Positions 1-64,000 of a stretch of 64,000 nucleotides of DNA are shown piece by piece. Each line of letters begins with the position of its first letter. Position 1 is the stretch's first letter. This DNA comes from Phytoseiulus persimilis. Lineage: Eukaryota; Arthropoda; Arachnida; Mesostigmata; Phytoseiidae. The translations under genes were made by a program, and so were the position numbers. A model generated the notes under the pieces. The model was given only the letters and a program-made list of their open reading frames with translations, was not told the origin of the DNA and searched no databases. The stretch is from contig CM075103.1 of the NCBI GenBank assembly GCA_037576195.1, positions 6,820,001 through 6,884,000 of the forward strand, in the 5' to 3' direction.

Positions 1-715
1 ATCATTGGGCAGGGACTACAGATACTTTAAGCGGATGCTCAAATCTGGACTTGAATGAGTTTTTGCTGCTGCTGATTGTCCGGGATGTCGCGGAGTCGTG
101 GCTCCATCGATGTGATGCCAAAGCCTCAAACAGCATTAGGAATATATCGGAAACCCTTCGTCTATCTGTTCCCCCGTCGTTGGAGATATCGGTTGGGAGT
201 AAGCAATTCCAGTCCTACTTGAATGGTGATTGATGAGCAGCGCACGGATCAAAATTCGAACGCACAACTATCCGCGGCTCAACTTTGGCGGCTCAAGGGT
301 TTCATTCCCGCTCTGGGTCTCATCAGGAACTGGTTAAGGCTCAGTATGGAGCAGCCCGAGTATTTTCTTCAACGCTCTCTAACCGAAGTGGAACGCGCCT
401 GACCGTGTTTTCTTGGTGGGAATTTCGGGTTTCCGCGGGGCTGGCGTGAACCCAAGCACAAGTATTTCCGCGGTGGTCAGTTTGGCAGTCAGGCTCGCAC
501 GGCCCCCTGAAATTTCCCCCCCCCCCCCCTAAGATCCCAACCATCAGCGAAAGCAAGAGCAAGATGAATCAATTCTTGGATTGAAAACTGAGTCATCATC
601 CCCAAGCGCCATTTCTAACAAATCCAATTCCTTGGCTCTCAACCTCTGCCATCTCTCGCATTATTAGGGTAGGGAATGGAGTGATTGATCAATCCTTCTC
701 AAATGCATCAAACTA
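1..715. other. Unassigned sequence with one C homopolymer
   Basis: I see no convincing gene here. A run of 14 C lies at about 516-529. It is preceded by a segment that on the minus strand reads as a G run followed by a short A/T-rich link and GGGGGCCGTGC. That arrangement resembles the G-rich ends of the repeat copies at 50.7 and 55.5 kb, so this may be a worn fragment of a similar element. The resemblance is weak. Confidence 0.4.
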
Positions 716-720
716 ACTTC

Positions 721-760
721 GAATACCGTCCTCATTCCAATCAGAGGGCATGCCAGTTCA
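721..760 (+). repeat. Short dispersed repeat, copy 1
   Basis: The segment ACCGT-N2-TCATTCCAATCAGAG-G-GCAT occurs here and again at 1,222-1,247, with the 15-base core TCATTCCAATCAGAG identical in both. A diverged copy lies on the minus strand near 58.8 kb. The family is unnamed; copy number outside the window is unknown. Confidence 0.55.
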
Positions 761-892
761 TTTTTTAATTTTTCCCGGGCTGTCCGCTTTCCGGAGAGGA
801 TTTATTTTCCGGGAGGTTGGACGTATGCTCATCCCCTCCTCTACTGTCTCTCACTTGTCTCGCGGAGGACAGAGAAAGGCGGAAGAAAAAAC

Positions 893-908
893 AGAGAGAG
901 AGAGAGAG
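893..908. repeat. (AG)8 microsatellite
   Basis: A perfect AG dinucleotide run inside a purine-rich stretch. No functional reading is proposed. Confidence 0.9.
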
Positions 909-984
909 TGCTCCATGAGCAGCGTCGTGAGTTGATAGAGCATACTTGTTTGTTTTTCAAACTCCCCCAGGGCGCCCGATATTC

Positions 985-1345
985 GTAGAGAATGCCCGGT
1001 TGGAGCAGTGTGCCCGTTTACTTCTTATCCATCCCTTCGCTAAAGCGGAGTTTCTCACATTGGTGCAAGATTGATCCTTATGAATGTCTATTTATGATAT
1101 TCCTTATGACAGTCCATTGAGGGACTATAAGCGCCCTGCGGACAAAAAACTGGGTTGCCATCGGAGGAGCGGCGTGCTCTCTCCATCAAATTTACGAAAC
1201 TCTCCGCGGGGCACCGGCGACACCGTATTCATTCCAATCAGAGAGCATCATTCAAACTTCCTTGGGTTGCCCGTTTTGAAGAGGGGATGCCCGTTCGATA
1301 GAGCGTGCCCGCTCATCAGAATGAATACGGTATGCCTGTTCCACC
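985..1345 (+). repeat. Short dispersed repeat, copy 2, with TGCCCG-spaced submotifs
   Basis: The shared core TCATTCCAATCAGAG recurs at about 1,229-1,243. Around it TGCCCG is repeated at roughly 20-base spacing (about 1,268, 1,288 and 1,306), and another TGCCCG pair flanks a GGAGCA near 990-1,015. The same TGCCCG / GGAGCA arrangement returns near 58.8 kb. This looks like a small, internally repetitive mobile or satellite-derived element. No coding capacity is evident and the boundaries are approximate. Confidence 0.4.
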
Positions 1346-1480
1346 GGAACTGCTATTGAAATTTTCCAGACCGACTCCGTTTTTGCCGTAGTTTTGCCAA
1401 CCCCTGAGATTTTATTCGAAAATTGATCCGTAGAAGATATCAGATATGACGAAAACTGGGTTCAGGAGGTGATTCCGGGA

Positions 1481-1900
1481 ATGACCAAATTTTTTCCCAA
1501 GGTGTTCTCAAAAGTTATGAGGGGAACCAACGGATTTCATCTCATCGGACTCGCCAGGCTCGCGTTCTACGCGCAAAAGGAAGCCGGTCTCCGGCAGAAA
1601 ATCGACTGAAGTTATCTCGACGCCTCGGAAAATGGCACACTTTCGTATCCACCCTTTTCTCGAGGCCCTGCCACTCGGTCAATCTCGTTCTCCTCGAATC
1701 TCCCCTCGTAAGTCTTCGACGAGGCGGAATTGAAGGTATCTCCTTCGATGGAAATTACACAGAAATGGGTGAATTGGCCGAATATTTATTTGTCGGGTGG
1801 AGAGCAAGAGGAGAAGTACAGGCATGAAATGATGCTTCTGGATGCCGGACATCGCCCAGCGAAACCGAACGCAACTTACGAAAAGCTCAACGAGAGATAA
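1481..1900 (+). pseudogene. Protein-like frame with two in-frame stops, unrecognised
   Basis: A single plus-strand frame begins at an ATG (1,481) and runs to TAA at 1,898. It is interrupted only by TGA at 1,607 and TAA at 1,709. The three segments have a balanced, protein-like composition: the first is rich in F, L, A and K around the peptide GFHLIGLARLAFYAQKEAG, and the last is hydrophilic with a K-W-V-N-W-P stretch. The frame also stays open upstream to about 1,430. I do not recognise a family. It could be a decayed gene or transposon fragment, but 60-codon open stretches are common by chance, and another frame here (1,450-1,827, no ATG near its start) is open for 125 codons. The call is weak. 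Confidence 0.2.
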
Positions 1901-1962
1901 AGGAATCTAACCGCGCAACTTGAACCGAATATAATAAACCTTCACCGCTACGTGCGCCAGGT

Positions 1963-1996
1963 GGCCTACAATCTTCCGAATCCGCCATTGTAGGCC
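1963..1996. repeat. Perfect inverted repeat, 10-bp arms
   Basis: GGCCTACAAT at 1,963-1,972 is the exact reverse complement of ATTGTAGGCC at 1,987-1,996, with a 14-base spacer. This could be a hairpin, or the fused ends of a very small inverted-repeat element. No target duplication is evident. Confidence 0.75.
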
Positions 1997-1999
1997 GAA

Positions 2000-4022
2000 C
2001 GAAAGCTTTCGCGATAAGTTGTCAATATGTAATAAACGCGTCCAAAAACACTGAGTACTCGGGTTCCATTCATAAAACTTGGGCGCTCATGATTGAATGG
2101 CAAATGAGGGCTATTACGAGCCTTATTGGGGATGGAACAATGTCAGGGACTTCCCTCGAAGGATAGAGCACGAATCACCGCTTGAGCTTCTCGTCGTTTG
2201 GGCGAATGAAGAACAACACAAAGTACTTGGAAATACAGGAAGGCTCCCCGCTAGATCAGTCTCCAGCGCTTAGGATACGAGAGAGGGATATCTTCGGGGA
2301 ACTGGTTTTCGAGAAACTGGGCCCCAGCAAACTGATCTCTGTGAGGGGTCCGTCGTCCGGTTGGTCCTGAAGAGTCCTGACCAGACTGGCCGACTCCTCT
2401 ACCGCGATGTGCCACGTTCTCCGCTTCGCTTTCGATGATGAGTGTTTCTCGGAAATCTGGATCTACTTACATATTTGGAAGTGCGATTCGCGGCAGTTGT
2501 ATGGATTTCCCCTACCGATCTCCGAGGACCACGCGTGATGCTCAAAGAATTGAGATGGAAGTTCTCGACCCGCTTCGTCCACTGAGTGGGAGGGAATCCT
2601 TCAACGGAGAACCTAATTTGAGTCGGCTGACGAATTCGTGCTCCAGGCTCCGAGATAACGGGTGGAAATTCTAAGAAGACATTCCCCCAACACCCTATAA
2701 TACACTAATTTGCAAACTAGCTGGACTGTCCAACGGGCTGGCCGGTTGAATGCCTGGTTGGATGTCTGTCGCTCTGCTTCCTTGGTTGCGAGGATAATTA
2801 TATGCTCGTTAGCATGGCGTCCGTATCAGCGTGTTTTTTTCCTCCAGGCTTCACTGAATGTTCCGCTTGCACTCAGCTCACACGGAGACGGTTTGGACGC
2901 ACAAACATCATCTTAGAAAACTAGATTCACATCGCATGGCGCTGTCAGGTTTCCGTTCGTGTTTCTCGAGCCCGTCGGGCAGGGCTTCGATCGTTATCCT
3001 GAGGAAAGAGGTTAAATGACGATGCTCAAAAGCGAAATCGAATATGTGAGCAAGTGACGTCCGAGCCCTTCTGATTTTCTCAATCCTGCCAAATGGCCGT
3101 GCACGTTCGAAGCTCGAAGTCGCGGTCATTGATCATTCGTCTTTGCTATACGTGCTGAACTGCGCGCACGATGATCCATGCTCACGCTAGCGAACGTGAA
3201 GTCTCTGTTTTTGTAACATATTGAAGAACGATTATACTCGTCATTCCGGTCCCGGAAGCTCCAGAATCGATCGGAATTCGACTCCCGCTACAACGCCGTC
3301 CAGGTGAGGGCGCAAAATCCTGTATCTGAAGCCTGATTCACGTCTCGGTCTTCGCGTGGAGCACATCGTTGCGCTGGTAATTGCGGAGGCATTGGAGGTT
3401 TTCGCGGCCGTCGGAAGCCAAGTATCGTTGACGCAACTTCGTCTCTGCAAAAGTTAGAGTGTCCATCCGCCTCCCTGCAGTCTGGTCAGGCGCCGTTAGA
3501 TGACGTTCTTCTGGGGAACGATCGGGATCGAGTGCGACTCGGGGGAGCGAGGTCACTAGACAGTTGAATCACTTGACTGAAGTCCGGACTCTCACAGCTC
3601 TGGGATTCAGAAATCTCCGCGCGTACCTGCGCGCTGGCGTGTCTCTGTCCTAATCAGGCCTAGTCTCGCGTAATATGTTCTCGAGTTAATGTTTCTACTG
3701 AATGGTATTCAATCTCCTGCAGTCAGCTCGGGCGATAGAGATCACAGCTTCGACTACCCAAGCTGCGCCGCACATGATCGGGGCCGACCCGCCGAGAAAG
3801 TGCTCGCCTAAAGAGCGACCCGTGACGGCCGCGCACTCCTGCGATCGGACCGGTTACGTCACTGAGGATCGCCGAGTTCCGTCCGAGCCCTCCCGATCGG
3901 ATCGCGAATGAGGCCAAGCTCAGCGAGAAAACAGTGATGAAGGAAGAGAACGTCGCTTCGTCAGAGGGTCCAGTTCTGCCGCAGCAGCGTTCAACCTGAA
4001 CGAAGAGGCTAGGAAACTCGAA
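2000..4022. other. Unassigned sequence
   Basis: There is no recognisable gene or repeat in this stretch. All open frames are under about 80 codons apart from shadows running into the repeat at 4.0 kb. Around 2,720-2,790 the sequence drifts into a degenerate CTGG/TTGG-rich pattern, which may be an eroded simple repeat. Confidence 0.4.
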
Positions 4023-4197
4023 CCCCCCCCCCCCCCCCCAAAAACTCTTCGATAATATTGGGAAGGGTGGATTATATTCTGCTTTAATAGACGAAAAAGT
4101 TCCACAAAGATTCAGTCTTATCAGGAAAGTCTCACTTGATTGCGTCGTGAAAATCTCAAGACGATGATCATCATCATCATCGGCATCATCATCACAT
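4023..4197 (+). repeat. Poly-C-headed dispersed repeat, copy 1
   Basis: A run of about 17 C is followed by a 158-bp segment nearly identical to 37,771-37,937. Shared landmarks in order are AAACTCTTCGAT, GAAGGGTGGATTATATTCT, GACGAAAAAGTTCCACAAAG, ATTCAGTCTTATCAGGAAA, then an ATC/CAT trinucleotide run. Copy 2 has only 6 C at the head and about 20 extra bases after TCAGGAAA, so the C run length and one indel differ. The indel breaks every frame, so the repeat is not under coding constraint. It is probably a small non-autonomous transposable element. Confidence 0.8.
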
Positions 4198-4199
4198 CC

Positions 4200-7100
4200 T
4201 TGCCCCCGGTTTCTCGCCATCCGTCGTGGTAGACTTTACCGAATCGCGAGAACATTGAAAGGTGTGTTGGGGGGTTCGACCCGTTCGTTCTTCAATTAAA
4301 CATTCTCGATATTAGATGTTCATCCCCTCCTGCCGCCAGGTCGGAGTGGCACACTCCTAACGGATTTAGATTTTCCCCGAACTGACCCCTTGACCTTCCG
4401 TTCCATCCTGGAAGCCTACTCTATCTGCATCAGAGGTGCGGGAATGATTGTCCCGCAAGTTCAACGTTATCTTCGGCTGCGGAGTCGACCTCTCCCGCAC
4501 CCTGTGTTCAGAGTTTTCTTTGATTGTTTCCTTTCCGCTGTCATCCCCGAACGCTACCAACACTGCTCACGTCCACAGTTTTTCGCTTGGTGAAACGGCC
4601 TCGAGCACCAGAATGAACGCCAATGAGGTGAAATACGCTGATTGCGCGTGTCGTCTCTTCACCCCAGGCGAGCCGACCTATTCGCCGTGACTAGCTCGTC
4701 TGTCGGTGCTTTCTGCAGGAGCACCTCATGGCCGGTGCGCGGATAGAAAACCCATACACTCGTCGAGTGTGGCGGAAACCGCTCAGTTCTCATTATCGAT
4801 TGACAAGTGAAGCAGGAACTCCCGCTTTGTATCTACAAGGGGCATTACGCCCGCTTCGCCGTTCGTTTCAGCGTCAGCTTTGCCATCCTTTTCAATGTCA
4901 GCGTTGCGCTGTTAAAGCACGAGAGATCGACTCGGAGCCAGTGAGGATCTCCAACCGCAGTTGGTCCACTAATTCGCTAACGTCGGCGCCGTCATGGGGA
5001 CGCTTATAACTGGGTCTCCGTGCCGTCATCGCGCCGTCGGTTTCCCGAGCGAAATATTGTATGTTCCGCACGTCAGCAACACCGTCGCCACCAGCCGCGC
5101 CAGTGAGCTGGTGAACAAACGAGTGGACCAACCACGCGGCCCGACGGACACGATGGAGCCCTCGGGGCAATTTCAACTTCCAAAGTCGCGGCGACGCTGA
5201 AAGACCCCGCCGTAAAGGCAGGAGAGAAATCGGCGGCTGTGACCGCCGGCAGAGGCCTGGCCAGCGGCACACAATGTCCCTGAAAAGGCCGCCGGAACGC
5301 AATCGTCCGCAAAGTGCCAAGCAAACATGTTTGCCGGCCTGCGCCTACGATGCTCGGCCCTCGAACTGAAGTGAGCAGCGCCGCAAACCGAGTCAGCTAA
5401 TCTGTTGATTACGTGCGCTCGATCGCTCGGGCAAAGGGCACGATCATAGGCAAGTGTACACAGATAAAAAGAGTGACCGATCGAGCACACAAGCATGAGG
5501 GGTCAAGTCAACACTGAGTACACAGTGGGGCGAGTCTTCTGGGAGTTCCGGAACTTCGAGGCTCTGAGGCAAAATCCCCAAGTGGAGGAAAGGTTCGAGC
5601 TCATGGTGCGAATAGCCTCCCCGGGGTCCGGACAGGTTTCCCGGGCGGGGAATCACTTTCGAGGGCATGCTTCGTCCGATCAACTTCAATGGTTTTTATT
5701 GGAGGTCGGAAGCTTGCGATCACTACGTATGAAGTTCGTCTTCTTATGCGAGTAGATATTGTTCACGTGAAGGGATTTCGACAACGACACAGAGCTAACT
5801 CCGTAGTTACAGCCCCCCTCCGAGCTCTCAGAGCTTCGCCCGTTGTTACCCGATGAGTGTACATTGTGGAGACGACGGGTTAAGGCGGTATCCTCGCAAC
5901 CGAGGAGGAAGAGAGCGGTATCGCGAATTCGGGATTCACGTTCTGCGAACGCATCGTCACGTACTCCTGAGGATCGGGAAGTGGAGAGAGGGTTTTTTTT
6001 CTTGAAAAAGTGGGAGATTCTCAGTCTCTCGCACACTATCTTCCTACTAGCCTCGACCATGGAAACGATGAAACGTCCGGAGTTTGGATGAAATGACGAA
6101 CATCCCCGCCGCGGCGGTCGCAGCACAGGAAGCGACCAGAGCTCATCGCGCTCAGAGAAAGTTTATTGATGACACGAAATCGACTTTGACTAAGCTTGTA
6201 ATGGCGGAAACCGGCCGGAATTCGCGAGGCCCCAAACAATTTTGATAAGTATTTGGTTCCTGCAGGAGTTTTTTTTTTTGTTGTTGTTGAGTGACTCACG
6301 AAGGGAAGACGCTATGATTTACGAAAAGAACTGCGAGTGCGGAAAAAAGTTTGGCGCGCTGAACCTCCGCTCTCATCCCCGCTTCCAGGAGGGGCAGGGA
6401 AAATTGGAGGTTCACGGAGTCAAGTACGTTTCCAGATTCGACGGAGCTCAAGCGCATGCGACGGAAATTCTCGAGGAAATCGCGATTGAGACGATCGGAT
6501 AATCGGCTGCAGCCAACCTGATATATCGGTTTTGGCGGTCCTCTTGGGGTCCAATTTTGAGTATTGCTCCTAACCCGCGATCGTTCTGTGTCGAACAAAC
6601 TTTTTGGAGGTTTTCAGAGATCAGTGAATGTGAGCTGAGTCCTCGGAGTTTGCTGGAGTGTTTGAAATCCGCTTCCTCGATTTGCTCAGTATATCTCCAT
6701 ACGCCGCAAATCGCCGACAAGGGTTTTCTTGCTTCCAACAACCATGACTACAGTTTTCACGGACGTGTTCGACAAGGTATACCAACAAGCGGCGGCCACG
6801 ACGACGAAAACTGATCATCGCAGCAAGAGGAAGGCGGTGGCAAATCTCCGCACGCGCAGGTTGTGTTCCGTCCGATTCCTCTTACCATGACTCAACTGTT
6901 GAGGGACGCTCCGCAGAGCTTTGGTAGCAAACGCAACCATCCGCATGGTTACGTTATGAGCTTTGGAACGTGAGGATGTCGGTCATGAAATCCATACTCT
7001 GACCGTCCTTTCAAAGCAAGGAAGTCTGTTCCTTAGTAATCTGACGAGAGATTCGTTTTCTGCAGCTTATAGCACTCCAGAGGCTGCGGGGACGCTGATT

Positions 7101-9590
7101 CTTCGCCGCACTGGAGAAAGGACCGTCCTGCCTCGATATCGTGATTCTTCCTGAAACTCTAGGAAAAGCTCGGTGCGAAGGGAGAGATTCCGCGATGGAC
7201 ACCGCGTCTTTCCGATCCTTATTGTTCCTAAGCGGGTGCGTGCTGTCGACCAGCCCGGACGCTCGCTCCGCTCGACAGACTGGGAACTGCTGCCCGGGGC
7301 ATCCGAATGTGAAACGGTGTCTTTATTCCCGAATATCCGCACAGTGTCAGCCCCGGAGTCGACTGAACTGGCTCCAGTGCAATGTTCAGGGTTCCCGCAG
7401 GAAAGTCCGCGAGCGGTGAACGCTTCGGCACCGGTCAAGGCGTAAGAAAGGTCTGGAACCATGAATAAAGTCAGGTACGACTCAACGGGCCGTGAGTTGG
7501 AACGCCTGATTAAGAGTCTGGAGGCTGGATTAATATCTCAAGTTGTTGGGGCGGTTTCGCGCAGAGGCATGCTCGCTTTGCGAATTACTGAAGGACGTCC
7601 GAGAGGCTTGAGCAGGTCTTCCCTTGCTTTGTGAGCAATGGGTTTCTCGCTAATGAACAAATATTGGCTGGATGCAAAAGTAGCTGCACTCCCGGGAGGC
7701 GCAGGAAGATCATAAAATATACGGAACGCGCGGAATTCAGTGACCTTTCAGATGCACCCCGCTCACACGAGCGATCTCACGAGCGGAAAATGAGCGGTTT
7801 AAAAAAATGAGCATTCTGGCTACGGCGTAGCGGAGATATCTGTCCCGGGAGATTTTATTTTTCTGTGATCTTCCAAGTTGTTCTTTCTCGCTGGTTGAAC
7901 GCTCTCTTCAGCATGAGGGAAGCTGGATTTCCCCTGGAAACGCTCAGAAGCAGTCGGAAATGTCTTTCCAACATAGAATGTTCAGCATGTATCCCCTTCA
8001 GGGCGATAAGTTCGATTGCTCCGGTAGAGAGAACTTGATAGCTTACTCACGAAATCTCATGTTCCCGAATATTCATGTCGAAGATTCCGCGCAAAATTTT
8101 ACAACAGTTGAGACTGACAGAAGCGCCACTGAGAACGGCAGAGAAATAACTGTTCCGTCGCTGGAGCATACAAAATCACTTTTCGCAAGGCGAACAACGA
8201 TGGAACGTGTTTTGTGGACATTTCCGAAAGGCTCAGTTGGCGTGATAAAAAAACACCACAAAATCACAGTTAATCACAGGAGCACAGTGATGAGCCATCG
8301 AAATGAGGGACCCAGAGCTCCTGCATCTAGTCAATATTTTCATCGCCACGTGAGCCAGAGAATAGCTGAACTACTGAACGGCTCTGGAGAATCATTCTAG
8401 CGTTGATACTGCAGATTCTCGTTATCGCTTTCTGGTGTTGCTTCTGTTCTCATGACATGAGTTCAGAGTTGGATTCGATCGAAGTGTATCGCTTGGTACA
8501 CATCCTCGGAGGTCTTGAGACAGGGCAAACTCGCTATGAAAATACCATCCAGACCGGAGGCAACCGAGTACAAAGCAGTCTCCAGATAAATCGACCGGAC
8601 GCGTATATTCCGTTCGTCATCAGGCTGATCCGAAAAAAAATTCTCGTACATGAAGTGAGACTTCCCAACTTCAGCGTTTGGAAGAATTTCCCACACCTCT
8701 GAGTCATTCATCTATCGAATATCGAGGAGGCGACTCAAAAAATCACAGCAAGCTCTCATCACGTCGGCGTCGTCGATAGAAAACTTCGGGCCTTCACTAT
8801 CGGCATCTCCATATTCAATCTCAGAGTCGAGTAGTTCAACTTTCTCGAGCATTGTGGTTGGCTTTCTCGCAGGCTGTGCAAGAGTCTCATCAACTGGACG
8901 CTGGTGAATACAGTCTCGCCTGATGAGGAAATTCCAGGTCGTGCGCCTGAAGTTCAGTACCCGTTTCAGCCGAATATAGGGTGTACCGTATTGATTCTGC
9001 TCGTTGGTTCACGCGATCATTTTTTCGGGCTTCCGAAACCCATCTCTAAAAACCGGAGAAGCAAGACTCGACTCAGACTCATACCCGGTAAAACTGGTCG
9101 TGGGTTCCTGAACTTTTTTGGAATCAACTGAGAACTCTCTCGTATCATGACTATATGTGTGGTACCCCGAGAGCAAAGGCTCGCTCATTCAATAGTATCG
9201 AGTTTCGACAGACAGTATTCAATGCCGGTATGGAGCAGACCTCGCCCCGCACTTCCATCTCGAAATGACTTCCCAGAGTTACGCAGTTCCTGAACTCTGA
9301 AATTTCAGTCCCTAAAACTTGTTGCGATCATCCGAGGGATGCGAACACGTGTGTTTCCCGAAGACTTCTTCAATTTACTCCGTGAGCGCTCTCCTAGGTG
9401 GAGAGCAGGGATTGAGTATCTCCGACCGGTTGCCGTTGTCTAGGTTTCTATTCCGGCATTTCCGCGCAGAGGACGTGTGCCATTAGAACTGTTCTGAGTG
9501 CGAGAGCGTCTGCGCTACGGGCCAATAATACTATTCACTTTCTGGCCTCTTGCTCGAGACGGCGTTTTTATGCTAATGTGCGCCTTCTGT
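4200..9590. other. Unassigned, gene-poor sequence
   Basis: No gene, known domain or clear repeat was recognised. Open frames reach 146 codons at most (5,686-6,126 minus and 7,960-8,400 plus), which chance allows. Purely local features are a T run near 5,993 and a T-rich (TTG) run near 6,270. Confidence 0.4.
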
Positions 9591-10600
9591 TCAGAACGCC
9601 GCTGCGACAAACTCGTTTGCCGACGCAACCATAGAACTGATGGCAATGTTTGAATAATGATTGAATTTCACCGAAAAGGAACGCTTACGCCGGTGCGATC
9701 CCGGTTCCAAGGCCCGTAATCGGGAAAACCTCTCATTTTTTCCGAGATTCCGCCCCGAATGCTGAATTCTCCGCACCTTGGAAGACATGGGAGGCGCGGC
9801 CAAATGACCCCGATGGGATTTGGTTCCTGACCCGAAGTCGAAACGATAGCTGATCCCGACGAACCAAATCTTACTCCACTGAGATGCTGGTTTGACGATA
9901 TGGAACTGGATGAGCATGCAGGAACGCTCAGAACCGTCTGGGCAGAAGAACGCCCTTCTCAGGATGTGCGACATCGCGTGGGAATCATTACTGGGTCGAA
10001 TGATCCGTTTCTCCTTCAGAGCAGAGAGCCGAGCGGAGCTCTGTGAAACATCCAACTCTGACTCCGCTCAGATCGAGCCTAAACTCCGGTGGGCGTTCTG
10101 TCCACACCGTTCTCTGAGTCAACGCCAACGGAATCTGCTCCTTCATCTTATTGTTTGAAATCTAGCGAGTGTGCTCATTCATGCCGGGTTACCATACGTT
10201 GATTCGACACGTTGCCTTCTAATCCAGGATATGCTCGACTCACTGCGAACATCGGTTGTTCTCATCGAAACGACGATCCAGTGGAGAAGACCGAAAGTCA
10301 CAAGATTATTCTCACAAAATCGCCATCGCTCGACTTTCGACGATCATAGCGAAACGGCTCGTGCGGGCACGCCGTTTGCCGGATGGACTGTCGAAAAGGA
10401 ATGATGCTCGCCCCGGAAGAGGGAGACCGTACCGCGAATCGGAGGAAAAAGGAGCCTTTGATCTGATTGATGATTCCATAGCAGTCGGATGCGGCCTTGT
10501 CATGGTGTGAAAAGCAGTTATCCTTCGCGCTGTCTTCGACGTGGTCTGGATCGACACCAAAATGGAGGAAGAAAAACTTCAGAGAACTCCTTCCAGCGCC
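9591..10600 (-). pseudogene. Decayed Tc1-family transposase
   Basis: Tc1 transposases bind the element's inverted ends through an N-terminal helix-turn-helix and cut DNA with a DD[E/D] catalytic core. The minus-strand frame 10,055-9,591 aligns by eye with the middle of such a protein. It has a basic R-R-A-F-F stretch, then KPASQW-SK-I-W-F where the family has W-x-K-V-x-F-S-D-E-S, then F-G-S-G. It continues with an H-S-G block followed at the family spacing by F-S and a P. The first catalytic Asp is replaced (VGIS where F-x-D-E-S is usual, near 9,857). Farther upstream on the minus strand (about 10,560-10,380), in shifted frames, pieces resemble the family's I-N-x-x-K-x-x-G-S and basic linker. 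Frameshifts and the lost Asp mean it is dead. The Tc1 assignment rests on motif memory, not a search; the ends were not found. Confidence 0.5.
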
Positions 10601-12296
10601 ATCTGAAGCCGCGAATCTTACCGAAAATCGGCGAAGACCTCGAATTTCGCCGGAAATCGGCGAATACCTCGAATTCCAGTGAGCTTTCACAACGGTGAAC
10701 GTGGCAGAGGGGGTGAGCACCTGCTTGAGCAGGAGGAAATTAAGATTCTAGTCAAGCCGTCGGAAAGTTCAGACTTGAATAGTTTCGATTTCTGGGGATT
10801 CTCGGCTCAATCAAGCCGATGGTGGAGGAGCTGGAAATACCGATCATTTCGGCTGTGCAAAGATGAGGGAACGGGAGATCAGAGCATCGAATGATTTCCT
10901 CCCGGAACGCTAATCGAGGTCATCATGGGTGGAGGAGGCAATACGAAGTACTAGCCACCGAGATCAGGTCTGATTCTCAATTTCCCGGGCGAGAATCCCG
11001 GCTATCGATTACTTCATGTTGAACTCGATTCCCGTTGTTCACAGTTTCCAGCCCTTGACTTGTAACTTATGAACTTTCGTCAAGATTGAATACCCTAAAA
11101 CCCCGCAGATAATCGACGTCTTCTGCTCGATATTCTTCCGGGAAAAACGCAACAGATACTGACCTTTGCAGATAAGGAGCTTATCAGATAACGAGCCACT
11201 TTTGAGATGATGAGCTCATCAGTTCCGAGCTCTGCCTTTTTCTGAGGAAAAATCGAAAAAGAAGGTTTGTTATCCGGTGGATTCTAGGGCATGCTCTGTT
11301 CTTCATGGAAATTCGATTTCATGGTCGCAGCAACTACTTCCGCAACCCATGACTCGAAAATATTTGAAAACTCGGGCGCCGATAACTTCGTCTCACGGCC
11401 TGTAATCGGACCCAGAGCTTGAGCTGGAAACCGCTCAGTAAAACTTGAAATCCCTTGAAAAGGCTGATAATAATCTACAATCTATATTCATGAAGCATAT
11501 TTTATCCGTGTGCGTTCGTGTCTTTGGAAAGTCTAGAAGAACGCAAAAGTCCCCCATCTACATTACTTCGTTCTTGGAGGGAGGGGGGGGGGGGGGTAAA
11601 ATACAGGGGTCTCGAAACAAGCCCTCGGCTTAATCCCGGTACCGTGACCCAGAAACCATTCATGCTTGCCACGTTGCTGACAATTGGAGCCGGGGATCAA
11701 GTCTCTTGGAAGGTTTCCGAGACGCTCGATCACGGGAAGCGGATTCAAACCGTTGGAGAAGAATACAAGAATGCGAGGAATACAGGCTCTTTGCGAATTG
11801 AATCGCATATCTCTGACGGCCCAGGTGAGGTATCGACGAGAACTGCCCTCGTTGTACTCAGCAGGATTTAACGCAAGGAAGAAACGAAATCCAACCCACA
11901 ATTCGAGTAATTTTCTACGCGCTGCGATGCTGATGTCAGCGAGCCTGAATACTCTTTTTGCATTTGTTTCCCAGTCCGCTCTCGTCACTGTATCGGGTGA
12001 GGTCGCAGATATGAATCACGATTGCAAGGCATTATGGATCCCCTTGTCTGGAGCTCGCACACTCAGCTATGCGGGTGCTATGCCAGGTAACGGCCTCGGG
12101 TGTTAGGAGCCCGATGGATGTATTCCGACTAGTGCCTCCAAAACGTAGTCTCCATAGTGAAATCAAAGTCGGTGGGTCAGAAGGCCCGCTTCGGGAATCG
12201 AAGCCCCCTGCTCGCGCTCTGGCTCGAAACACATTTGATCGGGCCCCCCCTCATTATCCGTTTGGATTTTTCCGAGCTTGGATTGGATATATGAAG
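10600..12296. other. Unassigned sequence with a G homopolymer
   Basis: I see no recognisable gene. A run of 14 G at about 11,583-11,596 follows GGAGG and precedes TAAAATACAGGGG, a pattern resembling the G-rich transposon ends noted elsewhere in the window. The 140-codon frames on both strands (11,563-12,106) overlap each other and have no recognisable motif. Confidence 0.4.
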
Positions 12297-12316
12297 TCTC
12301 TCTCTCTCTCTCTCTC
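12297..12316. repeat. (TC)10 microsatellite
   Basis: A perfect 20-base TC dinucleotide run. Confidence 0.95.
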
Positions 12317-15300
12317 AGAGAATAGCTCATTCGCTCCATCATCGGATCACTCTCCTTTTGCAATAGATGGCAATGGTCGGATGCTCTCCGGGATTCCTTC
12401 CAATCGGAGCACGATTCCCTCACGAGCCTCCATTCCTGGCGGTCAGGTACGGAGGCACTCGTGTTGCATCACAAAACCTACGGGTGGGTACCCGACGTCC
12501 AGAACACTGAACCCCATCGCTGTGGTCACTGGATGGCTCTCGGTCGTTACCCCGGACAAACGAGTTTTTTCGGAATTAACGCCTCTCAGTGGCTCAGACA
12601 CGAACTGGATTGCCACGAAAACACTGGATACCAGGACATGACTGAGACTGTCTACTATCGGTGTGATCTCAATATAAGAAGGGATCGAGAAAGTCTCCAT
12701 GGATGTCTTTGCTCTGGGCCTCAGGTGAGTTCTCATTCAGTGCCCTCCGACGTGTCCGCCGCGGGCTCGGATACAGAGTAACAAACGTTTCTTCGAAGTT
12801 TTAAGCTATCGGCCACAGCCCTTCCACCGATGGTCGAACCCTTCGCGGCGAAGCGACCGCTTCAGGGAGTTCCGATTATTACGCGGAGTACCAAAGGGCC
12901 CGGCCTCTAGAATCGACGAAACGCTGTCATACATTGGGTTCAGGTCCGGGGAGGACTTTCAGAGTACGTGATAAAATCTATCCCAAACAGAACCCGCAGC
13001 CCGCCGTACATCGATATTGGCGATGCGATCAATTAATCCGCGATCATGAGAACCCGCAAGATCCACTTCTGGAGCTTGGACACGTCTGGATGATATAAAT
13101 CTCCTGGAGCCGAGCAATACATTCAAATATCCTATTCATGTGATTCCAGCTGATGTCTCCGGGCTCGCTGGAAGGTGGGTCGAAAGGTGGGTCGGTTTCG
13201 AGTCGTCATTATGGGCGGAACAGCGACAGTTAACACGATCACGCGTCTCAATATAGAAGCAACGATAACTCGTCTGTTGCTCTCTTGCTGTTCCACTGCG
13301 TTAAGCTTCGCATTGGATATGCGTCATTTCTACGAATGATCGGTTCGCTCTGGGGAGAAGACACGAAGTACGGTGAAGTCGGAAATAAAGGAACCCAAGA
13401 ACAGTTCTTCTCTGAAGGGCACACGCGCGCGCGGTGTTTCATCGGCAAGTCGGCTCGCGTTCACACATGCAGCGCGCGTCTACTTGAAATGCGGGAATAT
13501 TCAAATGACCGCCGCGGAGCTGGCGATTCATCGGCATGTCATGGGAAGACGACAGCAATGAAGACTGATGGCGGAGCGATGGTTTCTCATCTCGGGTCGA
13601 TGGAGACTGAATGCTCCCCGAATAACAGCCTTCAAATTGAGGCATTCTGGTCAAAAAACCTCAATATTTACTCGACACCGAGAAAGAGGACACCAAATTA
13701 GTTGCACGGGATTCGTGGGACAACAAGGATCTCCAAAAAACTTCACTCAAGCGATTCCATGATGATATTCATAGTTTTCTGAAGGAAGCGTGATTTCTCG
13801 TTCCGAATTTCCTATTCTCGTTTCAGCTCTCGAACGACACCAAGCGCGACTCTTCAGCTCATTTCGTGTTCGCACGATTAACTTCTCAAGTCTCACTTAC
13901 CTTCAGAAATCCGTTTTGTTCTCGATTTTTTCTCCGCGTACCATTTGAACTTCGGCGGCGATTGAGTTCTCTTGGTGGGGGATTTTTCGAGCCGAATCAT
14001 ATACGTCTCTCTTCCGCTCAACATGATCCGTCCTCACAGCAAAGCGAGAAGAGATCAGCGGCCTCATTTCACGAGAGCCGGATCTTAGCGAGGAGTAACG
14101 TTCCGCCCGTTTTCATGAGGCTCCAATGAGGGTTTTATTGAATCTCGCCACACGACAACTCCTGATCCCAAGCCAAAATAGGAAAAAAATGTGGACGTGG
14201 ATTGGAAAGCTTCCGACCGATTTGCTCTTTTGTTGGCGCTCAATCGCCCTTCCCGCGCTCAGTCAGACGACAAGGAGACCGACGATGACATCGAGTGAGG
14301 CTCCGAACGGTTCGGTCACTGTAAAAGGCCCCATCATCAACGGATCCTCGGTCCGTGGGCCCATTCGTTGCGTTGTGGGCGTTGGGCTTGTAAGGGGAGG
14401 ACGCAGTGCCAAGGAGAGCAAGACACTCGATGATTCTTCGACCGTTCGAGCGAACAGGCTGAAACCGAGTTTGCCTGGCTGCCCGGCCTTGCCAGGGAAT
14501 GAAGCAACGAGCGAACAACGGGTACTGCGCAAGAATGACTGTTCGCGGTGAGAAGTTTGTGTTCCCTCCCTCGATGACGCTCGTTCATCCGACACCATTG
14601 ATCATTTCTGATCATTGGAGGCAAGCTTCTTTGGTCCGTTTTCCTCTCGCTCCGATCGCAGCTGGGGTTTGAACTTCCCGTGACGATCGAGTCGACAGGG
14701 AGGGGAGGCGAGAGCGGGTGAGAATATCGTTTGATTCGCGCACGACAGTATTCTCTCCATGAGGTATAAGCTGGGTCTTCGTTCCATCTGATTCAGATGA
14801 GCACATTCTTTTCGATTGCTTCATCGCATCGTCGATATCCTTATGTCCAGCATGCAAGTCCTGAGATGGATTGTAGCCGTGCCGCGGAATTTAATGATGG
14901 CTGGCATGAGGCTGGTCGTTCTCAGCTAGTCAGGGTTCTCCTTCCGGGCATCCCGCATGTCCTGTCAGACCGTGCAGGACTCAGCAATCTCATGAATAGT
15001 TCCACCATACGCTCATTATGCATACGCCGAGCGGCTCTCAATATTTGAGCCGATAAATGCCGCAGCCGAAAGAGGGCAGTTTCTCCGATTCATCGAACTC
15101 CAGCTGCTGAGACATTCGGAACGAGCAATCGGGAACACTTCCCAGAATCGTCGGAGGAACCTCACCACGATCCGAGCTGTCAACAGCGAACCTCTCATTT
15201 GTGAATTCGTCCGAGTTCCAAGTCTCGACGGACTCTGCATGGGAGTGATCTTCGCGATGAGGGACTGGGATTTTAAGCGGGGATTTCCATTTGCGGTGGA

Positions 15301-18300
15301 CTTTCTAATGGTGAACAGCTCGGAGGAAGTCGCAGAAGGTTCATTCGCGACCGCGGCTGAAGGATCGTCGGGTTTCCAGAATCGGTGAGAGACACCATTG
15401 AAAATATTAGTCGGACTCCCTCTCGTACTCCCAGTCAACCAGACTCGGCACCCAGACTCTATTCTACGGATGCTTAGCCATCGATTACGTCACATATGCC
15501 GCCGCATGTCTTGAGGGAACCTTATTCTCGGTTCTCGTGTTTCGTGGCTCAAGTATGGACAGAATGCCATCAATTTTTGTGCGGACCACATCTCTCACTC
15601 CAACGAGCTGTTCGAGGCACGATGGAGTCGTCGATTTTCTCAGACAGGGGAGTAATCGAATGTTCTGCGTACCGCTCACTGCGGAAGAGCCCGAGTGAGA
15701 TGGCCGAGATCAAGATCTCCGTGTTCGTCAAACTCCCGATTCGGAGAAGGCAGGTGACGAAGAGCTCCTAGATGCCCTTTCCCACGCCGAAGGCGGCTTT
15801 CAATGTTCCCATTTCCCGAATTCGCTCCGGTAATCTATATTGGTCCGAGGGAGATATTTTCAGAGTGGAGCGAGGAAAACGAGAACCGTAACACCCAAGC
15901 TAAGCGCGAGATATATACAGTTGACCCCCTTCACACACTTCTTTTTCCGCGGTCCATCGAGCGCGGTTTTTGCAGCGATGCGATAAGAACATCTGGAACT
16001 CAAAGGATCCAAGGGCGCTACCAAACCACCGGTCTGGACCCCGGAGTCCGATGGCTCGGCTGAACCTAGACCTTGCAGCAGTTTTTAGCCGCGGCTCGAA
16101 AACCGCAATAAATTTCGGTTGATTAACCGCGAACCGGCAAGTGTCCGGTTCAGCAAATCGGAGGCGAGTATTCGCTCTTTTGGTAACAGGAGGAGGACCG
16201 GGGCCTCTTCTCGAACGATGGCGGAAAGTCCGACAATCTCGAACAAAGATACCGAACGTATTCCGATCTGCTTCCAGTTCAAAATCTCGGGATATTCTTG
16301 TCAATTGACAATGATGTCTAGTGCCCCTCTTCGGTTGAACATCACGCAGATGAGATCGTCCAGCAAGCGGCTAGGGGCAGGTAGGTCGTGCCCCCCTCAG
16401 AAGTTCGGGAACAACTGATGCAAAGCCAGGATAAATACGCGTACTACGAATCGCGGCGAATCAGAATATGGGACTCTGCTTCGGGAAACGGAGAGGAGTG
16501 CCGAGAGGCGGAAAAGCTTGTAGCTGTGCATTAAGCTGAGCAAAGGATCGAACTGCTTCAACGGTTGTTCATGCAAGATCTTGAGGAGGAAAGTCCACGA
16601 GCGTCTCCAGTTCGTCACTACCTCGTTCGTAGAACCTCGAGGACGAAGAAGAGACGGATTTCAATTGATGAATGCTTTGTCAAGAACTGCAAGTCCGATC
16701 GCTGTCAGATATTCCGTCAACTCGTGTGTTCAGGCGGAGCTTCATCGTGTTGCCTAAGGTTTCGCATCCCGGGCACATAGAGCATAATCGCCTGAATAGC
16801 CTCTCGTGATCTTATAATGAGAATAGATACATCATTTCTCTATTCCCCGCTTAATCGGATCGTCCGCTCAATCGGATCAGGATGGTCTGGTCCCGATGTG
16901 AACCGATGAAGCGTAGTCCACTGTATCTTGAGCATTCAACCAGCGCTTGTGAGCCCATTATGAATGCTCCCGAATATCACCGCTGATCGCGAGAATAAGA
17001 TGTGAAATTCAAAGTGGGCGAATTTTGTGGTGGGGCGGTCCGCCTTGGGCATCAAGGCTGCAGGGGCATCAGGATGCCACTGACAGTGGCAGAAACGCGC
17101 CGTCTGATCACTCACGAAATGAGCGTTCGGAACGACGTCCGCACTGTCAAATAACTTCAATCGTCTCCTGATAAGTCTGGAAGGGAAAGCTCGAGAGCCG
17201 AGCTCTCTTCTTCGCAAACCTGTGGTCTCAGAACAGCGAGCGCATGCGCGCACCGAATCACGATCTTCCGTACGCAACATTGAAGAACTCATCTTGGAAA
17301 CCCTCACACCGCTCACCCCGCGAGAAAGTTTGTCCATAGCCCCGCTAGTAGTTCCGTCATAACGCAACTGGGTTGAATAGTTAACCTGGTCGTTTCGGGG
17401 AGCTTAAGAAATTCGTAGCGACGGATGCCATAACAAGTTCTCGTGGTTTGACAGTTCAGAGCGTGGAAGCTTTCGCAATCGAATACCTCGTTCGATTTCT
17501 GACGCGATTCCCATAGAAGTTATCGTGAATCTCCTGCGGATATGATCGCATCAACCGACGGTTTCTCCACGATCTCTCGATTTTGTGGTCGTCTCATGAG
17601 TACAAGAATAATCAGATTCCGTGGTCTCCCTTGCGTATTGTGGCTTCATCTCATCCATATATATGGATATGGAATACATTGGTATCATGCTGTTACATCA
17701 TCTGAGATAGAAGTTCCGCGAGCCCGCACGGGGCATCAGACCGGAGGTCCGCCCCGGGCATCGTCGACGGTCGGTACGCTACTGGCCAGGGGCCGTCTTG
17801 GCTCTTAATTAACTACAAATACATAAACGATGTCGTGGAAGATCGACGCGTTTTGAACTGGCTCACCTCGCATCACATCTGATAAGGCTTTGTGTTGTTC
17901 AACTTCCCGATAGGAATCATTCATTTGAGCTTGAAACTTCGAAATTGACCAATTGCGGTTAATGTCGGTTTATGGCCGCTGATTCAGGATTCGGGTTTGC
18001 GATTGAGTGCAAACCGCGCTTACCGCGGACTGAGGTTTCCTGCAATGTCTAGCTGAAACCTTGCTTGTGGGTTCGGGAGCGCCAAGCCAGACAGCGCTTG
18101 TGGCGGCGCCCAAGACAAGGAAAAACTCGAACGACGCGACTGCAAATCACTCATGAGACGCTCGCCTGTTTTGAAAGAAGGAACCGTTGAAAAAACACAA
18201 GGAGTCACTGCGACGACCGAAGACAAAAAGACCTGTAGGCTGGGGACTTCAACGTGGAGAATCACTCGTCTCCAGGAGAGACGAATACGGAACGGGATCT

Positions 18301-18515
18301 CATGCGTTGGCTTTCCGATGAAATGTGCTGCTAAACATCCAGAGAATAGCTCCAGAATACTCGCTGTGAGTCACAGAATGAGTTCAAGCTGGGCCAAAGA
18401 CGCGACAAATAGTCTCACGGAAAAGTCTCACATGTCGCAAACGATTCAAAATTAGATAATCGCTCTTTTATGAAACTAGATTCGGGGAAAGAATCCAGGA
18501 GCGGAGGGTGGAAGC
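12317..18515. other. Unassigned, gene-poor sequence
   Basis: No gene family, repeat copy or RNA gene was recognised in this 6-kb stretch. A 190-codon plus-strand frame (12,069-12,641) crosses its left end, contains the TC microsatellite, and is within the chance range. A consensus-like splice donor (CAG|GTGAGT, 12,722-12,730) follows a short ATG frame starting at 12,699 with a TATAAG 20-odd bases upstream, but no matching second exon was found. CCATATATATGG near 17,655 is a simple palindrome. Confidence 0.35.
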
Positions 18516-18675
18516 CAAATATTTTCGAATCGCTTGTTACAGCACGTCTGACGATCAGATGAGCAAGATACTGCGCTGGGTGGAAGTCGGTGGATCCCAT
18601 ATTCTCGAATCTTTCTTTCTCGAGTCGAATCTTCCGCCCATTCCATGGAAGCGGAGGTGGATCTGCTGAGGAGCT

Positions 18676-18765
18676 GACACAGTTGATGCCGCAGAAGACT
18701 GCCCACACACATTCTGCGACCGACGTGGAGATCGCCACGAAACACTGGCCCATGTGATCCTCGGA
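18676..18765 (+). pseudogene. Possible Cys/His motif of a retrotransposon relic
   Basis: In the plus frame reading through TGC at 18,700, the translation gives C-x4-C-x10-H-x5-C with E-T-L-A-H-V-I-L-G-C at the end. Many non-LTR (LINE) polyproteins end with a related C-x2-C...E-T-x-x-H-x-x-x-x-C module after the reverse transcriptase. Here the first Cys spacing is unusual and a stop lies just upstream. It sits in the extra sequence between blocks X1 and Y1. It could equally be coincidence. Confidence 0.25.
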
Positions 18766-19098
18766 TGCAATGAATCATGCTACACCGATGATAATCTGGC
18801 TGCTCTCTCCGACCAGTGAGCTGGATCATAAATTGGTGGATACGACCAAGAGTGTCTTTTCGGAGCATGGGAACGCAACGAGAACGCGACTGAATCAGAA
18901 GGTTGTTTTGTGAATGCACGAGTCATATCCAAAGAACCATGAAAATAGAATCTGACAATCTCAATATGAACGAGAATGAGTTCGAATTCACCCGAAAATG
19001 GCTTTGAAACAATTCATCGACGTTGTTCAACACAGGAAAAGTATGAGATTGTCGAAAAGAGTCTGTTCGAGCTTCTTCAGTTCATAAAGAAGTACGGG

Positions 19099-19316
19099 CT
19101 CGATATTTTTGTAGCAAACCTGACCGTGTGCTTGCGACTTTCCTTGACATTGGCGATGAGCTCTGCTAGTATGAGGAAATGCCCCCGAAGTTCAAGCTTA
19201 TCAAGTCCTTTCTGCGCCAAAGTATGAGTCAGTTGCGTTTGTGGAATTTCGCGACCCTCTCCATGGAGAACAAGCTTCGTAGTAGAATCGCCATGAAAGG
19301 AGCGTTACATGAATTC
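19099..19316 (-). pseudogene. Minus-strand protein segment in block Y, copy 1
   Basis: Read on the minus strand, this segment and 19,785-19,985 align as protein in the same frame. Both read E-G/D-x-x-E-I-x-Q-T-x-L-T, then L-A/G-E-L-I-A-N-V, then R-K-x-T-x-R-F-x-T-x-I-S-S-P. The length differences between them are whole codons. Frame conservation across two diverged copies is evidence that this was once coding. Copy 1 has an in-frame TAA near its beginning, after the peptide EFM, so it is at least partly broken. I do not recognise the family; given the setting it is probably a transposon protein fragment. Confidence 0.45.
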
Positions 19317-19784
19317 GCAACCTTCAGACCTGGGAAGATCGGACCCTGAGGTACATTATGCAGTCCGGAATCGCGACGGAAATGAAGTAGTATACTCTCA
19401 ACATTCCGCACCAAAGTTCTGGCATCTTTCACTCATGTTCGTCCGCACAAGGTCACGCACACGAGCTTTTTGACTTCCCTGGAGATGAGGGGGGAAGCAT
19501 CCTCGGAATCTCCGAGCTCTGCCCTGAACGGCTCTTCGCCTGGCTACGCCCCTGCAAATAAATCTGTATAGTCGGTGACAGCACGCCAGACGTGTCACAT
19601 GCCGATCAGATGAGCCCGACACAGTGATACTCGGATATCGGTGGCTACCACACCAGCGTGGTCGGATATTTCGTCTATTTCGCTGAAGCGGGGCTGAATT
19701 TGCAAAGGAGCTGACACAGTGCAAGGAAAGGGATGCAAATGTCGAAAGGAGTCTTCTTCAGCATCCGCACTTCTTAATGAACTA

Positions 19785-19985
19785 CGGGCTCGATATTTGT
19801 GTGACGAACCTGATCGTTTGCTTGCGAACTTCCCCGACGTTTGCGATAAGCTCTCCTAGCAATGGGGATTTTTTTCGAAAATGAAGCTGATCTGCTCTCA
19901 AGAATGGGTCGGTGAGATGGGTTTGTGAAATCTCGTGATCCTCTCCATTGAGGACGACATGATAGAAGCTTTGCATGAATTTGCA
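19785..19985 (-). pseudogene. Minus-strand protein segment in block Y, copy 2
   Basis: This is the partner of the copy-1 segment at 19,099-19,316. Here the frame is open from an ATG (peptide MQSFYHVVLNGEDHEI) through L-G-E-L-I-A-N-V to T-Q-I-S-S-P, 64 codons before it leaves the conserved block. It keeps the conserved ELIANV core and the R-K-x-T-x-R-F stretch. The 20,061-20,363 insertion separates it from block Z, which lies upstream on this strand. A stand-alone function is not implied; it may be a fragment of a longer protein. No family was recognised. Confidence 0.4.
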
Positions 19986-20535
19986 ACTTCAAAGTTCAGC
20001 GGATCGGACCCTCAAGTACATTATTAAGTTTTGAAACGCGATGGAAATGAAATAATATGTATTGTCGCGTCACTTGATCCTGGTAGGCCTCTACAGAGGG
20101 CGCACTGGAAGCTTGGAGAGACGTCTGCTCTCAACGTCAATACGCGCTTGCGTGGCGGTCGAGAGAGACCGGGAAATGGTGAACTCTGAAAGTCGATTCT
20201 TCAATTTGAGGTGTTTAGTGTTCCACTATTCCTTCTATCCTGCGGCTCGACTTCGTGCCCTCTCCCATTTGGAACCGTGAATAAATCCAGATAAGATATC
20301 TTCAATTCAAGTGCGAATCGATCGAGTCCTTCCTGGTCACCGAACCTATAGAAGATCAACTTGTAAATATACTGTCAACATTCCGTACCAAAGTTCCGGC
20401 ATCATTCTCTCATATTCGGCAGCACGAGGCCACGCACGAGAGCTTTTTGAGTTCCCTGAAAGTGAGGGGGGCGGCATCCTCGGAATCTCCAACTTCTGCC
20501 CCGAGCGGCACTACGCCTAGCTACGCCCCTGCATA

Positions 20536-22378
20536 CACCCCGATATTAAGAGCAGGAATTCGATTACGCAGCCGTGCGCCGAGTAGCTTACGAAAAAAAC
20601 AAGCTCCTCATCGGCAGACAAGCGCAAAGAAACCGAATGTGGGATGTTCAAGCTTTTGACGGGCCGTGCGAATTGAATCGGCTTTTGATCGAGCTGGCGA
20701 AGCTTCCAAATCGATTCATAAGGGCCGACTCGGGATGAAGACCAACTGAGGAATTGCTAGGCGGTCGAGACAGGAGCTCGCCATGTCCATTCTGGCCGAA
20801 GCACTTGCGAGGGCCTGAGCTCGTTCAAGAATGAGATGGGAGCTGAGTGATTGCGGAGTAACCACCATTTCCGCCTCGCTACTCACGATACGCGGCCGCT
20901 GCTTATTCCGCTCGTCATTCGATCCCGAAAACTCGGATAGGTTCATTCTGGGTGTCTCCGCTACAACGTGGGAAAGGGAATCCAGGATGCCGGTATGTGG
21001 GATATGAAAAGACTGTCTGAGACTTAGTGCCTATGTGGTCTCGGTCAACCTTCCTTGAATGAGCATATCATGGAAGATATAGCAGAAATCCAGATAGACT
21101 CATCGCGCACTCGCTGGGTTGCCACGCAATCAGGCCCTGGAAACTTTGGTCAAAGCCGGATAAATCTAGCAGACTATCAGATTGAGGGAGAGCGTGGTCC
21201 AAGCTATCTCGAATCTTACCGCAAAGCACCAGATCGGGTGGGGGAACTCAGAATAAGCAACATTCGCGTTCGCTTTCCTCCGTCAGACCTGTCGTTCCTG
21301 AGTTACAGGTCAAACTGCAGGAGTGGCCTCACCCACTTCTTCCGATGACGCATGGACAATTCAGATCGGCAAGCCGTCGAACGGCAACTGCCCCCGATGA
21401 AAATTCCCGTCCTTCTTTCCGAGGAGTGTGCGGACCCGGATGACACACTCAGACACCGGCAGCGTTCCGTCTCCAAGTCTCGGCGGCGGATGGAACGTAC
21501 GGGACGAAAAACAATCGGTGTCCGGAAAGCGCGCAGACCCTTCCATCGAACTTGGCAATCCGTCCAAAGGTCAGGTAGAATTCCGGAGAGAAATCCTGAA
21601 CTCTCTCTGGACGGATCTTGCACTTTTTCAGAATGCGCGAACGGTTCCATCTGGGCAGCGTCAACACCCAAACCGATTCTCGGGATTGAGGAAGGAAGCA
21701 TGGCCCGGTTAACGAGCTCTACGGCGCTTTTTAATCCTCGAAGATCCGTCGCGACCATGACGTGGACGAATGCACATGAAAGAACCCGCGGTATCCAGTA
21801 GCGTATCGGCCTTCGGCGGTACCCGGGTTAGTCACGTGGTTCGAATGAGCCTGCTCGAGTATCCTCGATTACAACTGCTTGATCCAGTTGCGTTCTCACA
21901 ATACCACTGACACACTTACAGTAACCTAGCGAGGTTGTGGGAGACTCAAAATTTTCAAACCGGTTCAACGAAGGCTTTCCACGATGAGTCAACGAATGTT
22001 GCGTTCGGAAGGTCGAGATCCTGTACGCGCATGCGTCTTTACATTCTGGAGCCCTGCGAGGGAGGAGACATTTTCATTCAAACGATGAGGGAAGGCAGAT
22101 GCGAACATACAGATCACCTCACAGAGCGCTTCTCCTACAGAGCCTTGATACCCGGCGGGAAGCTGACGGTTCGACCCCCGTCACTGAAGTACCAGCCTAC
22201 CGGTCGCGGCTCTACTCCGCGAAGGTCCTCATTTGGTGGACGCTGGAGGCACCAGGCAGAGTGGAAGGGTAGCTTGACCCCATTTAGGGCACCTGACACA
22301 GCACGCAAGACGGACACGTTCAGCAGAAGCCGGCACATGAACATTCGGGCAGACAGCATTGGAGGTAGCCTGGGGTAG
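20536..22378. other. Unassigned sequence
   Basis: No gene was recognised. Around 21,303-21,801 several overlapping frames of 90-151 codons are open on both strands. This shows local depletion of stop codons, but no frame carries a motif I know. Confidence 0.35.
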
Positions 22379-22590
22379 AGTAGTTATTAGGGGCGAGGGC
22401 TGACTCCCGCTCCCGTGGTAACGAAGAAATGCCGAAGCAGTTCCGGCCATGGGTGGCGGACCTCCACCCGAATAGTGGAGGTTGGGGAGACACTGGGTTT
22501 TTAGTGGGTATGCGACTCCCAGAGTACCGAGCGGGGCTGTGGCTCGGTCTGCATGACGCATTTTTAGTCCTGATCCACGACAAAAAAAAA
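22379..22590 (+). mobile_element. LINE-like 3' end with A tail
   Basis: The segment resembles the 3' untranslated end of arthropod non-LTR retrotransposons of the R1 type in general style. It is a GC-rich stretch with TTTTTAGTGGGTATGCGAC, then CTCCCAGAGTACC, then a GCTCGG / GCATGACGC stretch, closing with CACGAC followed by nine A at 22,582-22,590. Untranslated ends are poorly conserved, so this is recognition by style, not by protein. No reverse-transcriptase frame was found upstream, so the copy would be 5'-truncated, as LINE copies usually are. Confidence 0.35.
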
Positions 22591-22959
22591 GAGGGAGCTT
22601 GACCGGGCTCGGGACCTCCCGCAGCCCCAGGACGCGAACACGAGACGTCTGTCGAGGTTCAAACGTTTATTGGAAAGGAGTTCTTTGCGCGATGGCTTCC
22701 CTGTTGGGTTTGTCCCAAAACTGATCGTTCTCAGAACCTTCTTGTGCAACGAGATCGACAGAAGCAAGGGAACAGTTTCCTTCATTGATCGACGGAGCAC
22801 TAGTTAGAAGAACGCAGAGGCTCATTCAGTTTCGAAGATTCATCACCACACGCGACTACGCTAAATCAACTCCATGGAGTGCGACAGATGTTCGGGTACT
22901 CGAACGTCGCCCTTCTTTCTCTCTCCTTGAGAAATCTGCGCTCTTTTTCTTCATGCTCG

Positions 22960-23450
22960 CAGAGGATGACGGGGAGCGGAGGGGGACAAAATTTCCAGGG
23001 AAGGCTCGTCAGGGCTGCTGACACAGGGACAGACAATAAAATTCCCGGGGAAGGATGGAATACCCGATGGGCGGCGGAAGACGGAAGCGGTTGAACGACG
23101 GAGAGAGGAAAGAGGAAGATAACTTGGGTGAACAGTAGATGGCGGAACTTGGCGCGCAAGGGGGCTTGAGGGAAAGGAGACACAGAGAGCGGAAGAACAA
23201 GTTTGTGCCAAGCAAGGAACGCTCAGGGAAAGCGGGCCGTTCGAGGAGGATGACGGCTTTAGGAGAAACCTCTCTTCCACAGGACTCAATTAGACTTCTG
23301 TTCATCTTCGCCGTTTTCCCGGAAGAAAATGAATCGTTCCTCATGACACTCCGAGTGACGGACGGCCGACCGACCGCGCGACTGGACGAGCGCGAGCGTT
23401 TGAGATTTTCTCGGAAAATGGGGGGGGGGGGGGGGAGGGAGGGGCTGGGA
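22960..23450 (+). other. Purine-rich strand with a 15-G run
   Basis: The plus strand is markedly G+A rich for about 450 bases. Two local near-duplicates are present (AAAATTTCCAGGGAAGG and AAAATTCCCGGGGAAGG, about 50 bases apart). A run of about 15 G follows at 23,420-23,434, then GAGGGAGGGG. This could form a triplex or G-quadruplex. The 179-codon minus-strand frame here is a low-complexity S/P/R product and is not called as a gene. Confidence 0.5.
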
Positions 23451-24845
23451 TAACGAAGAGAAACATAAACTCCCACGGTCGGCACGACAGCAGCGACACG
23501 TTGTTCCAGTTTGGCTGATGACTCCCCCAGAGCTGTTTTCGTCCTCACCGTCGAGCTGCTTCAAGAGTTCATACATTTCTGAGGAACCAACTCAAGTGGA
23601 GGCCACATCAGGTCTTGTGAGAGTTTCGTCTCCGCTTCGGGTTTGATTCAACTCGGTTTCATCTCGTCCAACGAATCAACACCTACCGAATTTATTCTGC
23701 ACGCAAAACTCCGCGACGAGCTAGGATGCGGGAGTCTCAACTGACGTAACGACAAGAATCCTATGCTAATGAGATCTCTGGAGGACGAACTCGGCATGTT
23801 GCGTAGACCCCTCCGGAACGCACGTCTTGAAAACCCTCACCGAGACTGCTCCCGGTAGGATGCACCGAAGCCTTCCGGGTCCAGCATTCTAATTTCGAGC
23901 ACTCCAGACTCGAGAGACCGCGAACTTGTTCGAGCATTGCATGACGTGGGTTTTATGAGGACTATTCTCCGAGGAAGGATGTGGTGATCCTTTCCGACAG
24001 TTGATACTCTCATTAGAAGGATCATCCCTACCCGCCAGAGGAGGCCTCAGATCAAGGTTCTTAGGAATCAGGCCGCCACAAAACCTACCACATGGGCCCA
24101 CGAATCATATCCGAAACCAAGAACATCCTCGAGACTGGCGTCAGGAGAGGTGAAAAGCCTCTCGATCAACTCGCGTCACTGTGAACGCAGTCACGGCTTG
24201 AGAACCATCGTGGATACACGTAGGTCGACCCGAAAGCATGGAGTGTGCGACAAAGTTGGTCTGCGCGACAGACTTCCTTCCAGAATCGAATCCATCTGAG
24301 ACTCGAACCATTATGTGAAGAGCCTGCCGTGCGTCCATACTGAATGTCTAAATCGAAACAGCTGCTAAATGATCATCAACAGAGCACGGGCATAATTTCA
24401 TCCAGTACTTGGCACTGATTCAGGCGTGATTGCTCCTCTGACGTCCAAATGGAAGAAGCCTATTCGGGGTCCGTGGAAAGGAACGAAACGAAAAATATCT
24501 CGGAGCATGCCCTTGGGTAACCATTTGAAGTGATTGAACCTGGTTCAATATTGAACTCACGCAGCGTCCATCTCTCTGCTCGAACCTCAATTCTCATCTT
24601 GATGCGAGTGTCACATCACACTGGCATCAACCTGAGCTGACCGAGCCGAACTTTTTCCAATTTCTCTACAACCCGAACAAATCTTGGAAAGTGGAGTTGA
24701 GTGAACCTGAACGAGCTTCTTGAGTGGGTCGCTTCGACATCTTGTCCGGGGAAATTCGAGCCAGAGCTCAACGACCAAGACCTAGCGGGAGAGCCTGACC
24801 GCGGGCCCTCCGCGAGTCATCGAGTTCTGCTGGAAGCCGGATAGT
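23451..24845. other. Unassigned sequence
   Basis: No gene or repeat was recognised up to the left end of the inverted-repeat element. TAGT at 24,842-24,845 abuts that element and recurs at its right end (34,073-34,076), so it may be a target-site duplication. Confidence 0.4.
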
Positions 24846-24846
24846 A

Positions 24847-25120
24847 CAGGGTGGCCAGTTTTAGTCGGGAATTTTCGAGCCCTTACTTGTTTTGTCCATA
24901 ACTCTCCCAGTATTTTGAATTTCCTTCGAAAATCAAGAAGTGATAGAGGATATCGGGTTGGTCATTTTCTGCAAAATTTGAATGGATATGATGAGAATTT
25001 CGGGTCAGAAAATGGTTTTGAAAATGACCCATTTCCGTCGATGTCTCTCTGAAAGTTATCGTGAAAACGTAAATATTCAGCCGGCCGGGCTCGTACGGGC
25101 CGCGTTGGACGCGCGAAAGG
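24847..25120 (+). repeat. Left terminal inverted repeat
   Basis: This is about 274 bp and matches 33,836-34,070 in inverted orientation. Landmarks inward are CAGGGTGGCCAG, GGGAATTTTCGAG, a CATAACT..C stretch, GGTTTTGAAAATGACCC (25,014-25,030) and CGCGTTGGACGCGCGAAAGG (25,101-25,120). An internal indel accounts for the length difference between the arms. The arms are clearly diverged, so the insertion is not recent. Confidence 0.8.
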
Positions 25121-25125
25121 CATTC

Positions 25126-25423
25126 TCCTCGGAAAATGGCAAGCGATCGTATCAAAAATTCCGATGGTGTCAAGGGTGATTTTATCCAAAATTGAATGAG
25201 GGTGATTTCCGGTGAAAATCAGTAAGCGCCAGATCGGCCTCGCAGCTCAATATGCAGATGATTCACCTCTTTCTGAGTAATTTCCACCCGACGAGTTACC
25301 TTCGATTCCGCTCCGTTGAGGAGTTCCGAGAGAAAATGCGAGGGAAAGCGAAGAGAACGAAATCAGCCAACGGGCAGGCCCTTGGAGAAAGGGTAGATAC
25401 GACCACTTGCCATTTTCCGAGGA
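25126..25423. repeat. Nested 28-bp inverted repeat inside the left flank
   Basis: TCCTCGGAAAATGGCAAG at 25,126-25,143, extending to 25,153, is the reverse complement of 25,396-25,423. The first 18 positions match perfectly and a few mismatches fall in the remaining 10. The arms enclose about 240 bp. This makes a second, smaller palindromic unit between the terminal repeat and the satellite. The enclosed sequence carries two GGGTGATTT words (about 25,170 and 25,195) that resemble the start of the satellite unit. Confidence 0.75.
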
Positions 25424-25498
25424 TCCTTATCCTTACGATAAATAATCGGCTTAGTCTGTCCGTTTGTCAGTTCGTCCGCACTTTTTCTGGAAGACACG

Positions 25499-28400
25499 AA
25501 GGTGATTCCGGGACCCATCTGAACATACTTCCCAAAACGTGGAGGGGTAATTTCGGAACCGATCTGACCATTACTTTTCAAGTCTGGAGGAGTGATTTCG
25601 GGACCAATCTCAGCATTACTTTCCAAGTCTGGGGGGGTGATTCCGGGACCAATCTGACCGTAAATTTTCAAGTTTGGAGGAGTGATTCCGAGACCAATCT
25701 GAGCATTACTTTCCAACTCTGGAGGGGTGATTCCGAGACCAATCTGAGCAATACTTCCCAACTCTGGAGGGGTGATTCCGATACCAGTCTGGCCATTACT
25801 TTCCAACTCTGGAGGGGTGATTTCGGGACCAATCTCAGCATTACTTTCCAAGTCTGGGGGGTGATTCCGAGACCAATCTGATCATAACTCTCCAACTCTG
25901 GAGGGGTGATTCCGGAACCAATCTGAGCATTACTTTCCAACTCTGGAGGGGTGATTCCGGGACCAATCTGACCATAACTTTTCAAGTCTGGGGGGGTGAT
26001 TCCGAGACCGATCTGAGCATTACTTTCCAACTCTGGAGGGGTGATTCCGGAACCAGTCTGGCCATTACTTTCCAACTCTGGAGGGGTGATTTCGGGACCA
26101 ATCTCACCATAACTCTCCAACTCTCTGTTTTCGGCTGAACCTCTCAGCCAGCCCTCAGGAGTGTCCCGGATTCACCAACTCTCCAACTCTGGAGGGGTGA
26201 TTCCGGAACCAATCTGACCATTACTTCCCAACTCTGGAGGGGTGATTCCGGAACCAATCTGAGCATTACTTTCCAACTCTGGAGGGGTGATTCCGAAACC
26301 CATCTGAGCATTACTTCTCAAGTCTGGAGGAGTGATTCCGAGACCAATCTGAGCATTACTTTCCAACCTTGGAGGGGTGATTCCGGTACCAGTCTGGCCA
26401 TTACTTTCCAACTCTGGAGGGGTGATTTCGGGACCAATCTCACCATAACTCTCCAACTCTGGAGGGGTGATTCCGAGACCAATCTGATCATAACTCTCCA
26501 ACTCTGGAGGGGTGATTCCGGAACCAATCTGAGCATTACTTTCCAACTCTGGAGGGGTGATTCCGGGACCAATCTGACCATAACTTTTCAAGTCTGGGGG
26601 GGGTGATTCCGAGACCAATCTGAGCATAACTCTCCAACTCTTGAGGGGTTATTCCGGAACCAATCTGACCATTACTTCGCAACTCTGGAGGGGTGATTCC
26701 GGGACCAATCTGAGCATTACTTTCCAAGTCTGGGGGGGGGGGGGGGGGGGGGGGGGGTTTATCCGAGACCAATCTGACCATAACTCTCCAACTCTGGAGG
26801 GGTGATTCCGGAACCAATCTGACCATTACTTCCCAACTCTGGAGGGGTGATTCCGGGACCAATCTGACCATAACTTTTCAAGTCTGGGGGGGGGGGGGGT
26901 GATTCCGGGACCACTCTGACCATAACTCTCCAACTCTGGAGGGGTGATTCCGGAACCAATCTGAGCATTACTTTCCAACTCTGGAGGGGTGCTTTCGGGA
27001 CCAATCTCAGCATTACTTTCCAAGTCTGGGGGGGTGATTCCGAGACCAATCTGATCATAATTCTCCAACTCTGGAGGGGTGATTCCGGAACCAATCTGAG
27101 CATTACTTTCCAACTCTGGAGGGGTGATTCCGGGACCAATCTGACCATAACTTTTCAAGTCTGGAGGAGTGATTCCGAGACCAATCTGAGCATTACTTTC
27201 CAACTCTGGAGGGGTGATTCCGGTACCAGTCTGGCCATTACTTTCCAACTCTGGAGGGGTGATTTCGGGACCAATCTCAGCATTACTTTCCAAGTCTGGG
27301 GGGGTGATTCCGAGACCAATCTGACCATAACTCTCCAACTCTGGAGGGGTGATTCCGGAACCAATCTGAGCATTACTTCCCAACTCTGGAGGGTTGATTC
27401 CGGGACCAATCTGACCATAAATTTTCAAGTTTGGAGGAGTGATTCCGAGACCAATCTGAGCATTACTTTCCAGCTCTGGAGGGGTGATTCCGGTACCAGT
27501 CTGGCCATTACTTTCCAACTCTGGAGGGGTGATTTCGGGACCAATCTCAGCATTACTTTCCAAGTCTGGGGGGGGGGGGGTGATTCCGAGACCAATCTGA
27601 TCATTACTCTCCAACTCTGGAGGGGTGATTCCGGAACCAATCTGAGCATTACTTTCCAACTCTGGAGGGGTGATTCCGGGACCAATCTGACCATAACTTT
27701 TCAAGTCTGGAGGAGTGATTCCGAGACCAATCTGAGCATTACTTTCCAACTCTGGAGCGGTGATTCCGAGACCAATCTGAGCATTACTTCCCAACTCTGG
27801 AGGGGTGATTCCGATACCAGTCTGGCCATTACTTTCCAACTCTGGAGGGGTGATTCCGATACCAGTCTGGCCATTACTTTCCAACTCTGGAGGGGTGATT
27901 CCGATACCAATCTCAGCATTACTTTCCAAGTCTGGGGGGGGGGGGTGATTCCGAGACCAATCTGACCATAAATTTTCAAGTTTGGAGGAGTGATTCCGAG
28001 ACCAATCTGAGCATTACTTTCCAACTCTGGAGGGGTGATTCCGAGACCAATCTGAGCATTACTTCCCAACTCTGGAGGGGTGATTCCGATACCAGTCTGG
28101 CCATTACTTTCCAACTCTGGAGGGGTGATTTCGGGACCAATCTCAGCATTACTTTCCAAGTCTGGGGGGGGGGGTGATTCCGAGACCAATCTGACCATAA
28201 ATTTTCAAGTTTGGAGGAGTGATTCCGAGACCAATCTGAGCATTACTTTCCAACTCTGGAGGGGTGATTCCGAGACCAATCTGAGCATTACTTCCCAACT
28301 CTGGAGGGGTGATTCCGATACCAGTCTGGCCATTACTTTCCAACTCTGGAGGGGTGATTCCGATACCAGTCTGGCCATTACTTTCCAACTCGGAGGGGTG

Positions 28401-31400
28401 ATTCCGATACCAGTCTGGCCATTACTTTCCAACTCTGGAGGGGTGATTTCGGGACCAATCTCAGCATTAATTTCCAAGTCTGGGGGGGGGGGTGATTCCG
28501 AGACCAATCTGACCATAAATTTTCAAGTTTTGGAGGGTGATTCCGAGACCAATCTGAGCATTACTTTCCAACTCTGGAGGGGTGATTCCGAGACCAATCT
28601 GAGCATTACTTCCCAACTCTGGAGGGGTGATTCCGATACCAGTCTGGCCATTACTTTCCAACTCTGGAGGAGTGATTTCGGGACCAATCTCAGCATTACT
28701 TTCCAAGTCTGGGGGGGGGGGTGATTCCGAGACCAATCTGACCATAAATTTTCAAGTTTGGAGGAGTGATTCCGAGACCAATCTGAGCATTACTTTCCAA
28801 CTCTGGAGGGGTGATTCCGATACCAGTCTGGCCATTACTTTCCAACTCTGGAGGGGTGATTCCGGAACCAATCTGAGCATTACTTTCCAACTCTGGAGGG
28901 GTGATTCCGGAACCAATCTGAGCATTACTTTCCAACTCTGGAGGGGTGATTCCGATACCAGTCTGGCCATTACTTTCCAACTCTGGAGGGGTGATTTCGG
29001 GACCAATCTCAGCATTACTTTCCAAGTCTGGGGGGGGGGGGGGGGGGGGATTTCGGGACCAATCTCACCATAACTCTCCAACTCTGGAGGGGTGATTCCG
29101 AGACCAATCTGATCATAACTCTCCAACTCTGGAGGGGTGATTCCGGAACCAATCTGAGCATTACTTTCCAACTCTGGAGGGGTGATTCCGGGACCAATCT
29201 GACCATAACTTTTCAAGTCTGGGGGGGTGATTCCGAGACCAATCTGAGCATAACTCTCCAACTCTGGAGGGGTTATTCCGGAACCAATCTGACCATTACT
29301 TCCCAACTCTGGAGGGGTGATTTCGGGACCAATCTCAGCATTACTTTCCAAGTCTGGGGGGGTGATTCCGAGACCAATCTGACCATAACTCTCCAACTCT
29401 GGAGGGGTGATTCCGGAACCAATCTGAGCATTACTTCCCAACTCTGGAGGGGTGATTCCGGGACCAATCTGACCGTAAATTTTTTCAAGTTTGGAGGAGT
29501 GATTTCGAGACCAATCTGAGCATTACTTTCCAACTCTGGAGGGGTGATTCCGGTACCAGTCTGGCCATTACTTTCCAACTCTGGAGGGGTGATTTCGGGA
29601 TCAATCTCAGCATTACTTTCCAAGTCTGGGGGGGTGATTCCGAGACCAATCTCACCATAACTCTCCAACTCTGGAGGGGTGACTCCGGAACCAATCTGAG
29701 CATTACTTTCCAACTCTGGAGGGGTGATTCCGAGACCAATCTCACCATTACTTCCCAACTCTGGAGGGGTGATTCCGGGGTCAATCTGAGCATTACTTCC
29801 CAGCTCTGGAGGGGTGATTCCGGGACCAATCTGACCATAAATTTTCAAGTTTGGAGGGGTGATTCCGAGACCAATCTGAGCATTACTTTCCAACTCTGGA
29901 GGGGTGATTCCGGGGTACCAGTCTGGCCATTACTTTCCAACTCTGGAGGGGTGATTTCGGGATCAATCTCAGCATTACTTTCCAAGTCTGGGGGGGGGGG
30001 GGTGATTCCGAGACCAATCTCACCATAACTCTCCAACTCTGGGGGGTGACTCCGGAACCAATCTGAGCATACTTTTTCCAACTCTGGAGGGGTGATTCCG
30101 AGACCAATCTCACCATTACTTCCCAACTCTGGAGGGGTGATTCCGGGGTCAATCTGAGCATTACTTCCCAACTCTGGAGGGGTGATTCCGAGACCAATCT
30201 GACCATTACTTCCCAACTCTGGAGGGGTGATTCCGGGGTCAATCTGAGCATTACTTCCCAACTCTGGAGGGGTGATTCCGAGACCAATCTGAGCATTACT
30301 TTCCAACTCTGGAGGGGTGATTCCGAGACCAATCTGAGCATTACTTTCCAACTCTGGAGGGGTGATTCCGAGACCAATCTCACCATTACTTCCCAACTCT
30401 GGAGGGGTGATTCCGAGACCAATCTCACCATTACTTTCCAACTCTGGAGGGGTGATTCCGAGACCAATCTGAGCATTACTTTCCAACTCTGGAGGGGTGA
30501 TTCCGACCAATCTCACCATTACTTCCCAACTCTGGAGGGGTGATTCCGGGGTCAATCTGAGCATTAATTCCCAACTCTGGAGGGGTGATTCCGAGACCAA
30601 TCTCACCATTACTTCCCAACTCTGGTGGGTTGATTCCGGGGTCAATCTGAGCATTACTTCCCAACTCTGGAGGGGTGATTCCGAGACCAATCTGAGCATT
30701 ACTTTCCAACTCTGGAGGGGTGATTCCGAGACCAATCTCACCATTACTTCCCAACTCTGGAGGGGTGATGCCGGGGTCAATCTGAGCATTACTTCCCAAC
30801 TCTGGAGGGGTGATTCCGAGACCAATCTGACCATTACTTCCCAACTCTGGAGGAGTGATTCCAGGGTCAATCTGAGCATTACTTCCCAACTCTGGAGGGG
30901 TGATTCCGAGACCAATCTGACCATAACTTCCCAACTCTGGAGGGGTGATTCCGAGACCAATCTGAGCATTACTTTCCAACTCTGATGGGTTGATTCCGGG
31001 GTCAATCTGAGCATTACTTCCGAACTCTGGAGGGGTGATTCCGAGACCAATCTCACCATTACTTTCCAACTCTGGAGGGGTGATTCCGAGACCAATCTCA
31101 CCATTACTTCCCAACTCTGGAGGGGTGATTCCGAGACCAATCTGAGCATTACTTCCCAACTCTGGAGGGGTGATTCCGAGACCAATCTGAGCATTACTTT
31201 CCAACTCTGGAGGGGTGATTCCGAGACCAATCTGAGCATTACTTTCCAACTCTGGAGGGGTGATTCCGAGACCAATCTGAGCATTACTTTCCAACTCTGG
31301 AGGGGTGATTCCGAGACCAATCTCACTATTACTTCCCAACTCTGGAGGGGTGATTCCGGGGTCAATCTGAGCATTACTTCCCAACTCTGGAGGGGTGATT

Positions 31401-33660
31401 CCGGGGTCAATCTGAGCATTACTTCCCAACTCTGGAGGGGTGATTCCGAGACCAATCTGACCATTACTTCCAACTCTGGGGGGGTGATTCCGGGGTCAAT
31501 CTGAGCATTACTTTCCAACTCTGGAGGGGTGATTCCGAGACCAATCTGAGCATTACTTTCCAACTCTGGAGGGGTGATTCCGAGACCAATCTGAGCATTT
31601 CTTCCCAACTCTGAAGGGGGATTCCGAGACCAATCTCACCATTACTTCCCAACTCTGGAGGGGTGATTCCGGGGTCAATCTGAGCATTACTTCCCAACTC
31701 TGGAGGGGTGATTCCGGGGTCAATCTGAGCATTACTTTCCAACTCTGGAGGGGTGATTCCGGGGTCAATCTGAGCATTACTTCCAAACTCTGGAGGGGTG
31801 ATTCCGAGACCAATCTGAGCATTACTTCCCAACTCTGGAGGGGTGATTCCGAGACCAATCTCACCATTACTTCCCAACTCTGGAGGGGTGATTCCGGGGC
31901 CAATCTGACCATTACTTCCCAACTCTGGAGGGGTGATTCCGAGACCAATCTGACCATTACTTCCCAACTCTGGGGGGTGATTCCGGGGTCAATCTGAGCA
32001 TTACTTCCCAACTCTGAGGGGTGATTCCGAGACCAATCTGAGCATTACTTTCCAGCTCTGGAGGGGTGATTCCGAGACCAATCTGACCATTACTTTCCAA
32101 CTCTGGAGGGGTGATTCCGGGGTCAATCTGAGCATTACTTCCCAACTCTGGAGGGGTGATTCCGAGACCAATCTCACCATTACTTTCCAACTCTGGAGGG
32201 GTGATTCCGAGATCAATCTGAGCATTACTTTCCAACTCTGGAGGGGTGATTCCGAGACCAATCTCACCATTACTTCCGAACTCTGGAGGGGTGATTCCGG
32301 GGTCAATCTGAGCATTACTCCCAACTCTGGAGGGGTGATTCCGAGACCAATCTCACCATTACTTCCCAACTCTTGAGGGGTGATTCCGGGACCAATCTGA
32401 GCATTACTTCCCAACTCTGGAGGGGTGATTCCGGGGTCAATCTGAGCATTACTTCCCAACTCTGGAGGGGTGATTCCGGGGTCAATCTGAGCATTACTCC
32501 CCAACTCTGGAGGGGTGATTCCGAGACCAATCTCACCATTACTTCCCAACTCTGGAGGGGTGATTCCGGGGTCAATCTGAGCATTACTTCCAACTCTGGA
32601 GGGGTGATTCCGAGACCAATCTCACCATTACTTTCCAACTCTGGAGGGGTGATTCCGAGACCAATCTGAGCATTACTTCCCAACTCTGGAGGGGTGATTC
32701 CGAGACCAATCTGAGCATTACTCCCCAACTCTGGAGGGGTGATTCCGAGACCAATCTGAGCATTACTCCCCAACTCTGGAGGGGTGATTCCGAGACCAAT
32801 CTGACCATTACTTCCCAACTCTGGAGGGGTGATTCCGAGACCAATCTCACCATTACTTCCCAACTCTGGAGGGTGATTCCGAGACCAATCTCACCATTAC
32901 TTTCCAACTCTGGAGGGGTGATTCCGAGACCAATCTGAGCATTACTTTCCAACTCTGGAGGGGTGATTCCGAGACCAATCTCACCATTACTTCCCAACTC
33001 TGGAGGGGTGATTCCGGGACCAATCTGAGCATTACTTCCCAACTCTGGAGGGGTGATTCCGCGACCAATCTGAGCATTACTTTCCAACTCTGGAGGGGTG
33101 ATTCCGGGACCAATCTGAGCATTACTCCCCAACTCTGGAGGGGTGATTCCGGGACCAATCTGAGCATTACTTTCCAACTCTGGAGGGGTGATTCCGAGAC
33201 CAATCTCACCATTACTTCCCAACTCTGGAGGGGTGATTCCGAGACCAATCTGAGCATTACTTCCCAACTCTGGAGGGGTGATTCCGAGACCAATCTCACC
33301 ATTCCTCCCCAACTCTGGAGGGGTGATTCCGAGACCAATCTGAGCATTACTTCCCAACTCTGGAGGGGTGATTCCGGGACCAATCTGAGCATTACTTTCC
33401 AACTCTGGAGGGGTGATTCCGAGACCAATCTCACCATTACTTCCCAACTCTGGAGGGGTGATTCCGGGACCAATCTGAGCATTACTTTCCAACTCTGGAG
33501 GGCTGATTCCGGGACCAATCTGACCATTACTTTCCAACTCTGGAGAGGTGATTCCGAGACCAATCTCACCATACTTTTCCAAGTCTGGAGAAGTGATTTC
33601 GAGACCAATCTGACCATACTTCTCCGAATCTGGAGGAACGATCACGAGACCAATTCAACC
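25499..33660. repeat. 45-bp minisatellite array, about 180 units
   Basis: The unit is 45 bp with core GGGTGATTCCGAGACCAA. On the minus strand it translates as the 15-residue repeat ESNAQIGLGITPPEL. Because 45 is a multiple of 3 and the unit lacks stops, open frames up to 587 codons arise automatically on both strands. Variable positions are mostly non-synonymous second-codon changes (E/G, A/G, L/P, G/D), which argues against coding constraint. From 25.5 to about 29.9 kb, variants are arranged in a six-unit (270-bp) higher-order repeat. From about 29.9 to 33.6 kb, simpler two-unit (90-bp) alternation dominates. Units of the AAGTCTGG type carry G runs of 7 to 26. A non-repeat interruption of about 60 bp lies at 26,122-26,184. 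Confidence 0.95.
26732..26757 (+). repeat. 26-G homopolymer within the satellite
   Basis: This is the longest of many G runs in the array. Each sits at the same place in the unit, where AAGTCTGG is followed by GTGATT; other units have 7-19 G at that site. The spread of lengths suggests slippage at a homologous site during array growth. It may form a G-quadruplex. Confidence 0.9.
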
Positions 33661-33750
33661 ATACTTTCCAAAACCATGATGCTGATTCAGTGAAGGAAGT
33701 GAAAAGTGCTCCGATGCCACGGAACGCCACGAGGAAACCCGCGGTGTCCC

Positions 33751-33783
33751 GCCGCGCACAGCGCGGCCGACTCCAGTCGGCCG
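33751..33783. repeat. GC-rich hairpin cluster at the array's right edge
   Basis: CGGCCGACT at 33,764-33,772 pairs perfectly with AGTCGGCCG at 33,775-33,783 across a 2-base loop. An overlapping alternative hairpin pairs GCCGCG (33,751-33,756) with CGCGGC (33,762-33,767). The two stems share bases, so they are mutually exclusive. They lie between the last satellite unit and the right terminal repeat. Confidence 0.8.
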
Positions 33784-33835
33784 AAGGCCGGCTGGTTTGA
33801 GATAACTTCGATCCGGTTTCGGGCGAATGACCCGT

Positions 33836-34070
33836 TCCCTTTTGCGCGTCCAACGCGACCCCTACAATCCCGATCGGACGAATATTGGGGTCATTTTCAA
33901 AACCGTTTTCCCGAATTTTCATCATATCGATTCGAGTTTCGCAAAAAATGACCGCCCCCCGATATCCTCTATCGATCACTATTTGCTTTTCGAGAAAATT
34001 CCTGAACTCAGAAAGTTATGACCAAAACAAGATTGGACTCGAAAATTCCCGGCCAAAACTGGCCGCCCCG
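33836..34070 (-). repeat. Right terminal inverted repeat
   Basis: About 235 bp, the inverted partner of 24,847-25,120. Read on the minus strand it starts CGGGGCGGCCAGTTTT, then GGGAATTTTCGAG, and reaches GTTTTGAAAATGACCCC and CGCGTTGGACGCGC near 33,840. The outer tip differs from the left by C/T and A/G changes. Confidence 0.8.
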
Positions 34071-34076
34071 TGTAGT

Positions 34077-36180
34077 GATGATAACTCACCTGGAGAAAGA
34101 AGCGCTTGAGTGCTCTGGTTCCGTTCAGTTTGTATGGTATGGTATTGTTTAACCAATGGATAAGTCGATTGGTTTCGATGCGTCGAAGAGACCATGGAAG
34201 TTCTGCCATCAGTCGACCTTCAAAACGTTCCACCATCCAGCCATACACGCAGCCAAATGGAGAGATGCATGATTGCGTTCCTTGGCAGCTGAGCATTATT
34301 CATCACCGTTCTCTGCAGTCCTCAGTGATCATCTGCAGAACCACGGCAGACGTCGCTTCTTTGCACCTCAGAGCAGCTTTCGCTGAGCTGCCGGTGACGA
34401 TCTCCCTCCCCTCTTTCTTCCTGGAATCGTCACCTCCGGCTATTTTTAGAGAAGAACTCATTCGAGAGGGAATGGGAATGTTTCTCACCGCGCCTGTTTG
34501 AGAGCACGATAATCTGAAACTCGGGATTCGGTGACAGGGTCTCATCGAGTCAAAGTATCTCCCGTCATCTCCGCGCGGAAGTCAGGCCAGCCTCTAATTC
34601 CGCAACGAGGAATTGCATCGAGCAACTAGCTTTCCTCTCGTCATGTTGCTAAAGCAACGAACGATAACCTTACGCGAACCGTTGGCGCATGACAAGTAAC
34701 CTCTCGATCAGATTCGACACGGGTTTCTTGAGCGGTGAACATCGAGGTTTCATGATCCAATCGGTTTCCGAAGTTTTCAATCAGCGAGTATGACCAACGA
34801 ACTCGACGAGAGTTCCTGAACCGACTGGGAAGGAATCGAGGCCCCGCCGGATTCGGAAATTGACGGCGGCTTCATTCGATGATTCACGAATGAACCGCCG
34901 CCTTCTTGAACTCTGTTGACATTGACTTCTCATCGAAGTCCTCGAGGGTTCTTCGGCTGCTGCGGCTGTTGGTAGCGCTGTCAAGGCTGTTGAGATCGTC
35001 GGAGAATTGGCTCAGGATGGTCGAATTCCGCGAGTTGATTTTCCCCGGCGACCCCGCTGCGCTGCTGAAATTGAATTGAGCTACAACCAATTCGATAACA
35101 TTTTTCTTCATGCATAGAGGTATGTATGTGTGCGAACAATAACGGTAATCACAACGCTGATATCCTCAGTGTGCTACAGGGAACAGGAAGGATCACAAGG
35201 AATTTGCCCTCTCGAAATCTTTGAACGGATTCTCCACGAGAAGAATCTACCTTCGGCAAGCACTTCTCGAATTCCCCAGCTTCGGAGGATGTTGCAGAGC
35301 TCAAGAATGCCATGAGAATGACAACGACGCCCAACGTTCAGACACCAACCCGATCTGTCGGTCAGGAAACTCCCGCTTTCCAAAACGGAGACGAGTGAAC
35401 TGAGAACGCCGGAACTCCGACCGACGTGACAGGGTCTCGACTTTTCTGTTAATTCCGTCGAAAGCGACAATTTGTTCGGTTGACGCAGAGCTCAGTTCCG
35501 CTTCAGCGGTGTAATATGATACCTGCCCGATTCGTAGACAATCGACGGCCCGATGAAGTGTGAAAGCGACCCTTTTGTCAACCCGTCCCGCTTATTTCGT
35601 CCCGCGTGCGCGGAGTGAGAGAGAGAGGAAAAGCTCCACTTTCGAGGAAGGCTTCCGCCTCACAGAGAAGAGCTTCTGCTCGCAATTCAGGGGCTCGGAG
35701 AACCGGAAAGCGAAGCCATCTTATTTGAACGCAACTTGGTGGGTTTGTCAGCCCGAACCTCATCGTCCCGTCACAGGAACACCCGGGCGATCTGGAGCGA
35801 ACTGCAGCTGCTGCAGAGCGACTTTGCCGCTCTCCTCCTCAACTTAAAGGTCATCAAGCTACTCATATATCCGAGAGAGACCTCCGAGCCGGCTGACGGA
35901 CGGACGGACTGTCCTCTTTCCCCTAGCGATGGGGTTTGCGAAATCTCTTCGGCGGGAGCGATTCAAACTTTTCCTCATGCCTAGAGGAGGAGCCGGACGG
36001 GGGAATATTGGTGAAGAGTCCAACTTCGGAAATTCCCACCTTTGTTGGAGAGAGCGGAGGAGCGTCAAGCACAGGGTCAGCGTAACCTTCCAATCGACCC
36101 GTTCAGATACACGTATCTATTAAGTGCACACTTCATCCGCTCGGGTGATGGCTCAAGTCGGCTTCTACGGCTAGCCTGGG
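34077..36180. other. Unassigned sequence
   Basis: No gene, repeat copy or RNA gene was recognised. Open frames stay at or below 131 codons and overlap on both strands. A short GGTATGGTATG duplication lies near 34,135. Confidence 0.4.
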
Positions 36181-36696
36181 ATGTATATCTCAGATACACC
36201 CCACATCTTCGCCTGGTCCCCGGGGCTGAACGGCCGCGTAAATGGAGATAGTTCCCGCCTAAAACGACTGCTAGTTATACAAAATGCACCCAAGGGGGAA
36301 CACGACAACAAGAACAACGATGTTACACTTGACCTGCTGAACAACAACGAGCGATACGAAGGATTCGCGGGAAAACGGTTCCCGCAACAGAGCATCTCGC
36401 GAGGGAATCTCCAAGAAAAAATCCCGTGAGAGCGGAGCGACTACAACTTGCAGGAGAGCCCTCAGAGAAGAAACAACCCGATGGGATTCTCGACAGGAGC
36501 GTTCGAATCGCGAACAGACAAACCAGAAAGACTACCCCGAGAGACACCATCCATAGAGACGTTGCGGGAAAGCTTGAGCCCGGTATACCGCGAGAACCAA
36601 TCGAGGCGAGGGAAAATAATACGGGAGAAGTTTTTGCGAAGTTACAGTAGGAGTTCTCTCCTTCCTTTCCCGATGGATGCAAGAACTCACTGCTGA
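36181..36696 (+). pseudogene. Hydrophilic protein-like frame with one in-frame TGA
   Basis: Starting at ATG 36,181, one plus-strand frame runs to a stop after 36,693 with a single interruption, TGA at 36,427-36,429. The product is hydrophilic, rich in N, E, R, Q and S, with no membrane segment. Before the TGA it reads N-N-D-V-T-L-D-L-L-N-N-N-E-R; after it, the product is rich in R, E and P. A second frame (36,426-36,650) is also protein-like, so the true phase is uncertain. I recognise no domain. A decayed gag-like or host gene fragment is possible, and so is chance. Confidence 0.2.
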
Positions 36697-37317
36697 ATGA
36701 TTACTTCTGTTGTGTACGACTGGAAAACAATGATCCGTCAGATTCGGATGAAAAAGAAGGCGCGAAGGGAGGGGTCAGTTCCTGATCCAGCGCGATCAGG
36801 AGCCCACAATGTGGCGAATGCTCCTCCCGGCGCCGGCGATCCTTCGGAAAGCACTTGGGGAGTTTTTTCAACGGACTCGCTGTACATATATCCTCTTAAA
36901 CTGCTCCCGATTTCGAGATACAATAGATTTCTCATGAGGAAGGAGTTCTCGCCTGCCGAGAGCTCCTTGGGAACCGGCAAGCCGAGGACCGTGGAAAACG
37001 AGTTTTGTTGACTCACGGCACCTTTGCAGTCGATATTTTTGGATTCACTGCTCTTGAAAGCCTTCGATCCGGAAAAGAAGAACAAATGGAGAAACTTCCA
37101 CGTTCATCAAAGTTCATCTGACTCTTCTCACTCATTAACTGTTTAAAGCATCACACGCGTTCGCATGTGCCTAAGAACTCGTCACCATCGGGTGGAGTTT
37201 GAATACCTGAATTGAGTTCGGGTGTCATGGCCAGACGAACTCGAAACAACGCCAAGATGAATAAAAACGGTGAACGCTATCTTCATTGTTCGGCCATCTT
37301 TTGCAGATGACTCCTAG

Positions 37318-37528
37318 GGAAGACGGGAAGTGACGTGCCGATCGACCGAAACGCAAATTGTCCGGTAAGTGTCTGGCACCGGTCTGATGACAGTTTCATC
37401 ATCAATGAATCTCTTCTCGGTTCTTTGATCAGGAATACTCCGGAACACCAAGGATCCTGAGACTGTGCGTCATCTCTGAGAAAACAAGTACCTGCGTGAA
37501 CGCCAATGGAATTCGGATCACGTGGTGA
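37318..37528 (+). CDS. Candidate two-exon fragment with a 68-bp intron, unrecognised
   Basis: A consensus-like donor (CCG|GTAAGT at 37,365) and a pyrimidine-rich acceptor (TTCTTTGATCAG, ending 37,432) define a 68-bp intron. Joining 37,318-37,364 to 37,433-37,528 gives one open frame. It reads through DVPIDRNANCP into E-Y-S-G-T-P and ends RITW before TGA. Three Cys fall in about 30 residues. The left exon edge would be an acceptor ending CCTAG at 37,317; other starts are possible. The splice sites and the frame agreement are what the sequence shows. Expression and function are unknown, and a short frame like this can arise by chance. Confidence 0.25.
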
Positions 37529-37764
37529 AGGAAACGAGGATTCGGGAATACAGATTCTGCTGACTCACAAGGCGGAGTTCAAGGATCGGGAGAAGATAGG
37601 GGCATTCCTCTTTTCCTGGTGTTCGCTAATGAAATCGGGAATACTGGCCGAAGGTGCGAGTGGGGCAAACGACGAGAGTCATCCTTGAATGTTCTTTCAT
37701 TACCTGGAGACTTTAGATCCTCACGAATCAACTGTCGTATCCAACAAACATCTATGTTTTGTGT

Positions 37765-37937
37765 CCCCCCAAACTCTTCGATGATATTGCGAAGGGTGGA
37801 TTATATTCTACTTTGATGGACGAAAAAGTTCCACAAAGATTCAGTCTTATCAGGAAAATTCTCATAGGTTTGAGAACCATGTTGATTGCGTCATGAAAAT
37901 CTCGAGACGATGATCATCATCGGCATCATCATCACTT
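37765..37937 (+). repeat. Poly-C-headed dispersed repeat, copy 2
   Basis: This matches 4,023-4,197 in the same orientation. The head here is only six C. After TCAGGAAAATTCTCA this copy has about 20 extra bases (including GGTTTGAGAACCATG) before rejoining at TTGATTGCGTC. Both end in ATGATCATCATC-type trinucleotide repeats. Two copies 33.7 kb apart suggest a moderately repeated small element. Confidence 0.8.
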
Positions 37938-40900
37938 CCAAAAGCTGGGTACGCCCCTGATCACTTCGAACGCTCCATGGGAGCGCCTGAAGTAATGATG
38001 GAAGTATGCAGATCACGGCGGAGTATACGGCTCTGATGTGCCCAGCCTCCGAGTCATCAAATCGAGTTGAAGACCTTTCGAGAACTCAGGCTTTTTGTCA
38101 GTAGTTTCAGGTGCGATAGCAGTCATCTCCAGCTCCCTCGAAATTCGTGGGAACTTGCCGGCCCTACGAACGTTCACTCCGAGGCGACGTCGCATGGAAC
38201 CTTCTCGAAAATATTGAATATTCGTAGCCCCATCGAGACCAGCATGAGTAACATCATCAGAAACTCTGATGGAAGAATGAAAGATCAAACGAATTCCCAA
38301 ATGATCCGAGAAGTTGAGTCGCATAACTGCTATAGACTTAACCTGGATGGAGTCGGAGGAAAAATCGGATTCGATCCAAATGCTGGAGCCCTAAGTCAAA
38401 ACCGATGACCACGAGATAGCTCATAATTCGCGCTCCCCGACGTAGCTGTCATGGCCACCATGAGATACGCGAATCTACGCGGAATTCCCGTGCCTCGAGT
38501 TCCGGTTTCAGAACAACGATGGTTTCGACAATGAAATTCCGCTGAAATTTCCCCGGAAGTCGACCCAGTTTCAACGTCCCGTGAAATCGAGGGAACCGAT
38601 TTTCGGACGAATAATGAAGAGTGAGACCGATCGGTTGAGAACGAGCCACGGATCGATACAGCGAGCGGTCATAGGTATCGCAATACGTTACCTAGATATG
38701 CTCAGTATTTCTCTCTCTCTCTCTCTATGCCAGCGCATTCTACATCAGAATGCGAGTAGAGCGACGACCTGCCATCGCTACAACCATTCGCAGAACTCCC
38801 GGCGAAAGAACTACGACGAGCGTCCAGCCCTACCATCCTCGATTACTCCTTCGGAGGGGTCGCGACAAGTCACTCACTCGCATGACGAAGGGGTCTGTTG
38901 CCGGGGGAAATGGCAAGAATCTTCTTCAACGCTAATTGAGGATTCCCGTGACGTACCAAAGAAAAACGGTGCAATGGCTGCACGTCGAGTGAATATAATT
39001 CCGAGCTTGACCTTGACCAAAATCGCAGTGATTTCTGATATCTTTCGTGTCTCATATCGTGAAAGTCTACGTCGCGAAAACATTCGATGAACACGTTCGC
39101 TCCGACTCAAAGAGGAGGGCCCACAAGGTCAATGCTACGGCGTCTCCGGAGCTCTCTGAAGAGATGTCACGTCCTCTATATCGAGAGCTTGCTATCGGAA
39201 CATCGATTCGTTTCCAGCAAGACAAAATAAGCTTCGCCAGAGACTAGCGCAGTGTGTATCGACAACCTTGATGTCGACCGATGAATCGGATGTTGGCGAT
39301 CTGAATCATCTTGATTAGGTGACTCATCAAGCTTCTCTTCCGTCCGCGTGGGTGCTGTCTGCTCCTCGCCTAGCACGTTTTCCGGAGCGCGCATCAAACA
39401 GGATTACACCGAGGGCGTTCTTTGACCGTCGACCGACCGCGAATCCGGGTTTTGCCTCCAGACTGACTTCCTACGCCCCATGCCGACCTTCTTCATGGAA
39501 AGTACAGTCGCCCACCCGATGCCACTAATCGTGTTAGTTCTCAGGTTTACATAAACTAAGCCCGTCTAGCGCGAACGTGGCGCTGTCCCGGCCAGGATGG
39601 ATGGGCGGTGGACTTCGAGATCCTTCGTCTTATTATTTTTTTTTCCCGATCCATCCATGAGCTCGGCCGGCTCGGAGGGAGGAATCTCAGGAGAGCCTAC
39701 CTCCGCACTCGGGCGATGGTGGAGGGCACTCTCGTAAGAGTCACATTTTTGGAGTTTTCATTCGTACGGTAGTTTTCAACATAATCCATTAGACATATAC
39801 TCCGCAGAGTCTCCTGACCGCGTTAAGATATCAGAAAACTTTGCGTTCGAGTAACGGCGAAAAACTGCAGGGTCAGCGGAGACCGAAAAACTTCTTTGAC
39901 GTTCTTTGTCTGTGTTTAAATAGGGTTTTCGCGAGATACCAGAAGACCCATAGGTCTCATTGAATGATGTCAACATATATCCTTCGCAATTACGTTCCGT
40001 TGTCTCCACCGGCCTATTTCATGAGCCGTGAGCTGATTTGTTGCGTCCTATGACGTCCGATGAATCTCCGAATTTTTCTAGCCGAGTTGACAGAAGTGAG
40101 TTCTCCGTGAAATTCTTCGGCAAAATGCTTATCCAAACTCGAACGGATCAATTTCAGTTGATCTTCCCTCATGAAGCACAATAATTTGATTTTTCGTCAA
40201 ATTTTGATTTTGATGCCAAAGTTTTTCTGATACAGGACAAGGGATTATGAGAACATGCCGACCTTGCGACACACTGCACATGTTCAGATAAGAGAAGAAT
40301 ATCTCCTTCGCTCCAACTGTTCCTCGCTCCGACTGTGCGTTCTGAGCTCGAATACTTAATCGAATACCGCTTCTTGAGCTCATGCAGCGTCTCGCATTTG
40401 ACAAGCAGATCCGATTCACTTAGTGGAGTGAAACGGACAATCGCTCAGCACTTGGACGCTAGAATCTTCGAATGACAGCCGCTACGATCGCTATAATGAG
40501 CCTACTTGGCCTGAAATAATTCACAACGTCGACTCCACTCAGAACTGAGATCTCCTACGTGAGTGCCGCGCTCCATTGCTGTCATCGCTCGTCCAGAGCA
40601 CGCGAGTCCTCTTCGATTCCGATGAAATTATGATGATATCATTAAAATCGGAATCGGTTCGTTTGCCATGAGGAAGCGGTCACACGGAATGGTCAGATGT
40701 CTCATAACAGGCGGACGCTCACCGTGTACGAAGGGTTCTCCCATCCAAGAGGAGAGCACCTTCCAAGAGGAGCAGCAAGGAGCGAAGGAGTGTCAGGTGA
40801 CTCGATGACACTGCATCTCACATCTCTAGAAGAGCCGATGCTTGATCGCGAGTGATCGTCTCGCTCAGTGGAGGGATGTGATATCTCCAACGGATAGGAG

Positions 40901-43255
40901 GAGCGGGCGGGCAGAAAGAAAGGGCGAGAAGGGTAGGGAGGATGCCGTAATCGATTCCTGATTCTTTCTGCGCTCCCGTTCTCTTGAGTCGTTATCGGGA
41001 GCGCAGGCGAGATGGAGACGGTGCGCTCAAAACTTCTTCGATTCGGTAATCATGAAGACCAACTATGTTTTTAGGTCAACTGGAACTTCAGAAGCGTTCA
41101 CCGCTTGGAAACTTCCCGCTCCGTCCCCCTTCGTCTCCGTAGTAAACCATTGATCCTGAGACGGCTCTCCTCGAATCACGAGCTACGGCCGTTCACCCGC
41201 ATCAGGAACACCTTCATGATAACATGCTCACACCTGCGTGCAAAGGAAGAGCAATTCCACCGACTCGAGTACCGCTCTTCGTCAGACGAGGCTGATTCCG
41301 ATCATATCGGGCCCGATTTCCTGATGTTTCAATGCTGAGAAACCGTCGAAACGTTGGAGGGAATCCCGTTGATTAGGTCCCTCCTGTGGAAAATCAGACG
41401 ACCGCCGACTTGTTCCCACGGGGAACGGGAAGAAAAGCTGTACAAGCACATAGTCTCCAAGGATACCCGTGGGTGATTGACAATGGCGAGCCCATGTCTC
41501 GCTGGAGTTTGTTGGATCCGGGGACGAACATTTGCCGCGAGCGCGGGCTTTCTCGCAAGACTCGAAGGTAGACAGTCCTGTCGGCGGCGATACAACACGT
41601 GAGAGGTATCGCCGGGATTCTCCGAAATGAGATGTGGGAACACAAGGGAGCGCACTGGAGCGTTGGGGTTCCGGGGAGGAAATGAGAACGGGAATAACCG
41701 AGACCTCTGTCGTAGGAAGGTGGGCTTCCCAATATTCTCGGAGCTCCGAGGTGTCATTGAGACCCTCCGCGAGCCATCCGAACAAATCTCTGATTCTCTC
41801 GCCCAGTGCGATAACTTTCTTCGAAGAACATCGCAGGTTCCTTCAGGATACGCTCTTAGCCATCCAAGAAGTTTGCCGACTGAAGGGAACTCTCCTTCTT
41901 CACCATAGCAAATCGAATTCCACCTTCCAAGCGTGAATAATAAATGTTCCGCATGGGTTCACATTGATTGCTAAAGCTTTTTGCGCGGGACGAAAATACA
42001 AGCTGGAATCATCCATTCCGTTATGGTTATAGGAAATCACCAAAGCCAGGAAGGGAACTTGTGACCACCCGATTGAGAACGCTGGAGACACTTCTCGGAG
42101 CTCCCTATTGTCGTCGCACGGAGGGATCTGCGAGGTTTCAACAATCTTCGGTGCGATGAGGGAGTGAGAATCGATCGCAGCTCTTCGGAACAATTCCAGG
42201 GTGATCTCCGGGTTTCGATCGAGAATCGGTGATTCAGGAGCATGTCGAAGTCGGATTCCCACTTCTTCTCGACCCCCAAACTCAACAGGCTCGTAAATCG
42301 TTAACTCTCAACGAATTTACGATTTTCGGAATGGGGTCGACTCGACTTTCATTCCCCTTGAGTATGCACCCGTTGGGTCGCGAGTCTAGTCCGAAATCAA
42401 AAAACTTGGAGAGGAATTCCCCTTTATCGATCATCATAGCAACGCTCCGCATCGCTTATCCACTGCTCATACCTCCATCATGCCGTTCGCTGACCAAGAA
42501 TGTTCGATCGGTTCAGGGTCGATGAGTTCAGGAAGACCCCACGAATTTCTGAATAGCTTGCTCACAAATGAGTCTTTTTCCTGCCGCAAGGATCTCAGTG
42601 AGCCTCGGGCTGGCACTACGGAGGGACCATGATGGTGGGGAGCGTCTTGTGATTTTTCGTCGAGTTCACGCTGGATTGTGCGCGCTCATGGCTGCATATT
42701 GGAGATGGAGGGACGTACCGGACCCATCTTGAAAATTGAAAATCCGTATAGAACAAACGATTCACGAGCCTACTGAAGTTGGGAGTCGGGGAAAAGTAGA
42801 AAGTCGACTTCGACATGCTCCCAAATCACAGATTCTCAACCGAATTCTGGAAACGACGCGTCTTTGAGGACAATTCGAGCATAAGAAACAGTTCTGAAAA
42901 TATTCACCAGCGGGTAGGTTACGGCCAAGTGAAGGCGACTTAGATCGTCGCTCACCTTTCAGTGAACGCCCTGTAGAAGTTGACCGGGAGAGTCAAGTTC
43001 TTGCCCGTTTTCCTGAATCCGTGAAAGATTGCAAGTTCGAGAATTGAGTTGAATATTTTTCTTGAGGTATCTACGAACTTCCCGAATGCCAGCGGGCTCG
43101 AGGCTTGGGTCACGCGGTAGACGCCATGTTTTGTTACGTCGAGTTTCAGCATTCTGCGCAGCCTGACGCGAAGTAGCTTACCGTTCCCAACCTTTACAAA
43201 CTCTCGCCGTTGTGACCTGTCAAGTTATTGCTCAAACCTGTTCGCGCCTTCATCA
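37938..43255. other. Unassigned, gene-poor sequence with one microsatellite
   Basis: A (TC)7 run lies at about 38,710-38,724. Open frames reach 169 codons (38,581-39,090 plus) and 167 codons (41,282-41,785 minus), within chance expectation, and none has a motif I recognise. A run of T lies near 39,636. Confidence 0.4.
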
Positions 43256-43442
43256 TTACGTATGTGAGGTTATTTACGTAAAATTACACTCGAAATTACG
43301 TAAACGCTGGGTGACGCATACTACCTGACACGTTGTGGCGCGTGTACCGTAACGTCACGTGACGTTTTGCGGGTAGCGTACGTGATGTTTTTCTGATAGC
43401 AGGTCACCCTACACGTTGAGGCGCATGACACGTTCTATATAA
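43255..43442 (+). promoter_or_regulatory. Promoter-like cluster of ACGT palindromes with a TATA box
   Basis: Two perfect TTACGTAA sites (43,274-43,281 and 43,296-43,303) are the optimal palindrome for PAR/C-EBP/E4BP4-type bZIP factors (Vrille and Pdp1 in insects). A perfect 16-bp palindrome, AACGTCACGTGACGTT (43,351-43,366), combines a CACGTG E-box with flanking TGACG half-sites. A 17-bp near-repeat ACACGTTG[T/A]GGCGC[G/A]TG occurs at 43,328 and 43,411. TATATAA lies at 43,436-43,442. The clustering and order (sites, then TATA) suggest a real promoter. If so, transcription would begin near 43,465. Site identities come from the sequence; the factor names are established binding preferences; function is inferred. 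Confidence 0.45.
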
Positions 43443-43454
43443 TGTCGATTTCAG

Positions 43455-43469
43455 GTTACGTTACGTTAC
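43455..43469 (+). repeat. (GTTAC)3 pentanucleotide repeat
   Basis: Three perfect GTTAC units directly follow the TATA box, in the position of a possible initiator or 5' leader. Confidence 0.9.
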
Positions 43470-43474
43470 GCTCC

Positions 43475-43699
43475 ATGTTAACTTTCCCACTACGCTTCGT
43501 TATCTTCACACTACGCTTCGTGATTCTCACATTGCGCTTCGTAATTTGCGCATACGCGACGTTCAGTCAAAACTCTGAACTCGAAGTACTCCCAGGATTG
43601 CTCCAGTCTGCGCTCATCTACGCCCATCGCGAGGCTGAACATTTTCAGGCGGGCGCTAGCTCTCCGGTTCATTGCGGAACTGCCTCATTGCAAAACTGA
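43475..43699 (+). CDS. Candidate small protein with 7-residue hydrophobic repeats
   Basis: An ATG at 43,475 opens a 74-codon frame; an in-frame ATG at 43,442 overlaps the TATA box and is a less likely start. Residues about 5-25 are three copies of a 7-residue repeat of the TLRFVIL type, encoded by the 21-bp tandem repeat at 43,488-43,550. Together they make a hydrophobic, Arg-punctuated N-terminus that could act as a membrane or signal-anchor segment. The rest is hydrophilic (around E-L-E-V-L-P-G-L-L-Q-S) and ends at a stop after 43,696. It lies directly downstream of a promoter-like cluster. No homologue comes to mind. The frame is short, so coding status is uncertain. Confidence 0.3.
   Translation: MLTFPLRFVIFTLRFVILTLRFVICAYATFSQNSELEVLPGLLQSALIYAHREAEHFQAGASSPVHCGTASLQN
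43488..43550 (+). repeat. 21-bp tandem repeat, 3 units
   Basis: Units begin CACTACGCTTCGT at 43,488 and 43,509, and CATTGCGCTTCGT at 43,530. The period is exactly 21, which keeps the reading frame. Confidence 0.9.
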
Positions 43700-45292
43700 C
43701 GAGTCCAGCACAAGAAGATACCCGATTCCTCGAGCGCTGCCAGAAGCACTCTGATACGGTGAAGATCGAAGACCCTGGACTTGTTAACAGACGAGGTGGT
43801 TTTCGCGTGTCCGGTTCCGGGGATCGTTCTCGACGGGCACGTGTCGGCCGTGTAGGAGTCTAAGTCATGTCTTATCTCAGTCTATCTTGCGCACTGCTCT
43901 AATTATGGAGCTTGGATTCCTATAGAATCAGCATCCTCACGCATACGATAATACTAAACAGCTTCCCTCGTTTCGGCTCTCCTCATGACGCTGCTCCCAT
44001 CTGCCTCGCCTAGCTGCTGCTGCCGCTGAAGGTGCTAGCTACCCGCCAGACTTCAAGAAGAGTGACGTCAGTTCCGCAATGACTCACTTCCGTAAGCCTT
44101 CTCCATAAAAGGCGCGCGGTATACCGTATTCTCCTTTGGGAATCACGCATAACGAGAACAAAGAACAAAAAACCGCCCGGGAAGCATTCGAGGAGGTATC
44201 TTCCGCACTACTCGGCGCAAGCTTCGTTGTCATCATACGTGGGGGCCGCTGCTGACTGAGTTGTGCGAAGATACCCACGTTATTCCCTGCCACTCTGTGA
44301 ACACCCAGACGGTGGTCAACGCTATAGTGAAGCTTTCCTTCTGCGCATACGAGCGATTCTGGAGACGAATGAACAACGGGCAAGCTATTTATCGGGAAAT
44401 CGTGGCTGTACAACATTGACAGTTTCCACAAAAACCGTGTTGGCGAAGATCGGAAGCGTGGTGAACCTTCCGAGTCATTTCAATGCTGGCATCGGAACTC
44501 GAAACGGCCTCTTGAGGAAAATTCCTGATGAAATTAGCATTGTTCAAAATTTTGCCGACCCAAGTTCCCTCATTACTACTTCTGCTCAAGTCAGACAGGC
44601 TTCCAGCGACCTTCACAGAAGGCCCCCTCAGGCACTCTTGGCAAGCGTGTCGAGGGAGTCGCCTCGGAAGTTGAGATAAATTGGAACTGTTCGATCAATT
44701 GACCAAACCCGAGATCGGGCTATTCCATTCTAAATCTTTCGGTATCAGCGCATAACGTCTCAGAAATCAGGAGATCTGCACTCTGGGCGAACATACGGCC
44801 AAGCGGTCTGAAATATAGCATTCTCCCGGAATGCAAATATCTGGTCCCTCCCTCTCACTTTCTCTGGTTGGACGGCGATAAATTGGAGCCTTTGCCCCAA
44901 ACTTGCACCTTGTCTTCTTTCAGCTTATTGAAAAATCGAGCGGCATCATGAACAATTTTCGCGTCGTCCGTCGAAAAATACCGAGGGTCCCAGGCGAATT
45001 GCGATGAGTTAACAGTGAAGAACTTCAGATGAGCTCATGCTGCTTTCAGATCAAGATGCCGGAATTCTCGTTGAGCCGCATTGTGGCCATCATGCGAGTT
45101 TGAGGATCAGAATCTTGAGCGAAATCTCGATGACGTTCCTCCGGATTCTCGCCATTGAAACGGCTGGGGTGGACGGGAAAGCCCCGACGCTTCAAGGATA
45201 TGCTCAAAAAGGGATTTACAAACACTCAGATATCCAGCGGCCAGCCGGGACAGAACGTTGATAACATGTAAATCGACGCACTCCCGCGGAGC
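43700..45292. other. Unassigned sequence
   Basis: No recognisable gene or repeat. A 138-codon plus frame (44,263-44,679) overlaps a 115-codon minus frame, and neither carries a motif I know. Confidence 0.35.
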
Positions 45293-45364
45293 TTGCCGAT
45301 CGTAATGGAAGGAAAGTGGATATCTCCCAGGACGTCGGCGGAAGCCGCCGTTGGGAAGGCTCGA

Positions 45365-45973
45365 TCATCGCGTTGCGACATCCAACAACCTTCCGCGGCA
45401 TTCCCACGCCACGGATTCGGCCGAGCGGAATTCGCTCGGATGCCCACTACAATCGCTATGGAGCACGCGACAAGGGAAGACTACCGCAAGACAACTCAAA
45501 GAACTACTGAGAGACGAGCCTGGTTTGTTTTGTTCTCGGGCTTCGATGGATTGGTAGAAGGCATCATAACTATCCCGTGTTCGTTGTTCGACAACATGAT
45601 GAGAGTTCTGAACGCGGCAAACCCTTTGGCGAGCTCCGATCATGCGAGCAGGATCGGGAGCTGGAGCTTCTGGACCGGTGAAGGCAGCTCGGATGCTTCG
45701 CACCGGCATCACTAACCGTATACAGGGCTCGGACCCATCGATCGGTTTTTTCATCCGGAGGAGGAACCTGTAGCCCGCGGCTGCTGTTGTTTCCGTCGGA
45801 GGTGCTCCTCGAGGAGCTGATGTTGGGAGCCGACGCCCGATTGAGTCGGTGTCACTCATTGCACGTGATTCTCTCGGTGTCGGGGTCAGTTTTCCTCTCT
45901 CGATGCGTTTCCCTCGCTGGACTCCGTACTCATTCATGAGATCACGGATGACATTTGCATGCGAGCATTCCAC
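45365..45973 (-). CDS. Candidate open frame, 202 codons, unrecognised
   Basis: This is one of the longest frames outside the satellite. It starts at ATG 45,973 (MECSHANVIRDLMNEYG) and has balanced composition, with R/E-rich and P/A-rich parts and no clear membrane segment. However, the opposite strand has its own plausible frame (45,293-45,715, 140 codons, with a hydrophobic WFVLFSGFDG segment). Its length is only slightly beyond what chance allows in 64 kb. Only one strand can be right, and I cannot choose. It opens the 45.3-49.9 kb stretch that is generally the most exon-like in the window. No family was recognised. Confidence 0.25.
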   Translation of the reverse strand: MECSHANVIRDLMNEYGVQRGKRIERGKLTPTPRESRAMSDTDSIGRRLPTSAPRGAPPTETTAAAGYRFLLRMKKPIDGSEPCIRLVMPVRSIRAAFTGPEAPAPDPARMIGARQRVCRVQNSHHVVEQRTRDSYDAFYQSIEAREQNKPGSSLSSSLSCLAVVFPCRVLHSDCSGHPSEFRSAESVAWECRGRLLDVATR

Positions 45974-46534
45974 GTGTAGCTCGACGGGGAACGAAGTTAT
46001 CGCTGCCTGCTGAGTAGATGGAGGTGATTGATGAGAGCTAAGCTGACGAGGGCGGCTGGGAGCCGAACAACATCGTTCGACTTGGACCAGGAACGGATTT
46101 GTTGATCATGACCCACTGATAAGTCGCTCTTTGGGTGACCAATCAAGAGAGTTCAGCGTGAGGCTCAGCGACGACCCGCGAGGACGACCTGTCAGTTCTT
46201 TCGGAATTATTCTCTTGGCGTTTTCCGAGCCGAAACTTGGCGGCGAGCGTTGATGGACGACGAAGCGGCAGAAGAACGACCGAAGAACGTCGAAATGCGG
46301 GAAAAACTCGATAGGCCGGAGCCGGAGATCACGCGAGAGTCACTGGAGGTGCCAGGCAGAGGGGTTGATCGACTTTCGGAGGACAGAGACAAAAACGAGA
46401 AAGAGGCCTGAACGGATCCGATGACCAGCAGAGGGCAGTTGCAGATGATATGGCTCATTGCGAAGACATTCTCTCTGACTAGGCACACTTCTTAGACACA
46501 GAAACGGTGGAGAACGGAGAAGGTCGTCGCCTGA

Positions 46535-46948
46535 TTGTTTCGACGTGTCACTCAGCTCCTGCCACTGCTGCTGTTACTGTGTTTTTCTGAGCGTCCGGTT
46601 TCCGAGAAACGAGAAGCAAATGACGGCATGGTGTTCCTCCGTTGTGGCCAGAGAAGGCCTGGGAAGGATCGGAGCCACGCTGTCCGGTCGAGCCGAATTG
46701 GAGGATCCCTGACACTTGAGGAGTTGCACCGTTGGATGTTACTGCACTGTTCGGAATGGAGCGGAGCTCAGACCTGGTGGAGACTCCTCAATCCTTCAAA
46801 ACTCGATCGGCTGGGTGTGGATTTGAAATCCGTTGCGCTAATCGAAGAAGTCCCGGGATCTCGATGGAATCGTTCAAAGGCCGACTTCCTCCCCCCGTCA
46901 GTGGAACAACGCAGAGATTGCCTCTGGTCAGGAGCAAACGACGTCTAA
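46535..46948 (+). CDS. Candidate exon with a signal-peptide-like hydrophobic core
   Basis: The frame is open for 137 codons but has no ATG at its start; TGA precedes it at once. A possible splice acceptor (CGTGTCACTCAG, ending about 46,555) would make the exon begin with LLPLLLLLCF, a typical signal-peptide core. It continues with S-E-R-P-V-S-E-K-R, a plausible signal or propeptide cleavage region. After that the sequence is Trp-rich (W-W-R-L-L). A second, shifted frame (46,732-47,127) is also protein-like, so a frameshift or intron may lie between them. I infer a possible secreted protein fragment. No family was recognised. Confidence 0.25.
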   Translation: MFRRVTQLLPLLLLLCFSERPVSEKREANDGMVFLRCGQRRPGKDRSHAVRSSRIGGSLTLEELHRWMLLHCSEWSGAQTWWRLLNPSKLDRLGVDLKSVALIEEVPGSRWNRSKADFLPPSVEQRRDCLWSGANDV

Positions 46949-46957
46949 TATCTAACA

Positions 46958-47284
46958 ATGACCAACAGCGCGTGTTCTTCCGCAGAGCTTATCAATTGTC
47001 GGTTTCCCCGCCGAGCGGCTTCTTCGTCGGCTCTTCGTGGAAATTACGTTCAGGTCCAGCGGGAACACGGGCCGTCCGAGCAGGTTCCGGAAATAGACGC
47101 ATATGCAGACGAGGGAAAGAGCACTGAAACAACGCTTGAAGTCGTCCTGCGGAGCCGGAACCAGACAACAAGCCGTTTCGCAGCGCCCGAACAACGACTT
47201 GCCGTCCCCAGTCGAATCGATAAATATCGGGCGATGACGATAATGCAAGCTTTTACGTCATCGACAGACGCCGGCGAAGAGTGA
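46958..47284 (+). CDS. Candidate coding frame, 108 residues, acidic, unrecognised
   Basis: It starts at ATG 46,958 and ends TGA. The product begins MTNSACSSAELINCRFP and is then rich in E, Q, R and T (for example PEIDAYADEGKSTETTLEVV), with low bias and no repeats, which gives a convincing soluble-protein look. The end (GEE then TGA at 47,282) contains GAAGA|GTGAAC, a possible splice donor. It could therefore be an exon that continues into 47,487 onward after a good acceptor (CTCTTTTTAG). Neighbouring plus-strand frames at 47.3-48.4 kb support a multi-exon plus-strand gene here, but I cannot assemble it with confidence. Confidence 0.35.
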   Translation: MTNSACSSAELINCRFPRRAASSSALRGNYVQVQREHGPSEQVPEIDAYADEGKSTETTLEVVLRSRNQTTSRFAAPEQRLAVPSRIDKYRAMTIMQAFTSSTDAGEE

Positions 47285-47486
47285 ACGCTTTGGGTCCGGT
47301 TCCTCCTCGTACATGGCCCAACATCGCCATTTCTGTCCTTCTGACGTTCCATACTCTCTTCTTGGACTGTTTCGCCGACCTTTTTCCTGCCTCTTCTTCC
47401 AGCATCCTCCGCCGCCCATTTTGTCTACCGCCCTACGCTCCAGGTCCCCTGCTCCTCCTCATCCCTCGACCGAATTCTCTTTTTAG

Positions 47487-47686
47487 ACTCCCTATGATCC
47501 ATACGTCGGCCCCATCGGAGACCCAACACGGCTCCCCGCACCCGCGGCCGAACACAACTCTCCGAGAGTATAGCCATCAGGTTTCCTCCGCGGTCCCTGG
47601 AAAAGCACCTCTCTGACTCGTCCTTTGATGTCATGAGCCCCGGCTTGATGCCTCAACCCTTTCTTAGTTCTCGGTGATCTCCCCTT
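47487..47686 (+). other. Possible short Pro/Tyr-rich exons
   Basis: Two good acceptors lie in the same phase: TTCTCTTTTTAG ending 47,486, and CCCTTTCTTAG ending 47,666. The frame after the first reads TPYDPYVGPIGDP and reaches a stop at 47,571. A weak donor AGA|GTATAG just before that stop would join it in phase to a segment reading F-S-V-I-S-P and rich in P, Y and H, which soon stops. The agreement of phase and composition is suggestive only. Confidence 0.15.
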
Positions 47687-47971
47687 GTGCCCCCTATGAA
47701 TTTGCTCCTCACACTGAATATGGTCCCGCTTCTTGACACTCCCGCGGTCCCCATCCCCCTCCTCCCCTACGGTCCCGTCCGGAGTTCCCTTCGGATGAAG
47801 GACGGCCTGGCTCAGATGCTGAAGGCCGCTGCTGTCGACGGCGACGCCGCCCACTCGATCAACTGTTTATCCTTCGAGGGAACCGCCGAGAGGCCCGTTG
47901 TTCGATCTGAAAACAGCCGCGTCCCGTCTTTCTGCGTAACTCTGTTGTGCTGTGGAGCACGACTGCGATAA
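47687..47971 (+). CDS. Candidate exon, GC-rich third positions, unrecognised
   Basis: A 94-codon plus frame. Its middle (about 47,735-47,900) has strongly C/G-ending codons and reads through DTPAVPIPLLPYGPV, then M-K-D-G-L-A-Q-M-L-K-A-A-A-V-D-G-D. That gives an amphipathic, Ala-rich helix-like stretch. Third-position GC is visibly higher than in the surrounding sequence, which supports coding. The start used is not an ATG, so this is more likely an exon than a full gene. TGC|GTAACT near the end is a possible splice donor. Confidence 0.35.
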   Translation: MPPMNLLLTLNMVPLLDTPAVPIPLLPYGPVRSSLRMKDGLAQMLKAAAVDGDAAHSINCLSFEGTAERPVVRSENSRVPSFCVTLLCCGARLR

Positions 47972-48095
47972 GCTGGTCTGTAACGACGTCGAAATCCGGG
48001 AAATGAAAAGCTCTATCTCGATCCATTTATTGGCCTGACTGTCCTTGCTCACTTGAAAGGACCTTCAGTGGAGAGTGAGTCTATTTCCTTGTCAG

Positions 48096-48402
48096 AGCTC
48101 GGGATGAAACTTGTTGGCAGGTGCGCAAGCCACCGGCTCTCGCTCCCACCTCAGAGGCCACCAACGCGAGCGAGGGAGCCGGCAAGACGTACCCGAGAGA
48201 CCGAGTCGAAACCCTCCTGTCAGCAGTCCTGATTGGACATGCCACCGTGGTCCAAGGCGATCCCGCCGAATTCCCTGCCCACACCGAACTGAGAGTGAGA
48301 CGGATAGTTTATGCGAGCGGGGGACACGTCTTGGTGGGCGCCGAGACTTCGGATATGGGCCTGCGCCTGCCGGGTGGACACGGAAGTTCCAAAACATACT
48401 GA
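48096..48402 (+). CDS. Candidate terminal exon, unrecognised
   Basis: A pyrimidine-rich tract ending TATTTCCTTGTCAG at 48,095 is a good splice acceptor. The frame then stays open 102 codons to TGA at 48,400-48,402. It reads ARDETCWQVRKPP, then an L/V/A-rich middle with ETLLSAVLIGHATVVQGDP, then G-G-H-V-L-V-G-A-E-T, and ends GGHGSSKTY. Codons end largely in C or G. The composition is that of a folded globular domain. Frames open on the other strand mirror it. I do not recognise the family. As the last segment of the exon-like stretch it would be the 3' end of a plus-strand gene, followed at once by a GA-rich repeat. Confidence 0.4.
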
Positions 48403-48461
48403 TCAGAGAGAGACATAAAGAGAGAGGGAGAAAATAGAGAGAGTGAGGGAGAGAGAGAGGT
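48403..48461. repeat. Imperfect (GA)n microsatellite
   Basis: GA dinucleotide runs interrupted by CATAAA, GGGAGAAAAT and TGAGG. It immediately follows the stop of the candidate terminal exon. Confidence 0.85.
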
Positions 48462-48990
48462 AGTCAACCTCGCTGTTCATCAGCGATTCCTTCCGTGAGC
48501 CACCTCGAACCTTCCCCTCTTTCCCTGGAGTTCTCGGAGTTCTCTTCCCCTCCGCTGGCAGTGTTTCGCCTAATTGATCTCCGGAGTATAATCGATTCCT
48601 CCAAGTTCCATGTGCCTCGCTCTCGCGAGCCATAAGATCCTTCTCTCCCATGCTCATCCATCAATTTCCATCCTCGTCAGTATCCTTTTTCGTCCGAACG
48701 TCCGCAGAATCACCTGTTCCAATAGCGATCGGTCTTCTTCGATTCTCCACAGGTTTTTCACGCTTTTCAGTCGAGTAACCTCCGTGCGGACTATTGAGCA
48801 TATCATTGCACCGGATCAAGGATGAAGGCAAAATGGATCCGACCTCGTGAGACCTTCATTTGACTTTCTCCGATGAGCCGCCGAGTTCTTTCACGAGAAG
48901 TCAGTGCTGTGACGTACTTCATCATCGTTTCGTGCGTGGATTTGCATGTGGTGCTGTTTTCCTCCAAATCTCCGCGGTTGCATGAACGCC

Positions 48991-49848
48991 TCAAGTACAC
49001 TCGAACGATCCTTGAAGGCCGGAGCCACCAAAGTTTTTGGGCTCGTTTCCAGCCATTATTTCCGAACGAAAAGTTTCCGAAACGGGCGCTGCGGAGGGAT
49101 GGCGCAACAATGGATCGACGACCGATGTTTGTGTGGAGAAAGAACCGGAAACTACCTCTGAATTTCCAGTGAGGGCGGTTGCAACAGTGCAGTTCATCGA
49201 ATTGTGCCATCCTTTCAATACCTCGGTCATTGTCGACAATGCGGTCACGAATTCCGGAACGACACCGCATTCGAAGGCAGCTACCGAGCCGATGGAGAAC
49301 GAAACGGGGAGCTTGGGAAGCCAACCTCCAAGAGCGGCTCGAAACTCGTAAAGCTCGTTCAATCCTGGAGCTGCTCTTGCGAGAGGGAAGCAGCCTGTTG
49401 CACTCGGTAGTAACCCATTCTCGACGGAAATATTTGAAGAGCGCACCCTGCTTTCCGAACTTCGCGGTGGCGGATCTCCGAGACTTTCTGAGCCTTCGAG
49501 GCCAAAGATGAACAGAAATCGATTGGCATTGGTTCCGGAAATCGCTTCGCAAGGTTCGGAGAACGATGCCCTACATGGCTTTCCTCCGAATCGTATTGCG
49601 GGCGAAAACAATCCGAGCGGATCCGGTGCTCGTCGAAGAATCGTTCGGGCTTCTGATGCTGGACGCTGTCCGTGATGCAATTCTCGCGTAACTCGCCACG
49701 AAACCGAACGATAGAAACGGCACGGACGGAGTCTCGCTCGGACGTTCATCCGTTCGTGGGCCCATGGACTTCGCCACCCGTGCTTGCCGGTGAGGCAGCG
49801 GGCCGCACCCCGCTGCGGAGGTGTACCGGTCGAGGGTCCGTCTGACAA
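48991..49848 (-). CDS. Longest non-repeat open frame, 285 codons, unrecognised
   Basis: This frame exceeds what I would expect by chance in 64 kb (I estimate well under 0.1 such frames). A second minus frame of 249 codons overlaps it (48,803-49,552), and plus-strand frames of 99-110 codons cover the same ground. The region is therefore depleted of stops in most frames, as happens antisense or out of frame to a real exon. This frame has the best composition: L-N-E-L-Y-E-F-R-A-A-L-G-G-W near the middle, then S, T, V and A-rich sequence. The overlapping frame is Arg/Ser-rich and looks like a shadow. Strand and frame remain open. No domain was recognised. Confidence 0.3.
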   Translation of the reverse strand: MSDGPSTGTPPQRGAARCLTGKHGWRSPWAHERMNVRARLRPCRFYRSVSWRVTRELHHGQRPASEARTILRRAPDPLGLFSPAIRFGGKPCRASFSEPCEAISGTNANRFLFIFGLEGSESLGDPPPRSSESRVRSSNISVENGLLPSATGCFPLARAAPGLNELYEFRAALGGWLPKLPVSFSIGSVAAFECGVVPEFVTALSTMTEVLKGWHNSMNCTVATALTGNSEVVSGSFSTQTSVVDPLLRHPSAAPVSETFRSEIMAGNEPKNFGGSGLQGSFECT

Positions 49849-50710
49849 TAGCGCCTTGCGTGTCCGAAACGGAATTTAAATAATGTTGGAAGCGAATAAT
49901 GGATTTGAAAAGCCCTCGGCTCCGTCTGCTTGCTTAATGGCAAATGGCTGGTGACATGGCCGTCCGGCTGAGTGGCTTCCGTTCGCTTGCTCGTCCGTCT
50001 GCACGCTCGGGTTTTAATGCTCGACGAACCTCCGAGTGAACGAACGAATGGTCGGTCGGGTGCTTGGTCTGGCTGTCTGTCGAGCGCGCCTAGGCTCGGT
50101 TGGGCTTACGTCGCGCACGTTCCACTTTGAAAGGATCCTCTCTCTCTCTCTCTCTGTTGGAAGCCCAGCGAGCGAATTCCTCTGTGTGATTCCCAACCGA
50201 TAGTGCGTGCGGATTGTCCCGTCATATCTCGATGTGAGAGGGGACACTTAATCAGGCACTGGCTAACGAACTCGCACGCTCAGCGTTTCCTCATCTGAGA
50301 GGTTCCTCTGTTCGATTTTTGGAGAATAATCGTCTCTGGTACCTCTAGATGCCCTCGCCTTTCCGCAACCGGGAACTCTCTATGACGGAGGGGTTCGCTA
50401 GAAGCTCCACAATTCGGGGTCGTGTGCTCGATGGTACTTCAGACAGGCTCGACTCTGGGGCGGGCTTCGGGTCAACGTTTCTCCAGACTTCAGCCCAAGG
50501 GTGTCTGGAGCACAGGGAAGTTCGCCACAGGGTCATCCCGGGAGTCAGCCGGGATCCGGTCCTGCTGATCGCGCCAATCGTGCGTTTTGAACTCCTGAAA
50601 CTGAAAGTTGACGATTCGAGTGACATACTCAATGACGGAGTTGTCACTACTCTTCAACATGGGAAAATTGACGGAGCCGAAATCAACCCATACCATACAT
50701 CTATGTCTAT
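49849..50710. other. Unassigned sequence with a (CT)9 microsatellite
   Basis: A perfect (CT)9 run lies at 50,138-50,155. Around 49,950-50,095 the sequence is a degenerate mix of GGCTG, TCGGTCGG and CTGTCTGTC words, probably an eroded simple repeat. No gene was recognised. Confidence 0.5.
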
Positions 50711-51105
50711 CTACAGGCGTATCTAGGGGGGCAGATGGGGCTCGTGCCCCAAGCTGATGGGGATTTTTTCCGTAGCCCTAACCGCAAAATGAACTCGATT
50801 CGTCTTCCTAACGGATGAACGCCACAGAGATCTGGGGGGCGCCAAATCCGGGTTGAGGTTTGTCCATATCCGTGTCTTCATTGGAGATTCGATTTGTCTC
50901 GGCAACGGAATCTCGCCTCAGAGAAGTCAGGGGCGCGGAAGAGATGAAGTACCATAAATGTCTCAGACTGCAATGGAAACTCGCGTCGACTCAGGCACAG
51001 GAACATGCACAAGAGGGCTGATGGCTTGCATCTCTATATCTTGGGGGGCGCAAAGCTGAAGACAAACGGATTCGAAGTTCTGTCAATCTCCTCCTCTGCT
51101 ATATA
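50711..51105 (+). mobile_element. GGCGTAT-headed dispersed element, copy 1
   Basis: It begins with GGCGTATCTAGGGGGGCAG and a GGGGCTCGTGCCCC palindrome, a form widespread at animal transposon ends. It then shares ordered blocks with 55,461-55,806: AAGCTGATG, CAGAGATCTG, a GTTTGTCCATATCCGTGTCT stretch, and ACGGATTCGAAGTTCTGTC near the end. The insertion boundaries and family are unresolved. No protein was recognised in it. Confidence 0.6.
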
Positions 51106-52660
51106 TGGAGGATATAAATGACTGTGAAACGTTGGTCCAAGTCAGGGATCATTATGGTTTGGGATAATCTGGGCGCATTATCTCTTTTGAGCATTGAGAG
51201 ACGGAACGACAAAATGTTCTTGGAGCTGTTGAATGATAGAAGGTTTTGCCGCGATCAAGGCTGATCGTGCGCGATTCAGGTCATGACACTATCGTGGGAA
51301 CATTGAGTGAACATGACCCTGTTTCCAACGAGAAGAATCTCTTGCGATGGCTCACCAAAATTCCGCGCCGGCTCGGAGAGGAGGGGGGGAACCCATTTTT
51401 GCCGGTTTGCCCCGGGCGCCGCTTGAGCTCGATACACCACTGTCTCTATGTCGAAACTCACAGTCCAGAGGGATTCGACAACTGTTTCAAGCATCCAAAT
51501 CAGTCAAAGCTGATACTCACTCCATTCTCCGAGTGCTCCGATTAGTGCCTGAACTCCGGGAAATAGCTGACTCCGAACTACTGTCATGGGCTGACACTAG
51601 GGGTCGCAGAAGAACCGCCGAGCGGAACCGCACACACTCCCCTGGCAGCGGGTTTGACCCGCGGGTCGCAGACCAGCTTCGAGACCGCGGAACAAAAACC
51701 GTGCACCCGGGGGTTCCTGGCGGGTACCCGCGGTTCCGAGCGGTTACCGTTCGTTAGGGTGGTGTTCTCGGGTAAGTGTTTCGAGGTTCCAGAAAACGGT
51801 TTAATCTCAGAGAGAAGGGGAGAGCTCGACATCATCAATCCGGCGATTCCGATGTAGGTAATATAGCTCCGGAGATGGAGAGATCGATCAGTTCCACGCA
51901 GCGCGATCTGATCGAGCCAATCCATCCTGGCAACGGACGCCTGGCCTCGCGGCGTTGAGTGTTTCAATCGCGAGACTCTTGTTAAGCTCGCTCGGAAGAC
52001 ACGGCAACGAAACTCGTCCCCCTGTGTGGGCACCCTTGTATTCACGAACCCCCCACGGAATTCCAAAACAACCGGCAACTGCGATCGCTGATACCAATCC
52101 TTCCTTCTTGGGTGTTACCGAGAGCCGTCGAGAGACGGCCGAAGTTTGTCAGCACCAGAATCTGAATTTAGCTGAGATCTTAGAGGTATTATTCACTTAG
52201 AGCATACAGCAAACGGGATTCCCGCTCACGTATTCCGACCCACATGATGATCTTGATGACGATGATACATCCGATCAATGGGCTTCATGTTTATTATATC
52301 TTTATTATTATACTTCAGATTCATTCCTCATTTCCCGGGAAGCCTTCTCGAAGAAGTCGAACGAGCCTCTCCCAGATGCCGCGGGTTCTTGCCTTTCACC
52401 GAGCCGGCGTCTGCTCTCAGCTGTTGGAGCCAACAACCAGAAGGACGCTCAGAACGACTCTCAGGATTGAGTAGCGGTTGGATGTCATGTGGAATTGAAC
52501 GTGCTGAGCGATGTTCGTCAAGAAGGATCACCATGCGCTAAGCCCTACCTAGTCCACAATTTCTCGGTCAGTCCATGAGACCATACGCGGAAGAACAATC
52601 AAACATGCTTGATCGTTTCTTGGGGAAGCATGTTTGGGAGAGGAGAGGTTCTGTGATCGC
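51106..52660. other. Unassigned sequence with a CCCGCGGGT-type repeat
   Basis: Near 51,650-51,735 the sequence has GACCCGCGGGT and GGCGGGTACCCGCGG words. A related CACCCGCGGGTTTCCGGCGGG recurs at about 52,709-52,729. These self-complementary words may be ends of a small inverted-repeat element. The 164-codon minus frame covering 51,584-52,078 runs through them and is not called. Confidence 0.4.
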
Positions 52661-52882
52661 TCCATAGATGATAGAGTTAGAGATGGGTCCGCAGACGATC
52701 GAGCGGCGGTCACCCGCGGGTTTCCGGCGGGTTAGCGACCCCCAACTGGGACTTGTTCCTCAGCTTTTGGTCGATAGCCTAAGCCTCGATGATACAGAAC
52801 CACTGGGTTTTGACCGTGGATCGTTCACGGTGTTTGTCACTCCGGTGGAAAGTTATATCGACCGAAGCATTCGGAATTTGAT

Positions 52883-53350
52883 TTGGTCACCCGGTCGGAT
52901 GTGCAACTCGAAAATGCTTTGGGAGAAACGACTGAATATGTTGAGGCGGTACGACTCGCAACCAGGGACTTCCATTTCCAGTTCACGTCGTTGAGCAATG
53001 GAATGAACTTTCTGAAGCAAAACGGGAACTCTTCTCACTGGAAAACAACAACGGGAAACTCCGAAGGTCAGGCGGGGAATTCTTCTGAAGCCGAGCCGTC
53101 TAAGCCCCGGACAGATGGCACGGTGACAAAGGGATGCAAGCAACATCCATCTTACGCAAGAATACATCGACATCAGCCTTCGTCAGCCATCACACCAGGC
53201 CAGAGAAGAAGGCGGCGGTGGAAAAGTCTGAGGAGGGGCGTGCCGAGGAACTCACTCTATCCAGCTCCTGATGGCGCGAAACAACCAGTGGAGGATGATC
53301 TCTTAGACAGAAATTCAACCCGGCCCCGTTCGTCGTATCGATTGCTGTGA
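52883..53350 (+). CDS. Candidate hydrophilic open frame, 155 codons, unrecognised
   Basis: The frame has no ATG start, so if real it is an exon. It reads through E-N-A-L-G-E-T-T-E-Y-V-E-A-V-R-L-A and then an N/S/T/K-rich stretch, ending Arg-rich. A competing frame over 52,970-53,090, after a good acceptor (ACTTCCATTTCCAG), reads V-V-E-Q-W-N-E-L-S-E-A-K-R-E-L-F-S-L-E-N-N, a coiled-coil-like heptad pattern, before TGA. One of the two may be coding. Length alone is not significant, and no family was recognised. Confidence 0.2.
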   Translation: MVTRSDVQLENALGETTEYVEAVRLATRDFHFQFTSLSNGMNFLKQNGNSSHWKTTTGNSEGQAGNSSEAEPSKPRTDGTVTKGCKQHPSYARIHRHQPSSAITPGQRRRRRWKSLRRGVPRNSLYPAPDGAKQPVEDDLLDRNSTRPRSSYRLL

Positions 53351-55460
53351 ACAACTTCGAGACTAGCGATGAGTTCCGGAGAACGCTCACAAGATTGCCG
53401 GCTCAAGTCTGTCGATCGATGTCTTGGGGTGGGACTCGATCAAAGCAAAGGTTCTTTCTTTTTCAGAATGCGCAGCGGATTCAGAACGCCCTCTTAGCTC
53501 CGTATCCCCATCTGATGTATATTCTTAGCCTGAGATCATCAAGCATTCAAACGTAAGGAGCTCGCGGAATAGAGAACGATATGGTTCAGGTCGACGTAGA
53601 GATGAAGATGGATGGAACAACTATTAAATAAGACCCGCGTGTCGCCTGTGTTCGCCTGAGCGAAAGCGGGCGGGCACCCACGCACGCCTGAAACGCGTTG
53701 CCGGGAGCCACAGTGACTCCTCGACTCCGTTTGCCGATAGATACCTCGAACGTTCAAGCATTCATTGAGTTGGGCCTATCTCATGTCTGCCCCGTCAATG
53801 CCTCCCGAGTTCGTCGAGCGTGCCCACTCAGGTCGGAACTAACTCTCTCTTCGTGTCAAGTCACGGACAGGGAAGTCGCGGCTCAGCTTATCTCGTCTGC
53901 GTTCGCGCCCACCTACACTGACCACCATTCCACAATCTCTGTGAGAGTTCGTGTTGGACGAAATACTTCGCCTCGGTATAGCAGGATTATTGAGGCAAAC
54001 TGCAATTATGTTCTCTGAGAATGGCGGAATCGAGACACCGCATGGAGTTGAACAATCTGCGCGTTCGAACTGATCGGAGAAGTACAACGGTTTGCGACTC
54101 TACTGGTCTCATCCGCGGCGCGTGTTCCACGGTTCGCTCGTTCGAGTCCCTGATGAATTGAACTCTCACCTTCGCGGGCGGCTCGTCCCTATCAATATTG
54201 AGTTGTCTGCGCTCTCGATGGACTGAATACGGCCCGTAATATTTTCGCATAGTTTTCTCCAAGGCTTCTGCTGAAAAACTTGCGGGTGAGCCGCCCTCGC
54301 CGCAAGACGAGCAGACAGGGCGTCATAGACCCTGCTTTTCATCAGGAAGCGATCTGCCAGACATCCAGCGCCCACAGTCTACTTCTCAACTTCAAACGCC
54401 TCTTCCAATGAAGGGCAGCGATCATTATTTGTGGCGGATGAAGAGCGGGAGTGACGATACTTGTCCTGTCGGGTACGGAGAAAGACATTGACCCGCAGCT
54501 ACCACGACTTCGAACTCAAGTCACAAACGATACTTGGGTATCACAACTGCTCGCTCCTCACCTCTACCACTGATTGATGAGGAACTGGAGCGTCCTGTCT
54601 TCTGTGACAGCCATTCGATTGTCTCTGCCGATAGATACTCTCTCTGAATACAATCGGAACCTGTCAAAACTTTCTCCGAAGAAACAACTGTTTCAAGCTA
54701 CGATGGCAGTTTGTTGCGAACCGGTAGACCAGGAAATCTATCAGGCACTAATAGTCGACAGTCGTGAGTCGACGAGAGGTCATTGGAGTCAGCGACACTA
54801 ACGTCCACTTCTATATAAGTCGTTGCTTAGTGCCTTCATCGTTACCACTTTTGCGATTGATATAGGAAACCATTTGCAGGTCCCAACCATCGCTGATTCT
54901 GTAGTGTTGCCAGAGAAGGGGCGTCGGTCGCACTTGGTCGCATGGGGACGCAGGGGGCTAGCGAGGAAATTGGGATAGCCGAGGGGAGAGAGAGAAAGCG
55001 CACGAGTGAGGCGCAGAAGTTGTTCTTCGGCCTCAATCATTTTTATAGCCACCGACAAATCCCATCGGGGCAAACGGAGGCGGGCATTCGAGGCCTCCGG
55101 AATTGACTCTCTTTTACCCTCTCTCGTTCCGCTCCTTTCTCTATTATTCTCTTCTCGCAATGGGGTGCCTTCTTTCCCGTAAGAACTATACGTGATATTA
55201 TTTCCGCTCAAATTCCATTCTTGTCACGTTGTCGTTGGAATTTCCTAATGGCCACTAAGCGAACTGCTGCCAATGCGGCCGGTCGTCATCATCATCACTC
55301 AGCTGAACTGCGGCTGCGAGGGTGTTTCCCACCACAAGACGATTCCGTTCGGCTCGACTTGTGTCTCAAGACGATCAGGTGACATTTTCTCATTCATACG
55401 GGACGAAATTTGATCTGCGGCAAACTGGTAAAAGGAGAGGCCAGCTGAAAGACTGAAGCT
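53351..55460. other. Unassigned sequence
   Basis: No gene or repeat copy was recognised apart from a short CAT run near 55,288. The longest frame (54,798-55,211 minus, 137 codons) has no motif I know. Confidence 0.4.
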
Positions 55461-55806
55461 GTGGCGTATTCAGAGGGGAGGGGGGAGGCAGAGGGGGCGC
55501 TATATTGACGGAGCTCGTATTGAGGGGCGTGCGACGTTGTTGATGTTCCCCATATCCGTGACCACGAAATAAACTCAATCCCAAGCTGATGAGTGCCCCA
55601 GAGATCTGAGGGATGCAAAAGCGGAGTCGAAGTTTTGTCCATATTCGTGTCTGTGCTGGGGACTCAATTCTGTCGGGAGACATCAAGTTCTCTGAAAATC
55701 TCGGGCACAGATACGTGGTACTCAGAGTGGTACGGATTCGGACTTCCATCTCTCTCTCTCCCAGAAACCTGAGAACACACGGATTCGATGTTCTGTCAAT
55801 CTGCTA
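55461..55806 (+). mobile_element. GGCGTAT-headed dispersed element, copy 2
   Basis: The second copy of the element at 50,711-51,105, in the same orientation. It starts GGCGTATTCAGAGGGG and keeps AAGCTGATGAG, CAGAGATCTGAGGG, GTTTTGTCCATATTCGTGTCT and ACGGATTCGATGTTCTGTC in the same order. Block spacing differs, showing independent indels. Copies 4.75 kb apart could be separate insertions or a segmental duplication. Confidence 0.6.
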
Positions 55807-56338
55807 GATTGCAGCCAAAATTAAATCCGAATCGAGGACGGGATCGCGACCCAAAGATCTGTGGGACTGAATCGTGGTTGCAGTTCGTCGCATATCAAAG
55901 GCTTATGATGATATACACGGAAAGGGATAAATGATGAATGAGTCACGATTATCATGTGCCGAGAAAGGCTGCTCACCTCAAGAGCTCTTCCGGTTCCCCA
56001 AGAAGTCGGGTTCCAGGGAGTGGGGCGCACTAGGTCAGGTTCATGTACGCTTCGCGGACCACAGAATCCAATTTTTGCTTAGAGATGAATTGTTGGATTC
56101 TCGAAATAGACCACATAAGGGTTCGATGAACGTTTCGGAGCTTATCTCATCCATAACGCTTGGCTGCTTCAGCCACAATGCCACGAGTGGGAGACCGAAT
56201 CGCGGGTTGGTACCAATTGATTCTTTCGATTTGAGCTTGGGGTGAGTCTCCATCCAGCCAGAGATCCATAAGTTCCGAATGGGGGGAGTGAGCCGGTCAC
56301 TCACACGGCTTTATGTAATCCGCAGAATGTTCCTGACA
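55807..56338 (-). other. Possible continuation of the transposase relic, unresolved
   Basis: On the minus strand, 56,304-56,041 is open for 87 codons and ends with W-x-K-Q...D-E-I-S-S-E-T-F-I. This faintly resembles the C-terminal part of Tc1/mariner transposases, which often have W-D-x-I-S-x-E-T. It is in a different phase from the relic upstream. The plus strand is also open here (104 codons). This is only a hint. Confidence 0.2.
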
Positions 56339-56989
56339 TCAGTCCTGAGCGAACTTGGCGCGTTGGGCGGGTGCTAGGTCCAGTTTGAAGACCCGTTCTG
56401 AAACGCCGAAGTGCCTTCCACTGCGGAGTGGCGCGAAGTGCCTTACACTGCAGAGTAGCGCGAAGTGCCTTACACAGCAGAGTAGCGCGAAGGCCTCCGA
56501 TCCATCACACAAATATGGGGTAGAGTAAGTTTTCTTTTCTTGCTCCAACAAAAACCCGAGGCGTCTAGCCGGTGTGAGTCCCGCCCCAAACGAACACGAG
56601 CTGCAGATCCGGTCGCTGCTGAACTTCGTGTTACGGAGTGAGGATTTGTCACGCCGAATCCTTTCGTCCTCACGATTCCAGGCTTGCTATGTCGTGGATA
56701 CTGTCTCATCAGTGAACAGGACTCTCCCCCAAGCAGAGGCTGCGGCGCGCCAGATGAGCTGAAGGCATCTCTGTGAGACTGCACGCCTTTTTCTACGGCC
56801 TGGGAGAAGGCCTCTTCTCCCATTGACGCGTTGATTCGCGATGCAGGCCCGGGAGGTTTTCACTGTAGTATTTTCGACGGTGCTCGGAATCCTCATGGTG
56901 CGTTTTCTTCCTCTTCCTGCTCGATCGCGCCCATGGCCAAGCTCATGGAAGCCCCCTAGGGGCTTTCGAAACAGTTGATTTCGGCACAC
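56339..56989 (-). pseudogene. Decayed Tc1/mariner transposase with one in-frame TAG
   Basis: One minus-strand frame is open for 217 codons except for a single TAG at 56,687-56,689. Just before it the translation reads SAWGRVLFTDETVSTT. This matches the transposase signature W-x-x-V-L-F-[ST]-D-E that carries the first catalytic Asp (D near 56,710). After the TAG, S-S-D-R-I-C-S-S-x-S-F-G-A-G fits the family's S-G-R-x-S-x-x-V-W-G-x-x-S region with a one-residue shift. The catalytic Asp survives; the stop and the repeat-expanded C-terminal part (27-bp repeats at 56,404-56,484) show it is not functional. It was recognised by motif, not by search, and the terminal inverted repeats were not located. 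Confidence 0.5.
56404..56492 (-). repeat. 27-bp tandem repeat, 3.3 units
   Basis: Units start CGCCGAAGTGCCTT (56,404), then GCGCGAAGTGCCTT (56,431) and again at 56,458, followed by a partial unit. The period 27 keeps the frame, giving the 9-residue repeat ALLCSVRHF on the minus strand, in phase with the transposase relic. This is a local expansion inside a dead element. Confidence 0.9.
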
Positions 56990-58795
56990 ACAGCAACCGA
57001 GCGATCCCGCATTGACAGTGTAATGAAGTCACCGGATTTGCATGAGACTCGTGGCATGCTCAAGGGCTGGTCTCCGAGAAAGAGTCAGCCACCTTCTCTC
57101 GGATCATTTTCTCCGTGGGAGTGTTCCGAAAAACCGTTTGAGAGAGTGGTTCTGATCATAGTTTTTTGAAAAAGATTCTCCGAGAATAGGTCGTTCTGAT
57201 AATCATTTTGAGATGGTTCCTGAGTATATTTCCGAGCTGAGCGAATCTGATCATATTATTAGACAGGTTCGGGAATACTGACACAAAGCTGACAGGTACC
57301 TGGCAGAGAACTTGGCAGGAGAACCTCGTGGAGGACCCAACGGAGCTTTTTGGAGTCACTCATTCTGATTTTTGAGCGGAGCTTCAAAGCGAGCGTGAGA
57401 ATTTACAGAGAACCTGACGCAGACCTCAGCGCGAATAACTCACAAGGTGGCGCGAGAGAAAGAGCTAGAGATAGGAATATCAGGCATTCGTCATTCTACA
57501 TCTTCTATCTATTCTTAGAAGGATATGAATAGATGAGTCTCTGATGGCTGATTTTATCAGTTTCCATGGCAATGATGCATAATTCATCAATCTTTCCAGG
57601 CGTCTAACCATAGATCCATGGATTGATGGATTGTTATCAATGAATAATGCCCAAACTTCGCAGCTCTGGTGAAAACCAACGTTGGTGAGAAAAGCCCAAA
57701 AATTCGTGATTTCGTCAAATTCTTCCTCAATCCCTCGGTGACCGACTACCCTGGTTGTGTCGCGCCCCGCAATCTACATGCTCATCCGCGGTAGCGGAGC
57801 CAAGGTGAGATTGCCTCGAGCAGGAGGTCAGTGCGTGAGCCGACCGTCCAGCCGCCCGCTTTCGCTCTTACCTCGAGAATGGCTGTCATGCATTCCGTTG
57901 TCGTTGAGCAAATGCCAAGGTGGGCTCTCTTGTGGTGATCGACCTCCCTCCTTTCCGAGATATCCGACATTGGCTTCTAGGTCTCACCCGACTGACACAG
58001 AGAGCGAGATCCGTGCAGCACCGTCTGGGCGTGTCCGTACACCTTGCATAGTTCTCCTGAGAGAAATATGCGCCCAAAACCAGAGAAACGGCCGGTTGAG
58101 GGATCTCGGAACGACCGGATAATTTACAGAAATTCTAAAGGAGGATCATCGGCCTCTCGAGAGACGAGAATTCGATCTGAGGTCTGGATCCCGTTACTTT
58201 CAAACTCGCATCGCCCTCTCCCGTAGCTCACACCTGCTTCCTCTCATCGATGATCAACCTATCAGCGGCGCTGATTCGAAGCTTTGCGACAAGAGGACGG
58301 AGTGGCATGAAAATGTTCATGAATATATTACTCCAGTACTGGTGGAAGAGATTCGCGTGGACCACTCATTCCGCAAGTCGACCAGTCTCTGTCGAGATAG
58401 GTTCGAAGGTCAGGCAAATCAATGTGGAATGAAGGCAGTAATGAAGTACGATCTAATGTCACAGAATACACCGTCCCCCGCTCACGCGGGAAGATAGGTG
58501 CCGGTGGAACGACGTGACGAAGAAAAACAACATTGATCATGTGAATGAGTTTGTGGCTCCAGGCCCTACCTGCAACATTGCTCCAAACGCAAGATCAGAG
58601 GTTCGGCTTCCGACAGTCGTAACCCGGAGTCAATCAGGAATGCTTGTTCCCTATCAACGAGAAAATCACTCCGAATGACGAGATTGCTCCGTGGAGGCCT
58701 AGCAGGAGCAGACAGAGAGATCATGCTCACAAATATTCTCATCAGCCCATGGGCTCCACTGTGAGTATCATAATAATCTTCCGTTTTTTGCGCTC
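56990..58795. other. Unassigned sequence
   Basis: No gene or repeat copy was recognised. Near 57,160-57,240 there is a loose internal repetition of GAGA-TGGTTCTGAT-like words (TTCTGATCATA, TTCTGATAATC), possibly a remnant of tandem duplication. Confidence 0.35.
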
Positions 58796-58872
58796 CCGTA
58801 GGGTGCCCGCCCATTGGAGCAGGTGTCCAGCTAATGGAGCATGCCCTCTAATTAAGAAGAGTACGGAATTCC
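58796..58872 (-). repeat. Short dispersed repeat, copy 3 (diverged, inverted)
   Basis: Read on the minus strand this carries CCGTACTCTTC, TTAGAGGGCATGC and a GGACACCTGCTCCAAT stretch. These correspond in order to copy 1 at 721-760 and the TGCCCG / GGAGCA words near 990-1,345. The similarity is partial. Confidence 0.4.
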
Positions 58873-59247
58873 CGTCTTCTTACGAGGAAAAATCTCGCAG
58901 AGTTGGAATTTCATCACCGCTCGCGCAGGGGTGGTACTTTGCGCGGGCTGATCGATAAGAATATGTAGATTCATGGTAGATCCATGATAACCTCGTAAAA
59001 CACATCGTAGGATCATGTGATCCTTTTGTTGTATCCCACAGTGCGAGTTTGACTCCCAGAAAGAGAGTGTTCCTGCCGCACACCTCAAGACTGCATTTGT
59101 GTTGACTCGTTTCTGTTTCTCTGAAACGTGGAAATTCGATGTCAACTGGGGATACTGATCTGTTGCTGTCCGCAGCATGATTGCTTCTGATTCTTCGAGC
59201 CTGTCAATCCTCGATCCGGACATTGGCTGAGGTGACTGCATAGTCAA
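58852..59247 (-). CDS. Candidate open frame, 131 codons, unrecognised
   Basis: It starts at ATG 59,247 (MTMQSPQPMSGSRIDRLEES) and continues with a hydrophilic, balanced composition to TAA. Its last residues fall in the dispersed repeat at 58,796-58,872, so the stop is repeat-derived. If this was a gene, its 3' end has been replaced by or fused to the repeat. The length is within chance expectation. No domain was recognised. Confidence 0.2.
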   Translation of the reverse strand: MTMQSPQPMSGSRIDRLEESEAIMLRTATDQYPQLTSNFHVSEKQKRVNTNAVLRCAAGTLSFWESNSHCGIQQKDHMILRCVLRGYHGSTMNLHILIDQPAQSTTPARAVMKFQLCEIFPRKKTGIPYSS

Positions 59248-59249
59248 CA

Positions 59250-61360
59250 GGCTCTCTTCATCTTCCCGCGTCTATGTGAGTTACACTCTCAAAAGACAAC
59301 TTTCCACTCATGGTAAAAGGTCAGCGAAACTCGGGCGTCAGAATATCAGTTCATCTCCTAAAGCTGAAGATGGACGATCCTCCGACCCTATTCATCGAAC
59401 GATGAATCGATGACTGAGTCGGTTCAAGTTCAGCTACTGGCGCAAAGACTCCTCAAGAACCCTGTTTCTGACTCGTCGATCCTTGAGATCTGTCTCCTGG
59501 AACGTAATCTCGCGATCGCTAATGGAATGGCTTTCTATTGATTCCGTTGTTTTCTCGGATCCCCACAGAGCGGAGGAATCAAACATTATTCAATCGAGAT
59601 AGTTCTCTATCATTGGGGTTGAGCTCGAGCTCCGCGAACCGGATCCGTTGCTATTACTTTGCACGGTTCGAAGGTTTCGATCCTGCTGATGAACGCGACG
59701 TCGAGAGCTTGCTGTCTCGATTCTTCTAGAACCTAACGCATTGTGTCCAGTAGAATAACTCTCGTTTTTCCAAAGACAAAAGTGGAGCTCTCATCCGAGG
59801 AACCGCAGGAATACCATTCTTCGAAATATTGAGATGATCATACAGGGCGGCTCCGAATGAGATGGACTTCGGCTGAATCGCCGATTCCGGACGAAACTGT
59901 TGAACACATAGTTCCTCCGGGGATATCACGCTCCCATGTCCTATCAGAGTCTACGTTGCGGCTGGAATCCGGACGCGTTTTCCGGAATGAGCAAGCGGCG
60001 ACTCCGGTCGGATTCCCGATAATTACTTCCCACGTCCGATGTCATCCCCTATTTCGGAGCCAACGTATCTCTTTGACATCAGATGTTAGAGGCTCCAAGC
60101 CCGAGGTTGGGGCGCACGTACAAAGGTTGCCTTGTTCTCTGACAACTTCCACTGTGCCGGACCGGAAAGTTCGCGATGAAGTTGGAATCGCTCGTCCCGC
60201 ATGTCCATCCTCGATCGTGTTCAACCACTGGAGAGCCTGCATGGCTAGCTCTCCGGATTACAGGAGTCGGAGTCCACGAGCTTGCCATCCGCCCTGACGC
60301 CCTGAACTCCGTTCAGAGCAGCCCCAGAGGAGCAAATATCAGGGAACCCACTCTGCCGAAGACAGATGTGCTGCTGATCAATTTCGCGGTACTTTGGAGA
60401 GAGGAGATGCAATCCAGAATCATCCGTTCACTCGGGATTAATTCTCTCGACGAGCGAGCTGCTGCTTGTGTGATTCTCTTCTGCGTAACACAAACTTCTG
60501 ACGGCTCGAAACGGCTCCCGCGGCCGCGGAGCACTTTGACAACGTTTTATAGCGCCATCAACGACAGACATTGATGACGCTTTTTCCGGAAACTTGTCGC
60601 TCTAGAACATTTTGAAACGTTTTCGCTGTCCTCCTCGTCGTCTTCATTGTTGCCCTGCCGCCGTCGCTTTTGTTGCGTGCCTCGTTCTTATGGGCTCCGG
60701 GCCTGGTTCGACGGCGGCGTGTTGTCCTGGCGTTCGTCAATAGTGTCGTCCTTATTCCCCGACTCTGTTGATGCGTGCGGCAATTCGATCGCGAAGGCGC
60801 TGGCGTTCGGACTTTCCTACCGAGTCGGTACATACATGTGCTCGACCATCCGCCTTCCGCTCACGTCGTGGAGCACCGACGGCCAGGAGAGCCCCGAATA
60901 AATTGTTCTCCTGCATCAATATTTCTCGCTTCTAAGGGAACAGTGACTGAATTTACATAACGGACGGAGCCGTGGCCTGGTCGGACAGGCAACGAGAGCT
61001 GTTCAAATGTTCTGCTTTCGAAGCTCCTGCGATTCACGATTTTGTATTACGCTGAATACGGCCGTGTCAATGACCAAGCCTCGGTCGGAAGGAGTTCCGC
61101 TCCGCGTGCCGGTTCGTCAGGTCCGAGTTTTTCTTGCCGGGTGCGGGACCTTTTCCGGAGCGACGCAGCCGAGTAACTTGCGAACGATGGCGGAGACCAC
61201 AGCACTGCCACGCACCGTGCTTCGATTCTATCACCGGGAAAGTTTCCTCCTCACCTAGAGCACGTACCCGAAAGTCTCATTGGCCATAGTGAAATTGGGA
61301 GGACACGTCGTTCGCTCGCTTGCCTTGGCTGAGCACCAAAAAACAGTGCCGGGCGGTGAG
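59250..61360. other. Unassigned sequence
   Basis: No gene was recognised. On the minus strand at about 60,660-60,560 one frame reads Q-K-R-R-R-Q then N-N-E-D-D-E-E-D-S-E-N. This basic-then-acidic stretch resembles part of a nuclear protein, but the frame is short and a TAA lies just upstream. Confidence 0.35.
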
Positions 61361-61363
61361 ACC

Positions 61364-61378
61364 AAAAAAAAAAAAAAA
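61364..61378 (+). repeat. A15 homopolymer
   Basis: A run of 15 A after GGTGAGACC. It could mark the 3' end of a processed insertion, but no target duplication or source sequence was recognised. A consensus-like splice donor (CTAAG|GTAAGT) lies shortly after, near 61,405. Confidence 0.7.
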
Positions 61379-61379
61379 G

Positions 61380-63645
61380 ATTGACTTTGTGTATTTTTCC
61401 ACTAAGGTAAGTGAGCGGCGGAAGGCCAGCAATACTCGTGGCTGAATGGCAACGGGCCTGAACCAAGAGGAAGAGGAAACAAAGATTGAGCGACTGCACG
61501 GAACGTGTACTGACGCTTCAGGCGTCTCTGATCGGGTGTCGGCGGCTGGCGCCAAAAGGGTCCTCTCTCCATCTTCAGCCCCTTGCCCTTTCGTGTCCCC
61601 GTTCTCCTCAGCCCAACGGCCCTCCCGGACCCAGGGGCCGTCCCGACCCAAAGAGCTCCCCCTCGCCATCCTGCTTCCACGTAACTTCTGTCTTTGTCGT
61701 CGCTCAACGACGCCAACTCATGAACACTGTGATCGCCACATGACAAAAAAGGAGGAAGCGGCTGGAGTCCTTCGCCACTGACAGGATTCGTCGCCCGTCG
61801 TGTAGATTGATCTCGAGGGTTCCTATTCCCCTACATAGAGACGATAACAAGGAACGATAACGAACGCTCAAATGGTGGGTTCTTAGATATAATCCTAATC
61901 AGTTTCCAGTCATGGAATAATATGAGGTTTGGTTACCCGACGTGTGTGAACTGGTCGCTTCATAGAAGATTCCAGATAAGGTTCGGCCCCCGAAAGAGAT
62001 CCGCGGAGAATCTGAGGCGAGTTGCGGTAAACAGCCGAGGGAAGCGCGTTGCCGCAAGACGACGATCGACCGAAGCTCCCCGGCTCGCGCCTCGAGGGCG
62101 TCGCCGATGTCTTTTGTAATCTGTAGAGCCAATCCCAGACCCTCCGAGAAGCTTCATAGCTCGAAAAGGAAATCGGCGACGGCCTCGAGGCGTGAACCTA
62201 ATATCCCGTTCATCTGAAAGGTCGACATTGAAGTCGGAGAAACGTTCGCGAACAGCTCCATGCAGCTAGAGGTGTTACTATTCCGAGATGCGGACGCCCG
62301 ACAGGCGAGCAGTGAGTAGAACTCTATGAGCAATGTGAGTGAAACTTGTGAACTGCCTGGTAAAGCTGTGGCGGTCTGCAAACCAGAGCCCGAGTTAGTT
62401 ACTTATTGGATTGGATTGGATTTATTTCGATCTTCCATATGCACATATGGTCCCTTTCATTCCAGGGGTGAGTCGTCTTGCGTTCACAGATCTTGCCGCT
62501 CCCAGTTAGTTAGGGTCACCTTCGTCTTTCGCAGAACAAGATGCTGAGAACAAGATATCCACCACAAGAAAGTACCATTTCGGTACCACTGCATCGTCTG
62601 ACGAAGCCGCCAATGGTTGATTGGGAGAACTGACGGGATGCACCGTGGCCTGGTTCGCCTGACCCGGGAGCGAAGGACAATTATCCGAAGACGCGGCCAG
62701 TCAAACCTCTCGAGCGAGCGACCACACGAAGGATAGAACCCGTGGCGCACGAGTTCTTCAGGCTTTCGAGGTGGCGACATTGGCCCTTCAAGAGAGGACG
62801 TTTGCGACAGTAGTTGAAATTCTCCATGCGTGAGGATGTCAGGAGAATACCCCAAGAACAGAAGAGTTGTCCATGGGTTTGAATTGCGGATAAACGCGAT
62901 TTCGCCAGGAACGACATTTCGCTTCCACGGAAAAATGAATGCGAGTTGCCGAGACTGATCGGTCGCGGGACTCATTTCGTGATCACAGAGCAGAGCTGTA
63001 AAGAGCTCAGATACTCAGACGATAAACGGTTCCGAGATGGAAACCACGTGGTCTGTGAGTTCATCTTGGTTCCAAATAGCGACGAGCAATCCCGAGTTCA
63101 CTTCTGTTCTGAGCCTTCGCATCGGTCGGAACCGACATCGCCGAGGGAAACCGGCTGAAAGATCCGAGGCTTCCCAGCGGTCGATTGCGATAAGCAGAAC
63201 GTCAACGCGAGGATCTCGGCGAGAGATGTACTTCGTGTCTTCCTCCTCCGAGATAGCTGGGCGACAAAAGATGGTGAGGGATCTCTATCGCAGCTGGAAT
63301 CCCAGGCACTATCCAATATTCGCCTTCCATCGATTCATGGATGTGTGGGTGATCAATGTCTTATCACCGAGAGAGCTCAAAACCTGAGCCCTAAAATGCT
63401 CATCCATCCATTGACTCATGTGGGTGGATGGGAGTCTCCTTTTAGACTCGGGTCGCGGTTCGTCCCGATTTAGAGAAGAAGGGAAAGCAAAGATTCGTTT
63501 TCCTTTTGAATCATCGGCGATCTAATCGCAGCCAACGTTGAGCGTCGGACGTCGAAAGTCCGAATCACAGAGTGCGTGCGGTACTAGACGCAAAGGATCC
63601 GGAAATTCGGGAGCTCATACATCGCAAGAGGGGTTTGGACCGAGC
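61380..63645. other. Unassigned sequence with a GGATT repeat and a short palindrome
   Basis: Near 62,405-62,422 there is a (GGATT)3-like run. Shortly after it CCATATG and CATATGG are separated by two bases (about 62,435-62,450), and then a donor-like GGGTGAGT follows. Such GGATT runs are frequent near arthropod retroelement ends. The 163-codon minus frame (62,484-62,975) is unrecognised. Confidence 0.4.
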
Positions 63646-64000
63646 TCATAATTGATACATTGCCGATGTTTTCCTCGTTTGCCCCGGCCGTCCCATGCTT
63701 GTCGGTAGGGTCGTCTGTGCTAGGTTGTTCCCTTTCCGATCGGACCTTTCCCCTCCGTCGAAGCGCCCTCTACTCGAGTTTCGCGTGTTGCCACCGAGGA
63801 TTCGAGGAGAATGGCCAGCCCGCCAGAGAAGCAGCTCATCGTTGAGTACCGGCTCACTTTCCAGTTTGGTCTCTCTCCGTAGCATTTCTATTGAGTCAGC
63901 TACTGTCCGCTGCAGATCTGGCGAGCTCTGTGTTTTTGTTGCGGCGGCCGCCACCGTGAATATGTGTCGTCGTCGACGGCTCGCCCTGCATTTGCGTTAG
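63646..64000 (-). CDS. Candidate exon cut by the window edge, unrecognised
   Basis: On the minus strand a frame is open from the window edge to TGA at 63,646. It reads AAAATKTQSSPDLQRTVADS, then L-R-R-E-T-K-L-E-S-E and D-E-L-L-L-W-R, then a G/R/N-rich end with K-T-S-A-M-Y-Q-L. The helical middle and soluble composition look protein-like. The nearest start codon in frame is GTG, so the true beginning is probably outside the window or across a splice site. The opposite strand is also open for 101 codons. No family was recognised. Confidence 0.3.

Follow-up and report, generated by a model that had tools for sequence, protein, structure and literature searches.

A satellite-bearing non-autonomous Helitron nested in a MITE of Phytoseiulus persimilis

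Results

Structure of the locus

The window, i.e. the whole stretch of DNA that was analysed, comprises 64,000 nucleotides of contig CM075103.1 of Phytoseiulus persimilis. The locus lies between positions 24,847 and 34,070 of the window, with all elements on the forward strand. It begins with a left terminal inverted repeat (24,847-25,120), which starts CAGGGTGGCCAGTTTT and is preceded by TA, and continues with a core (25,121-25,423) bounded by a 28-bp inverted repeat (25,126-25,153 and 25,396-25,423). The right terminal inverted repeat, which follows directly after the core in other copies, is found here at 33,796-34,070. The 8,372 bp in between (25,424-33,795) consist of a 5' end (25,424-25,500), a central array of 45-bp units (25,501-33,671) and a 3' end (33,655-33,795), and are described below as a nested, non-autonomous Helitron that entered at A^T without duplicating its target; the right arm resumes directly after it.

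The pairing of the inverted arms pointed out in an earlier note on this DNA is real. When the left arm was aligned to the reverse complement of the right arm, the best local alignment had a score of 169, with 159 identities, 31 mismatches and 16 gaps, which is far above chance, the highest score among 200 mononucleotide shuffles of the arms being 28. A global alignment of the arms as delimited in that note gave 189 identities, 38 mismatches and 55 gap positions, the last mostly because about 40 bp of the left arm are missing from the right arm.

The arms form the two ends of a MITE, about 0.9 kb long, that is repeated in the genome. In the assembly (181 Mb, 127 contigs) the left arm has at least 43 matching places, with 40 out of 412 candidates scored, and 34 loci were fetched around left-arm matches. 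Many of these contain a compact element of arm, core of approximately 300 bp and arm, mostly 0.84-1.0 kb in length and in some cases shorter. The MITE ends begin CAGGGTGGC, and TA adjoins 48 of the 53 ends listed (counted by hand, with a false match within the array set aside). TA is missing at both ends in L017, at one end in L021 and in L025, and at the right end in the window, where TG stands in place of the usual TA. By the TA mark the host MITE appears to be of the TA type, Tc1/mariner-like.

The 45-bp array

The array contains approximately 181-182 units from position 25,501, partial ones counted, in agreement with the earlier description of a minisatellite of about 180 units placed wholly between the arms. 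The mean identity of the units to their consensus is 0.92, and the last, diverged units grade into the Helitron 3' end. At least 321 places in the assembly match the array. The earlier statement that no transposase is found inside is compatible with the Pfam scan, which covered 9 of the window's 26 ORFs that reach 160 codons, all 9 outside the array, and gave no match for any of them. A coding role for the array was considered and rejected, since open frames inside it are to be expected from a unit of 45 bp, or 15 codons; the 587-codon open frame that runs through the array on the reverse strand (29,845-31,608) is of this kind. At 26,732-26,757 the array contains 26 consecutive G, apparently an expanded form of the G run at a unit junction. 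Two small tandem repeats elsewhere in the window, at 56,407-56,496 (27 bp, 3.4 copies) and 43,357-43,542 (21-23 bp), have consensus units that look unlike the 45-bp unit.

A BLAST self-comparison of the window array gave no match. By direct count there are 11 repeated stretches of at least 270 bp within it, 96-97% identical and at offsets of 1-47 units, which may be taken as a sign of block duplication.

Helitron ends around the array

Just outside the array, at 25,424 and 33,795, there are two further element ends, which were absent from the earlier note. The sequences 25,424-25,500 and 33,655-33,795 recur elsewhere in the genome with sharp outer limits and unrelated sequence beyond them, the left limit of the recurring element being A|TCC and the right limit a hairpin followed by CTGG|T. 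The element thus begins 5'-TC and terminates in CTGG, with the T of the host next. The 3' end contains a subterminal hairpin (33,751-33,767) with a 7-bp stem, GCCGCGC/GCGCGGC, and a terminal hairpin (33,773-33,795) with a 10-bp stem in which the CTGG terminus is included. A TCCTTA hexamer that is extra in the window 5' end is found again, with at most one change, in L056, L057, L074, L076 and L077.

Host A precedes 21 of the 22 5' ends with distinct flanks, the exception being L072 (T), and host T follows 14 of the 16 3' ends with distinct flanks, the exceptions being L071, which has CTGT at its end, and one copy of the tandem in L073; three of the 5' flanks (in the L076 tandem) and two of the 3' flanks are themselves Helitron sequence in tandem copies. 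Helentrons and Helitron2 elements insert between T and T, which is not the pattern at these 5' ends. The fold of the 3' end has a z of -3.35, with none of 200 shuffles as stable, and the 3' hairpins form in 96.2% of the pair cells over 17 ends, compared with 18.8-46.2% when slid. Compensatory change in the hairpins is weak (two pairs), and the 3' structure therefore rests on kept pairing and fold energy. Judged by these sequence features, the recurring sequences that flank the array are Helitron ends. The proposal that a mobile element carries the satellite therefore holds in so far as there is a carrier; this carrier is a Helitron with its own ends and not the element that bears the arms. At L090 an inverted 5' tip is found straight after a 3' end.

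The empty site

With position 25,423 joined to 33,796, the flanks of the Helitron could be aligned across the insertion point, with no gap at that point, to the MITE at 29 of the 34 loci. The alignment covered nearly the whole core side (150 bp) in 22 of these and only about 20-50 bp of the core in the other 7; as the two ends of the MITE core form an inverted repeat, these short alignments may lie at its other junction. Joined-flank matches in L013, L028, L032, L040 and L041 did not span the site. Most empty copies have A^A at the site; A^T, the step needed for the insertion, is present in three (L012, L023 and L027), of which L012 and L023 are the two empty copies of highest identity. The insertion is precise, with MITE sequence neither lost nor duplicated, and is located at the junction of the MITE core and the right arm.

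Paired arms without 45-bp units do occur elsewhere. The earlier note would have read them as support for growth of the satellite between the arms; because the flanks align with no gap at the insertion point, they are empty sites and not an early stage of such growth. None of the 34 fetched arm-bearing loci has the satellite inside the MITE, which together with the Helitron's own ends goes against the satellite being cargo of the arm-bearing element or having grown inside it. In L025 and L037 the satellite is near the MITE and outside it.

The flanks (about 0.1-1.5 kb) of seven other complete Helitrons gave no match to the MITE arm or core. Among 53 further loci (L043-L095), arms or core matched only in L055 and L063, both of them the window itself, and in L065-L067, which are a single place on C1. 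At this place a 32-bp piece of the MITE core (94%) and a 67-bp piece of the inner arm (about 72%) are found approximately 0.1-0.25 kb beyond the Helitron 3' end, and another Helitron may have entered a different part of a decayed MITE there. The same place (C1:5978892-5982520) has three Helitron 3' ends, 1.3 and 2.2 kb apart, with identical downstream flank; the tandem duplication there consequently takes in flanking DNA.

Family size and range of array length

Searches of the whole genome with at most two mismatches gave 284 5' tips and 340 3' tips, with none for the reversed control patterns. An exact 3' tip on the same strand was found at most 12 kb downstream of 36 of the 81 exact 5' tips on C1 and C2, compared with 2 (upstream) and 1 (opposite strand) in the controls. 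The spacing of these 36 pairs is 0.5-11 kb, with a median of 2.6 kb. Eight distinct complete copies, L064 and L072 being one element and counted once, are 333, 521, 798, 916, 978, 1,275, 1,776 and 8,372 bp long and contain, in the same order, 5, 9, 14, 18, 18, 26, 35 and 182 units, partial ones counted.

Between loci, the unit next to the 5' end has an identity of 94%, measured over 21 pairs, of which one is the same element twice. By position, identity between loci is 0.94 for the first unit, 0.88 for the second and 0.81 for the third, and 0.89, 0.75 and 0.81 for the last three. Only the first unit appears clearly fixed between loci, counting by index being affected by shifts. The last diverged units are common to the window, L064 and L070, and others differ at the same index. 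Interior units have an identity of 0.855 within loci (355 pairs) and 0.861 between loci (2,734 pairs), and local homogenisation of single units was accordingly not found.

Among the matches listed, 15 of 30 array clusters have a Helitron end on the same strand within 10 kb, with both ends in 7, and one further cluster (L093) was tied to a Helitron end by fetching, giving a total of 16. For 14 of the 30 no Helitron end was seen; the tip lists consisted of exact matches only, and the matches listed reach part-way through C3. The unlinked clusters are in part a limit of the exact-match lists, yet they leave room for free arrays. At C1:3139568-3144786 the array continues through the fetched 3' side, and the 5' side contains an array in inverted orientation whose 3' end is diverged; at C3:38037267 the fetched 3' side is likewise still array.

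At L073 (C2:7668900-7671000) short Helitrons follow one another head to tail every 536 bp, the 3' CTGG being joined to an altered 5' tip, TAGTAAGGATAATCGGC, so that a tandem array of whole elements results. Two elements at C3:9744019-9759148 with an equal tip distance of 2,921 bp, 12.2 kb apart, are probably a segmental duplication.

A candidate Rep-helicase partner

The Pfam family Helitron_like_N has 101 matches in the genome, one of which, at C3:24450345, is in an open frame of 1,951 residues. The 1,313 residues read (L091) contain a Rep domain (PF14214) and a PIF1-like helicase domain (PF05970) and match Helraiser (PDB 7lcc) over residues 25-1302 with 1097 bits. An exact Helitron 3' tip is located 0.2 kb past the stop. 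Upstream of the frame, at L076 (C3:24444150-24445000), there are five tandem 5' ends, 103-128 bp apart; these tips are 5.6-6.1 kb upstream of the Rep domain in a rearranged locus of which 4.6 kb in between are unread. A 153-bp inverted repeat (L076 1-153 and L091 from 4161), which includes 17 bp of the 5' tip, brackets the locus. Given this repeat and the unread 4.6 kb, the Rep-helicase locus may be composite. These observations on the candidate partner support mobilisation of the satellite Helitron in trans. The tandem 5' ends at L076, together with the head-to-tail copies at L073, would be compatible with rolling-circle transposition.

Discussion

The locus almost certainly consists of two unrelated nested elements, an older MITE and a non-autonomous Helitron that owns the satellite. 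The MITE of roughly 0.9 kb, with its CAGGGTGGC inverted repeats, would have occupied the site first, and the Helitron would later have entered it at A^T at the junction of core and right arm. The Helitron in this reconstruction is made up of a 5' end of about 75 bp, the central 45-bp minisatellite and a 3' end of about 140 bp with hairpins and CTGG. The data demonstrate the nesting, the ends, the empty site, the end counts, the range of array length and a Rep-helicase locus with the same 3' tip; movement in trans, the way in which arrays change length and any current activity are inferred. A Helraiser-like Rep-helicase would move the Helitron in trans by rolling-circle transposition, as suggested by the family it belongs to, and, if the process is as in Helraiser, would involve a nick at the transposon end, unwinding, the hairpin as signal of the 3' end, circles and insertion into AT. 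Whole arrays would thereby be spread by transposition, and within the element whole blocks of units would be duplicated or lost, whether by unequal exchange, by slippage or when the rolling-circle intermediate is replicated. The Helitron thus moves with the satellite as its core, and the length of the satellite varies inside it. A bolder version, in which transposition itself makes the satellite because replication of the intermediate adds or removes 45-bp blocks at each jump, is speculative and perhaps one chance among several; if true, the range of 5-182 units stems from the transposition cycle and not from later recombination at a resident site.

The arms flank the array and paired arms without units exist, as they would if this were a foldback-like element whose internal 45-bp repeats had grown to a satellite between its own arms, for which Tetris is a published precedent (PMC4079207). 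Such an origin is extremely improbable. The sequences of about 75 and 140 bp on either side of the array are found at other loci as the ends of elements, the remaining seven complete Helitrons have no MITE match in their flanks, and the 34 fetched loci, from a search with 40 out of 412 candidate places for the arm scored, gave no MITE with satellite inside it. At the locus itself the precise insertion and the empty sites contradict it, and a foldback element with satellite cargo is thus rejected here on account of empty sites, satellite-free MITEs and MITE-free Helitron flanks. A wrong joining of arms and array in the assembly is hardly credible either: long arrays are hard to assemble and the unit number in the window is without visible read support, but both junctions reproduce the Helitron tips of other loci and the two halves of the MITE fit the empty copies ungapped, so that a misjoin was rejected and at most the unit number may be wrong.

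More weight, although still little, is given to an independent tandem repeat that was captured by Helitron ends or later invaded Helitrons, with the Helitron as an occasional carrier. The 14 of 30 array clusters without a Helitron end among the matches listed would fit this origin, as would the interior units, which are as alike between loci as within them, and the element-held, intermediate and standalone arrays described in oyster (PMC12628747). The absent ends are at least partly due to the exact-match tip lists, however, and the 94% identity of the first unit between loci fits one founding element that already had an array, which makes an independent origin improbable. The nested pair of MITE and satellite-owning Helitron is the preferred explanation.

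The clean nesting in a known order, MITE and then Helitron, reveals which of the two elements owns the satellite. Hundreds of ends, with 5-182 units between shared tips, form a natural series for the growth and spread of a Helitron satellite. The locus is also a warning that inverted arms around an array need not form one element with it. A search of titles and the starts of abstracts in open-licence literature, with the repeat letters outside the query, gave no description of this mite Helitron family.

Among known systems, inverted arms and satellite-like repeats are also found at one locus in Tetris of Drosophila virilis, but there the repeats are described as part of the arms (PMC4079207), whereas the mite array belongs to another element inserted between them. 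The precedent seen earlier in the foldback elements of Drosophila is consequently inapplicable, the array being owned by the Helitron. Helraiser, the Helibat element of bats, has the same 5'-TC, CTRR-3', hairpin near the 3' end and A|T target; its transposase is reported to nick the transposon end and its helicase to unwind, with a hairpin signalling the 3' end, circles being formed and insertion taking place into AT (PMC4778049). The candidate partner protein matches it over 1,278 residues (PDB 7lcc). The Helraiser hairpin is described as 11 nt from the end, with CTAG as terminus (PMC4778049), while in the mite element one hairpin includes the terminus, CTGG.

Direct precedents are elements that bear satellites themselves. 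The Cg_HINE elements of the Pacific oyster are non-autonomous Helentrons with central satellite-like repeats and resemble the mite element in having end sequences around a central tandem array and in being rolling-circle elements dispersed in the genome (PMC7492417). They are classed there as Helentrons, while the mite element, with 5'-TC, CTRR-3' and A^T, has the pattern of a classical Helitron, and species and unit differ. Helitrons with embedded satellite families are reported in Caenorhabditis elegans, where they likewise carry and spread short-unit satellites, the unit families described being other than the 45-bp unit of the mite (PMC4595182). According to a review, the central regions of Helitrons and Helentrons often contain satellite-like arrays, and in many tandem arrays of plants several 5' ends accompany one 3' end (PMC12628747); at L076, too, 5' ends stand in tandem. 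The satellite Helitron family of the mite is a further case of the known satellite-bearing Helitrons and Helentrons, here nested in a MITE.
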